Below, piece by piece: positions 1 to 64,000 of a DNA stretch of 64,000 nucleotides. Position 1 is the first letter of the stretch. Each line of letters opens with the position of its first letter. The stretch covers positions 2,399,501 to 2,463,500 of the forward strand of contig NZ_CP026121.1 in NCBI RefSeq assembly GCF_003330845.1, in the 5' to 3' direction. Source of the stretch: Streptomyces sp. Go-475. Its GTDB lineage: Bacteria; Actinomycetota; Actinomycetes; Streptomycetales; Streptomycetaceae. Below the pieces are notes generated by a model that did no database searches, was not told where the DNA came from, and was given only the letters and a program-made list of their open reading frames with translations. The position numbers were made by a program, and so were the translations under genes.

Positions 1-467
1 AGGTGCCGGAGGCGGTGGTCGGTGCCGGGACGGTGCTCGGCCCCGGGCAGGTCGCGGAGGCGGTGGCCGCGGGCGCCCGGTTCCTGGTCAGTCCCGGCTG
101 GACGGACGTCCTGGTCGAGGCGATGCGGGCGTCGGGCGTGCCGTTCCTGCCGGGGGTGTCGACGGCGTCGGAGGTGGTGGCGCTGCTGGAGCGCGGGGTG
201 CGGGAGATGAAGTTCTTCCCGGCCGAGGCCGCGGGCGGCACGGCGTATCTGAAGTCGCTGTCGGGGCCGCTGCCGCAGGCGCGGTTCTGCCCCACGGGCG
301 GGATCGGCCCGGGCTCCGCCCCGGACTACCTGGCGCTGCCCAACGTCGGGTGCGTGGGCGGGAGCTGGATGCTGCCGCCGGACGCGGTCGCGGGCCGCGA
401 CTGGCGGCGCATCGAGGCGCTGGCCCGGGCGGCGGCGGGACTCAGCGCAGGTGGGACGTGTCGTTGA
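1..467 (+). CDS. eda: KDPG/KHG aldolase, 5' end outside window
   Basis: This is the C-terminal part of a class I 2-keto-3-deoxy-6-phosphogluconate / 4-hydroxy-2-oxoglutarate aldolase, which cleaves KDPG to pyruvate and glyceraldehyde 3-phosphate. About 154 codons are visible, and the true start lies upstream of the window. The signature REMKFFPAE carries the Schiff-base lysine, and a PTGGI phosphate-binding loop follows. The family is about 200-220 residues long, so roughly the first quarter is missing. The 3' end overlaps the convergent RNase H gene by 26 bases. Family assignment is secure; the preferred substrate (KDPG or KHG) cannot be read from the sequence. Confidence 0.88.
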   Translation, partial: VPEAVVGAGTVLGPGQVAEAVAAGARFLVSPGWTDVLVEAMRASGVPFLPGVSTASEVVALLERGVREMKFFPAEAAGGTAYLKSLSGPLPQARFCPTGGIGPGSAPDYLALPNVGCVGGSWMLPPDAVAGRDWRRIEALARAAAGLSAGGTCR

Positions 468-1809
468 GGAGACGGACGCTGGCGTTGCCGTCCGCGTAGT
501 AGGCGACGACCGACAGGGAAGCGGCCGACAGTTCCATCCGGAACAGGGACTCCGGCGGGGCGCCGAGGGCGAGCCGGACGAGCGTCTTGATCGGGGTCAC
601 GTGCGTGACGAGCAGGACCGTGCGGCCCGCGTACGCCGCGATCAGCTTGTCGCGGGTGGCGGCGATCCGGGTGGCGGTCGCCGCGAAGCTCTCGCCGCCG
701 CCGGTGGGTTCGGCGTCCGGGGAGGCCAGCCAGGCGTTCAGGTCGTCCGGGTGGCGTTCGCGCACCTCGGCGAAGGTGAGCCCCTCCCAGGCGCCGAAGT
801 CGGTCTCGCGGAGTCCGTCCTCGACCTCCACGTCCAGGCCGAGCCGGGCCGCGACGATCCCGGCGGTCTCCCGGGTGCGGGCGAGGGGCGACGACACGAC
901 CGCCTGGATCGTCCCGCGCCGGGCCAGCAGGGCTGCCGCGCGCTCGGCCTGCTCCCGGCCCACGTCGGACAGCGAGGGGTCGCTGCCGCCGCTCCCCGAG
1001 AACCGCTTCTGCGGCGTCAGCGGCGTCTCCCCGTGCCGGAGCAGCACGAACGTGGCAGGAGCCCCCATGTCGGCGGGCGCCCAGCCGGGCGCGGCGACGA
1101 CCTCGGCGGCACGGGTGTCGGCACCGGCCTTCGCAGCGCGAGCGTCGGCGTCGGCCTTCGCGGTACCAGTGGTGTCCGCGCCGGCCTTCACCTGCGGGGC
1201 CCCCGGCTGCGCGGCATCCGGCCCCGGGCCGGTCGGCACGGTAGACGTGCGGCCCGCCGCCAGGGCACCCGCCGCCAGGGCGTCGCGCACGCGAGCCGCG
1301 CCCGCCGCCGCGTCGCCGGGCGGCTCCGGCGTCGTCGTCGCCGCCGCTCGGGCCGCCGTGTCCAGTTCAGCCGTCGACGCCGGCTCCGACCACTGCTGTC
1401 CCTTCGCCCCCGCGTCCATCGCCTCGTTGGCCAGTCGGTCCGCGTGTTTGTTGCGCTCCCTCGGGATCCACTCGTACGTCACCCGCCCCGGCGGGAAGAC
1501 CCGGGCCGCCTCGGACGCCAGGGGCTTCATGTCGGGGTGCTTGATCTTCCAGCGGCCCGACATCTGCTCGATGACGAGCTTGGAGTCCATCCGGACGTGG
1601 ACCGTCGCGGCCGGGTCCAGCGCGTGGGCGGCGTGCAGGCCGGCGAGGAGGCCGCGGTACTCGGCGACGTTGTTCGTGGCGACGCCGATGTACTCGGCGG
1701 TCTCCCGCAGGGTCTCCCCCGTCGCCGCGTCGCTGACCACGGCGCCGTAGCCCGCGGGCCCCGGGTTGCCCCGCGACCCGCCGTCGGCCTCGACGATGAA
1801 CTCCCGCAC
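442..1809 (-). CDS. Bifunctional RNase H / acid phosphatase
   Basis: The 455-residue protein is a two-domain fusion. Residues 1-140 are a ribonuclease HI domain that degrades RNA in RNA-DNA hybrids, with carboxylates visible in EADGGSRGNPG, NNVAEYRG and VRMDSKL. Residues about 250-450 are a histidine phosphatase (phosphoglycerate mutase-like) domain, with the catalytic RHGE motif and a later VTHVTP histidine. Between them lies an Ala/Thr/Pro-rich linker of about 100 residues that looks disordered. The arrangement matches mycobacterial Rv2228c, which has RNase H and alpha-ribazole phosphatase activity. The GTG start has an AGGGAG site 8 bases upstream. It is the last gene of a three-gene operon, 20 bases after the zinc-ribbon gene. 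Confidence 0.93.
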   Translation of the reverse strand: MREFIVEADGGSRGNPGPAGYGAVVSDAATGETLRETAEYIGVATNNVAEYRGLLAGLHAAHALDPAATVHVRMDSKLVIEQMSGRWKIKHPDMKPLASEAARVFPPGRVTYEWIPRERNKHADRLANEAMDAGAKGQQWSEPASTAELDTAARAAATTTPEPPGDAAAGAARVRDALAAGALAAGRTSTVPTGPGPDAAQPGAPQVKAGADTTGTAKADADARAAKAGADTRAAEVVAAPGWAPADMGAPATFVLLRHGETPLTPQKRFSGSGGSDPSLSDVGREQAERAAALLARRGTIQAVVSSPLARTRETAGIVAARLGLDVEVEDGLRETDFGAWEGLTFAEVRERHPDDLNAWLASPDAEPTGGGESFAATATRIAATRDKLIAAYAGRTVLLVTHVTPIKTLVRLALGAPPESLFRMELSAASLSVVAYYADGNASVRLLNDTSHLR

Positions 1810-1829
1810 CGCAACGGCTCCCTGAAGGC

Positions 1830-2573
1830 CTAGAGACCGGACTCGGACGTGCGCACCAGGATGCGGCGGCAGTTCTCGCAGCGGATGACCGTGTCGGGCG
1901 CCGCCTTGCGGATCTCGTTCAGTTCCGTGATGGCGAGCTCCTGCCGGCAGCCCTGGCAGCTGCGCGCGTACAGCTTCGCCGCGCCGATGCCGCCCTGCTG
2001 CTCGCGCAGCTTGTCGTAGAGCTTCAGCAGGTCGGCGGGGACGGACCCGGCGATGACCTCGCGCTCCTTGGTGACCGTGGCCAGCTCGGCGTCGATCTCC
2101 TCGAACGCCGCGTCGCGCCGCGCGGTCGCGTCGTCGATCTTCGACTGGACGGAGGAGACCCGCTCGGTCAGCTCGGCCACCCGCTCCTGCGCGGACTCCC
2201 GGCGCTCCATGACCTCCAGCACCACGTCCTCCAGGTCGCCCTGCCGCTTGGCGAGGGAGGCGATCTCGCGCTGGAGGTTCTCCAGGTCCTTGGGGGAGGT
2301 GACGGCGCCGGAGTCCAGGCGCTGCTGGTCGCGGGTGGCGCGCTGGCGCACCTGGTCCACGTCCTGCTCGGCCTTGGTCTGCTCGCGGGCGGTGTCGCTC
2401 TCCTCGGTCTGCGCGGCGACGAGCAGGTCGCGCAGCTGGGTGTGGTCCTTGGTCAGCGACTCGATCTCGGCGTGCTCGGGCAGCGACTTCCGCTTGTGGG
2501 CGAGCTGCTGGAGGCGGACGTCGAGGGCCTGGACGTCGAGGAGGCGGATCTGGTCGGCGGGCGCGGCGTTCAG
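1830..2573 (-). CDS. Coiled-coil protein with C4 zinc ribbon (DUF164)
   Basis: The 247-residue protein has a long heptad-rich coiled coil (residues about 10-170, many Glu/Lys/Arg/Gln) followed by a C-terminal zinc ribbon with CQGC and CENC pairs. It belongs to the conserved actinobacterial zf-RING_7/DUF164 family, whose members are thought to bind nucleic acid or act as scaffolds; the exact role is unknown. The reading frame continues far upstream, but family members begin at the NAAPADQIRLLD segment. The only codon there is CTG (2571-2573), preceded by GGAG with a 7-base spacer and overlapping the Nif3 stop codon (CTGA). I infer a CTG start with translational coupling to the Nif3 gene. Confidence 0.88.
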   Translation of the reverse strand: MNAAPADQIRLLDVQALDVRLQQLAHKRKSLPEHAEIESLTKDHTQLRDLLVAAQTEESDTAREQTKAEQDVDQVRQRATRDQQRLDSGAVTSPKDLENLQREIASLAKRQGDLEDVVLEVMERRESAQERVAELTERVSSVQSKIDDATARRDAAFEEIDAELATVTKEREVIAGSVPADLLKLYDKLREQQGGIGAAKLYARSCQGCRQELAITELNEIRKAAPDTVIRCENCRRILVRTSESGL

Positions 2574-3409
2574 TTGGGGGCTCCAGGTGACGGTGAGTGG
2601 CTGGTCCAGGGGTCGGTGACCGTTGTCGAGACGTGGACGCGCAGGTCCCATCCGTGCCGGTCGGAGATCTCGTCGAGCTGGCTCGCGGCCAGCTCGCACC
2701 AGGGCCACTCGGTGGCCCAGTGCGCCGCGTCGAGCAGCGCGAGGGGGCTGTGGGCGCGGGCCTCGGAGACGGGGTGGTGGCGCAGGTCCGCCGTGAGGAA
2801 GGCGTCGACGCCGGCCGCGCGTACCTGGTCGAAGAGGCTGTCGCCGGAGCCGCCGCTGACGGCGACCGTGCGGACGAGGGCCTCGGGGTCGCCGGCGACG
2901 CGGATGCCCTGCGCGGTGGCGGGCAGCCGCTCGGCGGCGCGGGCGGCGAGCTCCCGGACGGTCAGCGGGTGGTCCAGGGCGCAGACGCGGCCCAGGCCCC
3001 TCCGGCCCTCGGGGTCGCTGGGGTCGGGCACGAGCGGCCCGGTGACCCGCAGGTCGAGGGCGCCGGCGAGGGCGTCGGAGACACCCGGGTCGGCGGTGTC
3101 GGCGTTGGTGTGGGCGACGTGCAGCGCGATGTCGTTCTTGATCAGCGTGTGCACGACGCGGCCCTTGAAGTGCGTCGCCGCCACGGTCGTCGTGCCGCGC
3201 AGGTAGAGCGGGTGGTGGGTGACGAGCAGGTCGGCGCCCAGTTTCACCGCCTCGTCGACGATCTCCTGGACCGGGTCGACGGCGAACAGGACCCGCGTGA
3301 CCTCCTGGTCCGGGTCGCCCACGACGGTGCCGACCGCGTCCCAGGACTCGGCCCGCTCGGCGGGCCACAGGTTCTCCAGCGCGGCGATGACTTCAGACAG
3401 ACGGGGCAC
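2570..3409 (-). CDS. Nif3-like dinuclear metal centre protein
   Basis: The 279-residue protein belongs to the NIF3/YbgI/DUF34 family, which forms toroidal hexamers with a two-metal site in each subunit. The metal-binding VTHHPLY motif lies near residue 68, and a C-terminal LLDAAHWATEW segment supplies further ligands. Biochemical function is not settled; a GTP cyclohydrolase-like or metal-dependent hydrolase role has been proposed for relatives. GTG at 3407-3409 gives the usual family N terminus (PRLSEVIAALE); the open frame continues upstream without a better start. It is the first gene of the operon with the zinc-ribbon and RNase H genes, and it overlaps the next gene by 4 bases. Confidence 0.92.
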   Translation of the reverse strand: MPRLSEVIAALENLWPAERAESWDAVGTVVGDPDQEVTRVLFAVDPVQEIVDEAVKLGADLLVTHHPLYLRGTTTVAATHFKGRVVHTLIKNDIALHVAHTNADTADPGVSDALAGALDLRVTGPLVPDPSDPEGRRGLGRVCALDHPLTVRELAARAAERLPATAQGIRVAGDPEALVRTVAVSGGSGDSLFDQVRAAGVDAFLTADLRHHPVSEARAHSPLALLDAAHWATEWPWCELAASQLDEISDRHGWDLRVHVSTTVTDPWTSHSPSPGAPN

Positions 3410-3608
3410 GGGTGCAAGGCTACCCGCCTGATCTGTGGCGTCGAACCGCCACCGCCCGCTCCCGGCACCCCTCGCCCCGCTGAGCACAAACTCCCCCTTT
3501 CCCTCAGGCGAATCGTTCCTGGAACACCCTTATGTGTGAAGTCGGAGCTCACGGAATTCCCCGCCCGCACGTGCGAAAACTACGTTCGTCACTGGAGGTG
3601 ACCGAACG

Positions 3609-5144
3609 ATGACGGCCTGTGCGATCGAGCCTTCGGCGGGACACGAGGACGGGGCGGCGCCGGCGGGCTGCACGCTCACCGTGGACGGTGCCTACGCCGC
3701 ACGCCTCGCCTCGGCCGGCGACTCCTGGTTCCCGGAGCGCTGGACCCTCGACGGTCCGGAGCCCTACGCGGTACCCCTGCCCCGCAACCAGCCGGAGGAG
3801 CCCGGCACCGAGGTGCAGCCGATGGGGGACGGGCGGGTCCTCATCCACCGGCTGGTGGCCCGGCGGCACGCCTTCTCCCTGCTGTACCCGACCGGGCCGG
3901 GCACGGGTGAGCTGCCGCTGGGCGCGGTCGAGTGCCCGGACGACTCCGCCCGGCTGCGGCTGCTGCCGCCGGTGCCCGGTGGCGAGAAGGCGTACGCCCT
4001 CGCCGTCGGGCCGCGCTCGACGTCGGTGTGGCTGGTGGCGGGCGGCGCGTTCGGGCCCGAGCGGCTGGCCGAGCTGCCCGGCCGCTGCTCGGGCGGGGTC
4101 TGGCTGGACCGTACGGCGCGGCTGCTGGCCCTGGACCGGGAGACCGGCGGCCGCACCAAGGCCGTCGTGGTGGACCTGGAGCGCGGCGGCGAGGTGTCGC
4201 CGCTGCTGCAGATCGCCGCCGACAGCGACGACCGGCTGCTGCTCGCCGACCACGACAGCGGGCTGCTCATCGTCCGCTCGGACGCGCCCTCGCCCGGGCG
4301 GGCCCGGCTGGGCTGGGGGGTGCTGGGCAGCACCCTGCCGGTGCGGTTCCCGGAGTGCTTGCGGCTGCGGGACTGCTCCGTCACGCCGTTCGCGATCCAG
4401 CCGGGGCAGATGCTGACGCCGGAGAGCTGTGCGGTGGCGCTGCGGGTCGACGGGCCGGCGGGCAGCTGGATCGGCGTGTGGCGGCCGGCCGAGCGGCGGG
4501 TGCACCATCTGCGGGCGCCGGAGGGGTGGTTGGCGGGCACCGGCCTGTGGACGGCGGACGGGGTGCTGCGCCTGCCGTTCGTGACGCGGGACGTGCCGTG
4601 CGGCGTGGCCCAGGTCAGTCCCCCCGCGGCCGTACCGCCGGAACCCGGGGCCGAGCCGCCGGAGTCCGGGGCCGGGCCGTCGGAGCATGGCGTCGTGCTG
4701 CCGGAGCCTGGCGCGGCGCCGTCGGAGCACGGCGCCGCGCCACCGCCTCCCGAACCCGGGGCCGTGCTGCCGGAGTCCGGGGCCGGGCCGTCGGAGCATG
4801 GCGTCGTGCTGCCGGAGCCTGGCGCGGCGCCGTCGGAGCCCGGCGCCGCGCCACCGCCTCCCGAACCCGGGGCCGTGCTGCCGGAGCCCGGTGTCGGGCC
4901 GTCGGAGCACGGCGTCGTACTGCTGGAACCTGGCGCCGCGCCACCGCCTCCGGAGGCGGGCGCACACCCCGGGGAGACGGGGCCCTCGGGGCATCCGCCG
5001 GAACCGGTGCCCCCGGGTCCGGACCACGCCGGGCACCCGCCGCAGGCCGCCTCGTCGGCCGGTGCCGGGCCGTCCCCGGCCCCCTCGGCCGCGCGCCCGG
5101 TCCCGTTGCAGCAAGCGCCGTTGGGACGCCTTGTAACGAACTAG
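3609..5144 (+). CDS. Hypothetical protein with Pro-rich repeat tail
   Basis: This 511-residue protein belongs to no family I can name. Residues 1-335 look like a folded cytoplasmic domain with many short beta-prone segments ending in Gly/Asp turns (for example VWLVAGGAFG and LLLADHDSGLLIV), which suggests a propeller-like fold; that is inference. Residues about 336-500 are low-complexity Pro/Glu/Gly/Ala sequence with a 37-residue period (EPGAAPSEHG, PPPPEPGAVLPE). No signal peptide or membrane segment is visible. The ATG is preceded by GGAGGTGA with a short spacer. The gene stands alone, divergent from the Nif3 operon, with about 200 bases of promoter region between them. The repeat length probably varies between strains. 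Confidence 0.75.
   Translation: MTACAIEPSAGHEDGAAPAGCTLTVDGAYAARLASAGDSWFPERWTLDGPEPYAVPLPRNQPEEPGTEVQPMGDGRVLIHRLVARRHAFSLLYPTGPGTGELPLGAVECPDDSARLRLLPPVPGGEKAYALAVGPRSTSVWLVAGGAFGPERLAELPGRCSGGVWLDRTARLLALDRETGGRTKAVVVDLERGGEVSPLLQIAADSDDRLLLADHDSGLLIVRSDAPSPGRARLGWGVLGSTLPVRFPECLRLRDCSVTPFAIQPGQMLTPESCAVALRVDGPAGSWIGVWRPAERRVHHLRAPEGWLAGTGLWTADGVLRLPFVTRDVPCGVAQVSPPAAVPPEPGAEPPESGAGPSEHGVVLPEPGAAPSEHGAAPPPPEPGAVLPESGAGPSEHGVVLPEPGAAPSEPGAAPPPPEPGAVLPEPGVGPSEHGVVLLEPGAAPPPPEAGAHPGETGPSGHPPEPVPPGPDHAGHPPQAASSAGAGPSPAPSAARPVPLQQAPLGRLVTN
4661..4951 (+). repeat. 111-bp in-frame tandem repeat, about 2.6 copies
   Basis: Two nearly identical 111-bp units (4661-4771 and 4772-4882) are followed by a diverged, internally shortened third copy from 4883. 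The unit is exactly 37 codons, so copy-number change keeps the frame. It encodes the Pro/Glu-rich tail of the surrounding protein. The near identity of copies 1 and 2 suggests recent expansion. Confidence 0.92.
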
Positions 5145-5241
5145 TGCCGGTTGTCGTGGCCGCCTGGATCCGGGGTACGGGGTGCCGGTTAGACTCGCCC
5201 GGCTGTAAGAAAGATCATGTTGACGGGGTGAATTCCATCCG

Positions 5242-5406
5242 ATGAGCGACGCCAGCACGAACCAGCCGCGCAATGACGTCCAGGAGATCTCCGCCGGCCA
5301 CGGCCGGCACCGTGGCGAGGTCTCCACGCAGGAGAGCGAGACGGCTCCGCGCGGACGCCACCGCAAGCCGGTGGCGGAGACCGAGCAAGCCGTGACTGCG
5401 GCCTGA
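5242..5406 (+). CDS. 54-aa hypothetical protein
   Basis: A short open frame encodes a hydrophilic 54-residue protein (starting MSDASTNQPRNDVQEI) with two GRHR motifs and no hydrophobic segment. Codon use looks coding: third positions are mostly G or C. The frame ends just before a strong hairpin. Only a GGGGTG stretch resembles a ribosome binding site, so initiation may be weak. I do not recognise a family. It may be a small basic protein conserved in Streptomyces; support is codon bias and its placement between a promoter-sized gap and a terminator. Confidence 0.55.
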   Translation: MSDASTNQPRNDVQEISAGHGRHRGEVSTQESETAPRGRHRKPVAETEQAVTAA

Positions 5407-5430
5407 CGGCACGCCAGTCACCGACGCGTG

Positions 5431-5466
5431 AACGGCCCCTCCCACCAAACGGCGGGAGGGGCCGTT
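5431..5466. terminator. Bidirectional terminator hairpin
   Basis: A near-perfect inverted repeat with arms AACGGCCCCTCCC and GGGAGGGGCCGTT and a short loop sits between the small + strand gene and the convergent SDR gene. It can serve both. Confidence 0.85.
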
Positions 5467-5493
5467 CCCTGTCCTGGGGTCGGCCCCGTTCCC

Positions 5494-6435
5494 TCACCCG
5501 CGTTTCAGCCCCAGCACCTCCGCCGCCGCGAACGTCTCCCCGGCCGGCCGGTCCGCGTAGTACGGCCCGAGGACCGCGTCCAGCTCGTCGTACGTGAAGG
5601 TGTCCTGCTTGCTGTCGAACTTGGCGGCCACCCGGGGCCGTTCGACGACGGCCACCATGCCGCCGTGCACCACCAGGAGCTGCCCGGTCACCCGGGCCGC
5701 GGCGGGCGAGGCCAGGTAGCCGACCAGGGGGGCGACGTGCTCGGGGGCGAGCGGGTCGAGGCCGCCTCCGGAGGGCTGCTCGACGCCCGCGAAGACGTCC
5801 TCGGTCATCCGGGTGCGGGCGCGGGGGCAGATGGCGTTGGCCGTCACGCCGTACTTGCCGAGGGCGAGGGCGGTGGAGGTGGTGAGGCCGACGATGCCGC
5901 CCTTGGCGGCGGCGTAGTTGGGCTGTCCGGCCGAACCGGCGAGGAACGCCTCCGAGGAGGTGTTCACGATCCGCCCGAACACCGGCGCCCCGGCCCGCTT
6001 GGACCGCTCCCGCCAGTGGGCGGCGGCGAACCGGGTGGTGTTGAAGTGCCCCTTGAGATGCACGCGGAGCACGGCGTCCCACTCCTCCTCGGCCATCGAG
6101 AACACCATGCGGTCGCGCAGGATGCCCGCGTTGTTGACGAGGATGTCGAGTTGGCCGAACTCGGCGACGGCCAGCTCGACGAGCTCGCGCGCCTGCTGGA
6201 AGTCGGAGACGTCGCCGGTGTGCGCGAGGGCGGCACCGCCGGCGGCCCGGATCTCGGCGGCGACCCGATCGGCCGGACCGGCGGAGGCCTCGCCCGTGCC
6301 GTCCCGGCCGGGCCGCCCCTGGTCGTTGACGACCACGGCGGCGCCGAGCCGGGCGAGTTCCAGCGCCTCGGCCCGGCCGATCCCGCGGCCCGCGCCCGTG
6401 ACGATCGCGGCCAGTCCCTGGAGCGGAAGCGGCAT
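5494..6435 (-). CDS. SDR family oxidoreductase (3-hydroxyacyl dehydrogenase type)
   Basis: The 313-residue short-chain dehydrogenase carries the Rossmann TGAGRGIG motif at the N terminus, NNAG in the middle and the catalytic YAAAK (YxxxK). An extension of about 45 residues after the core resembles the long SDRs used in steroid and acyl-CoA oxidation, so 3-hydroxyacyl-CoA or hydroxysteroid oxidation with NAD(P) is likely. The ATG at 6435 is preceded by GAGG with a 9-base spacer; upstream codons in this frame belong to the neighbouring gene. It is the last gene of an operon (MaoC, alcohol dehydrogenase, SDR), 11 bases after the dehydrogenase. Together the three could carry out hydration and oxidation of an acyl-CoA side chain. 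Confidence 0.9.
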   Translation of the reverse strand: MPLPLQGLAAIVTGAGRGIGRAEALELARLGAAVVVNDQGRPGRDGTGEASAGPADRVAAEIRAAGGAALAHTGDVSDFQQARELVELAVAEFGQLDILVNNAGILRDRMVFSMAEEEWDAVLRVHLKGHFNTTRFAAAHWRERSKRAGAPVFGRIVNTSSEAFLAGSAGQPNYAAAKGGIVGLTTSTALALGKYGVTANAICPRARTRMTEDVFAGVEQPSGGGLDPLAPEHVAPLVGYLASPAAARVTGQLLVVHGGMVAVVERPRVAAKFDSKQDTFTYDELDAVLGPYYADRPAGETFAAAEVLGLKRG

Positions 6436-6446
6436 GGCGTGGGTCC

Positions 6447-7523
6447 TCACATCTCGATGCAGGTGCGCAGGGCGGTCCCGGTCCGCATCTGGTCCAGGGC
6501 CTCGTTGACGTCGGTGAACGGGACCCGGTGGGTGATCAGACCAGCCAGGTCGACGCGGCCCGCGCGCCACAGGGCGATGGTGCGTTCGTAGGAGCGCAGG
6601 ACGTCACCGCCGCCGTACATGGACGGCAGGATCCGCTTCTCGTCGAAGAACAGCTCGAACATGTTGAGCTGGAGGAAGTCGTCCATGGCTCCGGCGCCGA
6701 CCACGACGAGGGTGCCGCCGCGCCGGGTGGTGTCGTAGGCGGTGCGTGCCGTGGCCGACTTGCCGACGACCTCGAAGACGTGGTCGAAGCCCTCGCCGCC
6801 GGTGATCCGCTGTGTGGCGTCGGGCAGTTCGTCGGGCGAGACGGCCCGGGTGGCGCCGAAGCGGACGGCCGCCTCGCGCCGGGAGGCGACCGGGTCCACG
6901 GCGACGATCTCGGCGGCCCCCCGCAGCCGGGCGCCCTGGATCACGGAGACGCCGACGCCCCCGCAGCCGATGACCGCCACCGACGAACCGGCTTCCAGGT
7001 CCGCCGTGTTGAGCGCGGCGCCCAGCCCGGTCGTCACGCCGCAGCCGATGAGGGCGGCGATGTCGAAGGGCACGTCGTCGGGTATGGGCACCGCGCACCC
7101 GGCGTCGACGACGACCTCCTCGGCGAAGGTGCCGGTGCCGGCGAAACCGAAGAGGTCCCCGCCGGGGCGCCTGAAGTTGGGGGTGCCCGCGTTCATGAAC
7201 CCGGCGAGGCACAGCTCGGTCTGTCCGCGCCCGCAGGCGGGACAGGCACCGCAGGCGGGCAGCCAGCAGACGATGACCCGGTCGCCGGCCTTCAGGTGGT
7301 CCACGCCCTCGCCGACCTCGAGGATCTCCCCCGCCCCCTCGTGGCCGGGCACGAACGGCGCGGGCTGCGGCAGCACCCCGCTCATCGCGGACAGGTCGGA
7401 GTGGCACAGCCCCGTGGCGCGCACCCGGATGCGCACCCTGCCGGGGCCGAAGCCCACCGCCTCGACGTCGTCGAGGACCTCCAGCATGTCCTGGCCGATC
7501 TCGTGCAGTACGGCTGCGCGCAT
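6447..7523 (-). CDS. Zinc-dependent alcohol dehydrogenase
   Basis: The 358-residue medium-chain dehydrogenase has catalytic zinc ligands in TGLCHSDL and GHEGAG, a structural zinc site with closely spaced cysteines (CGACPACGRG), and the NAD-binding loop GCGGVG. It is expected to oxidise an alcohol to an aldehyde or ketone with NAD. Its type is close to the AdhB/AdhD class of Mycobacterium, some of which belong to the KstR regulon. The ATG at 7523 gives the usual MRAAVLHE start. It follows the MaoC gene by 32 bases and precedes the SDR gene by 11, so it sits in one transcript with both. The substrate is unknown. Confidence 0.92.
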   Translation of the reverse strand: MRAAVLHEIGQDMLEVLDDVEAVGFGPGRVRIRVRATGLCHSDLSAMSGVLPQPAPFVPGHEGAGEILEVGEGVDHLKAGDRVIVCWLPACGACPACGRGQTELCLAGFMNAGTPNFRRPGGDLFGFAGTGTFAEEVVVDAGCAVPIPDDVPFDIAALIGCGVTTGLGAALNTADLEAGSSVAVIGCGGVGVSVIQGARLRGAAEIVAVDPVASRREAAVRFGATRAVSPDELPDATQRITGGEGFDHVFEVVGKSATARTAYDTTRRGGTLVVVGAGAMDDFLQLNMFELFFDEKRILPSMYGGGDVLRSYERTIALWRAGRVDLAGLITHRVPFTDVNEALDQMRTGTALRTCIEM

Positions 7524-7555
7524 GGTGCGGCTCCCCTCGTACGGCGTTGCGGGAC

Positions 7556-8413
7556 TCAGGTGTGTTCGACGACGGTGTCGGCGAGGACGGGCGCGTCCTG
7601 CCGCTCCACGGCGCTCACGGCCACCCGGACCTCGCCGTCGAGCCGCCACATGCGCACGCGCAGCGTCTCCCCCGGGTACACGACCCCGGCGAACCGCGTG
7701 GCGTACGAGCGCACCCGGGTCACGTCCCCGCCGAGCAGCGTGTCGACGACCGCCTTGAGGGTCATGCCGTAGGTGCACAGGCCGTGCAGGATGGGCCGCT
7801 CGAAGCCGGCGACCTTGGCGAACTCCGGGTCGGCGTGCAGCGGGTTCCGGTCGCCGGAGAGGCGGTAGAGCAGGGCCTGGTCCTCGCGGACGGGCCGCTC
7901 GACGGTCCGGTCCGGGTCTCCGGCGGGCGGGTCGAGCCGGCCGGACGGCCCCCGGTCGCCGCCCCAGCCGCCCTCTCCCCGTACGTAGATCCGCGCGTCG
8001 CTGGTCCACAGCGGCCCGTCGGCGTCGGCCACGTCGGTGCGCATGACGAGGACGGCCGCCTTGCCCTTGTCGTACACGGCGGCGATGCGCCCGGTGGCCC
8101 TCGCGCGGCCCTCGGCCGGGAGGGGGCGGTGGATCCGCAGGCTCTGCCCGCCGTGCAGGACCCGGGCGAGGTCGACGTCGATGCCGGGCATGGCCAGCCC
8201 GCCGGTCACCCCGGGTTTTCCGGCGCCCGCGACGGTGGCGAAGCTCGGCAGGACGTGCAGCCGGGACTCCAGGGTGTAGCGCAGCTCGTCGGGGTCGGTG
8301 GCGGGTGTGCCGGCGCCGATGCCGAGGTGGTAGAGCTGCACGTCCTTGTGGTCCCAGGAGATCTCGCCGGTCCGGGGTTCGGCGGCGAGCGCCTTGGCTG
8401 CGTCGATGGGCAT
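7556..8413 (-). CDS. MaoC-like enoyl-CoA hydratase 2
   Basis: The 285-residue protein has two hotdog domains. The N-terminal half is degenerate. The C-terminal half carries the hydratase 2 signature (LSGDRNPLHADPEFA) with its catalytic Asp and His, followed by ILHGLCTYG. Such proteins hydrate 2-trans-enoyl-CoA to (R)-3-hydroxyacyl-CoA. Length and arrangement match mycobacterial Hsd4B (Rv3538), a sterol side-chain enzyme under KstR. It is the first gene of the operon with the alcohol dehydrogenase and SDR, and the 18-bp palindrome at 8493-8510 lies about 80 bases upstream. ATG 8413 was chosen because homologues begin there; the upstream extension is compositionally odd. Confidence 0.9.
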   Translation of the reverse strand: MPIDAAKALAAEPRTGEISWDHKDVQLYHLGIGAGTPATDPDELRYTLESRLHVLPSFATVAGAGKPGVTGGLAMPGIDVDLARVLHGGQSLRIHRPLPAEGRARATGRIAAVYDKGKAAVLVMRTDVADADGPLWTSDARIYVRGEGGWGGDRGPSGRLDPPAGDPDRTVERPVREDQALLYRLSGDRNPLHADPEFAKVAGFERPILHGLCTYGMTLKAVVDTLLGGDVTRVRSYATRFAGVVYPGETLRVRMWRLDGEVRVAVSAVERQDAPVLADTVVEHT

Positions 8414-8492
8414 GGGGCTCCTGATCGCCGTGGGGGAAGACCTCGGTACGGCCGTCCGCACCGTCGGCCGCACCGAGGCCGTCTGGGACCGA

Positions 8493-8510
8493 ACTGGAAC
8501 GCGTTCCAGT
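8493..8510. promoter_or_regulatory. KstR-type operator palindrome
   Basis: ACTGGAACGCGTTCCAGT is a perfect 18-bp palindrome whose core exactly fits the mycobacterial KstR consensus TNNAACNNGTTNNA. It lies upstream of the MaoC/dehydrogenase/SDR operon, and a KstR-like TetR gene is present at 31879. Control by that protein is inference. Confidence 0.75.
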
Positions 8511-8617
8511 CCTGCGCCTCTGTATAGCCCAGCCCCCCGTACTTGTGAAGGCTCCTGACGCCGTGTCAGATGACTGCCCACACCGGATCATGACCGTGTC
8601 ACCGACGCCGGAAAGCA

Positions 8618-8656
8618 AGCGGCGGCCGCATCGAGAAAGTCGATACGGCCGCCGCT
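8618..8656 (-). terminator. Terminator hairpin after SnoaL-like gene
   Basis: The arms AGCGGCGGCCG and CGGCCGCCGCT, extended by TCGA/TCGA pairing around a GAAAG loop, form a very stable hairpin about 50 bases after the stop codon of the minus-strand gene ending at 8705. Confidence 0.8.
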
Positions 8657-8704
8657 GCCGTGCACGAGGTTCCGTGCCCGACGGTGATGCCGGGATGACG
8701 AGGA

Positions 8705-9055
8705 TCAGACGCCGTAGGGGTTTTCGATGATGTAGACCCAGTCCCCCTCGGTGGTCCTCCTCATCACCTCGACCGCCTTTCCTTCTACGACGCCGCCCTC
8801 GCTCGTGATCCGCCAGGGCACCTGGACCATCGCCAGGTCGCCGTTCTGATGGACCGACGCGGCCCCCGTCTCAAAGGTGCCGGGCGAAGCGAGGTAGGGC
8901 TTCAGCGCTTCCTTGATGCCTTCCCTGCCGTGGACCGGCTGCTGTCCCGGTCCCGGTACGAACATGGCGTCTTCGTCGAACAGGGAACCCAGTCCGTCGA
9001 CATCCTGGTCCTTGAGGTACTGCGCGAAGCGCTCGTGCACGACTTCCGGTGTCAT
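8705..9055 (-). CDS. SnoaL/NTF2-like protein, copy 1
   Basis: The 116-residue protein has the small alpha+beta barrel pattern of the SnoaL-like/DUF4440 families (MTPEVVHERFAQYL, then alternating strands such as DLAMVQVPWRI and GDWVYIIENP). Members bind or modify small hydrophobic molecules, but no substrate can be assigned. It is a close paralogue of the C-terminal domain of the next upstream gene, differing at only about a dozen positions. The ATG has GGAAAGAAC just upstream. The stop is followed by a strong hairpin. It lies 112 bases downstream of the fused paralogue and is probably co-transcribed with it. Confidence 0.85.
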   Translation of the reverse strand: MTPEVVHERFAQYLKDQDVDGLGSLFDEDAMFVPGPGQQPVHGREGIKEALKPYLASPGTFETGAASVHQNGDLAMVQVPWRITSEGGVVEGKAVEVMRRTTEGDWVYIIENPYGV

Positions 9056-9556
9056 GTTCTTTCCTTGTTCTTTTCATTTCTTCGTTGCGGACGGGCGGGT
9101 CGGCTGCAGGCCGATCCGCGTGAGCCATGCCGCGTCTGCGGCGGCGCAGAAGGGGCGGGCCGGTGCGTCAGACGCCGTAGGGGTTGTCGATGATGTAGAC
9201 CCAGTCCCCCTCGGTGGTCCTCCTCATCACCTCGACCGCCTTTCCTTCCATGACGCCGCCCTCGCTCGTGATCCGCCAGGACGGCTGGACCATCGCCAGG
9301 TCGCCGTTCTGATGGACCGACGCGGCCACCACCTGCATGGTGCTGGGCGAGGCGAGGTAGGGCTTCAGCGCTTCCTTGATGCTTTCCCTGCCGTGGACCG
9401 GCTGCTGTCCCGGTCCCGGTACGAACATGGCGTCTTCGTCGAACAGGGAACCCAGTCCGTCGAGATCCTGGTCCTTGAGGTACTGCGCGAAGCGCTCGTG
9501 CACGACTTCCGGTGTCACGTTCTTTCCCCTTCTTCCCTTCGTTGCGGACGGGTCCG
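8705..9556 (-). repeat. Tandem duplication of SnoaL-like gene and its leader
   Basis: Two copies of about 390 bp (8705-9094 and 9168-9552) share the whole 116-codon reading frame plus about 35 bases upstream (CCGTCCGCAACGAAG and GAAAGAAC). The duplication therefore included the end of whatever gene preceded copy 1. In copy 1 this leader contains an in-frame TGA for the upstream frame; in copy 2 that TGA is missing. Confidence 0.88.
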
Positions 9557-10349
9557 GCAGGGGGATGGGCTCGCCGGGGGCGGGCCAGTGCAGCGGGACA
9601 CCGGCGGCTTCGAAGGTCTGCTGGACGTGGCTGCGGTCTTCGGTGTAGTGCGCCCAGCCCTCGGCGTGCACGGCCACCACGAGGGGGTCGCCGAGCAGGC
9701 GGCGGGCCTCGACGGCCTGGGTCGCGGTCAGCGACAGTCGTATGTCACCGAGCTCCTCGAAGCCGGCCGCGCCCAGGTGCAGCAGCGCCACGTCGATGCG
9801 GTACCGGTCGGCCAGGGCTCTCATCGCGTCCAGGTCGACGGTGTCACCGGAGACGTACACGCTCGGTGCCGAGCCGTCGTCGGTGTGCAGGAGGAAGCCG
9901 GTGACCGGACCGGTGATGTCCTCGGTGCCGACGGGACCGTGGCGGGCTGGGACCGCGGTGATGTTCAGCGGCGTGCGACCCGGCTTCGACAGGGTCCGGG
10001 TCTGCCAGGGCTCCAGGCCGACGGCCGCACCCCCGAGATCCTTGGCGCCGGCGACGGTGGTGAACACCTTTGAGGCGGCGGAGGCCACCGTACGCCCGGC
10101 GGTGTCGAGGTTGTCCTGATGCCCGGTGTGGCTGACCAGGGCGGCGTCGAGAGCGGGCAGTTCCCCGGGCTTCAGCGCCGGGTCGGCGGTCTTGCGCACC
10201 ATGACCGGGCCGTCCTGGTGCTCGGTGCCGGCGGCGTCGAAGGTCGGGTCGGTCAGCAGCGTCCAGCCTGCCAGGCGGATCAGCGCGGTGGGGCCGCCGA
10301 GCACCGTCACGGTGTTCGCGGCACGGGTCACGGCATCGTCGGTTACCAC
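9168..10349 (-). CDS. MBL-fold hydrolase fused to SnoaL-like domain (copy 2)
   Basis: The open frame encodes 393 residues. Residues 1-270 resemble metallo-beta-lactamase-fold hydrolases of the UlaG-like type, but the usual HxHxDH motif is replaced by SHTGHQDN; a later YVSGDT and VHAEGWAHY provide the typical Asp and His positions. Residues 278-393 are a full SnoaL-like domain almost identical to the downstream gene. At the junction a GTG (9518) with GGGGAAAGAAC in front could start the second domain separately, so fusion, separate translation or both are possible. GTG 10349 was chosen for AGGAG with a 5-base spacer. The gene is divergent from an HxlR regulator that probably controls it. Confidence 0.8.
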   Translation of the reverse strand: MVTDDAVTRAANTVTVLGGPTALIRLAGWTLLTDPTFDAAGTEHQDGPVMVRKTADPALKPGELPALDAALVSHTGHQDNLDTAGRTVASAASKVFTTVAGAKDLGGAAVGLEPWQTRTLSKPGRTPLNITAVPARHGPVGTEDITGPVTGFLLHTDDGSAPSVYVSGDTVDLDAMRALADRYRIDVALLHLGAAGFEELGDIRLSLTATQAVEARRLLGDPLVVAVHAEGWAHYTEDRSHVQQTFEAAGVPLHWPAPGEPIPLPDPSATKGRRGKNVTPEVVHERFAQYLKDQDLDGLGSLFDEDAMFVPGPGQQPVHGRESIKEALKPYLASPSTMQVVAASVHQNGDLAMVQPSWRITSEGGVMEGKAVEVMRRTTEGDWVYIIDNPYGV

Positions 10350-10439
10350 AAGCACTCCTTGACGATCAGTGGTTGGCTCCCTCACTCTGACCGAGTTACT
10401 TTCTCCTGGGAAGTACATACCTTTGGGTGAGGTGAGCAC

Positions 10440-10811
10440 GTGCGGGAAAGCACGCGAGGCAACGTCCGCAATCCGGCCTGCCCCAGCAGGCAGCTGTTCG
10501 ACCTGGTCACCGCCCGGTGGGCCACCCTGGTCCTGGTGGATCTCATGGAGGGCCCGCAACGCTGGTCCGAGCTGCGCCGGCGGGCCGGCGGCGTCAGCGA
10601 CAAGATGCTCGCGCAGACCCTGCGCGACCTCGAAACCGGCGGACTGATCACCCGCACCGTGCACGCCGACCGCCCACCGACGGTGCAGTACGCCCTGACC
10701 GACCTCGCCCGCGGCGCCACCGCAGCACTGCAACACCTGCAGAACTGGGCCGAAGAACACACCAGCGACTACGCCCGCCGACACACCCACACCACCCACC
10801 CGAAGCCCTGA
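10440..10811 (+). CDS. HxlR family transcriptional regulator
   Basis: The 123-residue winged-helix protein has the HxlR pattern: an early Cys (NPACPSRQ), GRW-like VTARWATLVL, then RWSELRRR, ISDKML-like VSDKMLAQTLRDLE and a wing (GLITRTVHADRPPTVQYALT). HxlR proteins often sense aldehydes, quinones or other electrophiles through the N-terminal Cys and act on the divergent neighbour. Here that neighbour is the hydrolase/SnoaL-like pair, with a 90-base gap between the start codons. The GTG start is preceded by GAGGTGA. The C terminus is rich in His and Thr. The inducer is unknown. Confidence 0.9.
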   Translation: MRESTRGNVRNPACPSRQLFDLVTARWATLVLVDLMEGPQRWSELRRRAGGVSDKMLAQTLRDLETGGLITRTVHADRPPTVQYALTDLARGATAALQHLQNWAEEHTSDYARRHTHTTHPKP

Positions 10812-10884
10812 AAAGGGCAGTCTCGGTGTGCTCCTGACCGAGGACGCTGATCAGTGTGAGCATGCTGTGTCCACTACAGTTCAG

Positions 10885-10966
10885 CGTGGGCCGTGACTGG
10901 CGCTGAGGTGGAGCACCACCGGGGAGCGGTCTGACGAGACGTCGTTGCCGTGCGCCTGGGCGAGTG
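10885..10966 (+). ncRNA. ZTP riboswitch (pfl motif)
   Basis: The RNA shows the conserved pfl/ZTP features in order: CCGUGACUGGCGC, a GGUGG-AGCA-CCACC hairpin (10907-10920), CGGGGAGCGG, a variable hairpin, then GCCGUGCGCCUGGGCG. P1 pairs GGCGC (10899-10903) with GCGCC (10952-10956). ZTP/ZMP signals a shortage of 10-formyl-tetrahydrofolate. The folD start codon lies about 25 bases downstream, so expression of the one-carbon enzyme should rise when ZTP accumulates. The short gap suggests control of ribosome access or a nearby terminator. Confidence 0.88.
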
Positions 10967-10990
10967 GTCAGCAACGCCTGGAGGGCAACG

Positions 10991-11857
10991 ATGTCCGCGA
11001 CTCGGACGGCCCAGCTCATGGATGGCACCAGCCTCGCCCGACGCATCGTCGAAGAGGCTGCTGCCAAGGCGGCGGAGATCTCACGACGCACGGGGACCAG
11101 TCCCTGTCTGGCGACGGTGCTGGTGGGAGAGGACCCCGCGTCGGCCACATACGTTCGCATGAAACGAGCGCGATGCGCGAAGGCAGGCATCCGGTCCCGG
11201 CATATAGGTCTGCCCGCCACCACCACGACCGCCGAGCTGATCGACACCCTGGCTGACCTGTCCGGCGACCCGGAAGTGCACGGCATCCTGCTCCAACATC
11301 CTTGTGGCCCGCACATCGACGAGCGAGCGGCGTTCGAGGCCATCGCTCCGGAGAAGGATGTCGACGGGGTCACGATGCGTTCCTTCGCCGCGATGAGCTT
11401 CGCGCTGCCGGGCTTCGTGTCCTGCACTCCGGGCGGGATCATGCGGTTGCTGGATGCCTACGATGTCGAACTCGCCGACAAGCACGCCGTTGTGGTGGGT
11501 CGCAGCGCGATTCTGGGCAAACCGGCCGGGATGCTGCTGCTTGCCAAGGACGCAACGGTGACGTACTGCCACTCCCGGACGACGGACCTGCCGGCGATCG
11601 TCCGGGAAGCGGACGTCGTGGTGGCAGCCGTGGGACGGCCCCGGCTGATCCGCGGTGAGGACATCAAGCCCGGCGCGGTGGTGATCGACGCCGGCTACAG
11701 CCCGGGCAACGTCGGGGACGTGGACTTCGACACCGCCCTCACCCGAGCTGGTCTGATCACTCCGGTTCCCGGCGGCGTCGGGCCGATGACCATTGCCGTC
11801 CTGCTCGCGCAGACCGTGGAAGCCGCCGCGAACCAGCTCGGGGTGCGGCACCACTGA
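10991..11857 (+). CDS. folD: Methylenetetrahydrofolate dehydrogenase / cyclohydrolase
   Basis: The 288-residue protein is a bifunctional FolD that interconverts 5,10-methylene-, 5,10-methenyl- and 10-formyl-tetrahydrofolate with NADP. The active site is intact: Tyr54 and Lys58 in TYVRMKRA, PEKDVDG, SCTPGG, the NADP-binding VVGRSAILGKP and the family-end PVPGGVGPMT. ATG 10991 has GGAGGG 5 bases upstream; the in-frame GTG at 10964 would start inside the riboswitch and is unlikely. A ZTP riboswitch precedes it, linking expression to purine and folate status. Streptomyces usually also carry a housekeeping folD elsewhere, so this may be a stress-responsive second copy. Confidence 0.94.
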   Translation: MSATRTAQLMDGTSLARRIVEEAAAKAAEISRRTGTSPCLATVLVGEDPASATYVRMKRARCAKAGIRSRHIGLPATTTTAELIDTLADLSGDPEVHGILLQHPCGPHIDERAAFEAIAPEKDVDGVTMRSFAAMSFALPGFVSCTPGGIMRLLDAYDVELADKHAVVVGRSAILGKPAGMLLLAKDATVTYCHSRTTDLPAIVREADVVVAAVGRPRLIRGEDIKPGAVVIDAGYSPGNVGDVDFDTALTRAGLITPVPGGVGPMTIAVLLAQTVEAAANQLGVRHH

Positions 11858-12049
11858 CGCCCCACCCTCGGTTACCAAGCCGGTCAGATCGGTGGGGTCG
11901 ATCGGGCGATGACATTTGTCCTGCCGGATTCCGTACAAGCGCATCTGCCGGACGGGCCCGGCCGGTCCGTAGCGTCGCTGCCGTGAACTGGTTCGTACGC
12001 CGTGCTTCGTACCGCCGCCGCACGGCGCACCTCTGATCGGAGGCGGGAC

Positions 12050-13432
12050 ATGTCCTGGAGACACGAGGCCCACTGCCGCGTCGAGGCGCTACGGTCGGCC
12101 GCCCGCGAGGGCCGGGAGCGGCAGCGCCACTACGCGGCGAACAAGGAGCGCCTGAAGGCCGAGTGGCGAGCCGCGCAGCGGGCGGGTGAGCACCCCGGCC
12201 CGCCGCCCAGCGGCGTCACCCTGCTGCCGTGGCTGCTGCTGGGGATGGGCGCGTGCTCCGACCTCGTCCAGGGCCGCACGCCCCACCCGTGGATCGGCGG
12301 CCTGGGCCTGCTGGCCTTCAACTCGCTCTACGTCTACGTGGCGCTGCGCTCGTTCCACAAGGAGAAGCGCGAGGCCCGTTCCACCCGGGTGGCACTCGCG
12401 CTGCTGACGGCCGTGACGTGCGCCCTCGCCGCCGGCTACGGCGACAACTGGCTGCTGTTCTTCCCCCTGCTCGGCCTCGCGACGGGCGCGGCCCTGCGGC
12501 TGTCGCACCTGCGGCCCGCGGGGACGGCGGTGGCCGTGCTGGCGGGCGCGGTGGCCTGCTTCCACGACGGCTGGGGCGGCCTCGACATCGCGTACGCCAC
12601 CTGGATCTCGACGATGGTGACGGCCGCGATCATGCGCCTGTCCGAGGCGGTGCGCGAGTTGCGCGCCGCGCGGGAGGCGCTGGCCCGCCGGGCGGTCGAG
12701 AAGGAACGGCTGCGGTTCTCCCGCGACCTGCACGATCTGCTCGGGCACACGATGTCGGTGATCGTCGTGAAGTCGGAGGCGGCCCGTCGGCTGGCCGCCC
12801 GGGACCTGGACGCGGCGCTGGCCCAGATCACGGACATCGAGGCCGTGGGCCGCCAGGCCCTGACAGAGATCCGGGAGGCGGTGACCGGCTACCGGCAGGG
12901 CAGCCTCGCCGCCGAACTCGACCGGGCGCACTCGGCGCTGACGGCGGCGGGCATCACGCTCGTCGTCAGCCGCTCGGACCCCCCGCCCGGTCCGCAGACG
13001 GAGGCGCTGCTGGGCTGGGTGGTGCGGGAGGCGGTCACCAACGTCGTCCGCCACAGCGGGGCGAACCGCTGCGAGATCACGCTGACGGGCACCGGGGAGC
13101 GGGTACGGCTCACCGTGGCGGACGACGGGGGCGGGGCAGTCGGCGGGGGCGGGGCGGTCGCCGCGGCCGGGGTGATCCCTGGAGCTGGGGCCGTCTCCGG
13201 TGGTACAGGGCTGGTCGGGCTGACGGAGCGGCTTGCGGCGGCGGGCGGCTTGCTGACGGCCGGTCCGCGGGCCCGGGGCGGGTTCGCGGTGACGGCCGAA
13301 CTCCCCCTGGACGCGGCCGATGCCCGGCCGGAGGGGGCGGAACGTCCGCACGACGACGTCGGCGTGTACGTTGGCCGACGGTCCGCGTCACACGTCGGCG
13401 GCGCCGGCACCGGTCAGGGCGACAGGCCCTAG
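12050..13432 (+). CDS. Sensor histidine kinase, NarL/DesK class
   Basis: The 460-residue membrane kinase starts with a basic, helical cytoplasmic stretch (residues 1-60), then about five or six membrane segments (about 65-205). A HisKA_3 domain follows with the phospho-accepting His in SRDLHDLLGH (around residue 230) and a HATPase_c domain with the N box REAVTNVVRHSG. A Gly/Ala-rich insertion separates the N box from the final ATP-lid motif (GTGLVGLTERL). The ATG at 12050 has GGAGG 6 bases upstream. It is followed after 34 bases by a pyruvyl-transferase-like gene and then by its likely partner regulator at 14678, an unusual spacing for a two-component pair. Confidence 0.92.
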   Translation: MSWRHEAHCRVEALRSAAREGRERQRHYAANKERLKAEWRAAQRAGEHPGPPPSGVTLLPWLLLGMGACSDLVQGRTPHPWIGGLGLLAFNSLYVYVALRSFHKEKREARSTRVALALLTAVTCALAAGYGDNWLLFFPLLGLATGAALRLSHLRPAGTAVAVLAGAVACFHDGWGGLDIAYATWISTMVTAAIMRLSEAVRELRAAREALARRAVEKERLRFSRDLHDLLGHTMSVIVVKSEAARRLAARDLDAALAQITDIEAVGRQALTEIREAVTGYRQGSLAAELDRAHSALTAAGITLVVSRSDPPPGPQTEALLGWVVREAVTNVVRHSGANRCEITLTGTGERVRLTVADDGGGAVGGGGAVAAAGVIPGAGAVSGGTGLVGLTERLAAAGGLLTAGPRARGGFAVTAELPLDAADARPEGAERPHDDVGVYVGRRSASHVGGAGTGQGDRP

Positions 13433-13466
13433 GGGAAGCCGACGACAGCCAGGGGAAATGGAGCAC

Positions 13467-14681
13467 ATGGCACGCGTCGCCGTCATCACCGCGCCGAACA
13501 TCGGGTACCGCAACACCGGCATGCTGACCGTCGACTTGGCCTTCGAGTCCCTGCGGCGGCGGATGGGCGGCGGGCTCGACGCCACCTGGTACACGCTGCA
13601 CACGCCGGAGACCGTGCCCCTGCGGGAGTGCGCGCGCGGCACCCGCCTGCCGTTCCGCTTCCTGCCGCTGACCGAGCACCTCGGCTCGCTCCGCGACCAC
13701 GACGCGGTCGTCTTCTGGGGCGACTTCCTGCACACCCGGCACTACCTGGCGCAGGACGCGACGAACCGCCTGCTCGACTTCGGCTTCGCCGCCGACCGGG
13801 ACGCCGCCCGGGGCCTGCTGCAGCGGACCATGCTGCTGGCGGACCAGCCGGACGAACTCCTCGCCCGGACCCTCAGCTACGGCGGGACCATCCTGCACAA
13901 CACGCAGTCCGACTACGAGGACAAGGAGTACGGGCCGCTGTTCTCCCGCCTGGTGACGCGCAGCCACCGGATGTGGGTGCGGGACCCGCTCTCGGCGGCC
14001 AAGATCGCGCACCTCCGCAAGGACCGTACGACCGACTGCTTCGGTTCCGACGCGGCGCTGCTGTCCCGCCCGGGCGACCTCGACCACCTCCCGACCACAC
14101 CATGGTCCCGGTCGCTCCCCGAGGGCGGTGCGATCGGCGTGTTCCTCGGCGCCCGTACGCCGGTCCCCGACTGGCTGCCGGCCTTCTGCCAGGGCCTGTC
14201 CGACCGGCTGGGCGCCCCGCTGGAGTGGCTGCCCTGGTTCGACCGGGACGTCCCGGCCGCGGTCGGCCACATCGCGCAGCGCCCGGGCGAGCACACCATC
14301 GGCGACCTGCTGGGGGTCCTCCCCCGCTACCGGCTCGTCATCACCGACACCTACCACCTGGCGGTCAACGCGTGGGGCGCCGGCACCCCGGCGGTGTGCG
14401 TCGGCGCGCCCGAGCCGACGCCGAAGACGCACGACGACTACCTGACGCTGAGCGATGTGAAGAAGCACGTCTTCCACATGGCGTACGACGCGACGGACTT
14501 CTACCTGTCCACCCAGGAGGGGCACGGGCAGGACCTGCACCGGATCGTCCACCTGGTGGAGGGCGGCGGAGCCGACGCCGTCGCCGCGCGCATCCGCGAG
14601 CACGCCGACCACTCGGCGACGTCCTTCACCGAGACGCTGGCGTCGCTGCTCGGCGCGCCCCGCCCCACCCTGGCCCCATGA
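13467..14681 (+). CDS. Polysaccharide pyruvyl transferase family protein
   Basis: The 404-residue protein fits the PF04230 family (CsaB/WcaK-like), whose members add ketal pyruvate to cell-wall glycans or exopolysaccharide. Typical features are the N-terminal ITAPNIGYRNTGM loop and the late ITDTYHLAVNAWGAGTPAV segment, which resembles the GT-B-like sugar-nucleotide site. No signal peptide or membrane helix is visible, so it is probably cytoplasmic. It sits between a histidine kinase and a response regulator and overlaps the latter by 4 bases (ATGA), so all three are co-expressed. ATG 13467 was preferred to 13458 because the latter leaves only 2 bases after the AGGGG site. The acceptor glycan is unknown. 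Confidence 0.85.
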   Translation: MARVAVITAPNIGYRNTGMLTVDLAFESLRRRMGGGLDATWYTLHTPETVPLRECARGTRLPFRFLPLTEHLGSLRDHDAVVFWGDFLHTRHYLAQDATNRLLDFGFAADRDAARGLLQRTMLLADQPDELLARTLSYGGTILHNTQSDYEDKEYGPLFSRLVTRSHRMWVRDPLSAAKIAHLRKDRTTDCFGSDAALLSRPGDLDHLPTTPWSRSLPEGGAIGVFLGARTPVPDWLPAFCQGLSDRLGAPLEWLPWFDRDVPAAVGHIAQRPGEHTIGDLLGVLPRYRLVITDTYHLAVNAWGAGTPAVCVGAPEPTPKTHDDYLTLSDVKKHVFHMAYDATDFYLSTQEGHGQDLHRIVHLVEGGGADAVAARIREHADHSATSFTETLASLLGAPRPTLAP

Positions 14682-15295
14682 CCGGCAGACCCGTCCGCGT
14701 GCTGCTCGCCGAGGACCAGGGCATGCTGCGCGGGGCGCTCGCGCTGCTGCTCGGGCTGGAGGACGACATCGAGGTCGTCGCCCAGGTGGCGGCCGGTGAC
14801 GCGATCCTGGACGCGGCGCTCGCCCACCGCCCGAACGTCGCCCTGCTCGACATCGAACTCCCGGGCCGCAGCGGCCTGGACGCCGCCGCCGAGCTGCGCG
14901 CCCGGCTGCCCGAGTGCCGGGTGCTGATCCTCACGACCTTCGGCCGCCCCGGCTACCTCCGCCGTGCGATGGAGGCGGGGGCCACCGGCTTCCTGGTGAA
15001 GGACGGCCCCGTCGAGGAACTCGCCGCCGCCATCCGCCGTGTCCTGGCCGGCGGGACCGTGGTCGATCCCGCCCTGGCCGCCGCCGCGCTCAGCGCCGGT
15101 CCCAGTCCCCTCACCGCCCGCGAGAGCGACGCGCTCAAGGCGTCAGCGGACGGCGCGACCGTCGCCGACATCGCCGCCCGGCTGCACCTCTCGGAGTCCA
15201 CCGTCCGCAACTACCTCTCGGCCGCCATCGGCAAGACCGGCACCCGCAACCGCATGGAGGCCCTCCGCGAGGCCCGCCGCCAGGGCTGGCTGTGA
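14678..15295 (+). CDS. LuxR-type response regulator
   Basis: The 205-residue regulator has a receiver domain (acidic pair in LLAEDQGM, phospho-acceptor Asp in VALLDIELPG, conserved Lys in FLVKDGP) and a C-terminal LuxR helix-turn-helix (LTARESDALKASADG to LSESTVRNYL). It is the NarL/DesR type and the likely partner of the kinase at 12050, although a pyruvyl-transferase-like gene lies between them. Its ATG overlaps the preceding stop codon. The last 153 bases also encode, on the other strand, the apparent C terminus of a methyltransferase. Targets are unknown; the operon-mate suggests a link to the cell envelope. Confidence 0.93.
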   Translation: MTGRPVRVLLAEDQGMLRGALALLLGLEDDIEVVAQVAAGDAILDAALAHRPNVALLDIELPGRSGLDAAAELRARLPECRVLILTTFGRPGYLRRAMEAGATGFLVKDGPVEELAAAIRRVLAGGTVVDPALAAAALSAGPSPLTARESDALKASADGATVADIAARLHLSESTVRNYLSAAIGKTGTRNRMEALREARRQGWL

Positions 15296-16039
15296 GCCCC
15301 GGCTTCTCCGGAACAAAGCCGCCCACAGGAAGGGCTCCCCGAAGTACTCCGACTCCTCCGGCTCGTCGCGCATCCGCCGCAGTTCGACCTCGGTCAGTGC
15401 GGAGAAGATCTGCCGCAGCGCCTCGGGCGGGTAGGCCAGCCCGCCGCGCAGCCCCGCGCCCTCGCGGTAGAAGTCGGCGTCGGACAGCTCCGATCCCATC
15501 CCGCCGGCCCCGGCCGCGAAACACGTCAGGCCGAACAGGCCCCCGGGGGCCAGGAGTCGCTCCAGCAGCGCCAGGTAGCTGACCCGCCGGTGCGGCGGCA
15601 GGTGGTGGAAGCAGCCCGAGTCGTACACGAGGTCGTAGGGCCCGGCGAGTTCCGTGCCGGCGAGCGCGAAGACGTCCCCGCAGTGGAACCGCACGCCCTT
15701 CACCCCGGCTTCCAGGGCCCGGTCGCGGGCCCAGTCGACGGCCGTGGAGGACAGGTCGACCGCGTCGACCTCGAAGCCCCGCGCCGCCAGGTACAGCGCG
15801 TTCCGCCCCGGGCCGCACCCGAGGTCGAGCGCGCGTCGCCCGCTGATCAGTCCGCTCTCCACCTGCCTCACCAGGCTCTCGTCCGGCTTCGCCACGAAGA
15901 ACGGCACCGGCCGGGAGCGGTCGGCGTAGAAGCCGTCCCACCAGCCGGCTCCCCGCTCGGACCACCGGTCGGCCTCGGGTGCGAACAGCCCGTCGAGCAG
16001 GGCGAGTACGTCGTCGACAGTGCGTATGTTCCGGTCCAT
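15143..16039 (-). CDS. Class I SAM-dependent methyltransferase
   Basis: The open frame of 298 residues has a methyltransferase core: motif I LDLGCGPGRN, acidic VDAVDLS, and YDLVYDSGCFHHLP with motif IV. A characteristic WWDGFYADR segment precedes it. The family resembles thiopurine/tellurite-resistance type small-molecule methyltransferases. The natural end would be near FLWAALFRRS at about 15300, but there is no stop there, and the frame runs 153 bases antisense into the response-regulator gene, adding about 50 Ala/Gly-rich residues. This is either a true extended tail or the result of stop loss. ATG 16039 has GGGGG 4 bases upstream and was preferred to TTG 16063. Confidence 0.85.
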   Translation of the reverse strand: MDRNIRTVDDVLALLDGLFAPEADRWSERGAGWWDGFYADRSRPVPFFVAKPDESLVRQVESGLISGRRALDLGCGPGRNALYLAARGFEVDAVDLSSTAVDWARDRALEAGVKGVRFHCGDVFALAGTELAGPYDLVYDSGCFHHLPPHRRVSYLALLERLLAPGGLFGLTCFAAGAGGMGSELSDADFYREGAGLRGGLAYPPEALRQIFSALTEVELRRMRDEPEESEYFGEPFLWAALFRRSRGSQPALAAGLAEGLHAVAGAGLADGGREVVADGGLREVQPGGDVGDGRAVR

Positions 16040-16263
16040 CCGGCCCCCTTCCGCGACCGCCAACGGTAGGGCGAGAACGATCGAAAGGCCAGGTCAGAAG
16101 GGGTGGGCGGGCATGGGCGGAGGGGTTTTACGGCCCGCCGCGCACCGTGGGCGCCACCGGGCGGAGGGACCACACCGCCCCTGCGCCGAAATACCCCTGA
16201 CGCGGCGCCCGGAGGCCGTCACGGGGCTGTTCCGGGCCACGCGACGGGCGCTCTTTTCCCGCC

Positions 16264-17700
16264 TCAGCGGTCCTGCTGCGCGGCCGCCTCCCGGGGCAGC
16301 CAGACCCACATCAGCAGCGCCCCCGCCGCGAGCACCGCGGTCCCCACCCGGAACGCCGCCGCGTAGCCCTCCGTCAGGGCCTGCGGCGTGGTGCTCCCCG
16401 CCGACCGGGCTGCGGCCAGGGTGGACAGGACCGCCAGGCCGAGTGAACCGCCCATCGTGCGGGAGGTGTTGACGAGGCCGGACACCAGCCCGGCCTCTCC
16501 GGCGGGCGCGCCGGACGTGGCGAGGGAGGCGAGCGGTGTCGCCGCCAGGCCCGCGCCGAGCATCATCAGGACGCCGGGGATCAGGATGGCCGTCGCGTAG
16601 GAGCCGTCCGCGGTCATCGTGGACTGCCAGGCGAAGCCGGCGACGGCGACCAGCGTCCCCAGCACCGCCACGGTGCGCGGCCCGGCCCCCCGCATGAGCC
16701 GGGGCGCGAGCTTGGAGCCGAGGATGACGGCGAGGGAGCTCGGGACCAGGGCGAGGCCGGCCTCCAACGGGGTGTAGCCGAGGACGTTCTGGGCGTAGAG
16801 GGTCATGAAGAACCACATGCAGAACATCGCGGAGCCGCACAGGAACATCGCCGTGTTCGCCGAGGAGACCGCGCGCAGGCGCAGCAGGCCGAGCGGCATC
16901 AGCGGGCTCGCCGTGCGGGCCTCCACCGCGAGGAACAGCCCGATCAGCGACAACCCGGCGAGCAGCGGGAGCAGCGCGTCCGGTGCCGTCCAGCCCGCCG
17001 CCTCCGTCCGGGAGATGCCGTAGGCCAGGGTGCCGAGCCCGGCCGTGACGAGCAGCGCGCCGGGCAGGTCGAGCCGCCGCCCGTCCCGCTCCCGGCCCTC
17101 GGTGAGGAACCAGGCGGCCGCGCACAGCACCACGGCACCCACGGGCACGTTGATCAGCAGCACCCACCGCCAGGACAGCGTCTCCACCAGCAGCCCGCCG
17201 ACCAGGCCGCCCGCCGCGCCGCCACCGGCCCCGACCGCCGTCCAGGTCCCTATGGCCCGGGCCCGGGCGGCGCCCTCCGGCACCGAGGCGGTGAGGATCG
17301 TCAGCGTCGAGGGCGCCAGCACCGCCGCGCCCAGTCCCTGCACGGCCCGCGCGGCCAGCAGCTGCCAGCCGTCCAGGGCCAGCCCGCCGGCCAGGGAGGC
17401 GAGGGTGAACAGGCCCAGCCCGACGAGGAACATCCGCTTGCGGCCGTAGAGGTCCCCGGCCCGCCCGCCGAGCAGCATGAACCCGGCGAAGGCGATGGCG
17501 TAGGCGTTCACGACCCACTGCAGGCCCTGCTCGCTCAGCTCGAGCCCGGTCCGCATCGACGGCAGTGCCACGTTGACGACGGACACGTCCAGCACGACGA
17601 GGAACTGCCCGGCGCAGGTGAGCGCGATCACGAGCCAGGTGGGCGGCGCGGCCCGGCGGGGCGTACGGGTCGTTTCGGCGGCTTCGAGCATGGGTGTCAT
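16264..17700 (-). CDS. MFS drug transporter, DHA2 (14 TM)
   Basis: The 478-residue membrane protein has the DHA2/EmrB-QacA arrangement: about 14 hydrophobic segments, motif C-like LVVLDVSVVNVALP in helix 1, motif A GGRAGDLYGRKR in the first cytoplasmic loop and SWRWVLLINVP after helix 6. It is predicted to export drugs or secondary metabolites with proton import. ATG 17700 was chosen because the frame upstream enters the MITE-like element and loses the family pattern; a second ATG 9 bases in is also possible. No regulator is adjacent. The substrate cannot be assigned. Confidence 0.9.
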   Translation of the reverse strand: MTPMLEAAETTRTPRRAAPPTWLVIALTCAGQFLVVLDVSVVNVALPSMRTGLELSEQGLQWVVNAYAIAFAGFMLLGGRAGDLYGRKRMFLVGLGLFTLASLAGGLALDGWQLLAARAVQGLGAAVLAPSTLTILTASVPEGAARARAIGTWTAVGAGGGAAGGLVGGLLVETLSWRWVLLINVPVGAVVLCAAAWFLTEGRERDGRRLDLPGALLVTAGLGTLAYGISRTEAAGWTAPDALLPLLAGLSLIGLFLAVEARTASPLMPLGLLRLRAVSSANTAMFLCGSAMFCMWFFMTLYAQNVLGYTPLEAGLALVPSSLAVILGSKLAPRLMRGAGPRTVAVLGTLVAVAGFAWQSTMTADGSYATAILIPGVLMMLGAGLAATPLASLATSGAPAGEAGLVSGLVNTSRTMGGSLGLAVLSTLAAARSAGSTTPQALTEGYAAAFRVGTAVLAAGALLMWVWLPREAAAQQDR

Positions 17701-17740
17701 GCTCTCAACCACTCCATGCTCCTGGCATCGGGATTTCGGC

Positions 17741-17950
17741 CTAGGTCGTGTCCGCAAAGTTCCTCCGTCCGCCCGGAGGGCGGGCCCTGCGGCGTCTGGT
17801 GCGTGCTCTCGGCGTGCCGGGTGCAGTCCCTCGTACTGGACGTACTTGGGTCTGCGCCCGGTGCGGCGAGTGGGGGCACCCCCTGCTCGAAGAGCTTGGG
17901 GGAGCGTGCCAGGCGTCCGGGGCAGGAGGGACTTTGCGGACACGGCCTAG
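17741..17950. mobile_element. 210-bp MITE-like element
   Basis: The element is bounded by CTAG on both sides and has imperfect 26-bp terminal inverted repeats (left CTAGGTCGTGTCCGCAAAGT, right complement CTAGGCCGTGTCCGCAAAGT). It has no transposase and contains an internal hairpin around GGGGGCACCCCCTGCTCGAAGAG. Size and ends fit a non-autonomous miniature inverted-repeat element. It sits between the two divergent MFS genes, close to the start of the left one, and may affect their promoters. CTAG is itself a palindrome, so the exact target duplication is unclear. Confidence 0.85.
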
Positions 17951-18011
17951 GGCCACGGCGGATCCGGCCTCCCGTCCCAAGAGAAGGTCAAGATTTCGTT
18001 AGAGTGCCAAA

Positions 18012-18027
18012 GCAACGGAATAGTTGC
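18012..18027. promoter_or_regulatory. Inverted repeat upstream of MFS gene
   Basis: GCAAC-N6-GTTGC lies about 70 bases upstream of the MFS start codon in a locally A/T-richer stretch, typical of an operator for a TetR- or MarR-type repressor. No regulator gene is adjacent, so the binder is unknown. Confidence 0.4.
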
Positions 18028-18095
18028 CTGCGCATACGAGGTTCGCACTCCACGTAACCGTGCACGCCCGACCCCCGGCCTGGAGGCCTCTCTCA

Positions 18096-20655
<2,560 letters not shown>

Positions 20656-20762
20656 CAGAACGGCTGGGCGGGTGAACCGCGCCCTCCGTACCCCCTCCCG
20701 GTCGGCCCACGGGCGGCGTGGCGAGTCGGCGGGCGACCGGCGCTGCCCAAGGATCCGGGCGC

Positions 20763-21050
20763 GTGGCACACACCTTCGCAGAGCTCGTCGAGAAGCAGCG
20801 CGCGGCGGACGAGGCGTACGCCCGCGTGCGTGAGCTGCAGGACGCGTACGGGCCGCCCACCCAGACCGAGTGGAGCGACCGGCAGACCACCACCTGGGAG
20901 ACCGCCTGGCGCGCCTGGCGGGACCTCGCCCGGGACGTCCAGGCGGCGGTGACCGCGTACGCGAAGCAGGAGGAGACGCCCCGCCAGGAGATCGAGGCGC
21001 GGGTGAAGGAGGCGGTACGGCACGGCAGCGAGGGCGGCAACGCCGGATAG
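20763..21050 (+). CDS. 95-aa hypothetical helical protein
   Basis: A GTG-start frame encodes a 95-residue, highly charged protein that is predicted to be almost fully helical (AHTFAELVEKQRAADEAYAR, then ARDVQAAVTAYAKQEE). It contains five Trp/aromatic positions in its middle (TEWSDRQ, TWETAWRAWRDLA). No signal peptide, metal site or known domain is visible. AAGGA lies 9 bases before the GTG. Codon bias supports coding. It is probably a small conserved Streptomyces protein of unknown role, followed by a 71-bp tandem repeat. Confidence 0.7.
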   Translation: MAHTFAELVEKQRAADEAYARVRELQDAYGPPTQTEWSDRQTTTWETAWRAWRDLARDVQAAVTAYAKQEETPRQEIEARVKEAVRHGSEGGNAG

Positions 21051-21092
21051 CCGCCACCGACCGAGGACGCGCAACGGCCCGCTACGACCCTG

Positions 21093-21243
21093 CCGGCACG
21101 GAGGCGACGGCGGCGATGAGGGGGTGACCGCCACCCGTCGGGCCGTCCTCGGCCCGCTGCGCCCCGGCACGGAGGCGACGGCGGCGATGAGGGGGTGACC
21201 GCCACCCGTCGGGCCGTCCTCGGCCCGCTGCGCCCCGGCACGG
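21093..21243 (+). repeat. 71-bp perfect tandem repeat, two copies plus start of a third
   Basis: Units 21093-21163 and 21164-21234 are identical, and a third begins (CCGGCACGG). The array ends just upstream of the amidase start codon, so it lies in that gene's promoter or leader region. Perfect identity indicates very recent duplication. It codes for nothing that I can support. Confidence 0.92.
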
Positions 21244-21260
21244 CCGCTAGGGTGGCAGGC

Positions 21261-22211
21261 GTGTCGTACGCAGGCCCGGAATTCGAACCTCCCCAGCCCC
21301 GCCGCCCCCGCCGCGGCCCGCTGACCGTCGCGCTCGCCGCGCTCGTGCCGGGGGCGCTGCTCGGCTGGCTGGTGTACGAGACGGTGGGCGGCTCGGGGGA
21401 CGCGGGCGGCTCGGACCGGGCGGCCGTAGGGTCCACTCCGCCCGCCGCGCCGAGCAGCCCCTCCGACGACGCCAAGGAGCCGGGCACCTCCCCGGCCCCC
21501 TCGGACGCGCCCGCCCCGTCCACGCCCGCCGCCTCCGGCCCGCTCAAGGGCAAGGTCGTCGTCATCGACCCCGGGCACAACCCGGGCAACTTCCAGCACC
21601 CGTCCGAGATCAACCGCAAGGTGAACATCGGGACGAACTGGAAGGAGTGCGACACCACGGGCACCTCCACCAACGACGGGTACACCGAGGCGAAGTTCAC
21701 CCTGGACGTGGCGCGCCGGATGCGCACGCTCCTCGAAGAGCAGGGCGCCACGGTCAAGCTGACGCAGGACGACGACCGGCCGTACGGCCCCTGCGTGGAC
21801 GAGCGGGCCCGGATCGGCAACGAGGCGAAGGCCGATGCCGTGGTCTCGGTCCACGCGGACGGCTCGGGCGCGGGCAACCGCGGCTTCCACGTCATCCTGC
21901 CCGGCGCGGTGCACGCGGGCGCCGCCGACACCCGTGCCATCGTCGGCCCCTCCCGGGACCTCGGCGAGCGCGTCGCGGGCCGCTTCGTGGCCGTCACCGG
22001 CAGCGCGCCCTCCAACTACATCGGCGACGGCAGCGGCCTCGTCACGCGCGAGGACCTCGGCGGTCTCAATCTGTCAACGGTTCCCAAGGTGTTCATCGAG
22101 TGCGGCAACATGCGCGATAGCAAGGACGCGGCGTTGCTGACCAGTGGCGCCTGGCGGCAGAAGGCGGCGCAAGGGATCTCTGAGGGAATCGTGCTTTTCC
22201 TGCGTGGGTAG
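21261..22211 (+). CDS. N-acetylmuramoyl-L-alanine amidase
   Basis: The 316-residue protein has a short cytoplasmic N terminus, one membrane segment (about residues 20-42, LTVALAALVPGALLGWLVY), a Ser/Pro/Ala-rich linker and an Amidase_3 domain (about 95-316). Zinc ligands are visible in VVIDPGHN, the conserved Glu in GYTEAKFTLD, the His in VSVHADG and the catalytic Glu in KVFIECGNM. It cleaves the amide bond between MurNAc and the stem peptide outside the membrane. GTG 21261 is taken as the start; GTG 21252 is an alternative. Its leader overlaps the 71-bp repeat. Confidence 0.92.
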   Translation: MSYAGPEFEPPQPRRPRRGPLTVALAALVPGALLGWLVYETVGGSGDAGGSDRAAVGSTPPAAPSSPSDDAKEPGTSPAPSDAPAPSTPAASGPLKGKVVVIDPGHNPGNFQHPSEINRKVNIGTNWKECDTTGTSTNDGYTEAKFTLDVARRMRTLLEEQGATVKLTQDDDRPYGPCVDERARIGNEAKADAVVSVHADGSGAGNRGFHVILPGAVHAGAADTRAIVGPSRDLGERVAGRFVAVTGSAPSNYIGDGSGLVTREDLGGLNLSTVPKVFIECGNMRDSKDAALLTSGAWRQKAAQGISEGIVLFLRG

Positions 22212-22369
22212 CACTCGGCGGGCCGGTCCCGGCGGACACCCTGATCGGGCGGACGATAGTGTCCTCCTTACGATGAGGGGCCACCCCCACGCTTCACACA
22301 GGGGCCAGACGGCGACAGGGTGACAGCGACGCCTCCACCGACGATGAGACGACCTACGAAGGACCTGAA

Positions 22370-23191
22370 GTGAATATCCGCTCCCTCACTCGAGGCGACG
22401 GCGTGGTGATCGGAGCAGCGGTATTGCTGTTCATCGCGTCGTTCTTCGACATCTATTCGATCGATGGTGCGCCCGACAGCCTCGAACTTCCGAGCCTCTG
22501 GGGAAGCGGGCCGGTGGTGCTCGGTGTCGTCCTGGCGGGAATCATCGGGGCCGCACTCGTCGTCGTCTCCCGGGGCCTGCCCCAGCCGCCGAAGGTCGCG
22601 GGGCTGGACCTGGGCCAGTTCGGGGCCGCCTTCACGGTCTTCGCCGCGTGGAGCGCCCTCGGCAACGTCTTCGACCCGGGCGGTGCCGTCGACAACGTCG
22701 GCAGCTCCTCCGACGGTCCCAGCGCCGGCACGGGCCTGATCCTCGCCCTCGTCGCCACGCTGCTCATGGCCGCCGCCGCCCTCGCCACCCCCCTGGTCCC
22801 CGCCCTCAAGGGCGCCCTCATCCCGGCCCCCCGCCCGGCCGCTCCCCAGCCCTACGGGGCTCAGCCGCAGGGTGGTTACGGCTACCCGGGCGCCCAGCAG
22901 CCCGGCGGCTACGGCCACCCGCAGCCGGGGCAGCCCTACGGTGGTCAGCCGCAGCAGGCGCAGGCCCAGCCGCAGCCGCAGCCGCCGGCCGGGGACTTCT
23001 CGCCGTTCTGGTTCGCGGTGCCGGTGCCGCGGCCGCTGTTCGCGGAGGACGGCTCGCCGACGCCCATCGCCGAACTCGCCCCGGGCACCTGGTACCTGGC
23101 GGTCGAGCAGCGCGGCGCGGCCCTGGTCGCCCAGACGCAGGACGGCCGCCGCGGTGTCCTCCAGGACACCTCCGGCATCCAGCGCGGCTGA
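22370..23191 (+). CDS. Four-TM membrane protein with Pro/Gln/Gly/Tyr-rich tail
   Basis: The 273-residue protein has about four hydrophobic segments in residues 10-150, a PQPYGAQPQGGYGYPG-type low-complexity stretch (about 150-205) and a short folded C-terminal piece (FWFAVPVPRPLFAEDGSP onwards). The pattern resembles the actinobacterial DUF5336 / 34-kDa antigen-like membrane proteins; no enzyme motif is seen. The GTG start has AAGGA 6 bases upstream. The tail may mediate weak protein-protein contacts at the membrane. A terminator follows at 23210. Confidence 0.75.
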   Translation: MNIRSLTRGDGVVIGAAVLLFIASFFDIYSIDGAPDSLELPSLWGSGPVVLGVVLAGIIGAALVVVSRGLPQPPKVAGLDLGQFGAAFTVFAAWSALGNVFDPGGAVDNVGSSSDGPSAGTGLILALVATLLMAAAALATPLVPALKGALIPAPRPAAPQPYGAQPQGGYGYPGAQQPGGYGHPQPGQPYGGQPQQAQAQPQPQPPAGDFSPFWFAVPVPRPLFAEDGSPTPIAELAPGTWYLAVEQRGAALVAQTQDGRRGVLQDTSGIQRG

Positions 23192-23209
23192 GCCCCCACG
23201 GTCTCCCGC

Positions 23210-23241
23210 ACGGCCCCTCGCCCTTCCGGGCGGGGGGCCGT
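23210..23241. terminator. Terminator hairpin
   Basis: ACGGCCCCTCGCCC-TTCC-GGGCGGGGGGCCGT is a near-perfect inverted repeat 18 bases after the stop codon of the membrane-protein gene. Confidence 0.85.
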
Positions 23242-23289
23242 TGCCGTACAGTCGTCGCCCCGTCAGCTGACACACCGTCAGGAGGCAGG

Positions 23290-24303
23290 ATGCGGCTCGG
23301 ACTCGCGCTCGGCTACTGGGGCCGCGGCCCCTCCCCCGGCCACGTGCACCTCGCGCAGGAGGCGGAGCGGCTCGGCTACGACTCCGTGTGGACGGCGGAG
23401 TCCTGGGGCTCGGACGCCTTCACGCCGCTCGCCTGGATCGCCGCGCACACCACCCGCATCCGCCTCGGCACGGCGGTCGCGCAGATGGCGGCCCGCCCGC
23501 CGACCACGACCGCGATGCACGCCCTGACCCTGGACCACCTCTCCGGCGGCCGCCTGCTGCTGGGCCTCGGCCTGTCCGGCCCGCAGGTCGTGGAGGGCTG
23601 GTACGGCCGCCCGTTCCCCGCCTCCCCGCTCACCGCCACCCGCGAGTACGTCGCCGTCCTGCGGCAGGTGCTGCGCCGCGAGGCCCCCGTCGAACTGCCC
23701 GGCCGCTTCCACTCCCACCCCTACCGCGGCCCGGACGCCACCGGTCTCGGCAAGCCCCTCAAGCCGATCACGCACCCGCTCCGCGCCGATCTGCCGGTCC
23801 TGCTCGGGGCGGAGGGGCCGAAGAACGTCGCCCAGACGACCCGCATCGCCGACGGCTGGCTGCCGCTGTACTGGGCGCCGACCCGGCCGGAGGTCTACGG
23901 CCCGGCCCTGGCCGAACTCCCCGAGGGCTTCCTCGTCGCGCCGATGGCCCAGGCCCGGGTCTGCGACGACGTCGCCGAGGGGCTGCTGCCGGTGAAGGCG
24001 ATGCTCGGCTTCTACATCGGCGGGATGGGCCACGCGACCAGGAACTTCCACGCCGACCTGATGGCCCGCATGGGGTACGGGGAGGAGGCCCGCCGGATCC
24101 AGCGGCTGTTCGCGGAGGGCCGCCGCGAGGAGGCCGTCCGCGCGGTCCCGGACGCCTTCGCCGACGAGATCTCCCTGGTCGGCCCGCGCGAACGCATCGC
24201 GGAGCGGCTGGAGTCGTGGCGCGAGGGGCCGGTGACGGACCTGCTGGTCCTGGCGCCCGATCCGCACACCCTGCGGGTGCTCGCCGAGCTCAACTCCCGC
24301 TGA
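23290..24303 (+). CDS. LLM class F420-dependent oxidoreductase (Rv3520c-like)
   Basis: The 337-residue TIM-barrel protein belongs to the luciferase-like F420 family: LGLALGYWGRGP at the N terminus, TAESWGSDAFTPLAW, LDHLSGGRLLLGLGLSGPQVVEGWYG, and PVLLGAEGPKNV for F420 phosphate binding. It closely follows the pattern of mycobacterial Rv3520c, which is reported as a KstR-regulated gene. It should catalyse hydride transfer using F420 on an unknown substrate. ATG 23290 follows AGGAGG. I found no KstR-type box in its 100-bp upstream region. It is convergent with the next gene, with a 7-base gap. Confidence 0.9.
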   Translation: MRLGLALGYWGRGPSPGHVHLAQEAERLGYDSVWTAESWGSDAFTPLAWIAAHTTRIRLGTAVAQMAARPPTTTAMHALTLDHLSGGRLLLGLGLSGPQVVEGWYGRPFPASPLTATREYVAVLRQVLRREAPVELPGRFHSHPYRGPDATGLGKPLKPITHPLRADLPVLLGAEGPKNVAQTTRIADGWLPLYWAPTRPEVYGPALAELPEGFLVAPMAQARVCDDVAEGLLPVKAMLGFYIGGMGHATRNFHADLMARMGYGEEARRIQRLFAEGRREEAVRAVPDAFADEISLVGPRERIAERLESWREGPVTDLLVLAPDPHTLRVLAELNSR

Positions 24304-24310
24304 GCGGCGG

Positions 24311-25060
24311 TCACCAGAAGATCGCGATGGCCTCCAGCGTCACCTCGCGGGTCTCCTCGCGCCAGCCGGTCATCTTGCCGAGGCAGCGGGCCGTGAAGGT
24401 GCCGGCCGGGATCGAGCGGCGGGCGTTGCCGGGGGCCACGACGCGCATGTACACGGGGGGCTGCTCGTCGCCGTACTCGGCCCGCAGGACGAAGCCCTCC
24501 GTCACGTCCGGCACGCGGGTGAACACGCCTTTGACCGAGACGAACTCGCCGATGCGGCTCAGGGTGACCGCACGGCCGTCGGCCAGGTTGTCGGCGAGGT
24601 TCCGGTTCGGGACGACGGTCAGGGTCGTCAGGTCGGCGTGGACGATGGCGTCGGCCCGGTCGAAGGCCTCCAGGACCACGCCGATCACGTTGATCGGCTT
24701 GTCCTTGCGCACGAACTTGCGGAACGTCTCCTGGCTGACGTCCCGCTTCAGCCGGAACCGGAACAGCCAGGTCAGCACCCGGCTCCAGAAGCCGACACTC
24801 GTGTCGACCTTCGTCCGCAGCTCGACGGCCTCCTCCAGCGCGGACCGGTAGTTGCCGAGTTCGTACAGGTCCATCACCGCCTGCTCGTCCAGGTACAGGC
24901 AGATGCTGTACGCCGACTGCCAGCGCCGCAGGTGCCTGCGGCGCTCCCGGGCATGGCGCACCAGGACCACCGCGAGCACCACCGCGCCGGCGGCCGTCAC
25001 CAGCCAGACCGTCATCCACGGCCACCAAAGGCTCCACCACAGTGCGTCAGTGACAGCCAC
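24311..25060 (-). CDS. Single-TM hypothetical protein, third gene of VWA operon
   Basis: The 249-residue protein has one N-terminal membrane helix (residues about 8-35, Trp-rich LWWSLWWPWMTVWLV), then a basic stretch and a soluble domain with a helical region (SAYSICLYLDEQAVMDLY) and a beta-rich C-terminal part (SRIGEFVSVKGVFTRVPD). I recognise no domain. The GTG start has AAGGAG 4 bases upstream and overlaps the VWA gene by 14 bases, so the two are translationally coupled. Its role is probably tied to the VWA lipoprotein and the anchored binding protein in the same operon. Confidence 0.75.
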   Translation of the reverse strand: MAVTDALWWSLWWPWMTVWLVTAAGAVVLAVVLVRHARERRRHLRRWQSAYSICLYLDEQAVMDLYELGNYRSALEEAVELRTKVDTSVGFWSRVLTWLFRFRLKRDVSQETFRKFVRKDKPINVIGVVLEAFDRADAIVHADLTTLTVVPNRNLADNLADGRAVTLSRIGEFVSVKGVFTRVPDVTEGFVLRAEYGDEQPPVYMRVVAPGNARRSIPAGTFTARCLGKMTGWREETREVTLEAIAIFW

Positions 25061-26612
25061 GGATCTCCTTGAAAGCCTCGGAAAGGGACGAGCCGCCGGC
25101 CTCCACCATCCGTCCCCCCGTCCGCGCCGCCGCGCGCCGCAGCTCGCGCGCGTCGGCCTCGCCGAAGTGGACGGGGTAGGTGGGGACGGCGGCGCGCACG
25201 GCGGCGGGCAGGGCCTGGTGACGGCGTACGAACTCCGCGTACGACAGGCCGGCGTTGTTCTCGCCGTCCGTCATCAGGACGAGGGAGACGGAGCGGTCGG
25301 GGTCGGCGGCCAGTGCGCGGGCGGCGGTGCGGTAGCCGTGGTCGAGGGCGGACCACACGGCGGTGGCGTCACCGTAACCGCCCCGGGCGACGGTGTCGGC
25401 GAGCGCGTCGAGGTCCTTCGGCCCGGTGACGGTGACGGTCTTCTCCGCCAGCACCCGGCCCCCGAACCGGACGACGGTCAGCCGCTCGCCCCGGTAGAAG
25501 CGGGTGAACTTGCCGGAGGCGGAGGGGTCCGCGCCGCTGAGTCCGGCGAAGGCCTCGCGCAGGGCGGCCATGCGGGCACCGCGCATCGAGCCGGAGAAGT
25601 CGAGCAGGAAGACCACCTGGCTCGGGGTGCGGCGGTCGGGGTCGCCGTAGTCCGCCAACAGGGTCGTGATGACGGCTGGTTGGTCGGGGAAGAAGAGGGC
25701 GTTGCCGACCGGTTCGCGCAGTGGAGCGTCCCGGGGGACCGTCGTGCTCACGGGGCGGCGCAGCGTGTGCCGCATGATCTGCCGCTGCACCGGGTCGCGC
25801 CGCAGCCACTGCGTGACCTTGTCGTACGCGGCGCGGTGGGCCGGGTTCAGCAGGAGCAGCGGGAAGTCCGCCAGGACCATGCCGTCCTCGGGGCGGACCA
25901 CCTCCAGGCGGTTCTCGAGGCGGCCGGTGGCGTTGAGGGCGAGCAGGTCGGACTCGTAGCTGATGAGGGCGTTGGTCTCGTCCTGGTGGTCGACGTAGGA
26001 GTCGACGAGGGCGGGGCCGGTGTCGGCGGTGAGGGTCTGCCCGGAGCGGAAGCCGCGCAGCCGGTCGCAGGAGACGTCCTCGGGGCGCAGCGCGGCTCCG
26101 GTGCCGGCCGCGGCGGTGGCGACGCCGACGAGGGCGGCGAGTCCGCTGCCGGCGTGCCGGGGGTCGGCCATGCCGAAGCGGACGGTGCCGTCGGCGGCGG
26201 CGTCGGCGATGTCGGCCCAGGTGAGCCGGGAGCCGGGCACCTGGGCGCGCAGCTTGTGCGCCACGTCCGGCTTCAGGCCGATGACGACGGGGGACGTCAT
26301 GGTGGGCGTGCGCTGGAGCCCCCGGGTGGCGTTCTTGTCGGTGAGGCGCAGGTAGCGGTCGGAGGACAGCCACGCGAGGTCGTGCCCGCCGCGGTCCGGG
26401 GTCTTCGTCTCGGCGTCGGCCCGGAGGTCCAGGCGCAGGTCGACGCCGGTCTCGTCCTTCAGCTCGCTCAGCAGTGGGGCCAGTACGGCGAGGTCGGGAC
26501 TGGCGAGCACGCGCAGCCGGACCGTGTCGTCGCCGCCGTCGCCCGAGCAGGCGGTGAGGAAGGTGGCCACGAGCGCCAGGCAGAGCGCCGTCAGGCCCGC
26601 GCCGCGCCTCAC
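25047..26612 (-). CDS. Lipoprotein with solute-binding and von Willebrand A domains
   Basis: The 521-residue protein starts with a lipoprotein signal (VATFLTACSGDGG, lipobox Cys near 22). Residues about 35-310 resemble a type II periplasmic solute-binding fold (LRVLASPDLAVLAPLLSELKDETGV). Residues about 325-520 are a VWA domain with an intact MIDAS: LDFSGSM, a downstream Thr and MTDGENN. Such a protein can bind a ligand in a metal-dependent way outside the membrane. The GTG start overlaps the upstream stop codon (GTGA). It is the central gene of a coupled three-gene operon. The partner ligand is unknown. Confidence 0.85.
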   Translation of the reverse strand: MRRGAGLTALCLALVATFLTACSGDGGDDTVRLRVLASPDLAVLAPLLSELKDETGVDLRLDLRADAETKTPDRGGHDLAWLSSDRYLRLTDKNATRGLQRTPTMTSPVVIGLKPDVAHKLRAQVPGSRLTWADIADAAADGTVRFGMADPRHAGSGLAALVGVATAAAGTGAALRPEDVSCDRLRGFRSGQTLTADTGPALVDSYVDHQDETNALISYESDLLALNATGRLENRLEVVRPEDGMVLADFPLLLLNPAHRAAYDKVTQWLRRDPVQRQIMRHTLRRPVSTTVPRDAPLREPVGNALFFPDQPAVITTLLADYGDPDRRTPSQVVFLLDFSGSMRGARMAALREAFAGLSGADPSASGKFTRFYRGERLTVVRFGGRVLAEKTVTVTGPKDLDALADTVARGGYGDATAVWSALDHGYRTAARALAADPDRSVSLVLMTDGENNAGLSYAEFVRRHQALPAAVRAAVPTYPVHFGEADARELRRAAARTGGRMVEAGGSSLSEAFKEIRGCH

Positions 26613-27856
26613 CGGCTGCCCGTCCGGTCCGGGCAGTCGCCGACGATCTCGATCATCTTCTCCAGCAGGGGCAGGCTGGGCAGGACGGCCCGGGTGTCGT
26701 CGGCGGAGGTGGTGGGCACCGGGATCTGCCGCTCGGTGAGGAACCGGGTGAGCTCCTCGCTGGTCGAGCTGCTGGTGGCGTTGCGGGCCCTGAAGCCCAA
26801 CTCCATGGCCCGCTGCTGGAGTTCGGGGTCCTTGCTGACCAGCTCGCCGAGCCGGGCGCCGTCGCCGGTCAGCGCGACGAGCTGGGGTTCGGTGACGAAG
26901 CGTGTGGAGGGGTAGAGCAGGACGCGCTCGTCGTCGGTCGTGCCCTTCGCCGCCTCGTGCCTGATCTGGTGGGCGAGGAACTGGTGCTCGTAGATCACCG
27001 AGATCGGGGCGATGCTCTGCCCGTCGGGGGACAGATACGTTTCGGCCCGTTCGGAGGACGGCAGGCCCTGCTCGACGAGGAGCGGCTTGATCTTGCGGGC
27101 GAGTCGCTCCGCCTCCGCCTCGCTGTCCGGCGCGTCGTTCCCGTGCTCGACGAAGGCCACGAGTCCGAGGTAGGTACCGGCGGAGTTGGCCTCGCAGATG
27201 TCCGAGGTCTGGGCGAGGATCTTGTTGCCGTTGCGGACGTAGTCCTTGTGCTCGGGGTCGATCTCGTCCCAGCGGTAGCCGCCCTTGGAAGCGCGCTGGA
27301 CGCCCTTCCTCTTGCCGTGCGCGAGGTCGAGGAACTTCCGCATGTCGAGGGTGTAGTACATCGGCGGGCCGCCCGAGCCGGGCAGCCGCTCCGCGACGCC
27401 TTCCGCCGTGAGCACCTCGGCGTAGTCCCGGTAGGTGGCCAGCACGATGGGGCTGACGAACGGGCGGTACAGCAGCACCGGACGGTTCGCCCGGGCGCGT
27501 TCCCGGCTGATCAGGTCGGCGGCCGGCTGGCCCGAGGGGAAGACGACGTCGTATCCCTCGTAGTCCTGCTTGGCGATCTCACGCGAGCCCATGTTGGTGA
27601 TGTGCACGCGGAAGCCGTGCTTCATGAGCAGCCGCTCGACCTCGGGGTCCTGGAAGAAGTCCCGCTTCGAGGCCATCTTGGCCTCGATGGTGACCACCTG
27701 CCGCAGCGGCAGCAGCAGGTTCCCGGAGGTCACGAGCAGGACCAGCCCGATGACCGGGACGGGCAGCGCCGACGCCAGCGCTCTGCGCAGACGCCGGCGC
27801 GGGGGTCTGGTGACAGTCAACCGCGGCTCTTCGGCAGCGGGTCTGTTCGCGGGCAC
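26609..27856 (-). CDS. Membrane-anchored solute-binding-like protein
   Basis: The 415-residue protein has a basic N terminus, one membrane segment (ALPVPVIGLVLLVTSGNLLL, residues about 27-48) and an extracytoplasmic domain resembling type II solute-binding proteins (VTIEAKMASKRDFFQDPEVERLLMKHGF is cut here by eye as strand-helix-strand, with NMGSREIAKQDYE and DVVFPSGQPA after it). GTG 27856 was selected because GGGGGGAG lies 7 bases upstream; the frame stays open further up without family-like sequence. No permease or ATPase gene is nearby, so a sensing or scaffolding role is more likely than transport. It is the first gene of the VWA operon. Confidence 0.75.
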   Translation of the reverse strand: MPANRPAAEEPRLTVTRPPRRRLRRALASALPVPVIGLVLLVTSGNLLLPLRQVVTIEAKMASKRDFFQDPEVERLLMKHGFRVHITNMGSREIAKQDYEGYDVVFPSGQPAADLISRERARANRPVLLYRPFVSPIVLATYRDYAEVLTAEGVAERLPGSGGPPMYYTLDMRKFLDLAHGKRKGVQRASKGGYRWDEIDPEHKDYVRNGNKILAQTSDICEANSAGTYLGLVAFVEHGNDAPDSEAEAERLARKIKPLLVEQGLPSSERAETYLSPDGQSIAPISVIYEHQFLAHQIRHEAAKGTTDDERVLLYPSTRFVTEPQLVALTGDGARLGELVSKDPELQQRAMELGFRARNATSSSTSEELTRFLTERQIPVPTTSADDTRAVLPSLPLLEKMIEIVGDCPDRTGSR

Positions 27857-28012
27857 CTGCGTTCTCCCCCCCGTGACACCGGCGCGCTCCCCGGCCGGCC
27901 GGGCCAGGATCGTCGGTGATGCGGGTGTACCCCGAACGACCCCGCCGGGAACGTCCGTTGAACACGGCGGGAAGGGCGCGGCGGGTTTCGATCCGGCCGC
28001 GGGGGCAACCCG

Positions 28013-28312
28013 GTGAACATGTCCCCTCGATATCGCAACGGCGCGAATCAGGCCGGCACGATCATCGCGGTCGTCGCCGACATCATGGCCCTCATCCTGA
28101 GCCTGTGGATTCTGATGTACCTGCTGGACGCGAACCGGGCGAACGACTTCGTCCAGTTCATCCATGACGCGGCCCGCTGGCTGGCCGGCTGGTCCCATGA
28201 CCTCTTCACCTTCGACGAGGCCTGGGCCAGGGTGGTGGCCGGTTACGGCCTGGCGGCGGTGGTGTACCTGTTCGTGGGCCACGCCATCGCCAACCGGGTG
28301 CACCGGCACTGA
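28013..28312 (+). CDS. 99-aa small membrane protein
   Basis: The 99-residue protein has two clear membrane helices (about 15-42, TIIAVVADIMALILSLWIL, and about 72-92, VAGYGLAAVVYLFVGHAI) joined by an amphipathic loop containing ARWLAGWSHDLF. The GTG start at 28013 has GGGGG with a 7-base spacer; ATG 28019 is the alternative. It is divergent from the VWA operon, with a 156-base shared promoter region. No function can be assigned; similar small two-helix proteins are common in Streptomyces. Confidence 0.75.
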   Translation: MNMSPRYRNGANQAGTIIAVVADIMALILSLWILMYLLDANRANDFVQFIHDAARWLAGWSHDLFTFDEAWARVVAGYGLAAVVYLFVGHAIANRVHRH

Positions 28313-28316
28313 CTGT

Positions 28317-28339
28317 GGGGCGCGGGGAACTGCGCGAGC
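28317..28339 (+). repeat. Dispersed 23-bp repeat, copy 1
   Basis: GGGGCGCGGGGAACTGCGCG followed by AGC lies just after the stop codon of the small membrane protein. An identical 23-bp string occurs at 43228-43250 inside an ABC ATPase gene. Confidence 0.8.
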
Positions 28340-28388
28340 GACCCACGCACGACCCGCGCCCGCACAGCCAGCCCAACGCCGCGAGTTC

Positions 28389-29459
28389 CTAGGCGCAGCA
28401 CTCCGCCTCGAGTCCGACAGGCAACTGCTCCCCGCCGAACACCGCACAGGTCGCCTCATGGCCTCCCAGCGCGGCGACGGCGAGCAGCAACGACCCGGCC
28501 GTCCAGGTCGTCAGCTCCCGCGGCCAGATCGCGTCGTCGTCGAAGACGTACCCGGTCCAGTAGAGCCCGCTCTCCGCGTCCCGCAGGTGCTGGATCGACT
28601 GGAGGACCTCCAGCGCGCGGTCGGACTCCCCCATCGCCCACAGTGCCAGGGCGAGTTCGGCCGACTCCCCGCCCGTCACCCACGGATTGGGCACCACGCA
28701 CCGCACGCCCAGCCCGGGCACGACGAACCGGTCCCAGCCTTCCTCGATGCGGGACTTGGCCTCGGCGCCGGTCAACGCGCCGCCCAGCACCGGGTAGTAC
28801 CAGTCCATCGAGTAGCGGTTCTTGTCGAGGAACCGCTCCGGGTGGTGGCGGATGGCGTGCCGCAGGGCACCCGCCGCCAGCTCCCAGTCCGGCTGCGCCT
28901 CCTCCCTCTGCTCGGCGATGGCCAGGGCGCACCGCAGCGCGTGGTGGATGGAGGAGCAGCCCGTCAGCAGGGCGTCGGTGGTCTCCGTGCCGTCGTCGTC
29001 GCGGCGCCAGCCGATCTGCCCGCCCGGCTGCTGCAGGCGGAGCACGAACTCCACCGCCGCGTACACCGTCGGCCACATCCGGTCCAGGAACGTGTCGTCA
29101 CCGGTGGAGAGGTAGTGGTGCCACACGCCCACGGCTATGTAGGCGACGAAGTTGGTCTCCCGGCCGCGGTCGGTGACGGCGTCGGACTCCCCGTCGGTGT
29201 AGGCCGCGTACCAGGAGCCGTCCTCGTTCTGGTGCCGGGCCAGCCACAGGTAGGCCCGCTCCGCGGCCTCGTGCTCGCCGGCCGTGTCGAGGGCCATCGC
29301 CGCCTCGACGTGGTCCCAGGGGTCGAGGTGGTGCCCCCGGAACCAGGGGATCGCGCCGTCCTCGCGCTGCACGGCGAGGATGCCGGCGACGGTTTCGGCG
29401 GCTTGCCCGGCGGTGAGGACCCCGGGCAGGACCAGGTGTTCCGTCCGGGGAGTCGTCAC
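28389..29459 (-). CDS. Prenyltransferase/squalene-cyclase-like toroid protein
   Basis: The 356-residue protein has repeated alpha-helical units with QREDGAIPWF, LARHQNEDGSWY and LQQPGGQIGW motifs, typical of alpha6-alpha6 toroids (squalene cyclase, prenyltransferase, some glycoside hydrolases). The DxDD protonation motif of cyclases is not seen, so terpene cyclisation is not supported; a carbohydrate-related or binding role is possible. The C terminus ends with two Cys (ECCA). The GTG start overlaps the methyltransferase stop codon (GTGA). It is the last gene of the operon with a glycosyltransferase and a methyltransferase. Confidence 0.82.
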   Translation of the reverse strand: MTTPRTEHLVLPGVLTAGQAAETVAGILAVQREDGAIPWFRGHHLDPWDHVEAAMALDTAGEHEAAERAYLWLARHQNEDGSWYAAYTDGESDAVTDRGRETNFVAYIAVGVWHHYLSTGDDTFLDRMWPTVYAAVEFVLRLQQPGGQIGWRRDDDGTETTDALLTGCSSIHHALRCALAIAEQREEAQPDWELAAGALRHAIRHHPERFLDKNRYSMDWYYPVLGGALTGAEAKSRIEEGWDRFVVPGLGVRCVVPNPWVTGGESAELALALWAMGESDRALEVLQSIQHLRDAESGLYWTGYVFDDDAIWPRELTTWTAGSLLLAVAALGGHEATCAVFGGEQLPVGLEAECCA

Positions 29460-30205
29460 TGGGCGTCCGCCCCGGTGTCGGCCAGGCGCGGCAGGTGCGG
29501 CTTGGTCGCGTACGCCACGAAGCTCTTGCCGATCAGCGGGTTCAGCGCCTGCTCGGCGACCCGGGTGGCCAGCGGTTTCTTCATGATGTCCCAGACGAGC
29601 AGCTTGTGGTACGCGCGCACCGGCAGCGCCTTGTCGTTGTCGACGCCGAACGCGCACTTCAGCCACCAGTACGGGGAGTGCAGCGCGTGCGCGTGGTGGG
29701 TGCCGTAGGGCTCCAGGCCTGCCTCCCGGATCTTCTCCAGCAGCTCGTCGGCCCGGTAGATGCGGATGTGGCCGCCCTCGACCTCGTGGTAGGCGTCGGA
29801 CAGGGCCCAGCAGACCTTCTCGGGGCCGTAGCGCGGCACGGTGACGGCGATGCGGCCGCCCGGCTTCAGCACGCGGACCATCTCGGCGAGGACGCCCTTG
29901 TCGTCGGGGATGTGCTCCATCACCTCGGAGATGATGACGACGTCGAAGGACTCGTCGGGGAAGGGCAGCGCGAGGGCGTCGCCCTCCATGGCCGTGGCCG
30001 TGGCGCCCTCGGGGGCCTCCCCGGCCTCCTTCATCGCCGCGAACCACTTCGCGACCTCGCGGATCTCGTCGGCGTTCTGGTCCAGCGCCACGACCTGCGC
30101 GCCGCGCCGGTAGCACTCGAACGCGTGCCGGCCGGCACCGCAGCCGAGGTCCAGGACACGGTCGCCCGGGGCGAGCGGGAACCGGGAGAAGTCGACGGTC
30201 AGCAC
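29456..30205 (-). CDS. Class I SAM-dependent methyltransferase
   Basis: The 249-residue protein has a textbook Methyltransf_11 core: VLDLGCGAGRHAFE (motif I), VALDQNADEI, MEGDALALPFPD, FDVVIISEVMEHIPD and VRVLKPGGRIAVTVP. The C-terminal half (YRADELLEKIREAGL and later residues) may form the acceptor site. The GTG start overlaps the upstream glycosyltransferase by 7 bases, and the stop overlaps the toroid gene by 4, so all three are translationally coupled. The product is perhaps a methylated glycan or glycolipid precursor. The substrate is not known. Confidence 0.9.
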   Translation of the reverse strand: MLTVDFSRFPLAPGDRVLDLGCGAGRHAFECYRRGAQVVALDQNADEIREVAKWFAAMKEAGEAPEGATATAMEGDALALPFPDESFDVVIISEVMEHIPDDKGVLAEMVRVLKPGGRIAVTVPRYGPEKVCWALSDAYHEVEGGHIRIYRADELLEKIREAGLEPYGTHHAHALHSPYWWLKCAFGVDNDKALPVRAYHKLLVWDIMKKPLATRVAEQALNPLIGKSFVAYATKPHLPRLADTGADAQ

Positions 30206-31668
30206 GTGGCCCTGCTTTCGGAGTTGACGCCTGTTACATCTGCGGGAGCCGGGGAGACGGCACCCGCCGAGGACACGGAAACCTGAGGGGTGGCAGCCGG
30301 TGAGCCGGCACCCGCCGTGGCCGCCGCGACGCCGGAGGCCCGGCCCGGGGTCCGGGTCGGGTGGCCCCCGGCCCGTTCGATGGCCTCGCGGTACCGCGCC
30401 ACCGTCCCCTCCGCCGCCCTGGCCCACGTGAAGTGCCGCAGCACCCGCTGCCGCCCGGCCGCCCCGAGCCGCGCCCGCAGCTCCGGGTCGCCCAGCAGGC
30501 GGCCCAGCCCCGCCGCGAGTGCCTCGGAGTCCCCCGGCGGCACCGCGAGGCACGTCTCGCCGTCCGGCCCGGCGACCTCGGGGATCGCACCCCCGGTCGT
30601 GGCGAGCAGCGGCGTCCCCGTCGCCATGGCCTCCGCGGCCGGCAGCGAGAAGCCCTCGTAGAGCGACGGCACGCAGGCGACCTGCGCCGAGCGCACCAGG
30701 TCGACGAGTTCGGCGTCGGAGATGCCCTTGACGAACTCCACGGCGCCTTCCAGCCCGTAGCGCTCCATCGCCTGGGCGACGGGCCCCTCGGCGGGACGCT
30801 TGCCGACCACGACGAGATGCGCCCCGGGGTGCTCCGTACGGACCTTGGCCAGCGCCTCGACCAGGTACACCAGGCCCTTGAGCGGCACGTCCGCGCTGGA
30901 CGTCGTCACGATCCGGCCCGGCACGACCGGCACGGACGGATCCGGCGAGAACAGGTCGGTGTCGGCGCCGATGTGGACGACGTGGATCCGGTCCGGCCGG
31001 ACGCCGAGGTGGTCGACGATCTCCTGGCGGGACGTGCCGGAGACGGTGAGCACGGACGGCAGCCGCCGCGCCACCCGCTTCTGCATGCGCGTGAAGGCGT
31101 ACCAGCGCCGCACCGAGTAGCGCCGCTGCCAGCCGTCCGCCGCGTCCAGCTCCAACTGCCGGTCCACGGTGATGGGGTGGTGGACGGTCGTCACCAGGGG
31201 CGCGCCGACGTCGCCCAGCAGGCCGTAGCCGAGGGTCTGGTTGTCGTGCACGACGTCGAACTCGCCGCGGCGGGCGCGCAGGTGGCGGCGGGCGCGCAGC
31301 GAGAACGTCAGCGGCTCGGGGAAGCCGCCGGTCCACATCGTCGCGACTTCCAGCGCGTCGATCCAGTCGCGGTACTCGTCGCGCCCGGGTGTGCGGAAGG
31401 GGTCCGGCTGGCGGTACAGGTCGAGGCTGGGCAGCTCGGTCAGGCGCAGTCCGTCGTAACCCTCGTCGAGGACGGGGTAGGGCTGGGCGCCGATGACCTC
31501 GACGCGGTGGCCGAGGCGGGCCAGCTCGCGGGAGAGGTGCCGGACGTAGACGCCCTGGCCGCCGCAGAACGGGTTCCCTTTATAGGTGAGGAGCGCGATG
31601 TGGAGCGGTCGCAAGCCGTCGGCAGCCGGGTCCTCCGAGGCCCCGGCCTCCCTGGCCTCAGCGGTCAC
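30199..31668 (-). CDS. Glycosyltransferase family 4
   Basis: The 489-residue GT-B enzyme begins with a conserved donor-domain start (IALLTYKGNPFCGGQGVYVR), has HDNQTLGYG in the N-terminal half and a C-terminal GT4 domain with ADVPLKGL, KGISDAELVDL and the retaining-enzyme EX7E motif (SLYEGFSLPAAEAM). The last 60 residues are a low-complexity Ala/Thr/Ser tail. It probably transfers a sugar from a nucleotide donor to a lipid or wall acceptor. It is first in the operon with a methyltransferase and a toroid protein. The start codon lies about 55 bases from a KstR-type box shared with the divergent TetR gene, so the operon may belong to that regulon. Confidence 0.9.
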   Translation of the reverse strand: MTAEAREAGASEDPAADGLRPLHIALLTYKGNPFCGGQGVYVRHLSRELARLGHRVEVIGAQPYPVLDEGYDGLRLTELPSLDLYRQPDPFRTPGRDEYRDWIDALEVATMWTGGFPEPLTFSLRARRHLRARRGEFDVVHDNQTLGYGLLGDVGAPLVTTVHHPITVDRQLELDAADGWQRRYSVRRWYAFTRMQKRVARRLPSVLTVSGTSRQEIVDHLGVRPDRIHVVHIGADTDLFSPDPSVPVVPGRIVTTSSADVPLKGLVYLVEALAKVRTEHPGAHLVVVGKRPAEGPVAQAMERYGLEGAVEFVKGISDAELVDLVRSAQVACVPSLYEGFSLPAAEAMATGTPLLATTGGAIPEVAGPDGETCLAVPPGDSEALAAGLGRLLGDPELRARLGAAGRQRVLRHFTWARAAEGTVARYREAIERAGGHPTRTPGRASGVAAATAGAGSPAATPQVSVSSAGAVSPAPADVTGVNSESRATC

Positions 31669-31720
31669 TCTGGGCCCCCTTCTCCCTGCACTGTCCCGCG
31701 AGATTACGCCGGGACGCTAA

Positions 31721-31738
31721 TCTAGAACAAGTTTCAGA
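31721..31738. promoter_or_regulatory. KstR-type operator between TetR gene and GT operon
   Basis: TCTAGAACAAGTTTCAGA follows TCT-NN-AAC-NN-GTT-NN-AGA, an imperfect palindrome whose core exactly fits TNNAACNNGTTNNA. It lies in the divergent promoter region, 143 bases before the TetR gene and 55 bases before the glycosyltransferase gene, consistent with autoregulation. Confidence 0.75.
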
Positions 31739-31746
31739 CTTGATCG

Positions 31747-31761
31747 TTCGGAGGCTCCGAA
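31747..31761. promoter_or_regulatory. 15-bp perfect palindrome
   Basis: TTCGGAGGCTCCGAA (7-bp arms around one G) lies 9 bases from the KstR-type box in the same divergent promoter region. It may be a second operator or an RNA hairpin in the TetR leader. Confidence 0.45.
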
Positions 31762-31878
31762 TCTACCGGCAGGTAGGGGCGCTGTGACCAGTGGATCAGG
31801 TGATTCACGCCACGGCCGGCGCCGTGCCATGCTGTGTGATCACTCGTCCTCACGGACGGTCACGGAACGGGACGACCC

Positions 31879-32541
31879 ATGCCCGCGGAAGCCAAGGTGA
31901 ACGCCAAGGTGAACAAGGTGGCCAAGGTGGAAGCCAGAGCCGCAGCCCCCGCCTCCGCTCCCCTCACGGAGCGGCAGGAGGCCCGGCGTCGCCGCATCCT
32001 GCACGCGAGTGCGCAGCTGGCCAGCCGGGGCGGTTTCGACGCCGTGCAGATGCGCGAGGTCGCGGAGTCCTCGCAGGTGGCGCTCGGCACGCTGTACCGC
32101 TACTTCCCCTCCAAGATCCACCTGCTGGTCGCCACGATGCAGGACCAACTGGAGCACATGCACGGCACGCTGCGGAAGAAGCCCCCGCAGGGCGAGACGG
32201 CGGCCGAGCGGGTCGCGGAGACGCTGATGCGGGCCTTCCGCGCCCTGCAGCGGGAACCGCACCTGGCCGACGCGATGGTCCGCGCCCTCACCTTCGCCGA
32301 CCGCAGCGTGAGCCCGGAGGTCGACCAGGTCTCCCGGCAGACCACGGCGATCATCCTGGACGCGATGGGGCAGGAGAACCCGACGCCGCAGCAGCTCTCT
32401 GCGGTCCGGGTCATCGAGCACACCTGGCACTCGGCCCTGATCACCTGGCTCTCGGGCCGGGCCTCGATCGCCCAGGTGAAGATCGACATCGAGACGGTGT
32501 GCCGGCTGATCGACCTGACGGCCCCGGACACACGTGAATGA
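31879..32541 (+). CDS. TetR family regulator, KstR-like
   Basis: The 220-residue repressor has a 30-residue Lys/Ala-rich N-terminal extension and then a TetR DNA-binding domain (RRRRILHASAQLASRGGFDA, helix-turn-helix at about 55-78 with LGTLYRYFPSKIHLL). From memory it aligns well with mycobacterial KstR (GGYEAVQMRAVAD, GTLYRYFPSKVHLL), and similarity continues into the ligand domain (ALTFADRSVSPEVDQV, RVIEHTWHSALITWL, RASIAQV). KstR represses cholesterol catabolism and responds to a sterol acyl-CoA. A matching operator lies upstream and another before the MaoC operon. The natural ligand in this organism is unknown. Its stop codon directly abuts an antisense TPP riboswitch. Confidence 0.9.
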   Translation: MPAEAKVNAKVNKVAKVEARAAAPASAPLTERQEARRRRILHASAQLASRGGFDAVQMREVAESSQVALGTLYRYFPSKIHLLVATMQDQLEHMHGTLRKKPPQGETAAERVAETLMRAFRALQREPHLADAMVRALTFADRSVSPEVDQVSRQTTAIILDAMGQENPTPQQLSAVRVIEHTWHSALITWLSGRASIAQVKIDIETVCRLIDLTAPDTRE

Positions 32542-32730
32542 CCTACGAGACGGGTTCCCTTCGCCGGCATGGTCCGGATCAGGTGTTGGGGGTCGCCTTC
32601 GGGTCGCCGGCCTTGCGGCCCTGCTTCCTTCCGGCCTCTCAGCCCTACCGTCGCAGTCGGCACCGGCGGAAGCCGAGGCTTCCGGCCAACGTCGGCTACT
32701 CCGGTCGGACTCCCTCACTCGTCCCGTAGG
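32542..32730 (-). ncRNA. TPP riboswitch, minus strand, no thiamine gene downstream
   Basis: Read on the minus strand, the RNA has the THI-element cores GGGCTGAGAGG (32645-32635) and CACCTGATCCGGACCATGCC followed by GGCGAAGGGA (ending at 32556). P1 is formed by CCTACGGGACG (32730-32720) and CGTCTCGTAGG (32552-32542), with one G-U pair. The P3 arm is long. The aptamer ends one base past the stop codon of the convergent KstR-like gene, and no minus-strand gene follows until 31668. It looks like an orphan TPP aptamer whose read-through would be antisense to the regulator. Confidence 0.85.
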
Positions 32731-32913
32731 CCTGTCTCCAGATTAGAACTTCTGTCCGTGGAGAGAAGACCCCGGGCGGAATTTTTTACCTGAATGTCCC
32801 GAGTGACCCGTATGGCCCTGTTCGCACCCCTCGTCGCCGCGACGGCAGCCCGCGACGGAAGGAGCATGAGGGAGTCGAAACGACTCCTCGGGCGGAAATG
32901 AAAGGTGGCCCCG

Positions 32914-33234
32914 ATGCCGAAGTACCTCTTCAAGGTGAAGCTGACCCCGGACGGGCTCAAGGGTCTGCTCAGGGAAGGCGGGAGCGCCCGGCGCGAGGTC
33001 GTCGCGCGCATGGTCGACGGACTGGGGGGCCGGGTCGAGTCGATGTACTGGGCCTTCGGCGACGACGACGTCTACGTCACGGCGGAGCTGCCGGGCAACA
33101 CCTCCGCCGCGGCCATGGGCATGGTCGTCTCGGCGGCCGGCGGGGTCCGCACGAGCACGGTCGTCCTGCTGTCGGCCGACGAGGTCGACGAGGCCGTCCG
33201 GCAGCAGGTGGACTACCGCGCGCCGGGCGCCTGA
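32914..33234 (+). CDS. GYD domain protein
   Basis: The 106-residue protein matches the GYD family (MPKYLFKVKLTPDGLKGLL, then YWAFGDDDVYVTAELPG and a final helix). These are small ferredoxin-like-fold proteins with no known enzymatic role, sometimes involved in oligomeric binding. ATG 32914 has AAAGG upstream with an 8-base spacer; GTG 32905 is a less likely start. The 180 bases between the riboswitch and this gene include A/T-rich promoter-like sequence (GGAATTTTTTACC). It is convergent with the ferredoxin gene across a tandem repeat. Confidence 0.8.
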   Translation: MPKYLFKVKLTPDGLKGLLREGGSARREVVARMVDGLGGRVESMYWAFGDDDVYVTAELPGNTSAAAMGMVVSAAGGVRTSTVVLLSADEVDEAVRQQVDYRAPGA

Positions 33235-33254
33235 GAAACCGCGCACCGGGCGCG

Positions 33255-33378
33255 TGACGGACCGCGCGCCCGGCGCCTGACGACGCGCACCCTGCGCCTG
33301 ACGGACCGCGCCCCCGGCGCCTGACGACGCGCACCCTGCGCCTGACGGACCGCGCCCCCGGCGCCTGACGGACCCCGC
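33255..33378 (+). repeat. 44-bp tandem repeat between convergent genes
   Basis: A 44-bp unit made of two related half-units (about 23 bp GACGGACCGCGCCCCCGGCG and about 21 bp GACGACGCGCACCCTGCGCC) repeats about 2.5 times. Each half-unit contains a GGCGCC/TGCGCC-like palindrome, so the array may act as a terminator region between the GYD and ferredoxin genes. Confidence 0.85.
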
Positions 33379-33389
33379 GGGCCGGGCGG

Positions 33390-33623
33390 CTACTCCTCCG
33401 GCGGGAACACCGCCTCCCCGCTGTCCCCCAGCGTGATCACGATCGCCTCCACCGGGCAGCTCTCCGCCGCCTCCAGCACCCGCTCGTTCGCGTCCGTGTC
33501 CGGGGCGAGCGGATGGGACTGGCGGGCGGCGTCGAGGCGGAAGCCGTCCGGTGCGTGGTGGACGCACTGGGCGGAGCCGATGCACAGGGAGCGGTCGACC
33601 TCGACGTGCCAGCGGTCGCCCAT
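33390..33623 (-). CDS. 3Fe-4S ferredoxin
   Basis: The 77-residue ferredoxin has the P450-type pattern: VDRSLCIGSAQCVHHAPD at the N terminus and ESCPVEAI at the C terminus, with the central ligand cysteine of a 4Fe-4S cluster replaced, so a 3Fe-4S cluster is expected. Such proteins pass electrons to cytochrome P450s in actinomycetes. It starts 2 bases after the aldehyde dehydrogenase stop codon and is therefore in the same transcript. It is a candidate electron donor for the CYP125-like P450 at 45568, which lies behind related operators; that pairing is inference. Confidence 0.93.
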   Translation of the reverse strand: MGDRWHVEVDRSLCIGSAQCVHHAPDGFRLDAARQSHPLAPDTDANERVLEAAESCPVEAIVITLGDSGEAVFPPEE

Positions 33624-33625
33624 CT

Positions 33626-35077
33626 CTAGGCTTCCGCCGGCAGGTGGATCATCTTGTGCTCCAGGTACTCGCCGTACCCTTCGGGCCCGAACTCCCGGCC
33701 AAGGCCCGAGTTCTTGTAGCCGCCGAAGGGGCCGAGCATGTCCAGGCTGAAGGTGTTGACCGAGTAGGTGCCCGTGCGGACCTGCCGGGCGATGTCGATG
33801 CCGTGCTCGACGTCCGCCGTCCACACGCTGCCGCTCAGCCCGTAGTCGGAGTCGTTGGCGATCTTCACGGCGTCGGACTCGTCGTCGTAGGGCAGCAGGC
33901 AGATGACGGGGCCGAAGATCTCCTCGCGGGCGATGCGCATGGAGTTGTCGACGTCGCCGAAGAGGGTCGGCTCGACGTACCAGCCGCGGTCGAGGCCGGC
34001 CGGGCGGCCGCCGCCGGTGAGGATCTTGGCGCCCTCCTCCTGGCCGATGCGGATGTAGTCCAGGTTGCGCTGCTGCTGTCGCCGGGCCACCAGCGGGCCC
34101 ACCTGCGTCGCCCGGTCCAGCGGGTCGCCGACGGTCAGGGCGCCCGCCGCGGCGGCCAGGGCGTCGGCGAACTCGTCGTAGCGGGAGCGGGGCAGGAGGA
34201 TGCGGGTCTGGGCGACGCAGGCCTGGCCGTTGTTCATCCAGGCCGCGGGAGCGATGCCCGCCACGGCCGCCTCGACGTCCGCGTCGGGCAGGACGACGGC
34301 CGCGGACTTGCCGCCCAGTTCGAGCGTCACGCGCGTGAGGTTGCGGGCCGCGACCTCCATCACGCGCTTGCCGGCGGCGACGGACCCGGTGAAGGACACC
34401 TTGTCGAGGCCCGGGTGCCCGACCAGGTACTCGCTCACCTCCCGGTCGGCGGGCAGGATCGACAGCACGCCCTCGGGCAGCCCGGCCTCGCGGGTGATCT
34501 CGCCGAGCAGGTACGCGTCGAGCGGTGACTCGGGCGAGGGCTTGAGCACGGCCGTGCACCCGGTGAGCAGCGCCGGGGCGAGCTTGGCGGCGGCGACGAA
34601 CTGCGGGACGTTCCAGGGGACGACGGCCGCGACGACCCCGACCGGCTCGCGCCGCACGAGGATCCCGCCGAGCACGCCGTCGCGCCGCTCCTCGTAGGTG
34701 AAGTTCCGCGCGACCGTGATGGCCGCGTCCCAGACCATCACCGCGCCGAGCGCCTGGGCGAGGACGCTCCAGGAGTACGGCGAGCCGTTCTGGGCGGAGA
34801 TCACGCGGGCGATCTCGTCGTGCCGGGCGGCGATCCCGTCCTTGATCCGGCTCACGACCTCGATCCGTTCGTCGAGGCTCATGCGCGGCCAGGGCCCCTC
34901 GTCGAACGCCCGCCGCGCCGCCGCCACGGCCCGGTCCACGTCCGCCGTGGCGGCGTGCGGCACGCGTCCGATGACCTCTTCCGTGTGCGGCGAGATCACC
35001 TCGATGACGTCCTTGCCCCGGGGGTCGGTCAACTCCCCGCCGATGAACAGCTGTCCGTGTTCCACGAGCTCGGCCAT
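33626..35077 (-). CDS. NAD-dependent aldehyde dehydrogenase
   Basis: The 483-residue enzyme has all ALDH landmarks: VVPWNVPQ, SFTGSVAAGKR for NAD, the general base in LELGGKSA, the nucleophilic Cys in NNGQACVAQTR and EIFGPV near the end. It oxidises an aldehyde to a carboxylic acid. The type resembles mycobacterial AldA (Rv0768), listed among KstR targets. With the ferredoxin downstream, it could finish the oxidation begun by a P450 and an alcohol dehydrogenase on a terminal methyl group. ATG 35077 gives the usual MAELVEHGQLFI start. A GAACTG-N4-CAGTTC palindrome lies 32 bases upstream, shared with the divergent gene. Confidence 0.93.
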   Translation of the reverse strand: MAELVEHGQLFIGGELTDPRGKDVIEVISPHTEEVIGRVPHAATADVDRAVAAARRAFDEGPWPRMSLDERIEVVSRIKDGIAARHDEIARVISAQNGSPYSWSVLAQALGAVMVWDAAITVARNFTYEERRDGVLGGILVRREPVGVVAAVVPWNVPQFVAAAKLAPALLTGCTAVLKPSPESPLDAYLLGEITREAGLPEGVLSILPADREVSEYLVGHPGLDKVSFTGSVAAGKRVMEVAARNLTRVTLELGGKSAAVVLPDADVEAAVAGIAPAAWMNNGQACVAQTRILLPRSRYDEFADALAAAAGALTVGDPLDRATQVGPLVARRQQQRNLDYIRIGQEEGAKILTGGGRPAGLDRGWYVEPTLFGDVDNSMRIAREEIFGPVICLLPYDDESDAVKIANDSDYGLSGSVWTADVEHGIDIARQVRTGTYSVNTFSLDMLGPFGGYKNSGLGREFGPEGYGEYLEHKMIHLPAEA

Positions 35078-35108
35078 CGCCACTGCCCTCGTTTCTGACG
35101 GTGTTTCA

Positions 35109-35124
35109 GAACTGATACCAGTTC
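35109..35124. promoter_or_regulatory. Palindromic operator between ALDH and MBL genes
   Basis: GAACTGATACCAGTTC has perfect 6-bp arms around ATAC and lies midway between the two divergent start codons (32 and 38 bases). It does not fit the KstR core (AAC-N2-GTT) but shares the GAAC/GTTC ends, so it may be a variant or belong to another TetR protein. Confidence 0.65.
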
Positions 35125-35161
35125 CCGTTATAGTGAGCAATGGCCGTGGAGCGGAGGGCAG

Positions 35162-36187
35162 ATGACCGAGGCGTTCGATCACGGCGGAGGCGTCCGCTCC
35201 CTCCGGGTCCCCATCCCGGACAACCCCCTCGGCCACACGCTGGTGTACGTCGTCGACACCGACCGCGGCCCGGTGCTGATCGACACCGGCTGGGACGACC
35301 CCGAGTCCTGGGACACGCTCGCGGAGGGCCTCACGGCCTGCGGCACCTCGGTCACCGAGATCCACGGCGTGGTCGTCACCCACCACCACCCGGACCACCA
35401 CGGCCTGTCCGGCCGCGTCCGCGAGGCCTCGGGCGCCTGGATCGCGATGCACGCGGCGGACACCGCGGTCGTACGGCGGACCAGGGAGGCCCGTCCCGAG
35501 CGCTGGTTGGCGTACATGGCGGCCAAACTCACCGCCGCCGGCGCGCCCGAGGAGCACATCGCCCCGCTGCGCGCGGCCCGGCCCCGCGCCCTGCCCGGCC
35601 TCTCCCCCGCCCTGCCCGACCGCGACATCGCCCCGGGCGAACTCCTCGACCTGCCAGGCCGCCGCATCCGCGCGATCTGGACCCCGGGCCACACGCCCGG
35701 CCATGTCTGCCTCCACCTGGAGGAGACCCACCCGGCCCGCCTCCCGGGCCACGGCCGGCTGTTCTCCGGCGACCACCTGCTGCCCGAGATCACCCCGCAC
35801 ATCGGCCTGTACGAGGACCCGGACGACAGCACGGTCACCGACCCGCTGGGCGACTACCTCGACTCCCTGGAACGCGTGGGCCGTCTCGCCCCCGCCGAGG
35901 TGCTCCCGGCCCACCAGCACCCGTTCCCCGACGCGGCCGCCCGCGTGCGCGAGCTGCTCACCCACCACGAGGACCGCCTCACCGCCCTGCGGTCCCTCCT
36001 CGCCGAGCCGCTCACGCCCTGGCAGCTCGCCGAGCGCATGGAGTGGAACCGCCCCTGGGACCAGATCCCGTACGGCTCCCGCACCATCGCCGTCTCGGAG
36101 GCCGAGGCCCATCTGCGCCGCCTGGTCAAGCTGGGCCGGGCGGAGGCGGTGCCGGGGAGCGAGCCGATGACGTACGTGGCGGTGTGA
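35162..36187 (+). CDS. MBL-fold metallo-hydrolase
   Basis: The 341-residue protein has the canonical dinuclear zinc motif VVTHHHPDHHG, then WTPGHTPGHVCLH and LFSGDHLLP, as in glyoxalase II-type or acyl-CoA thioester hydrolases. A C-terminal winged-helix-like tail (about 270-341, LAERMEWNRPWDQI and AEAHLRRLVKLGRAE) is typical of LACTB2-like members. Hydrolysis of a thioester or lactone is likely but unproven. GGAGGG lies just upstream of the ATG. The promoter region, including the 16-bp palindrome, is shared with the divergent aldehyde dehydrogenase, which suggests joint regulation. Confidence 0.9.
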   Translation: MTEAFDHGGGVRSLRVPIPDNPLGHTLVYVVDTDRGPVLIDTGWDDPESWDTLAEGLTACGTSVTEIHGVVVTHHHPDHHGLSGRVREASGAWIAMHAADTAVVRRTREARPERWLAYMAAKLTAAGAPEEHIAPLRAARPRALPGLSPALPDRDIAPGELLDLPGRRIRAIWTPGHTPGHVCLHLEETHPARLPGHGRLFSGDHLLPEITPHIGLYEDPDDSTVTDPLGDYLDSLERVGRLAPAEVLPAHQHPFPDAAARVRELLTHHEDRLTALRSLLAEPLTPWQLAERMEWNRPWDQIPYGSRTIAVSEAEAHLRRLVKLGRAEAVPGSEPMTYVAV

Positions 36188-36239
36188 GGGAGCGGCGAAT
36201 CCGTCGCCGGGCGGCGCGCCGGGGTGCTGGGAAACCCCC

Positions 36240-36704
36240 ATGGACCCCATGGAACGCCTCCTCGCCGAACGCGCCTGCGAGCGCCTGATCCTCGACTTCG
36301 TCCACCGGCTCGACCTCGGCGAACCGGCCTCCGTCGCCGAGTTGTTCACCGAGGACGGTGTCTGGCAGTGGCCGGAGGGCGACCGCGTGATCAAGGGCCG
36401 CGACGCCCTGCGCGCCTACTTCGGCTCCCGTCCCGCGGACCGGCTGTCCCGCCGCATGATGTCCAACACCCTCGTCACGGTCACGTCCCCGGAGACGGCC
36501 GGGGCGGTCTCGTACTTCACGACCTACCGCGTCGACGGCTACGCGGGCGGTGTCGTCCCGGCCGGGCCGCCGGTGCAGGTCGGCCACTACGAGGACGCTT
36601 TCCGGCGGGCCGCGGGCACCTGGCTGCTCTCCTCCCGGACCCTGCGCCTGCCCTTCGGCGGACCCACGCCCCGGCTGAACATGCCTGCGGCACAAGGCAC
36701 TTGA
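36240..36704 (+). CDS. SnoaL-like/NTF2 family protein
   Basis: The 154-residue protein fits the SnoaL_4 / ring-hydroxylating dioxygenase beta-subunit-like fold: RLILDFVHRLDLGEPASVAEL, FTEDGVWQWPEGDRVIKGRDALRAYF is cut here to its key features (Asp/Trp-rich strand, then an amphipathic helix), and VGHYEDAFRRA follows. Members are often isomerases, hydratases or small-ligand binders. No catalytic pair can be confirmed. It follows the MBL gene by 52 bases on the same strand and may be co-transcribed with it. ATG 36249 is an alternative start. Confidence 0.82.
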   Translation: MDPMERLLAERACERLILDFVHRLDLGEPASVAELFTEDGVWQWPEGDRVIKGRDALRAYFGSRPADRLSRRMMSNTLVTVTSPETAGAVSYFTTYRVDGYAGGVVPAGPPVQVGHYEDAFRRAAGTWLLSSRTLRLPFGGPTPRLNMPAAQGT

Positions 36705-36762
36705 CGTAGGCGGGTGCCCCCTAGGATGGTCGGACGCACCGCTCGCACCGGGAGACATGCCC

Positions 36763-37668
36763 ATGGGCACCGAAGAGGCCGCACGTCCATCGACCGGCAG
36801 CGGAGCCCTGGACGGCCGGTCGGCGGGGCCCATGGTGCCGCGGCTGGCGCTGGGCGCACGACTGCGCGGGCTGCGGCAGGAGCGCGGCATCTCCCGCGAG
36901 GACGCGGGGCACGTCATCCGCGCCTCCTCCTCCAAGATCAGCCGCATGGAGGCCGGGCGCCACGGCTTCAAACTGCGTGACGTCGCCGATCTGCTGACGC
37001 TCTACGGCGTCACGGACGAGGCCGAACGCGCCACGCTGCTGGCGCTGGCCGAGCAGGCCAACACCCCGGCCTGGTGGCGGTACTACAGCGACGTGGTGCC
37101 CACGTGGATGCAGACCTACCTCGGGGCGGAGCAGGCGGCGAGCCTCATCCGCTGCTACCAGGTCCAGCGCGTTCCCGGCCTGCTGCAGACCGCCGACTAC
37201 GCGCGCGCCGCCATCCGGCTGGCCCACCCGGACGCCGGCGCCGAGGAGATCGACCGCCGGGTCGCGCTGCGGACGACCCGGCAGCGGATCCTGCACCGGC
37301 AGCCGGCGGCCCAGCTGTGGGCGGTGCTGGACGAGGCCGCGCTGCGCCGCCCGGTCGGCGGCATCCGGGTGATGCGCGCCCAGCTCCGGCACCTCATCGA
37401 GGTGTGCCGGCTTCCGCAGGTCACCGTCCAGATCCTGCCGTTCCACGCGGGCGGGCACGCCGCGGAAGGCGGCCCGGTCACCATCCTGCGGCTGCCGGGC
37501 GGGCAGTTGCCGGACGTGGTCTACCTCGAGAAGCTCACCACCGCCCTCTACCCCGACCGGCCCGCCGAGATCGAGCGCTACTGGGACGCCATGAACCGGC
37601 TGGTGGTCGAAGCCGAGCCACCGGACGAGACCCCGACCATCCTGCACCGCCTCCTCCAGGAGACCTGA
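36763..37668 (+). CDS. XRE-type regulator with DUF5753 domain
   Basis: The 301-residue protein has an N-terminal helix-turn-helix (LGARLRGLRQERGISREDAG, SSSKISRMEAGRH) and a C-terminal DUF5753 domain (MQTYLGAEQAASLIRCYQ, VPGLLQTADYARA, LPFHAGGHAA, YLEKLTTALY). This is the large Streptomyces class that includes the WhiJ-like and Scr1-type regulators, often paired with small DUF397 partners or DUF574 methyltransferases. Here a DUF574 gene lies convergently downstream; no DUF397 gene is adjacent. ATG 36763 leaves 7 bases after GGAGA, better than ATG 36757, which leaves 1. Target and signal are unknown. Confidence 0.92.
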   Translation: MGTEEAARPSTGSGALDGRSAGPMVPRLALGARLRGLRQERGISREDAGHVIRASSSKISRMEAGRHGFKLRDVADLLTLYGVTDEAERATLLALAEQANTPAWWRYYSDVVPTWMQTYLGAEQAASLIRCYQVQRVPGLLQTADYARAAIRLAHPDAGAEEIDRRVALRTTRQRILHRQPAAQLWAVLDEAALRRPVGGIRVMRAQLRHLIEVCRLPQVTVQILPFHAGGHAAEGGPVTILRLPGGQLPDVVYLEKLTTALYPDRPAEIERYWDAMNRLVVEAEPPDETPTILHRLLQET

Positions 37669-37696
37669 CGGCCCAGCAGGAGACCTGACGGCTCAG
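37657..37696 (+). repeat. 20-bp direct repeat across convergent stop codons
   Basis: CAGGAGACCTGACGGCCCAG is followed immediately by a second copy with one change (T for C). The first copy contains the stop codon of the XRE gene, and the second overlaps the end of the convergent methyltransferase gene. Confidence 0.85.
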
Positions 37697-38508
37697 CCCT
37701 TGCGGGCGACACCGCCGTACTGGTGCACCTCCGCGGGCAGGCCGAGTGCCTCCGCGTCGGGCCGCCAGCGGGAGCAGGACGTCACGCCCGGTTCGAGCAG
37801 GTCCAGGCCGTCGAAGTAGCGCGCGATCTGCTCGGGGCTGCGCAGGATGTACGGGATCGAACCGCCGTCGTTGTACTGCCGGATGGCCCTGACGTAGTCC
37901 TCGCTGGTGTCGGTGGAGTCGTAACTCACGAGGTAGCTGCCGGAGGGCAGGGCGGCCATCAGCTCCCGCACGATGGAGCGCGCCTCGTCGTGGTCCTCGA
38001 TGTGGCCGAGGATGCCCATCAGCATGAGGGCGACGGGCCGGTCGAAGTCCAGCGTCTTCCCGGCCTCCCGGATGATCGTGCCCGGCTCGCGCAGGTCGGC
38101 GTCGACGTAGTTGGTGACGCCCTCGGGTGTGCTGGTGAGCAGCGCGCGGGCGTGGGCCAGCACCAGCGGGTCGTTGTCGACGTAGACGATCCGGCTCTCC
38201 GGGGCCACCCGCTGGGCGATCTGGTGGGTGTTGTCGACGTTGGGCAGCCCGGTGCCGATGTCCAGGAACTGGCGGATGCCCTCCTCGGCGGCCAGGTGGC
38301 GGACGGCGCGGGCGAGGAAGTAGCGGGCGGCGCGGGCGCCGGTCTCGATGCCGGGGAAGATGTCGCGGAACGCGTCACCGGCCACCCGGTCGACCTCGTA
38401 GTTGTCCTTCCCGCCCAGCCAGTAGTTCCAGATCCGGGCCGAGTGCGGCACCGAGGTGTCGATCTTTGGGAACGGCTCCCGCTCGGGGTTCTCCGCCTGG
38501 TCGGTCAT
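37693..38508 (-). CDS. DUF574 (SAV2177-like) SAM methyltransferase
   Basis: The 271-residue protein matches the DUF574/Methyltransf_19 family: SVPHSARIWNYWLGGKDNYE at the N terminus, then QFLDIGTGLPN as motif I, IVYVDNDPLVLAHARALL, and LMGILGHIED. The structure of a relative has SAM bound, but no substrate is known. These genes are abundant in Streptomyces and usually neighbour DUF5753 XRE regulators, as here (convergent, 24-base gap). The ATG at 38508 gives the family-typical start. No promoter motif stands out. Confidence 0.93.
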   Translation of the reverse strand: MTDQAENPEREPFPKIDTSVPHSARIWNYWLGGKDNYEVDRVAGDAFRDIFPGIETGARAARYFLARAVRHLAAEEGIRQFLDIGTGLPNVDNTHQIAQRVAPESRIVYVDNDPLVLAHARALLTSTPEGVTNYVDADLREPGTIIREAGKTLDFDRPVALMLMGILGHIEDHDEARSIVRELMAALPSGSYLVSYDSTDTSEDYVRAIRQYNDGGSIPYILRSPEQIARYFDGLDLLEPGVTSCSRWRPDAEALGLPAEVHQYGGVARKG

Positions 38509-38541
38509 GGGCGCTCCTGCGTGTGGTCGGGAAGGCCAACG

Positions 38542-39219
38542 TTAGCCTGTCCGCGCCGTGGAGAGGATCAACTCCTCGGCGGATCCCAGGAGTTCGACTT
38601 CCGTCTCGTCCATGGTGGGGTTGGCGGCCCGGCGGCGCAGGGCTTCGGCCAGGGCCGGCCGGGCGAGCGGCGACGGACCGGCGAGGAGAGCGGTCAGCAT
38701 GACCTCGGCGAGTGCCGAGAGCGAGTCGCCGGCGACGGCGGCCTGCGCGAGGACCACCGCGGTCGCCGCCCAGTCCATGCCCGGGTCGCCCTCCGCCGCG
38801 TCGGACCAGTCGATGACGCGGGGGCCGTCGGGCGTGAGGATCACGTTCTCCGGGTGCAGGTCCAGGTGGAGGACGCGGACGGCCGGGTCGGTGGAGCGCA
38901 GCGCGGGCACGGCGTGCAGCTCGCGCAGCAGCCGGGCGAGGAGCGAGCCCGCCTCCGTCCCGTCCAGGGTGCCCGCGAGGCACGCCTGGAGCACGGTCGG
39001 GCCGGAGAGCCGTTCCATCACCAGGTCGGTGCGCGAGCCGGACGGGCGGACCCGGGGAACCGGGTAGCCGTGGGCGTGCACATGCGCCATCACCGCGGCC
39101 TCGGCCGCCGCGTCGCCGCCGTCCTCCCGCTCGCGGCGCAGCACCCACGCCTCGTCGATCTCGTAGACGTCGGCGCGGCGGCCGGAGCCGAGCAGCTTCC
39201 CCGGTGGTGTGGTCGGCAT
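38542..39219 (-). CDS. Aminoglycoside phosphotransferase-like kinase
   Basis: The 225-residue protein has a small kinase-like fold of the APH/choline kinase group: LGSGRRADVYEID (nucleotide loop), catalytic HLDLHPENV (Brenner motif, HxDxxxxN) and VIDWSDAAEGDPGMDWA with the metal-binding Asp. It is shorter than classical APH enzymes (about 260 residues), with a reduced C-terminal lobe. A small-molecule kinase role is likely; resistance is not implied. It ends 33 bases before the DUF574 start and may be transcribed with it. The upstream region is shared with the cobalamin riboswitch locus in divergent orientation. Confidence 0.88.
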   Translation of the reverse strand: MPTTPPGKLLGSGRRADVYEIDEAWVLRREREDGGDAAAEAAVMAHVHAHGYPVPRVRPSGSRTDLVMERLSGPTVLQACLAGTLDGTEAGSLLARLLRELHAVPALRSTDPAVRVLHLDLHPENVILTPDGPRVIDWSDAAEGDPGMDWAATAVVLAQAAVAGDSLSALAEVMLTALLAGPSPLARPALAEALRRRAANPTMDETEVELLGSAEELILSTARTG

Positions 39220-39282
39220 GCGTCGAAGCTACCGCCGTCCACCCGGCGCCCTCGGCCGGTTTCCTACGTGCGGGTACAGTGA

Positions 39283-39393
39283 GCGGGTCGTCATCACACC
39301 CGTACGGGGGGAAGCCGGTGCAATTCCGGCGCTGACCCGCAACCGTGAAACCGCCGGCCCACGGCGGTGAGCCGGATCGCCCCGTACGGTTCG
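39283..39393 (+). ncRNA. Cobalamin riboswitch
   Basis: The RNA contains the B12 box AAGCCGGTGCAATTCCGGCG followed by CTGACCCGCAACCGTG (39312-39346), and GAGCCGGATCGCC downstream. A closing stem pairs CCGTACGGGG (39300-39309) with CCCCGTACGG (39380-39389). It precedes a five-gene operon with an ECF transporter. Cobalamin binding should switch the operon off, which predicts that the operon serves B12 or corrinoid acquisition. Confidence 0.93.
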
Positions 39394-39512
39394 TGACCGG
39401 CTCGCGTGCCCGGCAGCCCGCCGGTGCACGGCACCGTCGAGGTATACGGAGCCGAGCCGCCGGGGTGTCCCGTGCTGCCCGGCTCCCCCACTGGGAGAGG
39501 CACCCGCCGATC

Positions 39513-40721
39513 ATGAACGTCCGCCGCAGCGCCGCGGTCCTGGCCGCCGTCGCCGTGATCGGCGCCGCCGCGCCGGCCACGGCCGCCCCGTCCCCCTCGC
39601 CGTCCCAGGCGTTCCCCTCCGCCCTGTACGGCGACAAGGACCCGAAGTTCGACGGCGTCTGGCGCCAGTCGCTCGCGCTGCTCGCGCAGGACACGGTCGG
39701 GGTGAGGCCGGCGGCGAAGTCCGTGGAGTGGCTGGTGCGCCAGCAGTGCGCGGACGGCGGGTTCGCCTCCTACCGGCCCGACCCGGCCACGGCGTGTGAC
39801 GCGAAGACCGTGCTCGACACCAACGCCACGTCCGCCGCCGTGCAGGCGCTGGCCGCGCTCGGCGGCCACGACGACGTCACGGCCAAGGCCGTCGACTGGC
39901 TGAAGTCCGTCCAGAACGAGGACGGCGGCTGGGGCTACGCGGCGGGCGGCGCCAGCGACACCAACTCGACGTCGGTCGTCATCGGCGCGCTCACCGCCGT
40001 GCGCGAGAAGCCGGACCGGGTCGAGAAGGGCGGCAAGTCGCCCTACGACGCGCTGCTGAAGCTCGCGCTGCCCTGCGGCGGGGACGGCGACGGCGCGTTC
40101 GCGTTCCAGCCGGACAAGAAGGGCGAGCTGACCGCCAACGCGGACGCCACGGCGGCGGGGGTGCTGGGCGCGCTGGGCCAGGGCATGGTGGTGAAGCCGG
40201 GCGGGAAGTCCGACGCGGCGTGCGCGCAGCCGCGCACGCCGGAGCAGGCGGCGGCGAACGGGGCCGCGTATCTCACGTCCGCCCTCGGCAAGGACGACGA
40301 CCACCTGATGTCCGCCCTGGCGGGTGCCGAGCCGCAGCCCGACTACGGCAACACCGCCGACGCCGTCGTCGCGCTCGCCGCGCACGGCGACACGGCGCAG
40401 GCGGAGAAGTCCCTGCGCTGGCTGGAGAAGAACGCCGCGAGCTGGGCCGCCCAGAACGGTCCCGCCGCCTACGCCCAGCTGATCTTCGCCGCGCACGCGA
40501 CGGGCACGGACCCGCGCGACTTCGGCGGCGCGGACCTGGTGAAGCAGCTGAACGCGACGGGCCCGGCCCCGCAGGGCGCCGCAAAGGCTGACGCGGACGC
40601 CAAGGACGAGAAGCAGGACTCCGACTCCGTGTTCGGCGTGTGGTGGTACGTCGGCGTCTGCCTCGTCGCCGGGATCGGCATCGGGTTCCTGTTCACCGGC
40701 CGCCGGAAGCAGCAGCCGTGA
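39513..40721 (+). CDS. Secreted, anchored toroid protein; candidate extracellular cobalamin binder
   Basis: The 402-residue protein has a signal peptide (residues 1-26, ending ATAAP), helical repeats of the prenyltransferase/squalene-oxidase type (WLVRQQCADGGFASY, WLKSVQNEDGGWGYA, SDTNSTSVVIGAL) and, near the C terminus, one membrane helix with a basic end (FGVWWYVGVCLVAGIGIGFL). The toroid therefore lies outside the cell on a membrane anchor. Animal intrinsic factor and transcobalamin bind B12 through an alpha6-alpha6 barrel of this kind, and this gene lies directly behind a cobalamin riboswitch. I infer a B12-capture role. It overlaps the next gene by 4 bases. Confidence 0.85.
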   Translation: MNVRRSAAVLAAVAVIGAAAPATAAPSPSPSQAFPSALYGDKDPKFDGVWRQSLALLAQDTVGVRPAAKSVEWLVRQQCADGGFASYRPDPATACDAKTVLDTNATSAAVQALAALGGHDDVTAKAVDWLKSVQNEDGGWGYAAGGASDTNSTSVVIGALTAVREKPDRVEKGGKSPYDALLKLALPCGGDGDGAFAFQPDKKGELTANADATAAGVLGALGQGMVVKPGGKSDAACAQPRTPEQAAANGAAYLTSALGKDDDHLMSALAGAEPQPDYGNTADAVVALAAHGDTAQAEKSLRWLEKNAASWAAQNGPAAYAQLIFAAHATGTDPRDFGGADLVKQLNATGPAPQGAAKADADAKDEKQDSDSVFGVWWYVGVCLVAGIGIGFLFTGRRKQQP

Positions 40722-41347
40722 TCCGCCGGGCCGTTGTCCTCCTGCTGGCCTCGCTCCTGCTGTGCGCGGGGGCGGGGCAGGCGCAGGCCGCGGGCTACCG
40801 GTACTGGTCGTTCTGGGAGCGCGACGGCGACCGCTGGGTCTACGCGACCCAGGGCCCGTCCATGGCCCGCCCCTCGGACGGTGACGTCCAGGGCTTCCGG
40901 TTCGCGGTGAGCGAGGACTCCTCCGACGCGGCCCGGCCGCGCGGTACGGCCGACTTCGCGTCGATCTGCGCGAAGACGCCGGCCCGGGACGGCCGGAAGC
41001 GCGTCGCGCTGCTCCTCGACTTCGGCACCCCCGCGGACGCCCCCAAGGGCGAAACCCCGCCCTCCGCGAGAACGGCCTGTGCCCAGGTCTCGCCCGACGC
41101 GACGACGGCACAGGCCCTGGCGGCGGTGGCCGGGCCGCTGCGCTACGACACGAACGCCCTGCTGTGCGCGATCTCGGGCTACCCGGAGCGGGGCTGCGGC
41201 GAGCAGGTGTCGGGGAAGCAGCGGAAGCCGGCGGCGGAGAAGAAGGAACAGCCGGACGACGGCCCGTCCCTGGGCCTGCTGGCGGGCATCGCGGTGGTGG
41301 CGCTCCTGGGCGGGGCGGCGGTCCGGCAGGTACGCCGGCGTGGGTAG
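40718..41347 (+). CDS. Secreted single-TM partner protein (SCO2322-like)
   Basis: The 209-residue protein has a signal peptide (VVLLLASLLLCAGAGQAQAA), an extracytoplasmic domain with YRYWSFWERDGDRWVYATQG and four Cys that may form disulfides (SICAKT, TACAQV, LLCAISG, GCGEQV), a Lys/Glu linker and a C-terminal membrane helix (LGLLAGIAVVALLGG) ending in Arg-rich residues. The same exterior-anchored design as the preceding toroid protein, and the overlapping start (GTGA), suggest that the two work together at the membrane surface, possibly presenting the ligand to the ECF transporter. I know no biochemical function for this family. Confidence 0.78.
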   Translation: MIRRAVVLLLASLLLCAGAGQAQAAGYRYWSFWERDGDRWVYATQGPSMARPSDGDVQGFRFAVSEDSSDAARPRGTADFASICAKTPARDGRKRVALLLDFGTPADAPKGETPPSARTACAQVSPDATTAQALAAVAGPLRYDTNALLCAISGYPERGCGEQVSGKQRKPAAEKKEQPDDGPSLGLLAGIAVVALLGGAAVRQVRRRG

Positions 41348-42407
41348 GTCGCTCCACCCCGGCGCCTGGTGGCTGTGGGCCCTGGCCCTCGGTACCGCGG
41401 CCACCCGCACCACCAACCCCCTCCTGCTCGCCCTCCTCGTCGCCGTCTCCGCGTACGTCGTGGCCGCCCGCCGCCCCGACACCCCCTGGTCCCGCTCCTA
41501 CGGCGCGTTCGTCAAACTCGCTTTCGCCGTGCTGCTGATCCGCCTGCTCTTCGCGACGCTCCTCGGCTCCCCCATTCCCGGCACGCACACCCTGTTCACC
41601 CTCCCCGAAGTCGCCCTGCCCGCCTGGGCGCAGGGCATCCGCCTCGGCGGCGAGGTCACGGCCGAGGCCCTCGTCTTCGCCCTGTACGACGGCCTGAAGC
41701 TGGCCACGCTGCTCGTCTGCGTCGGCGCCGCGAACGCCCTGGCCAACCCCTCCCGCCTGCTCAAGTCCCTCCCGGGGGCGCTCTACGAGATGGGCGTCGC
41801 GGTGGTCGTGGCGCTCACCTTCGCGCCGAACCTCATCGCCGACGTCCAGCGGCTGCGCGCAGCCCGCCGTCTGCGCGGCCGCCCGGACCAGGGCGTCCGG
41901 GGCCTGCTGCAGGTGGGGCTGCCGGTCCTGGAGGGCGCCCTGGAGCGCTCGGTCTCCCTCGCCGCCGCGATGGACGCCCGCGGCTACGGCCGTACCGCGC
42001 GGGTCCCCACCGCCGTACGCCGCACCACCGCCGCCCTCACCCTCGGCGGCCTGCTCGGCGTCTGCGCGGGAACGTACGGGCTCCTCACGGCCGAGGGCGG
42101 CGGCTACGGCGTTCCCGTGCTCCTCGTCGGCCTCGCCGCCGCCCTCGCGGGCCTGAAGCTCGGCGGCCGCCGCTCCCTGCGCACCCGCTACCGCCCGGAC
42201 CGCTGGGACCTGCGCGCCTGGCTCGTCATCGCCTCGGGCGTGGCGGTCGCGGCCCTGCTCACCCTCGCCTCCGTGCGCGACCCCGCGGCCCTGCACCCGG
42301 GTGTGGTCCCGCTCGTCGCCCCGACTCTGCCCGTCTGGCCCGCCGGGGCCGTCCTCCTCGGCCTGCTGCCCGCGTTCGCCGCCCCCGACCCCAAGGAGCC
42401 GTCGTGA
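41340..42407 (+). CDS. ECF transporter transmembrane (T) component
   Basis: The 355-residue membrane protein is a CbiQ/EcfT-type scaffold with about 6-7 membrane segments. It has the two cytoplasmic coupling-helix signatures: RSVSLAAAMDARGYG (ARG motif) and the preceding ADVQRLRAARRLRG with Ala-Arg-rich helices that bind the ATPases. The GTG start lies 8 bases before the end of the preceding gene. It is expected to couple ATP hydrolysis by the next gene's product to substrate release from the S component at 44056. Operon position after a cobalamin riboswitch points to a corrinoid substrate. Confidence 0.9.
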   Translation: MGRSLHPGAWWLWALALGTAATRTTNPLLLALLVAVSAYVVAARRPDTPWSRSYGAFVKLAFAVLLIRLLFATLLGSPIPGTHTLFTLPEVALPAWAQGIRLGGEVTAEALVFALYDGLKLATLLVCVGAANALANPSRLLKSLPGALYEMGVAVVVALTFAPNLIADVQRLRAARRLRGRPDQGVRGLLQVGLPVLEGALERSVSLAAAMDARGYGRTARVPTAVRRTTAALTLGGLLGVCAGTYGLLTAEGGGYGVPVLLVGLAAALAGLKLGGRRSLRTRYRPDRWDLRAWLVIASGVAVAALLTLASVRDPAALHPGVVPLVAPTLPVWPAGAVLLGLLPAFAAPDPKEPS

Positions 42408-44059
42408 TCCGCTTCGAGGATGTGTCCGTCACGTACGACGGGGCCGCCGAACCGACCGTCCGGGGCGTCGACTTCGAGGTCCCCGAGGGCGAACTCGTCC
42501 TCCTGGCGGGCCCGTCCGGGGTGGGCAAGTCGACCGTGCTGGGCGCGGTCAGCGGTCTCGTCCCGCACTTCACCGGCGGCACCCTGCGCGGCCGGGTCAC
42601 GGTCGCCGGCCGCGACACCCGCACGCACAAGCCGCGTGAACTGGCCGACGTGGTGGGCACGGTCGGCCAGGACCCGCTCGCCCACTTCGTCACCGACACC
42701 GTGGAGGACGAACTGGCCTACGGCATGGAGTCGCTGGGCCTCGCGCCGGACGTGATGCGCCGGCGCGTGGAGGAGACCCTCGACCTGCTCGGCCTCGCCG
42801 CCCTGCGCGACCGGCCGATCGCCACGCTCTCCGGGGGCCAGCAGCAGCGCGTCGCGATCGGCTCGGTCCTCACCCCGCACCCGAGCGTCCTGGTCCTGGA
42901 CGAGCCGACCTCCGCGCTCGACCCGGCGGCGGCCGAGGAGGTCCTGGCGGTCCTCCAGCGCCTGGTGCACGACCTCGGCACGACGGTCCTCATGGCCGAA
43001 CACCGCCTGGAACGCGTCATCCAGTACGCCGACCGGGTCGTCCTGCTGCCGAGCCCGGGCGCCGCCCCCGTACTGGGCCCCCCGGCCGAGGTGATGGCCG
43101 TCTCCCCGGTGTACCCCCCGGTGGTGGCCCTGGGCCGCCTGGCGGGCTGGACTCCGTTGCCGATGACGGTCCGCGACGCGAGGCGCAGGGCAGGGGATGT
43201 GAGGCAACAGCTGGACAACGCCCTCAAGGGGCGCGGGGAACTGCGCGAGCAACCACGTACACGCCGCAGTCGCGAACGCTCCGAACCCCCCGCCCCGGTA
43301 GGCGCACTCCGCTCCCTCTCGGTCACCCGCGGCCGCATCCGGGCCCTCCGCGCCATCGACCTCACCATCACCCCCGGCGAAACCATCGCCCTCATGGGCC
43401 GCAACGGCGCCGGAAAATCCACCCTGCTCAACACCCTGGTCGGCTTGGTGAAGCCCAGCTCGGGAACCGCCCGGCTCGGCGAAGCCACCCCGCACCGCAC
43501 CGCCCCCAAGGACCTCGTCCACAAGGTCGGCTTGGTCCCGCAGGAACCCCGCGACCTGCTCTACGCCGACACCGTCGCCGCCGAGTGCGCCGCGGCCGAC
43601 AAGGACGCCGGCGCACCCCCCGGCACCTGCCGCGCCCTCGTCTCCGAACTGCTCCCGGGCGTCACGGACGACATCCACCCCCGGGACCTCTCCGAGGGGC
43701 AGCGGCTCGCGCTGGCCCTGGCCGTCGTCCTGACGGCCCGGCCCCCGCTGGTCCTGCTGGACGAGCCGACCCGGGGCCTGGACTACGCGGCGAAGGCCCG
43801 CCTGGTCGCGGTGCTGCGCGGCCTGGCCGCCGAGGGGCACGCCATCGTGCTGGCCACGCACGACGTGGAGCTGGCGGCCGAGCTCGCGCACCGGGTGGTG
43901 CTGCTCGCCGACGGCGAGGTGATCGCCGACGGGCCGACGGCGGACGTCGTGGTCTCCTCCCCGTCCTACGCCCCGCAGGTCACCAAGATCCTGGCGCCCC
44001 AGCACTGGCTCACGGTCTCCCAGGTCCGCGCGGCCCTCCGGCCCGAGGCCACCGCATGA
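42404..44059 (+). CDS. ECF transporter ATPase, two fused ABC domains
   Basis: The 551-residue protein has two nucleotide-binding domains in tandem. Domain 1 (about 1-230): Walker A GPSGVGKST, signature LSGGQQQR, Walker B VLVLDEPTS. Domain 2 (about 300-530): Walker A GRNGAGKST, modified signature LSEGQRLA, Walker B LVLLDEPTRG. Both end in conserved His switches (AEHRLE and THDVEL). The linker (about 275-300) is Arg/Glu-rich and contains the dispersed 23-bp repeat. Fused EcfA/EcfA' subunits are typical of actinobacterial ECF systems. The start overlaps the T-component stop (GTGA) and its own stop overlaps the S component (ATGA). Confidence 0.94.
   Translation: MIRFEDVSVTYDGAAEPTVRGVDFEVPEGELVLLAGPSGVGKSTVLGAVSGLVPHFTGGTLRGRVTVAGRDTRTHKPRELADVVGTVGQDPLAHFVTDTVEDELAYGMESLGLAPDVMRRRVEETLDLLGLAALRDRPIATLSGGQQQRVAIGSVLTPHPSVLVLDEPTSALDPAAAEEVLAVLQRLVHDLGTTVLMAEHRLERVIQYADRVVLLPSPGAAPVLGPPAEVMAVSPVYPPVVALGRLAGWTPLPMTVRDARRRAGDVRQQLDNALKGRGELREQPRTRRSRERSEPPAPVGALRSLSVTRGRIRALRAIDLTITPGETIALMGRNGAGKSTLLNTLVGLVKPSSGTARLGEATPHRTAPKDLVHKVGLVPQEPRDLLYADTVAAECAAADKDAGAPPGTCRALVSELLPGVTDDIHPRDLSEGQRLALALAVVLTARPPLVLLDEPTRGLDYAAKARLVAVLRGLAAEGHAIVLATHDVELAAELAHRVVLLADGEVIADGPTADVVVSSPSYAPQVTKILAPQHWLTVSQVRAALRPEATA
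43228..43250 (+). repeat. Dispersed 23-bp repeat, copy 2, within coding sequence
   Basis: The string starting GGGGCGCGGGGAACTGCGCG is identical to that at 28317-28339 but here is translated as part of the linker between the two ABC domains (GRGELRE). It is in frame and free of stops. Confidence 0.8.
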
Positions 44060-44943
44060 GCACGCAACGCACGCAACGGCAGGCGCGGGCCGTCCGCCTC
44101 GGCCCCCGCTCCCTCGCCGCCCTGGCCCTGGTCAGCGCGGTGGGTGTGGCCGGCTTCGGCTGGCCCTTCCTCGCGCCGCCCACCTCGCGGATCGGCGCGC
44201 ACACGCAGGACGCCCCCTGGCTCTTCGCGGGCCTGCTGGTCCTGCTCGTGGCGGTCGTGGCCGCGGCGATCTCGGAGTCCGGGCTGGGCCCGAAGGCGGT
44301 CGCGATGCTCGGCGTGCTGGCCGCCACGGGAGCCGCCCTGCGGCCGATCGGCGCCGGTACCGCCGGTATCGAGCCGATGTTCTTCCTGATGGTGCTGAGC
44401 GGCCGGGTCCTCGGCCCGGGCTTCGGATTCGTCCTGGGCTCGGTGACGATGTTCGCGTCCGCGCTGCTCACGGGCGGGGTCGGGCCCTGGCTGCCGTTCC
44501 AGATGCTGGCGATGGGCTGGTTCGCGATGGGCGCGGGCCTGCTGCCCGGCCCGGACCGGCTGCGCGGCCGGGCGGAGCTCGCGCTGCTCGCGGCCTACGG
44601 CTTCCTCGCCGCCTTCGCCTACGGCACGATCATGAACCTGGCCGGCTGGCCCTTCATGAGCGCCCTCGCCTCGAACGTCGCCTTCGACCCGCACGCGCCG
44701 GTCGCCACGAACCTGGCCCGTTTCCTCGCGTACTGCCTGGCCACCTCGCTCGGCTGGGACCTGGGCCGCGCGGTCGTCACCGTCGTCCTGACGCTCGTGC
44801 TCGGCCCGGCGGTCCTCAGGGCGCTGCGCCGTGCCACGCGCCGGGCGGCCTTCGAGACGCCGGTCACGTTCGACGGGCCCGATCGGGGCCCCGCGGGTGA
44901 AGCCCCCCACATGACCCAGGTCACGTACGAACCGGGGCCGTAG
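44056..44943 (+). CDS. ECF transporter substrate-binding (S) component
   Basis: The 295-residue membrane protein has about six to seven helices (LAALALVSAVGVAGFGWPFL, FAGLLVLLVAVVAAAI and others) and the N-terminal ECF-S Ala-x-x-x-Ala-like helix that contacts the T component. It resembles the CbrT/ECF_trnsprt family predicted for cobalamin. A hydrophilic C-terminal tail of about 50 residues follows the last helix. Its ATG overlaps the ATPase stop codon, closing the operon. With the riboswitch and the secreted proteins, uptake of cobalamin or a precursor is the best assignment, by context. Confidence 0.88.
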   Translation: MSTQRTQRQARAVRLGPRSLAALALVSAVGVAGFGWPFLAPPTSRIGAHTQDAPWLFAGLLVLLVAVVAAAISESGLGPKAVAMLGVLAATGAALRPIGAGTAGIEPMFFLMVLSGRVLGPGFGFVLGSVTMFASALLTGGVGPWLPFQMLAMGWFAMGAGLLPGPDRLRGRAELALLAAYGFLAAFAYGTIMNLAGWPFMSALASNVAFDPHAPVATNLARFLAYCLATSLGWDLGRAVVTVVLTLVLGPAVLRALRRATRRAAFETPVTFDGPDRGPAGEAPHMTQVTYEPGP

Positions 44944-45072
44944 GGACCCGCCCCGGTCACGGGTGGGAGCCGGGCGGCACATGCGGCCATACCTAGTAAA
45001 AGGGTTCATTGCGGGCATCCGGCGGGCCTGCTTCTGTGGACGACCGCCCCACCCACCGACGAAAGGCCGCCT

Positions 45073-45489
45073 GTGCCCGCCGCTTCCGTTCTCCGCCGCG
45101 CCGCCACCCCGAAGAAGGCTCTCGCCGCTGCCGCCCTGACCGCGGCCACCTGCGGCACCCTGATCGCCGCCGCTCCCGCGCAGGCCGCGCCGACAGGGGC
45201 CTCCTCGGCGCAGGCGGTCGCGAAGAAGATGATCGGCGACGACGCCCAGTACCAGTGCTTCTCCAAGATCGTCGAGCGGGAGAGCCACTGGGACGTGCAC
45301 GCGCAGAACGCCTCCAGCGGCGCCTACGGCCTGGTCCAGGCCCTGCCGGGCGCCAAGATGGCCTCGGCCGGCTCCGACTGGAAGACCAACGCGGCCACCC
45401 AGATCGAGTGGGGCCTGGACTACATGAAGGACCGCTACGGCAGCGCCTGCGGCGCCTGGGACTTCTGGCAGACCAACCACTGGTACTGA
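45073..45489 (+). CDS. Secreted transglycosylase-like protein
   Basis: The 138-residue protein has a long signal peptide (residues 1-41, LAAAALTAATCGTLIAAAPAQAA) and a small lysozyme-fold domain with the catalytic-type Glu in FSKIVERESHWDVHAQN, then SSGAYGLVQALPGAKM and a C-terminal YGSACGAWDFWQ with a paired Cys. This is the pattern of aggregation-promoting-factor or transglycosylase-like proteins that cut the glycan strand of peptidoglycan. It stands alone, with a terminator directly after it. The GTG start follows GAAAGG. It is likely to act in wall remodelling. Confidence 0.9.
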   Translation: MPAASVLRRAATPKKALAAAALTAATCGTLIAAAPAQAAPTGASSAQAVAKKMIGDDAQYQCFSKIVERESHWDVHAQNASSGAYGLVQALPGAKMASAGSDWKTNAATQIEWGLDYMKDRYGSACGAWDFWQTNHWY

Positions 45490-45511
45490 GCCGGCCCGCA
45501 CCCCACAGACC

Positions 45512-45550
45512 GAAGGCGGCGGCCCCCTGATCCCCGGGGCCGTCGCCTTC
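45512..45550. terminator. Bidirectional terminator hairpin
   Basis: GAAGGCGGCGGCCCC and GGGGCCGTCGCCTTC form a long hairpin with one internal mismatch between the transglycosylase gene and the convergent P450 gene; it can serve both. Confidence 0.88.
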
Positions 45551-45567
45551 GCCGTGCCCCGCGGGCT

Positions 45568-46803
45568 TCAGCCCGTGCTGACCGGCAGCTCCTTCACCCC
45601 GTTGATCCACGCCGACCGCAGCCGCCGCGGGTCCCCGACCAGCTTCAGCCCCGGCATGGCGTCGGCGATCGCGTGGAAGATGAGGTCGATCTCCAGCACG
45701 GCGAGGGACTTGCCGAGGCAGTAGTGGGGACCGCCCCCGCCGAAGCCGAGGTGCGGGTTGGGATCGCGGGTGACGTCGAAGGTGTCCGGGTCGTCGAAGA
45801 CCTCGGGGTCGTGGTTGGCGGAGGCGTAGAACAGGCCGACGCGGTCGCCCTCGCGGATCGGCTTGCCGCCCAGCTCCGTGTCCTGCGTGGCGGTGCGCTG
45901 GAAGGCGGCCACCGGGGTCGCCCAGCGCACGATCTCCTCCGCCGCCGTCGCCGGGCGCTCCCTCTTGTACAGCTCCCACTGGTCGGGGTGGGTGAGGAAG
46001 GCGTGCATGCCGTGCGTGATGGCGTTGCGGGTGGTCTCGTTGCCCGCGACGGCCAGCATCAGCACGAAGAAGCCGAACTCGTCCGAGTTGAGGTTGCCCT
46101 CGTCCTCCGCCGCGACCAGCTGCGTGACGATGTCGTGGGCCGGGCACCGCTTGCGGTCGGCGGCCATGTTCATCGCGTAGGCGATGATCTCCGTGGCCGA
46201 CTCGGCGCCGACCTCCTCGGTGATGGCGTACTCCGGGTCGTCGTACGCGATCATCTTGTTGGACCAGTCGAAGATCTTGTCCCGGTCCTCCTGCGGTACG
46301 CCCATCAGCTCGGCGATGGCCTGCAGGGGCAGTTCGCAGGCGACCTGGGTGACGAAGTCGAACGGGCCGGTGCGGGCGCGGGCGTTCTCGACGATGGCCT
46401 GGGCGCGGGCCCGCAGCCGCCCCTCCAGCGCGCGGATCGCCCGGGGCGTGAACCCGCGCTGCACGATCTGCCGGACCCGGGTGTGCTCCGGCGGGTCCAT
46501 GTTGAGCAGGATCAGCCGCTGCGCGTCGATGGCGTCGCGCTGGATGTGCTCGTTGAAGCGGATGATCGCGGTGTTGACGGAGGACGAGAACAACTCCGGG
46601 TGCGTCGACACGTACTTGACGTCCGCGTGCCGGGTCACGGCCCAGTAGCCCTCGTCCTGGAACCCGGCCACGTTGCCCGACTGCGGGATCCAGCGGACCG
46701 GTTCGGCGCGGCGCAGCTCGGCGAACTCCGGGAGGGGTACGCGGTGGTGCAGCACATCGGGGTCGGTGAAGTCGAACCCGTCGGGAAGCGCTGGTCGGGG
46801 CAT
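45568..46803 (-). CDS. Cytochrome P450, CYP125-like
   Basis: The 411-residue P450 has an intact I-helix motif (AVAGNETTRNAI), ExxR in EEIVRWATP, and the heme loop FGGGGPHYCLGK with the ligand Cys near residue 360. From memory it matches mycobacterial CYP125 along most of its length (PPGFDFTDP-like start, CELPLQAIAELMGVPQEDR, DEFGFFVLMLAVAGNETTRN, HPDQWELYK). CYP125 oxidises the C26 methyl of cholesterol/cholestenone to the acid and starts side-chain loss. The ATG has AGGAG 6 bases upstream. It is divergent from a FadA5-like thiolase with KstR-type boxes between. Substrate here is inferred. Confidence 0.93.
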   Translation of the reverse strand: MPRPALPDGFDFTDPDVLHHRVPLPEFAELRRAEPVRWIPQSGNVAGFQDEGYWAVTRHADVKYVSTHPELFSSSVNTAIIRFNEHIQRDAIDAQRLILLNMDPPEHTRVRQIVQRGFTPRAIRALEGRLRARAQAIVENARARTGPFDFVTQVACELPLQAIAELMGVPQEDRDKIFDWSNKMIAYDDPEYAITEEVGAESATEIIAYAMNMAADRKRCPAHDIVTQLVAAEDEGNLNSDEFGFFVLMLAVAGNETTRNAITHGMHAFLTHPDQWELYKRERPATAAEEIVRWATPVAAFQRTATQDTELGGKPIREGDRVGLFYASANHDPEVFDDPDTFDVTRDPNPHLGFGGGGPHYCLGKSLAVLEIDLIFHAIADAMPGLKLVGDPRRLRSAWINGVKELPVSTG

Positions 46804-46848
46804 GGACAGCTCCTGACGGTCCATCAGCAAAGGGGTCGTCGCGACCGT

Positions 46849-48164
<1,316 letters not shown>

Positions 48165-48177
48165 TCCGCCGACCGGC

Positions 48178-50538
48178 TCACGCGTCCTGGTGGGCCAGGT
48201 GCGGATGGACGTCGCTCGGAGCGCGCCCGTCCACGGTGACCGTCGTCGCGACGGGCGCGTAGCCGCTGGCGATCAGGGAGTAGTCCCCCGCGTCCAGGTC
48301 GGTGAACGCGTAGGCGCCGTCCGTGCCGGTGACGGCGGTGCCCACGACGTTCCCGGCGGCGTCGACGAGCGTGACCCGGGCATCGGCGACGGGCTCGCGG
48401 CCGGTCCCCGACCGTACGACGCCCTGCACCCGGGCGCCGGGGTGCAGCAGCACCTCCAGACCGGTCACCGGGGTGCCGGGCCACTGGACGGGGAGGGCCG
48501 CGGGCCGGTACCCGGCGGCGTTGACGGCGAGCGTGAGGTCGCCGTCGGGCAGGGGGCCGAAGCCGAACGCGCCGGAGGCGTCGGTGGTGCCGGTGGCCGC
48601 CACGTCTCCGCGCACGTCCGTCACCACGACCGTCGCGCCGGCCACCGGGAGCCGTTCCCCGGCCGTGGCCACCGTCCCGCTCAGGCGGCTGCCGCCGGCC
48701 AGGACCACGTCGTGGGGCAGGGGCTCCTCGCCGAGCGTGAGCGTGGACGCCTGGGGCTGGTGGCCGTCCGCCGCCGCGATCAGGACGTACGTACCCGCCG
48801 CGGGCGCGGCCAGCCGGTACCGTCCCGCGTCGTGCGCCACGGCCCGGCCGACCTGCCGCCCGCCCAGGGAGACCAGCGTGATCGTGGCCCCCGCCATGGC
48901 CCGCCCGGCGGCGTCACACACCCGGCCGGTGACGGCAGGGCCGTACGCGGCAACCGGCTCGACGGCAGCGGGCTCGGCGACGGACCCCACGGCAGGCTCA
49001 GGCGCAGCCTCCCGCTTCGGCTTGCGGAGCAGCACCACCCCGACCAGCGCGGCGAGCAGCGCCAGGGACGCGGCGACGATCAGGCAGAGCCGGAGGCCGT
49101 CGAGGAAGGACTCGGACAGGGCGCCCAGGGCGCGGCCGGTGTCCGGTCCCAGGTTCATCCCGGCGACGGCGCTCAGCCCGGCGGCGTCGACGGCCGCGGT
49201 GACCTGGTGGGCGGTCGCCGAGCCCACGCCCGCGTCGGCGAGGTGCCCGGGCAGGGCGTCCGTGGCCCTGGTCGTCAGCAGCGTGCCCAGGACGGCCGGG
49301 CCGAGCGCGCCGCCGACCTGCCGGAAGGCGTTGTTGCCCGCGGCGGCCATCCCGGCCAGGTGGTGCGGCACGGACGCGACGGCGGTGGCCGTCATGGGCG
49401 TGATGACCAGGCCCATGCCGAGGCCGAGCAGCATCAGCCGCCAGGCCAGCGGCCCGAACGCGGTGTGCGCGTCGAGCGCGGTCAGGGACAGCAGGGAGGC
49501 CGTACTGGCGAGCAGGCCGGTGGTGATCAGGGCACGGGCCGGGATGTGCCGCATCAGCGGCCCGACGACGACGCCGAGGAGCAGGCTCACCGCCGTCACC
49601 ATGAGCATGCGGTAGCCCGCGTCGAGGGTGTCGAGCCGCTGCACCATGCCGAAGTACAGGCTGAGGACGAAGAAGAAGCCGATCAGGCCCAGGAAGCTGA
49701 TCATCGCGATCAGCGTGGTCGCGCTGAACGCGGGGCTGCGGAACAGGGTCAGGTCCAGCATCGGGCTGGCGCTGCGGCGTTCGGCCACGACGAAGGCGAC
49801 GGCACCGGCGGCGGCGAGGGCGAGCGCCACGACGACCTCGGGCTCGGAGAAGGACCGCGCCCCGCCCTCGATCACGCCGTAGACGAGCGAGGTGATGGTC
49901 AGCGCGGCGGTGAGCTGTCCCGGCCAGTCCAGCCTGCGCGAGCCGGGGGCGCGCGAGTCGGCGACCAGCGGCACGGCGGCGGCCATCGTCAGCAGGGCCA
50001 CGGGTACGGCGGGCACGTAGATCCAGTGCCAGGCGGCGTGCCGGAGGATCACCCCGGCCATCAGGGGGCCCACGGCGAGCGCCAGCGACAGGGCGGCGGC
50101 CCACAGCCCGACGAACTTGCCGCGCTCGTGCGGGTCGGGCACGGCGTGGCTGATCAGCGCGAGGGTCGTGGGCAGCAGGGCCGCCGCGCCCGTCCCGGCC
50201 AGTGCCTGCCCGGCCCACAGCACCTGCACGGACTGCGCGCTCAGGGCGACGACGGCTCCGGCGGCCGAGAACAGCAGGCCGGCCTGGAAGACCTTCTTGC
50301 GCCCGTGCACGTCCCCGACGACACCGGCGGTGAGGATGAGCGCGGCCATCGGCAGGACGAACGCGTCCGAGACCCAGGACAGCTGGGAGGTCGAGGCGTG
50401 CAGGTCCCGCTGGATGGCCGGGAGACTGACGGAGACCGTGGTGACCGGCAGGTAGGCGACGAACACCCCGATGCAGGCCATCAGGAGTGTGGCCTTCGGA
50501 CTCCGCCGTGGTCCGTCGGCCGTCGTTGCCTCGTTCAC
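48178..50538 (-). CDS. MFS transporter with three C-terminal CarboxypepD_reg-like domains
   Basis: The 786-residue protein has about 14 helices in residues 15-520 with DHA2 traits (TTVSVSLPAIQRDL in helix 1, VVGDVHGRKKVF motif A). From about 536 to 785 follow three beta-sandwich repeats (GRVCDAAGRAMAGATITLV, GTVATAGERLPVAGATVVV, GVVRSGTGREPVADARVTL) like those at the end of the MFS gene at 18096. In the usual topology they would face the cytoplasm, which is odd for a domain normally found outside cells. GTG 50538 follows GGAGGG. The very long upstream open frame is a GC-bias artefact. Substrate unknown. Confidence 0.88.
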   Translation of the reverse strand: MNEATTADGPRRSPKATLLMACIGVFVAYLPVTTVSVSLPAIQRDLHASTSQLSWVSDAFVLPMAALILTAGVVGDVHGRKKVFQAGLLFSAAGAVVALSAQSVQVLWAGQALAGTGAAALLPTTLALISHAVPDPHERGKFVGLWAAALSLALAVGPLMAGVILRHAAWHWIYVPAVPVALLTMAAAVPLVADSRAPGSRRLDWPGQLTAALTITSLVYGVIEGGARSFSEPEVVVALALAAAGAVAFVVAERRSASPMLDLTLFRSPAFSATTLIAMISFLGLIGFFFVLSLYFGMVQRLDTLDAGYRMLMVTAVSLLLGVVVGPLMRHIPARALITTGLLASTASLLSLTALDAHTAFGPLAWRLMLLGLGMGLVITPMTATAVASVPHHLAGMAAAGNNAFRQVGGALGPAVLGTLLTTRATDALPGHLADAGVGSATAHQVTAAVDAAGLSAVAGMNLGPDTGRALGALSESFLDGLRLCLIVAASLALLAALVGVVLLRKPKREAAPEPAVGSVAEPAAVEPVAAYGPAVTGRVCDAAGRAMAGATITLVSLGGRQVGRAVAHDAGRYRLAAPAAGTYVLIAAADGHQPQASTLTLGEEPLPHDVVLAGGSRLSGTVATAGERLPVAGATVVVTDVRGDVAATGTTDASGAFGFGPLPDGDLTLAVNAAGYRPAALPVQWPGTPVTGLEVLLHPGARVQGVVRSGTGREPVADARVTLVDAAGNVVGTAVTGTDGAYAFTDLDAGDYSLIASGYAPVATTVTVDGRAPSDVHPHLAHQDA

Positions 50539-50684
50539 AGAACCCTCCGTGTCGGATCTTCCGGGTGGACAGCGAGGCTCACCTTTCAGCCAGGGCCGCT
50601 CAGGATCCAGCCACGGCCCGGGCGGGCCCGGATATCCGACATCACCAGGGCGCTTCCGACGGTTTTCCGACACCGCCGGTGCGG

Positions 50685-52262
50685 TTACGGCGTGCAGCGG
50701 CCCGGGCGGGCGTAGACGATGATCTGCGCGCCGTGGACCCGGGTGCGCTCGCACACCTCGAAGTGGGTGCTCAGCGTCCGGCGCTTGACCTCCTCCTGCG
50801 GGAAGGGGTCGAGCGGCTGCCCGGGCGGGTCGGCCAGGGCGACGACGCGCTCGGCCACCAGGATGCGGCGGCGGATCACGGCGGCGTCGTGTTCGGTGCC
50901 GTGCAGCGTGCGGGAGGCCGTCGGGGACTCGGCGAGGGCGAGGTCGTCGAGCCGGTCGTACACCTCGGGGAAGGACAGGAGCCATTCGCGGCGCCGGGCG
51001 GGCATGAACAGGACGCCGTCGCCCTCGTGCGCCTGGTCGTCGACGGTGCGGGCGACCGCGACGACGTCGTCCTTGCGGCTCTCGGGCGAGCGCACCAGCA
51101 GCGACCACGGCAGCAGCACCGCGACCGCCGTACCGGCCGCCAGGCAGGCCGCCGGCATCCGGGCGGGAGGGGCGAGCCGGTGCCGCTGCCCGATCGCCCA
51201 GGACAGCGCGGCCCCGGCCGGCAGGGCCAGGCCCGTCACGCCGTACAGCACGTACCGGTCGACGTACCACGGCTTGACCAGCGAGATCGTCATCAGCAGA
51301 CCGGCCGGGGCGATCAGCAGCGGCAGGGCGAGGCGGGTCAGGGCGACGGCCCCGGGGGCGCCCGTGCGGACGAGGAGCCGGCACAGCAGCGCCGCCGCGG
51401 CCGAGAGGCCGAGGAACAGCGACCACGCGCCGAGGCCGGGGCGGCCGAGCCAGCCCAGCTGGGCCTCGGCCTGCCCGGCGCTGACCACCGCGAGGGGCAG
51501 CAGCCCGGTCCCCACCCCGGCCGCCGCGAGCGCCCACCGCCGTACGTCGGCGCGCGCCGGGCGGGAGCGCCACAGGGTCAGCCCGTGGGCGAGCAGCGCC
51601 AGCGCGGCGAACTCGTGCAGCCAGGAGGCGAGGTACAGGGTGAGGGCGTACGCCGTCCACCAGCGGGCGCGGGAGTCGGCGGTGGCCCGCAGGAAGAAGT
51701 ACGTCGCCCAGGTGACGCCCGCCGTGACCAGGGCGTAGGACCGGCCTTCCTGCGCGTACTGCTGGATGATCGGCAGCACCGCGAGGACGAGCCCGGCGAG
51801 CGTGCCGGCCCGGCGTCCCGCGAGCCGGGCGCCGATCGCCCCGACCCCGGCGGCGGCCAGGGCGGTGGCCAGTACGGAGGGCAGCCTGAGGGCCGTCAGC
51901 CCGCCGTCCCACCCGGCGAAAACCGCCTGCATGAGGAGGTAGTACAGACCGTGCACGGCGTCGATGTGGCCCAGCAGGCCCCACAGTTCGGCCGGTGAGC
52001 GGTGGGCGACCTGGTAGGTGACGGACTCGTCGCGCCACATGCTGTCCTGCCGCTCGATCCCCCACAGGCCGAGGGCGAGCGCGGCCAGGGCCGGGACGGC
52101 GAGCGGAGCCGCCCGTCTCCACCGGCCTGCCGCCCGCGGGGGCCGGGACGTCGGCGGACCCACGCGGCGCGCGCCCGGGATCGTGCCCGTGGCGTCCAGG
52201 TGCTGAGTGATGGCTTCCTCCGCGGGCGTGGGTGTGCGTGCTCCCGTTCGTGAGACGCACAC
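50685..52262 (-). CDS. Membrane glycosyltransferase, GT39/ArnT-like
   Basis: The protein (about 525 residues) has roughly 11-12 hydrophobic segments and an early extracytoplasmic loop with WRDESVTYQVAHRS, the acidic (DE) pair typical of polyprenol-phosphate-sugar-dependent mannosyl/arabinosyl transferases. A soluble C-terminal domain follows (GDGVLFMPARRREWLL and later). It probably transfers a sugar outside the membrane to protein or wall polymer. The start is uncertain: no ATG exists, GTG 52262 was chosen, TTG 52292 is possible, and a GTG nearer the first helix also exists. It is followed by an MFS gene and preceded by a GT87-PAP2 fusion on the same strand. Confidence 0.82.
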   Translation of the reverse strand: MCVSRTGARTPTPAEEAITQHLDATGTIPGARRVGPPTSRPPRAAGRWRRAAPLAVPALAALALGLWGIERQDSMWRDESVTYQVAHRSPAELWGLLGHIDAVHGLYYLLMQAVFAGWDGGLTALRLPSVLATALAAAGVGAIGARLAGRRAGTLAGLVLAVLPIIQQYAQEGRSYALVTAGVTWATYFFLRATADSRARWWTAYALTLYLASWLHEFAALALLAHGLTLWRSRPARADVRRWALAAAGVGTGLLPLAVVSAGQAEAQLGWLGRPGLGAWSLFLGLSAAAALLCRLLVRTGAPGAVALTRLALPLLIAPAGLLMTISLVKPWYVDRYVLYGVTGLALPAGAALSWAIGQRHRLAPPARMPAACLAAGTAVAVLLPWSLLVRSPESRKDDVVAVARTVDDQAHEGDGVLFMPARRREWLLSFPEVYDRLDDLALAESPTASRTLHGTEHDAAVIRRRILVAERVVALADPPGQPLDPFPQEEVKRRTLSTHFEVCERTRVHGAQIIVYARPGRCTP

Positions 52263-52339
52263 CGCTCTCGCGGGGATGCCCGCGGACGTCAACGCGCCGT
52301 GCTTTTCCGGTCATTCGGCGTTCTCGCCGGGGCCGGCGT

Positions 52340-54388
52340 TCAGAGGGAACTCGTCGATCTGCTGCTCGAAGGCACCTCCGGCTGGTCCCGCTCGGCGGCG
52401 GCGGTGGCGGGCCTGGGCCCCGAGAGCACGTACGTCAGCGCGAAGCCCGCGCCGACCACCACCGCTCCCCCGGCCGCGTCGAGCACCCAGTGGTTGGCGG
52501 TCGCGACGATCGCCGAGGCCGTGCACAGCGGGTGCAGCAGCCCCAGCGCCTTCAGCCACCACCGGGACGCCAGCACGGCGATCACGACGCCGCACCACAG
52601 CGACCAGCCGAAGTGCAGGGACGGCATGGCCGCGTACTGGTTGGTGAGGGCCGTGAGCGTGCCGTAGTCGGGCTGGGAGAAGTCCTGGACGCCGTGGACG
52701 GTGTCGATGAAGCCGAGCGTCGGCATCAGGCGGGGCGGGGCCAGCGGGTAGAGCCAGAAACCGACCAGGGCCAGCAGGGTGGCGAAGCCGAGGGCGGAGC
52801 GGGCCCAGCGGTACTCGGCCGGGCGGCGCCAGTACAGGATCGCGAGGACCGTCAGCGGGACGGCGAAGTGGAACGACGTGTAGTAGTAGTCGAAGAAGTT
52901 CCGCAGCCAGTCGATCCGCACGACGGTGTGGTTGACCCAGTGCTCGATGTCGATGCGCAGGGCGCGCTCGAGGCCGTACACCTGCATGCCGTGCTCCTCG
53001 GCCTCGGCCCGCCCGGCCGAGTTGCTGCCGCCGGTGGCGGCGAGCCGGACCTGGGAGTAGGCGGCGTAGGTGACCCGGATGAGGAGGAGTTCCAGGAGGA
53101 GGTTGGGCCTGGTGAGGACCCGGCGCAGGAAGGGCACCAGCGGTACCCGCCGGAAGCGGGCCGGGGCGGCGGGGGCGTACTCGGTGGGGATCGGCTGCCG
53201 GTAGTACGGCGAGGTGCGGGACAGGAACGGCACGGCCGTGGCGGCGGCGAGGGCGGCCAGCAGGACGAGGTTGGTGCGCAGCGGGTCCAGCGACTGCATG
53301 TCGGGCAGCAGCATCCTGGTGGGCAGGGTCATGACCAGGACGACGGCGACCGGCCACACGTACCGGTCGGAGGCGCGTCGGCCGGCCCGGCCGACGACCG
53401 CGAGCAGTATCCACAGCAGCTGGTGCTGCCAGGCCGTGGGCGAGACGACGATCGCGGCGCAGCCGGTGATGGCGACGGCGAGCAGCAGCTGGCCGTCGCG
53501 GAAGCAGCGGACGGCGCGGCGCAGGGCGAGGACGGCGACGGCCGCGCCGATCGACAGGAAGAGGGCGACCTCCGGGGGGCCGCTCAGGCCGAGCCGGAGC
53601 AGGGCGCCGTGCAGGGACTGGTTGGCGAGGTCGTCGGCCGGGCCGCCGAGGCCGACGCCCGCCATGTGGTGGACCCAGTAGCGGTAGGAGTCGTCCGGCA
53701 TCGCCGCCCAGGCGAGCCCGGTGCAGGCGGCGAACGTGACGCCGGTGGAGAGCGCGGCGCGTCTGCGGCCGGTGAACCACAGCAGGGGCGTGAAGAGCAG
53801 CAGGGTGGGCTGGAGCGCGGCCGCGACGCCGATGAGCAGGCCGCTGGCGCGCTGGCCGTGGGCGACGAAGCAGCCCAGCAGGACGAGGAGGACCGGGATG
53901 ATGCTGGTCTGGCCCAGCCACAGGGTGTTGCGGACGGGCAGGGACAGCATCAGGAGGCTGATGGCGACCGGGGCGGCCAGCAGGGCCGTGCGGCGGCTGA
54001 CCGGCTGGGGCAGGGCGCGGGCGGCGATCAGGCCGAGGGCCACGACCAGCAGCAGTGTGCCGAAGGTCCAGCCCCAGCCGAGGGCCTGTTCGGCCGAACG
54101 GGTGAGGGGTTTGAGGACGAGGCCGCTGAACGGGGTGCCGGTGAAGCGGGTCGAGTCGTACAGGGAGCCGTTGACGTGCAGGACGCCGTTCGGCCCGAGC
54201 CAGGTCTCCAGGTCCGTCAGGCGCTCGCCGCGCGGAGTGGCGAGGACGACGGCCACCTGGCGTGCCGCGAGGAGTGCCGCGATCAGCCAGAGGCCGAGGC
54301 GGGCCACGCGCAGGCGTGCCCGGGCCCCGCCGACGGCCGTCGCTCCGAGTGCTTCCGCCGGTCGTCCGCCGTGATCCGCGTTCGTCAC
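52340..54388 (-). CDS. GT87-like membrane protein fused to PAP2 phosphatase domain
   Basis: The 682-residue protein carries two membrane modules. Residues 1-400 have about 10 helices and resemble GT87 polyprenol-linked mannosyltransferases (LTDLETWLGPNG with an acidic pair in the first loop). Residues about 440-665 are an inositolphosphotransferase/PAP2_3-like domain with the catalytic pattern in MPSLHFGWSLWC and TANHWVLDAAGG, two His and an Asp facing the membrane surface. The pair could link sugar transfer to recycling of a lipid phosphate. The C-terminal tail is Ser-rich. The GTG start lies right after GGGGAG, an unusually short spacing. Confidence 0.88.
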   Translation of the reverse strand: MTNADHGGRPAEALGATAVGGARARLRVARLGLWLIAALLAARQVAVVLATPRGERLTDLETWLGPNGVLHVNGSLYDSTRFTGTPFSGLVLKPLTRSAEQALGWGWTFGTLLLVVALGLIAARALPQPVSRRTALLAAPVAISLLMLSLPVRNTLWLGQTSIIPVLLVLLGCFVAHGQRASGLLIGVAAALQPTLLLFTPLLWFTGRRRAALSTGVTFAACTGLAWAAMPDDSYRYWVHHMAGVGLGGPADDLANQSLHGALLRLGLSGPPEVALFLSIGAAVAVLALRRAVRCFRDGQLLLAVAITGCAAIVVSPTAWQHQLLWILLAVVGRAGRRASDRYVWPVAVVLVMTLPTRMLLPDMQSLDPLRTNLVLLAALAAATAVPFLSRTSPYYRQPIPTEYAPAAPARFRRVPLVPFLRRVLTRPNLLLELLLIRVTYAAYSQVRLAATGGSNSAGRAEAEEHGMQVYGLERALRIDIEHWVNHTVVRIDWLRNFFDYYYTSFHFAVPLTVLAILYWRRPAEYRWARSALGFATLLALVGFWLYPLAPPRLMPTLGFIDTVHGVQDFSQPDYGTLTALTNQYAAMPSLHFGWSLWCGVVIAVLASRWWLKALGLLHPLCTASAIVATANHWVLDAAGGAVVVGAGFALTYVLSGPRPATAAAERDQPEVPSSSRSTSSL

Positions 54389-54732
54389 TCCCCGTCGGCC
54401 TCCCGCCCCAGTGGTTGGTCGCCTCCGGGAGGAAGACGCGGGCTACCCCCGGTTCACCTGACGTCCGTCCTCCTTTTGTCCGGAAGACGATAGTCCGCAG
54501 GGTGGGTGGTCGCCTCTCCTCGACGCGAGAAGGATCACATCAAGATCCCGTGGGAACCGCTGCCGACCGGGCATACGTGCCTGCACAACCGGTATTTAGC
54601 TGCACCCTGCAACGAAAGGCGTACCGCCCGTAAAGGGACTTTATCCGCCTATCGTCGTTTTTTCGGCCCGTACGACAGCGCCGCCGCGCGGGACCGTGTC
54701 CCTGTCCCCGTCGAAAGGTAGGCGAGCGAGTC
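54389..54732. promoter_or_regulatory. 344-bp divergent intergenic region with AT-rich promoter and TAAAG-N3-CTTTA repeat
   Basis: This gap separates the GT87-PAP2 gene from the MFS gene. It holds no convincing gene. Between about 54580 and 54670 it is clearly A/T-richer than its surroundings, with a perfect TAAAGGGACTTTA inverted repeat (54631-54643) and a TTTTTT run, suggesting the MFS promoter and an operator. Confidence 0.45.
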
Positions 54733-56115
54733 TTGTCGACTGCCTCAGTCGTCGCTCCCCCGTCCGTCATGAAGAGCCGCACAGCGAAGGCCCAGGACGC
54801 CACCGTCACCGACCCCGCGCTGGTCAAGCGCGCCGTGAAGGCGGCCGCGCTGGGCAACGCGATGGAATGGTTCGACTTCGGTGTCTACAGCTACATCGCG
54901 GTCACGCTGGGCAAGGTCTTCTTCCCCTCGGGCAACCCCACCGCCCAGCTGCTGTCCACGTTCGGCGCCTTCGCCGCGGCCTTCCTGGTCCGCCCCCTCG
55001 GCGGCATGGTCTTCGGCCCGCTCGGCGACCGCGTCGGCCGCCAGAAGGTCCTCGCCCTCACCATGATCATGATGGCGGCGGGCACCTTCGCGATCGGTCT
55101 GATCCCGTCGTACGCGACGATCGGTGTCGGCGCGCCGATCCTGCTTCTCGTGGCCCGCCTCGTGCAGGGCTTCTCCACCGGCGGCGAGTACGCCGGTGCC
55201 TCGACCTTCATCGCCGAGTACGCGCCCGACAAGCGGCGCGGCTTCCTCGGCAGCTGGCTGGAGTTCGGCACGCTCGCCGGCTACATCGGCGGCGCCGGCC
55301 TGGTCACGCTGATGACCGCCCTGCTCTCCGCCGACGACCTCACCTCCTGGGGCTGGCGCATCCCGTTCCTGATCGCTGGCCCGATGGGCCTCATCGGCCT
55401 CTACCTGCGGCTGCGCCTGGAGGAGACCCCGGCGTTCGCCGCCGAGGTCGCCAAGGCCGAGAAGGACCGGCCCAAGGTGCCGCTGCGCGAGATGATCACC
55501 GGCCAGTGGCGGGCGCTGCTGCTCTGCGTCGGCCTGGTGCTGGTCTTCAACGTCACCGACTACATGCTGCTGTCGTACATGCCGAGCTACCTGACCGGTC
55601 AGCTCCACTACGACGAGACGCACGGCCTGCTCGTCGTCCTCGGCGTGATGGCCCTGATGATGATCGTCCAGCCGTTCGCCGGCGCGCTGACCGACCGGGT
55701 CGGCCGCCGTCCGGTGATCGCCGCCGGCTGCGCGGGCTTCCTGCTGCTGTCCGTCCCGGCCCTGCTGCTGATCCGCGAGGGCAGCCTGCTCGCGGTCGCG
55801 CTCGGCATGGGCGCGCTGGGCCTGCTGCTGGTCTGCTTCACGGCGTCGATGCCCTCGGCGCTGCCGGCCCTGTTCCCCACCAAGGTCCGCTACGGCTCGC
55901 TGTCCATCGGCTTCAACGTCTCGGTGTCCCTGTTCGGCGGCACGACCCCGCTGGTGGTCACGGCCCTGATCGGCGCGACCGGCAACATGATGATGCCCGC
56001 GTACTACATGATGGCCGCGGCCGTGATCGGCGGCTTCGCGGTGTGGCGCATGACGGAGTCGGCGGGCCGCCCACTCCCCGGTTCGGCCCCCTCGGTGGCA
56101 GCACGGGACCACTGA
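54733..56115 (+). CDS. MFS transporter, metabolite/H+ symporter (ProP-like)
   Basis: The 460-residue transporter has 12 helices and the metabolite:H+ symporter signatures NAMEWFDFGVYSY in helix 1, GPLGDRVGRQKVL as motif A and RLVQGFSTGGEYAGAST in helix 4. Such proteins import osmolytes (proline, betaine), citrate, ketoglutarate or similar. Helix 7-12 features include LTDRVGRRPVIAAG. The likely start is TTG 54733; the next in-frame ATG (54769) lacks a ribosome binding site. A promoter with a TAAAG-N3-CTTTA repeat lies upstream. The substrate is not certain; an osmoprotectant is most likely by family. Confidence 0.9.
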   Translation: MSTASVVAPPSVMKSRTAKAQDATVTDPALVKRAVKAAALGNAMEWFDFGVYSYIAVTLGKVFFPSGNPTAQLLSTFGAFAAAFLVRPLGGMVFGPLGDRVGRQKVLALTMIMMAAGTFAIGLIPSYATIGVGAPILLLVARLVQGFSTGGEYAGASTFIAEYAPDKRRGFLGSWLEFGTLAGYIGGAGLVTLMTALLSADDLTSWGWRIPFLIAGPMGLIGLYLRLRLEETPAFAAEVAKAEKDRPKVPLREMITGQWRALLLCVGLVLVFNVTDYMLLSYMPSYLTGQLHYDETHGLLVVLGVMALMMIVQPFAGALTDRVGRRPVIAAGCAGFLLLSVPALLLIREGSLLAVALGMGALGLLLVCFTASMPSALPALFPTKVRYGSLSIGFNVSVSLFGGTTPLVVTALIGATGNMMMPAYYMMAAAVIGGFAVWRMTESAGRPLPGSAPSVAARDH

Positions 56116-56566
56116 GCGCCCTCTCGGCGGCAGCGCGCCGGCACCTTGCCCCTCGGCCTCCACCGCGGACGGGGACGCCGCCGGGCGCGAACCGGGAGGC
56201 AGTGGCTGTGGGGGGGGACTGCGACCCCGGCTCACGCGTCCGGTGCGGCCCTTGCCCGCGGGCCCAGTGTCACCGTTGCCCGCGCGCCGGTCGCGCCCCG
56301 CCACCGCACCCGGGGCCACCCCCCACCCCACTTCCACGCCCGGGTGCCACCCCGCCCCGCACGCCCGGGGTCACCTCGCTGCCCCGCCTGGATGCCACCC
56401 CGCCCGGCACGCCCGGCGCGACCCGCCCCCACACCCTGCCCGGTCGGGACGTGCCCGGCCAGGAGGCGGTCATTCGGCGGTCTCGTCGGGTCGCGCGAAA
56501 CCCGGGCCGTTTGCGATCGTTGGCCTGCTGGTTAGCGTTCCTGACTAGGTACAGAAAGGCAGCCGC
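56116..56566. other. 451-bp intergenic region with degenerate C-rich repeats
   Basis: No gene is supported here. Between about 56290 and 56450 the + strand is extremely C-rich, with irregular repeats of the type CCCGCACGCCCGG and ATGCCACCCCGC, spaced about 30-60 bases. It may be a decayed repeat-coding segment or a structured region. The last 60 bases before the O-methyltransferase start are less GC-rich and look promoter-like (TTAGCGTTCCTGACTAGGTA). Confidence 0.45.
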
Positions 56567-57238
56567 ATGAGCGAGTCGCACGTCTGGGACGAGGTCGACG
56601 CCTACTTCACCGCCCACCTCGCCCCGGACGACGAAGCCCTGGCGGCGGCCCTGCGCGACAGCGACGCCGCCGGGCTCCCGCACATCAGCGTCGCGGCGAA
56701 CCAGGGCAAGCTCCTCCAGCTCCTGGCCCAGATCCAGGGCGCGCGCCACATCCTGGAGATCGGCACGCTCGGCGGATACAGCACCATCTGGCTGGGCCGC
56801 GCCCTGCCCGCCGACGGGCGGCTGATCTCCCTGGAGTACGACCCCAAGCACGCCGAGGTCGCCGTCCGCAACATCGCCCGGGCCGGCCTCGACAAGCTCG
56901 TCGAGGTGCGGGTGGGCCCGGCCCTGGAGTCGCTGCCCAAGCTGGCCGACGAGAACCCGCCCCCGTTCGACCTGGTCTTCATCGACGCCGACAAGGCGAA
57001 CAACCCGCACTACGTGGACTGGGCCGTCCGACTCTCCAGCACGGGCAGCCTGATCGTCCTCGACAACGTGGTCCGCGGCGGCCGGGTGACCGACGCGGAC
57101 AGCACCGCCCCGGACGTCATGGGCACCCGCGCCGCCATCGAACTGATCGGCAGCCACCCGAGGTTGAGCGGGACGGCGATCCAGACGGTCGGCACGAAGG
57201 GGTACGACGGGTTCGCGCTCGCGCGGGTGCTGGCCTGA
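56567..57238 (+). CDS. O-methyltransferase, COMT/CCoAOMT type
   Basis: The 223-residue protein matches the methyltransferase 3 family (MdmC, caffeoyl-CoA O-methyltransferase): HILEIGTLGGYSTIWLGRAL (motif I), LISLEYDPKHAEVA, and the metal site FIDADKANNPHYVDW with LIVLDNVVRGG. Enzymes of this kind methylate catechol-like hydroxyls with a divalent cation. The ATG has AAAGG 8 bases upstream. It follows a 451-bp gap and is convergent with the FHA gene. The mycobacterial homologue Rv0187 is structurally known; natural substrates here are not known. Confidence 0.93.
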   Translation: MSESHVWDEVDAYFTAHLAPDDEALAAALRDSDAAGLPHISVAANQGKLLQLLAQIQGARHILEIGTLGGYSTIWLGRALPADGRLISLEYDPKHAEVAVRNIARAGLDKLVEVRVGPALESLPKLADENPPPFDLVFIDADKANNPHYVDWAVRLSSTGSLIVLDNVVRGGRVTDADSTAPDVMGTRAAIELIGSHPRLSGTAIQTVGTKGYDGFALARVLA

Positions 57239-57262
57239 CGCCGGGCCGTCCCCCGCCGGCGG

Positions 57263-57655
57263 TCACACCTCGTGGTAGAAGCCCACGTTGACGCTGCGCG
57301 GGGCGGTGCGGTCCTGCACGATGATCTCGCCGCTGCCGCCCCTGGGCAGCGGGACGGTACCGCCGTAGGCGAGGGGCTGGGCGTACTCCCCGACCGTCAG
57401 GCGGACTTCGGAGGACGGGTCGGGCTGGGAGCCGCGCAGCCACGTGACCTGCCAGGTGCCGTCGGGCCCGCAGAGGAACTCCAGGTGCACACGGGAGACG
57501 AACAGCCAGTCGTCCGGCGTGCTGAGCCGGCACACCGACTTGTCGCGGCCCACCCGCAGCACGGCACCCGGCTCGCTGGGCGCGTCGGCCATGAGCATGC
57601 CGGCCGTGGCACCCTCCTCCGCCGCGGAAACGGCGGCCATGGTGAGTTCGAGCAC
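57263..57655 (-). CDS. FHA domain protein
   Basis: The 130-residue protein is almost entirely a forkhead-associated domain: AVLRVGRDKSVCRLSTPDDW, then the phosphothreonine-binding FVSRVHLEF (SR-x-H) and LRGSQPDPSSEVRL in place of the usual NGT loop. It should bind phosphothreonine peptides, probably from Ser/Thr kinase substrates. The open frame extends upstream, but GTG 57655 has AGGAGGAG with a 5-base spacer and gives a sensible start. It is divergent from the DUF1992 gene. A partner kinase is not in this window. Confidence 0.85.
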   Translation of the reverse strand: MLELTMAAVSAAEEGATAGMLMADAPSEPGAVLRVGRDKSVCRLSTPDDWLFVSRVHLEFLCGPDGTWQVTWLRGSQPDPSSEVRLTVGEYAQPLAYGGTVPLPRGGSGEIIVQDRTAPRSVNVGFYHEV

Positions 57656-57744
57656 GTGCGCTCCTCCTGAGACGTCCTGAACGGGCCTGCAAGCCCGCCG
57701 CATGATAGAACGCCCGGCCGCGCGGTGTCCGGCACAATGGGTTC

Positions 57745-58188
57745 ATGACCGAACGAAAGCCACCCGGCGTCGACTTCGAGTCCTGGGTCGACAAACAGAT
57801 CCGTGACGCGGAGGCGCGCGGTGAGTTCGAACGGTTGCCCGGGGCGGGCCGGCCGCTCCCGCCCGACGTCGAGAGCACGTACGACGAACTGTGGTGGGTC
57901 AAGCGGAAGATGGCCCGCGAGGGCTTCTCGGTGCTCCCGCCGGCGCTGGCGCTGCGCAAGGAGGCCGAGGACGCGCTGCCGGCGGCCCTCGCGGCCCCCT
58001 CGGAGCGCATCGCGCGGAAGATCATCGACGAGGTCAACGACAAGATCCGCACGATGATGTTCAAGCCGCCGCCCGGCCCCCCGCTGGGAAAGAAGCCGTA
58101 CGACGTCGAGGACGTCGTACGGCAGTGGCGGGAGCGCCGGGCGGAGCGGGGACCGGGCGGTTCACCCGGGCCCCGGTCAGACGTGTAG
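57745..58188 (+). CDS. DUF1992 (DnaJ homologue C28-like) protein
   Basis: The 147-residue protein carries the DUF1992 signature WVDKQIRDAEARGEFERLPG, then GRPLPPD and LRKEAEDALPAAL. The domain occurs in bacteria and in human DNAJC28; its function is unknown. Here it stands without a J domain. The C terminus is Arg/Gly/Pro-rich. The ATG gives the typical start. It overlaps the convergent gene at 58177 by 12 bases. Confidence 0.93.
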   Translation: MTERKPPGVDFESWVDKQIRDAEARGEFERLPGAGRPLPPDVESTYDELWWVKRKMAREGFSVLPPALALRKEAEDALPAALAAPSERIARKIIDEVNDKIRTMMFKPPPGPPLGKKPYDVEDVVRQWRERRAERGPGGSPGPRSDV

Positions 58189-58719
58189 CAGTCGTTCCGC
58201 CAGTTCGCGGTAGTCCTTCAGGGCCAGCCGCAGCTGCTCGGTGTCGGCGGACGACACGGGCTTGCCCTCGCCGCCCTCGACCGACTGCCAGGAGTGCCGC
58301 AGGGTGCGGCGGCGCTGCGTCACGGCCTCGGTGAAGCGGGCCGCGATCTCCTCCAGCACGTGGTCGGCCTCCTCGACGGCGGCTCGGGGGCCGTCGACGA
58401 ACCCGGCGACCGCGTGCTGGAGCTGCGAGCCGAGCTTGTCGGACTCGTCGTGGGGCAGGAGGTGGGCGCGGACGCCCGGGGCGCCCTCGCGGGAGCCGGT
58501 CTCACGGGCCCCCGTCTCACGGGAGCCCGCCTCGCGCGGGCCGGTGCGGTCTCCGGTGGGAGCGGTGCCGGCCGCTGTGAGCCGGCTCTCCCCGGGGGCA
58601 CCAGGGGTGTGCGCGCCGGTGGCGCGGTCCGTGCCGTGGCCGGTGCCCAGGGCGGTCTCGCCGCGGGCGTCGGGGGCCGTGGGCGTGTCGTCGCCCGGCG
58701 GTCGGGTCATGTCGGTCAT
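58177..58719 (-). CDS. Hypothetical protein with FVD-PR-EAD helix motif
   Basis: The 180-residue protein has a disordered N-terminal half (Thr/Gly/Arg/Glu-rich, with imperfect GSRETGARETG repeats) and a helical C-terminal half containing AGFVDGPRAAVEEADHVLEE and then TQRRRTLRHSWQS. The FVD-x-PR-x-AV-x-EAD motif recurs in the upstream gene of the same operon (RFVDSPREAVAEADRLLAEL), so the two share a small helical domain. No known function. ATG 58719 has AGGAGA 9 bases upstream. It begins 4 bases after the stop codon of the partner gene. Confidence 0.78.
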   Translation of the reverse strand: MTDMTRPPGDDTPTAPDARGETALGTGHGTDRATGAHTPGAPGESRLTAAGTAPTGDRTGPREAGSRETGARETGSREGAPGVRAHLLPHDESDKLGSQLQHAVAGFVDGPRAAVEEADHVLEEIAARFTEAVTQRRRTLRHSWQSVEGGEGKPVSSADTEQLRLALKDYRELAERLLHV

Positions 58720-58723
58720 CGCC

Positions 58724-59440
58724 TCAACTCTCCTTCGCCTGACGTCGGTGCATCGCCCACGGCAGGTGCCCGCCGCGGGCGGCCGGAGCCTTGCGGCCGC
58801 CGTTCAGCCCGGCCTTGTGCCGTCCGCCGTCATGGCGTCCGCCCAGGTGCGGGCCGGCGACGTGGCCGCCGCCGTCGTGGCGGGCCGGCCGCACCAGCTC
58901 CTCGAACAGGGCGCGGGCCGCCACCATGGCCTCGCGCATGTCTTCCGTTCCGATGCCGCCGTCCCGGGCGTCGTCCGCGCGCAGGTGCGCCGCGCGGTGC
59001 ACGCGCCGGTAGCCGTCCACGTGGTGGGCGTGGTGCACGGACAGCGCCGCGAGCTGCTCCTCGTACTGCCCGCCGCCGGGGAAGCCCCGGGCGCCGGCGA
59101 GCTCGGCGAGCAGCCGGTCCGCCTCGGCGACCGCCTCCCGCGGCGAGTCGACGAACCGCTCCTGGGCGGCCGTCCAGCGCGCCTCGTACTGCTCGCGCTG
59201 CGCCGGCTCCAGCGCTCGTTCGCGCAGGTCGCCGTGGCGCTCCACGCGCTCGGCGAGTTCGCGCTCGGCGGCCTTGGTGTCGCCGTCGTGCCGGGCGACG
59301 GCCAGGTCGTACTCGGGTCCGAAGCGCCGCTTCAGGCTCGGGCCGCGCCGAGCCCCTCGGGCGCGCAGGGTCATGACGGCCGCGATGATGACGACGACCG
59401 CCGCGATCACGATCAGAGCAATGATCAGGCCAGTGGACAT
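58724..59440 (-). CDS. Single-TM hypothetical protein with FVD-PR-EAD motif
   Basis: The 238-residue protein has an N-terminal membrane helix (LIIALIVIAAVVVIIAAVM), a long charged helical region (TKAAERELAERVERHGDLRE), the RFVDSPREAVAEADRLLAEL motif shared with the downstream partner, and a His/Gly/Arg-rich tail (HDGGGHVAGPHLGGRHDGG). Topology is probably N-out or N-in with a cytoplasmic body; the tail could bind metal. It forms an operon with the gene at 58177. Similar pairs occur in Streptomyces genomes but I know no tested function. Confidence 0.8.
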   Translation of the reverse strand: MSTGLIIALIVIAAVVVIIAAVMTLRARGARRGPSLKRRFGPEYDLAVARHDGDTKAAERELAERVERHGDLRERALEPAQREQYEARWTAAQERFVDSPREAVAEADRLLAELAGARGFPGGGQYEEQLAALSVHHAHHVDGYRRVHRAAHLRADDARDGGIGTEDMREAMVAARALFEELVRPARHDGGGHVAGPHLGGRHDGGRHKAGLNGGRKAPAARGGHLPWAMHRRQAKES

Positions 59441-59607
59441 GAATGCCTTCCGGGTTCTCGGCCCAACCGGCTCTCCTCGCGAGCCGGTTCGCCGGTCGGG
59501 TAGCCCGGAAGCAGGCCCCCAAACGGCGCCCCGGCCCGGCCCGGGGCGCGCGCCTCCGGGGATATCCGGTTGCGTGCGGGGTACGGCGCCCGCCGAGAAT
59601 GCCGGTC

Positions 59608-60099
59608 ATGACCTGGACCGTGGCCCCGGAACCGTACGACTCCCCCGTCGCCGCCGCCCTGTGGCGGGCGTACTACACCGAGGTCAGCGACCGCTGGTAC
59701 CTGCTGCACGAGGGGCGCCGGACCGACCCGGACGAGCTGGAGCGGGAGATCGCCGCCCAGCCGGGTGCGGATCTCGCGTCGCCGCGCGGGCGGTTGCTGG
59801 TCGCCCGGTACGGCGGCGAACCGGCCGGCACGGCGGGCGTACGGCTGCTGGACGGCATGACCGCCGAGCTGACGCGGGTCTTCCTGAAGGAGCCGATGCG
59901 CGGCAAGGGCGGTGCCACGCTGCTCGTCCGCGCCGCCGAGGACGCCGCCCGCGCGCTCGGCGCCACCCGGATGATCCTCGACACCCGCGGCGACCTCGTC
60001 GAGGCCCGCGCCCTCTACGCCCGGCTCGGCTACCGGGAGACCGAGCCGCACAACGACGACCCGTACGCCGAGCACTGGTTCGCCAAACCCCTGGCCTGA
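59608..60099 (+). CDS. GNAT family N-acetyltransferase
   Basis: The 163-residue protein has the GNAT fold: TAELTRVFLKEPMRGKGGATLLVRA with the acetyl-CoA-binding Arg-x-x-Gly-Lys-Gly loop, then AARALGATRMILDTRGD and ALYARLGYRETEP. It transfers an acetyl group from acetyl-CoA to an amine. ATG 59608 was chosen over 59599, which has no better ribosome binding site; the frame upstream is open but unlike the family. It is convergent with the MFS gene, with 2 bases between. The acceptor is not known. Confidence 0.9.
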   Translation: MTWTVAPEPYDSPVAAALWRAYYTEVSDRWYLLHEGRRTDPDELEREIAAQPGADLASPRGRLLVARYGGEPAGTAGVRLLDGMTAELTRVFLKEPMRGKGGATLLVRAAEDAARALGATRMILDTRGDLVEARALYARLGYRETEPHNDDPYAEHWFAKPLA

Positions 60100-60101
60100 G
60101 C

Positions 60102-62204
<2,103 letters not shown>

Positions 62205-62340
62205 TTATGGCCCGCTGAGCCCTTTTGGAAGCGATGGTTCCGGGGGCTCGTCGAACGCACTGTGGAGGAGATCTGGATAATCTCTGAAGTTCACGAGGGG
62301 AGCTTCGCGAGGGGGAGTTCGCGAGGGGAGGGAGGAACGC

Positions 62341-63708
62341 GTGGAACCGCCCAACGGCCACCCGTGCCCGGAGTGCGGCGCACCCAGACGCCCGGACCAC
62401 ACGCCCTCCTGCGCCTGCACCCACCGCGCCGCCGAGGCCCTGCGCGACGCCCGCACGGCCGAGGCGGCGGCAGCGGAGGACTTCGACCCGCTGCGGATCC
62501 GCCCGTACGTGGAGATCGACACCGCGGCGCCCTCCGGGCCGGGCACCCAGGCCGGGGGCGAGGAGGCGGCACGGCGACAGCCACCGTCGACGCCAACCGA
62601 CACCCCCGGCGTACGCGCGGGCACGGACACCTCCCGCACCGAGCCCGGCGCGCGACCCCTGTTACAGACCGAGCCGACCACACCGTCGCGGGCAGCGGAG
62701 GAAACCCCGCGCCGGGGGCTTGGGGGCACCCCGGCCGCGCCCCAGGAGCAGGAGAAGCCGGCCCGCCCGGCCGAGGGCGCCTCGCGCGACTCCCACCCGA
62801 ACACCCCCGCCGCACCCGCACCCGCACCCGCACCCGCACCCGCACCCGCGGCAGCCTCGCCTGCCGGAAGCGCCGCCCAGGGCCCCTCGCCGTCCGCCGC
62901 CGACGCCACCATGCCCCTGCGTCCCGTCGACCCGGACGCGACCACCGTGCTGCCGGCCGCCCCGGCCACGTCGGTGATGCCGGCGCCCCTGGCGCCGGGC
63001 GCGGCCGAGCCCAGCGTCTCGGATCTGCGGCTGTTCGACGGCGGGGGACGGGACCGGCGCACGGCGGAACCGGGCGAGCCCGGCCCGAGGCCGGGCCGGC
63101 GGCGCCGTTCGGTTCTCCTCGCCGCCGCGGGCGCCTGCGTCGCGGTCGTCACGGCGGCGGGGTACGCGAGCGGGCTGTTCTCCTACGAGAGTCCGTCCCG
63201 GGACACCGCCCTGCCGGACGACATCCGGGCGAGCGTGCCGGACGCCCCGTCGAGCAGCGCGGCGTCCACGCCGCCGGAGGCGAGCGCCTCGGCCCCGCCC
63301 TCGGCCCCCGCCGCACCGCCCCCGTCGCCGTCCCGCACCGGGAGCCCGTCGCCCTCGTCGTCGCCGTCCGCGCCGAGCGCCTCGCCGAGCCCGTCCGGGT
63401 CGGCCACCCCCTCCGCGCCGCCGACGTCCGCCACGGCGTCCGCCCCCGGCCGGACGTCCCCGGACGACCGCCGGATCGACGGCCCCGCCATCCTGCGCCG
63501 CGGCGACCGGGGCCCGCAGGTCGCCGAACTCCAGCAGCGCCTGCGCCAGGTGTACCTCTACGACGAGGACGCCGACGGCTCCTTCGACGACCGGCTGGAG
63601 GAAGCGGTCCGCACGTACCAGTGGTCACGCGGCATCCGGACCGACGACCTCGGCGTCTACGACGAGGAGACCCGGGAGCGGCTGGAGTCGGAAACCAGGG
63701 AGCCGTGA
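62341..63708 (+). CDS. Anchored peptidoglycan-binding protein with zinc-ribbon-like start
   Basis: The 455-residue protein begins with a short Cys cluster (CPECG and SCACTH) that may bind zinc in the cytoplasm, then a long Pro/Ala/Thr-rich region, a basic stretch (GRRRRS) and one membrane helix (about 257-277, VLLAAAGACVAVVTAAGYAS). Outside follow a Ser/Pro/Ala-rich spacer and a peptidoglycan-binding domain (about 378-453, LRRGDRGPQVAELQQRLRQV, DGSFDDRLEEAVRTYQ). It probably links the cell membrane to the wall. A six-codon (AP) microsatellite lies within the Pro-rich part. The GTG start follows GGGAGGGAGG. Confidence 0.88.
   Translation: MEPPNGHPCPECGAPRRPDHTPSCACTHRAAEALRDARTAEAAAAEDFDPLRIRPYVEIDTAAPSGPGTQAGGEEAARRQPPSTPTDTPGVRAGTDTSRTEPGARPLLQTEPTTPSRAAEETPRRGLGGTPAAPQEQEKPARPAEGASRDSHPNTPAAPAPAPAPAPAPAAASPAGSAAQGPSPSAADATMPLRPVDPDATTVLPAAPATSVMPAPLAPGAAEPSVSDLRLFDGGGRDRRTAEPGEPGPRPGRRRRSVLLAAAGACVAVVTAAGYASGLFSYESPSRDTALPDDIRASVPDAPSSSAASTPPEASASAPPSAPAAPPPSPSRTGSPSPSSSPSAPSASPSPSGSATPSAPPTSATASAPGRTSPDDRRIDGPAILRRGDRGPQVAELQQRLRQVYLYDEDADGSFDDRLEEAVRTYQWSRGIRTDDLGVYDEETRERLESETREP
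62811..62849 (+). repeat. Hexanucleotide microsatellite (CGCACC)n
   Basis: About six copies of CGCACC encode alternating Ala-Pro in the spacer of the peptidoglycan-binding protein. Copy-number change keeps the frame. Confidence 0.9.
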
Positions 63709-63735
63709 CCGGCCCGTCCGCCCTACGGTGACGCC

Positions 63736-64000
63736 GTGACTCCTCAGGTGATCGTGCTCAACGGCGGATCGAGCTCGGGCAAGTCCGGGATCGTGCGGTG
63801 CCTCCAGGAGATCCTGCCTGACCCGTGGCTGGCCTTCGGCGTGGACGACTTCGTCGACGCGATGCCCGCGAGGTTGCAGGACTCGGACGCGGGGATCGTC
63901 TTCGCGGCGGACGGCGGCGTGAGCGTGGGGCCGGAGTTCCGCGCCCTGGACGCGGCCTGGGCGGAGGGCGTCGCCGCGATGGCCCGGGCCGGCGCCCGGG
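63736..64000 (+). CDS. Chloramphenicol phosphotransferase-like kinase, 3' end outside window
   Basis: The visible 88 residues start with [20 protein letters not shown] (P-loop) and continue [14 protein letters not shown], with an Asp at the position of the catalytic Asp37 of Streptomyces venezuelae CPT, and [17 protein letters not shown]. This matches the CPT family, whose founding enzyme phosphorylates the primary hydroxyl of chloramphenicol using ATP. Family members in non-producers have unknown substrates. The gene lacks about half of its length (family about 178 residues). The GTG start lies 25 bases after the preceding stop codon, perhaps in the same transcript. Confidence 0.9.

Follow-up and report, generated by a model that had tools for sequence, protein, structure and literature searches.

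Why should a Streptomyces chromosome carry a relative of KstR, the TetR-type repressor of mycobacteria, and which genes does this relative control? A published survey scored a steroid pathway as missing from 55 of 57 Streptomyces genomes (PMC4810484); even so, the sterols of yeast are removed by several strains (PMC13170338). A conserved KstR-type regulon in these bacteria would point to the genes that could remove sterols, to the way in which these are switched and to a reason why the steroid nucleus may survive; it would also offer a KstR system reduced by nature and a starting point for the production of C24 steroid acids. In the titles, abstract openings and excerpts of the open-licence literature searched, no KstR regulon of Streptomyces is described. 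SCO2319 of S. coelicolor, a putative counterpart of the present regulator, was named as a possible KstR orthologue with 32% identity and no synteny, in a passage that describes no regulon (PMC1995591); the name was found nowhere else in the open-licence literature searched. Here, we consider a stretch of 64,000 nucleotides (referred to as the window), located at 2.40-2.46 Mb in the single-contig, 8.57-Mb genome of Streptomyces sp. Go-475 (G000), together with the remainder of this genome and those of its relatives.

The regulator gene (31879..32541, + strand) encodes a 220-residue TetR-family protein (P0001) with the Pfam domains TetR_N and TetR_C_20, which scores 203.8 bits against the NCBI KstR model NF033703, the next family reaching 50 bits. 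It is the only strong KstR-type protein of the genome, where the second-best match to the model is at 47 bits, and a P0001-type regulator was found in 140 of 150 sampled genomes of the genus. The top PDB matches are KstR chains together with 3bjb, a paralogue from Rhodococcus; they score 139-140 bits over residues 24-211, and the next match is at 38 bits. A gap-free comparison with M. tuberculosis KstR yields 58% identity in residues 29-88, 33% in the ligand domain and 42% overall, in agreement with a sequence-only reading of the window, which had likened the TetR protein at 31879 to KstR in the DNA-binding domain and much of the ligand domain. The 23 best PDB matches of an AlphaFold model (pLDDT 70, pTM 0.58) are KstR or 3bjb chains (rmsd 8-10); because the model is weak and the TM values are 0.52-0.70, it adds little to this identity.

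The same reading had called the regulator KstR-like, which stands, and had named a phylogeny outside the KstR clade as its refutation, a test from which the protein does not emerge cleanly. The score of P0001 lies below the curated NF033703 cut-off of 280 bits; four outgroup KstR-type proteins score 338-339 (two of them), 274 and 149 bits. An unrooted tree with 55 rows puts the Streptomyces proteins in a clade of their own (100/93), separate from the mycobacterial type (99/96) and the 3bjb type (100/100). Forcing the Streptomyces and mycobacterial types together costs 15 log units; at a p-AU of 0.07, this grouping is not rejected, nor is it shown, and a union of the mycobacterial and 3bjb types is rejected (p-AU 0.018). 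In the best tree, a weak branch (90/69) separates the Streptomyces and 3bjb types from the remaining rows, a split that could just as well reflect a single group of all the other proteins. The groups were named only after inspection of a first tree of 64 rows; the final tree dropped the doubtful rows L169 and L181 (beside M. tuberculosis KstR, long branch), L168, L174, L182 and four outgroup rows, and the query itself (L026) was left out of both trees. Because of the score below the curated cut-off and the separate clade in the tree, P0001 is referred to as KstR-like, and not yet as KstR. The sequence score of 3bjb to P0001 equals that of the KstR chains, and eight members of the 3bjb clade have only 7-9 of 14 box matches upstream. 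Outside the genus, a box with at least 11 of 14 matches is found within 400 bp upstream of 19 of 39 KstR-type genes, which argues for an origin of KstR older than the Mycobacterium-Rhodococcus ancestor at which it has been placed (PMC3388012).

In mycobacteria, KstR (Rv3574 / MSMEG_6042) is a TetR repressor with an autoregulatory box of the same palindrome type as that found here (PMC1995591). As had been noted from the window, exact matches to the consensus TNNAACNNGTTNNA precede the TetR gene (31723-31736) and the maoC operon (8495-8508), and well under one such match would arise by chance, i.e., two sites are observed vs 0.07 expected, at a G+C content (73.3%) that is as assumed earlier. 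As many exact sites occurred in none of 100 shuffles of the window, and with at most one mismatch eight sites are found vs 1.8 expected, including 46849-46862 and 46948-46961. The genome-wide scan that had been called for, in which the consensus of mycobacterial KstR was applied unchanged to the Streptomyces chromosome, gave 26 sites vs 5 with a reversed control. According to a codon test as we read it, clearly coding frames hold 14 of the 26 sites; four of the remaining 12 are the boxes of kstR, maoC, chsE4 and chsE5. The boxes of fadA5 and cyp125 have one mismatch each to the strict motif, and those of cyp125 and the aldehyde dehydrogenase gene (aldh) depart from the consensus.

Broader patterns were of limited use. 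The loose motif TNGAACNNGTTCNA with one mismatch was discarded as too noisy (187 sites vs 144 in the control). One-mismatch sites at 370-377 kb, which lie inside genes, were set aside as well. With two mismatches, CTAGAACNNGTTCTAG was found less often than its reversed counterpart in all of 11 genomes (15 vs 65 in G000) and was rejected, since its raw counts are no evidence. Among its rows for six genomes, the kstR, maoC and chsE5 boxes recur in all six and the fadA5 box in five; CTTGAACGGGTTCTTG also recurs in six genomes, being located in G000 inside an open frame of ambiguous coding status, and CTACAACCGGTTCGAG recurs in four of the six. The pattern STRGAACNNGTWHYW (18 sites vs 12 in G000; 18 vs 15, 19 vs 18 and 13 vs 15 in three relatives) was modelled on the known boxes and is therefore no independent test. 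Since raw site numbers for the broad patterns are not clearly above those of the controls, the argument is built on how the boxes are conserved and on what the genes encode rather than on site numbers. A sigma-70 scan of 31600-31900 gave no match. Near the chromosome end of one relative, two KstR-type boxes are found 100 bp apart (L238, G067:C1:202693-202808); in the 16-kb stretch around them, none of 13 proteins tried gave a match.

The kstR box, CTAGAACAAGTTTCAG (31722..31737, +), is an exact copy of the motif, located 141 bp from kstR and 53 bp from a divergent glycosyltransferase gene. All 30 loci of relatives chosen through protein similarity carry it, 26 of them letter for letter, and the palindrome TnnAACnnGTTnnA is present in the promoter region of kstR itself. 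The maoC box, CTGGAACGCGTTCCAG (8494..8509, −), is located 80 bp upstream of maoC and is perfectly palindromic. Among 30 loci selected through protein matches, 27 have a perfect core; the counted misses are L106 (no box), L110 (8/10) and L090 (at a contig end, improperly scored). The first gene of this operon (7556..8413, −) encodes a MaoC / MFE-2-type enoyl-CoA hydratase (Pfam MaoC_dehydratas and MFE-2_hydrat-2_N; hydratase-2 enzymes in the PDB). It is followed by a zinc alcohol dehydrogenase (6447..7523, −; Pfam), for which the nearest NCBI family is the NDMA-dependent type TIGR03989 at 287.7 bits, below the cut-off of 440, and by an SDR (5494..6435, −) of the 3-oxoacyl reductase / (3R)-hydroxyacyl-CoA dehydrogenase type (NF005862 (PRK07792), 485.6 bits, cut-off 414; also PDB). 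The starts of these three genes were chosen by us.

A second pair of boxes lies between two divergent genes. The box GTAGAACTCGTTACTA (46848..46863, −) is found 23 bp upstream of a CYP125-type P450 gene (45568..46824, −), the product of which belongs to the steroid C26/27 monooxygenase family; it matches PDB CYP125 with 538 bits over its whole length (CYP124, 310 bits) and keeps the heme-Cys motif. The box CTAGAACGCGTACTAG (46947..46962, +) is found 32 bp upstream of a gene for a FadA5-type steroid 3-ketoacyl-CoA thiolase (46995..48164, +), which scores 689 bits against NF005889, above the curated cut-off of 515, and 510 bits against PDB FadA5, the next other thiolase being at 258. Each of these two boxes recurs in every one of 30 relatives' loci that were selected through protein matches. 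In the best 80 of 537 loci with a relative of the thiolase, all titled Streptomyces, cyp125 is divergent from fadA5 and the fadA5 box is present without exception (80/80 each), and a cyp125 box is located within 300 bp of fadA5 in 71 of these 80 named species.

Further boxes lie outside the window. At 380,979, a box is located 42 bp before an acyl-CoA dehydrogenase gene (chsE4 homologue), the product of which matches chain A of PDB entry 4x28 with 465 bits, and at 4,329,713 another is located 46 bp before a second acyl-CoA dehydrogenase gene (chsE5 homologue), with 174 bits to chain D of the same entry; the next matches outside 4x28/6wy8 are at 154 and 96 bits, respectively. Of 30 loci selected through protein matches, 29 carry the chsE4 box; L222, at a contig end, is the counted miss. 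The chsE5 box is the same 16-mer before the same gene start in six of six genomes, which were selected by the site itself. Since 4x28 is the FadE26-FadE27 (ChsE4-ChsE5) heteromer, these boxes would flag both subunits of a single steroid enzyme, encoded 3.95 Mb apart. Within the window, a weaker box, CGGGAACTGGTATCAG (35112..35127, −), lies 34 bp upstream of an aldehyde dehydrogenase gene (33626..35077, −; Pfam; PDB 3b4w at 506 bits, next 373), directly after which a small single-cluster ferredoxin is encoded (33390..33623, −; Pfam Fer4_13/Fer4_15, CxxxxxC and CP motifs), a possible partner of the P450. The sequence GAACTGGTATCAGTT precedes aldh in the window and in five of five relatives' loci, three of which were picked because the site was listed by the STRGAACNNGTWHYW pattern and two were not, and the ferredoxin gene comes next in all five. 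The best solved relative of this aldehyde dehydrogenase, 3b4w, is presumably Rv0223c. The M. tuberculosis box before Rv0223c was EMSA-negative (PMC1995591).

The sequence-only reading had described a regulon scattered over 40 kb with four boxes, i.e., before the TetR gene and the maoC operon and, as near-matches, before the P450 and thiolase genes. All four boxes and the named elements are present and conserved in relatives. Both the extent and the count were too low, as further boxes are found at the aldh-ferredoxin operon and, at 0.38 and 4.33 Mb, at chsE4 and chsE5.

Across 101 genomes of the genus, kstR was found in 96, maoC in 84, fadA5 in 79 and chsE4 in 76, with all four in 74, i.e., about three quarters. 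The genes fadA5 and chsE4, located 2 Mb apart, occur together in 76 genomes; three hold fadA5 only, none chsE4 only and 22 neither (Fisher 2.5e-19, uncorrected for relatedness), where the chsE4-positive count includes a 57% paralogue (G085) and a partial match (G008). Eighteen of the 96 kstR-bearing genomes are without fadA5. Among 14 outgroup loci, each spanning 20 kb about a KstR-type gene, seven were searched (L156, L158, L159, L160, L161, L164 and L167), and all seven hold homologues of FadE34, ChsE4/ChsE5, CYP125 or FadA5; the FadE34 query, as well as those for HsaA and HsaC, was taken from L156, the match of which is partly a self-match.

The hsa ring-opening genes, searched as HsaA and HsaC, do not appear in the regulon. 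No protein of this genome matches HsaA at E 1e-20, and the best match to HsaC, a single extradiol dioxygenase, was not accepted as HsaC at 41% identity. The earlier remark that ring-degradation genes were not seen thus holds as far as tested. Among the 101 genomes, HsaA exceeds its cut-off in eight, all of which carry fadA5. One relative holds a separate sterol-type cluster (L230-L231, G070:C1:66001-98000) with HsaA-, HsaC-, FadA5-, FadE34-, MaoC- and ChsE4-like genes.

Some of the boxed genes have counterparts in the mycobacterial regulon. We take Rv3545c/Rv3546 to be cyp125/fadA5 and Rv3503c/Rv3504 to be ferredoxin/fadE26. At both of these pairs, mycobacterial KstR boxes are listed (PMC1995591). 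Unlike the mycobacterial regulon, the present one has no hsaA, its genes are spread over the chromosome, those found cover one round of beta-oxidation only, and its regulator is 42% identical to KstR and below the cut-off; the neighbor of kstR is a GT4-type glycosyltransferase gene here, whereas it is fadE34 in the mycobacterial system.

Judged from sequence, this KstR-type repressor probably governs a single oxidation round of the sterol side chain, from the C26 methyl group to the C24 acyl-CoA, without ring opening. We infer that a KstR-like dimer would bind 16-bp palindromes of the type CTAGAACnnGTTCTAG near the promoters, keep the dispersed side-chain set switched off and also repress its own gene. 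The products of cyp125, the alcohol and aldehyde dehydrogenase genes and the ferredoxin gene would convert the C26 methyl group to an acid, and chsE4/chsE5, maoC, sdr and fadA5 would provide one round of beta-oxidation from C26-acyl-CoA to C24-acyl-CoA, leaving the ring system intact in most Streptomyces. Sterol C26- or C24-acyl-CoA would free the repressor from DNA. The side-chain steps proceed in the order C26 acid, CoA ester, C24 CoA ester. As KstR effectors, 3-oxo-cholest-4-en-26-oic acid as well as the 26- and 24-oyl-CoAs have been published (PMC9782250). They stand at the entry and exit of the boxed steps, and the regulon could therefore be induced by the metabolites that bound it.

A similar Streptomyces enzyme has been studied: CYP125A13 of S. 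peucetius hydroxylates cholesterol in vitro (PMC9728343), and when S. lavendulae is grown with yeast, cyp125A13 and choD are up, most ergosterol is gone and modified sterols appear (PMC13170338). Among eight other strains, yeast sterols were changed least by S. lividans (PMC13170338). The excerpts of these two papers that deal with CYP125A13 do not describe its regulator and partner genes (PMC9728343, PMC13170338). A broader picture, which we offer tentatively as somewhat short of an even bet, is that in most Streptomyces a ring-sparing KstR-type regulon trims no more than the tip of the sterol side chain and is tuned by the two bounding acyl-CoAs; it would serve to exploit or disarm the membrane sterols of attacked fungi and release C24 acids, which the co-regulated GT4 enzyme might glycosylate, rather than mineralise the sterol, and lineages that lost these genes would have kept the regulator for another target.

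Could the natural substrate instead be a non-sterol compound, i.e., another lipid with a branched isoprenoid tail and no ring to open, handled by a KstR-derived regulator and its genes? The absence of HsaA here and its presence over the cut-off in only eight of 101 genomes would fit such a substrate, as would a regulator in its own clade with a ligand domain only 33% identical to that of KstR. We nevertheless consider it unlikely, because CYP125, FadA5 and ChsE4 are far nearer to steroid enzymes than to the next relatives (538 vs 310, 510 vs 258 and 465 vs 154 bits), a Streptomyces CYP125 hydroxylates cholesterol in vitro (PMC9728343) and cyp125A13 is induced on yeast (PMC13170338). The opposite alternative, complete sterol degradation by ring enzymes too diverged for the searches used, could draw on the extradiol dioxygenase with 41% identity to HsaC and on the eight HsaA-bearing genomes, all with fadA5; it is very unlikely in view of the lack of an HsaA match in this genome at E 1e-20 and of the 55 of 57 Streptomyces genomes scored without the pathway (PMC4810484). 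That the boxes are chance palindromes is hardly credible at all: GAAC/GTTC motifs do occur in coding sequence, 14 of the 26 genome sites look coding, and the one-mismatch pattern is barely above its control (187 vs 144) and two others not clearly so, but the boxes are conserved in relatives and lie close to genes of matching function, 23-80 bp upstream of them, or 141 bp in the case of kstR.

A further alternative concerns the gene on the other side of the kstR box, which encodes a GT4-type glycosyltransferase (30199..31668, −; Pfam; PDB) with 7qsg as its best solved relative (446 bits). Fourteen further kstR loci of Streptomyces all contain this gene. In 12 of the 101 genomes, kstR is present and fadA5, maoC and chsE4 are all absent; all nine of these that were inspected (L142-L149, L155) have the GT4 gene beside kstR, with a box that is the same 16-mer in eight and altered in L143. 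Where kstR and its box are kept without the sterol-type genes, the regulator should have another target, and the GT4 gene, starting 53 bp from the box, is the obvious candidate. It might be argued that this gene is the conserved target of the regulator in Streptomyces and that the sterol genes are an accessory set, given that kstR, box and GT4 gene stay together where these genes are missing and that a GT4 gene also lies near kstR in loci of other families (L159, L167). The boxes at five sterol-type promoters are conserved too, which makes this reading distinctly improbable compared with control of the side-chain genes by the KstR-like repressor.

Outside Streptomyces, the GT4 gene is divergent from or near kstR in L159 and L167, which belong to two other families. 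In L143 (G031), a relative without the sterol-type genes, a ferredoxin 63% identical to that of the window is encoded close to kstR (8404-8625). At the 3' end of kstR, on the opposite strand (32537-32657, −), the window holds a TPP-riboswitch-like element at 26.3 bits (gathering threshold 54.3); no gene read from it on the − strand was seen, and a similar sequence is visible in the aligned loci of three relatives.

Several other features of the window are listed here as separate observations. A ZMP-ZTP riboswitch (10883-10968, +; 56.8 bits) is found directly before a folD-type gene at 10964. A marginal cobalamin riboswitch (39268-39372, +; 32.9 bits, gathering threshold 31.5) overlaps the start of an open reading frame with weak matches to prenyltransferase/squalene-cyclase toroids. 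A single open reading frame (52340-54388, −) combines GT87 glycosyltransferase and PAP2 phosphatase domains. An MFS transporter (48178-50580, −; start approximate) carries CarboxypepD_reg / SdrD_B-type repeats towards its C-terminus, and a shorter, similar MFS transporter is encoded at 18024-19838.
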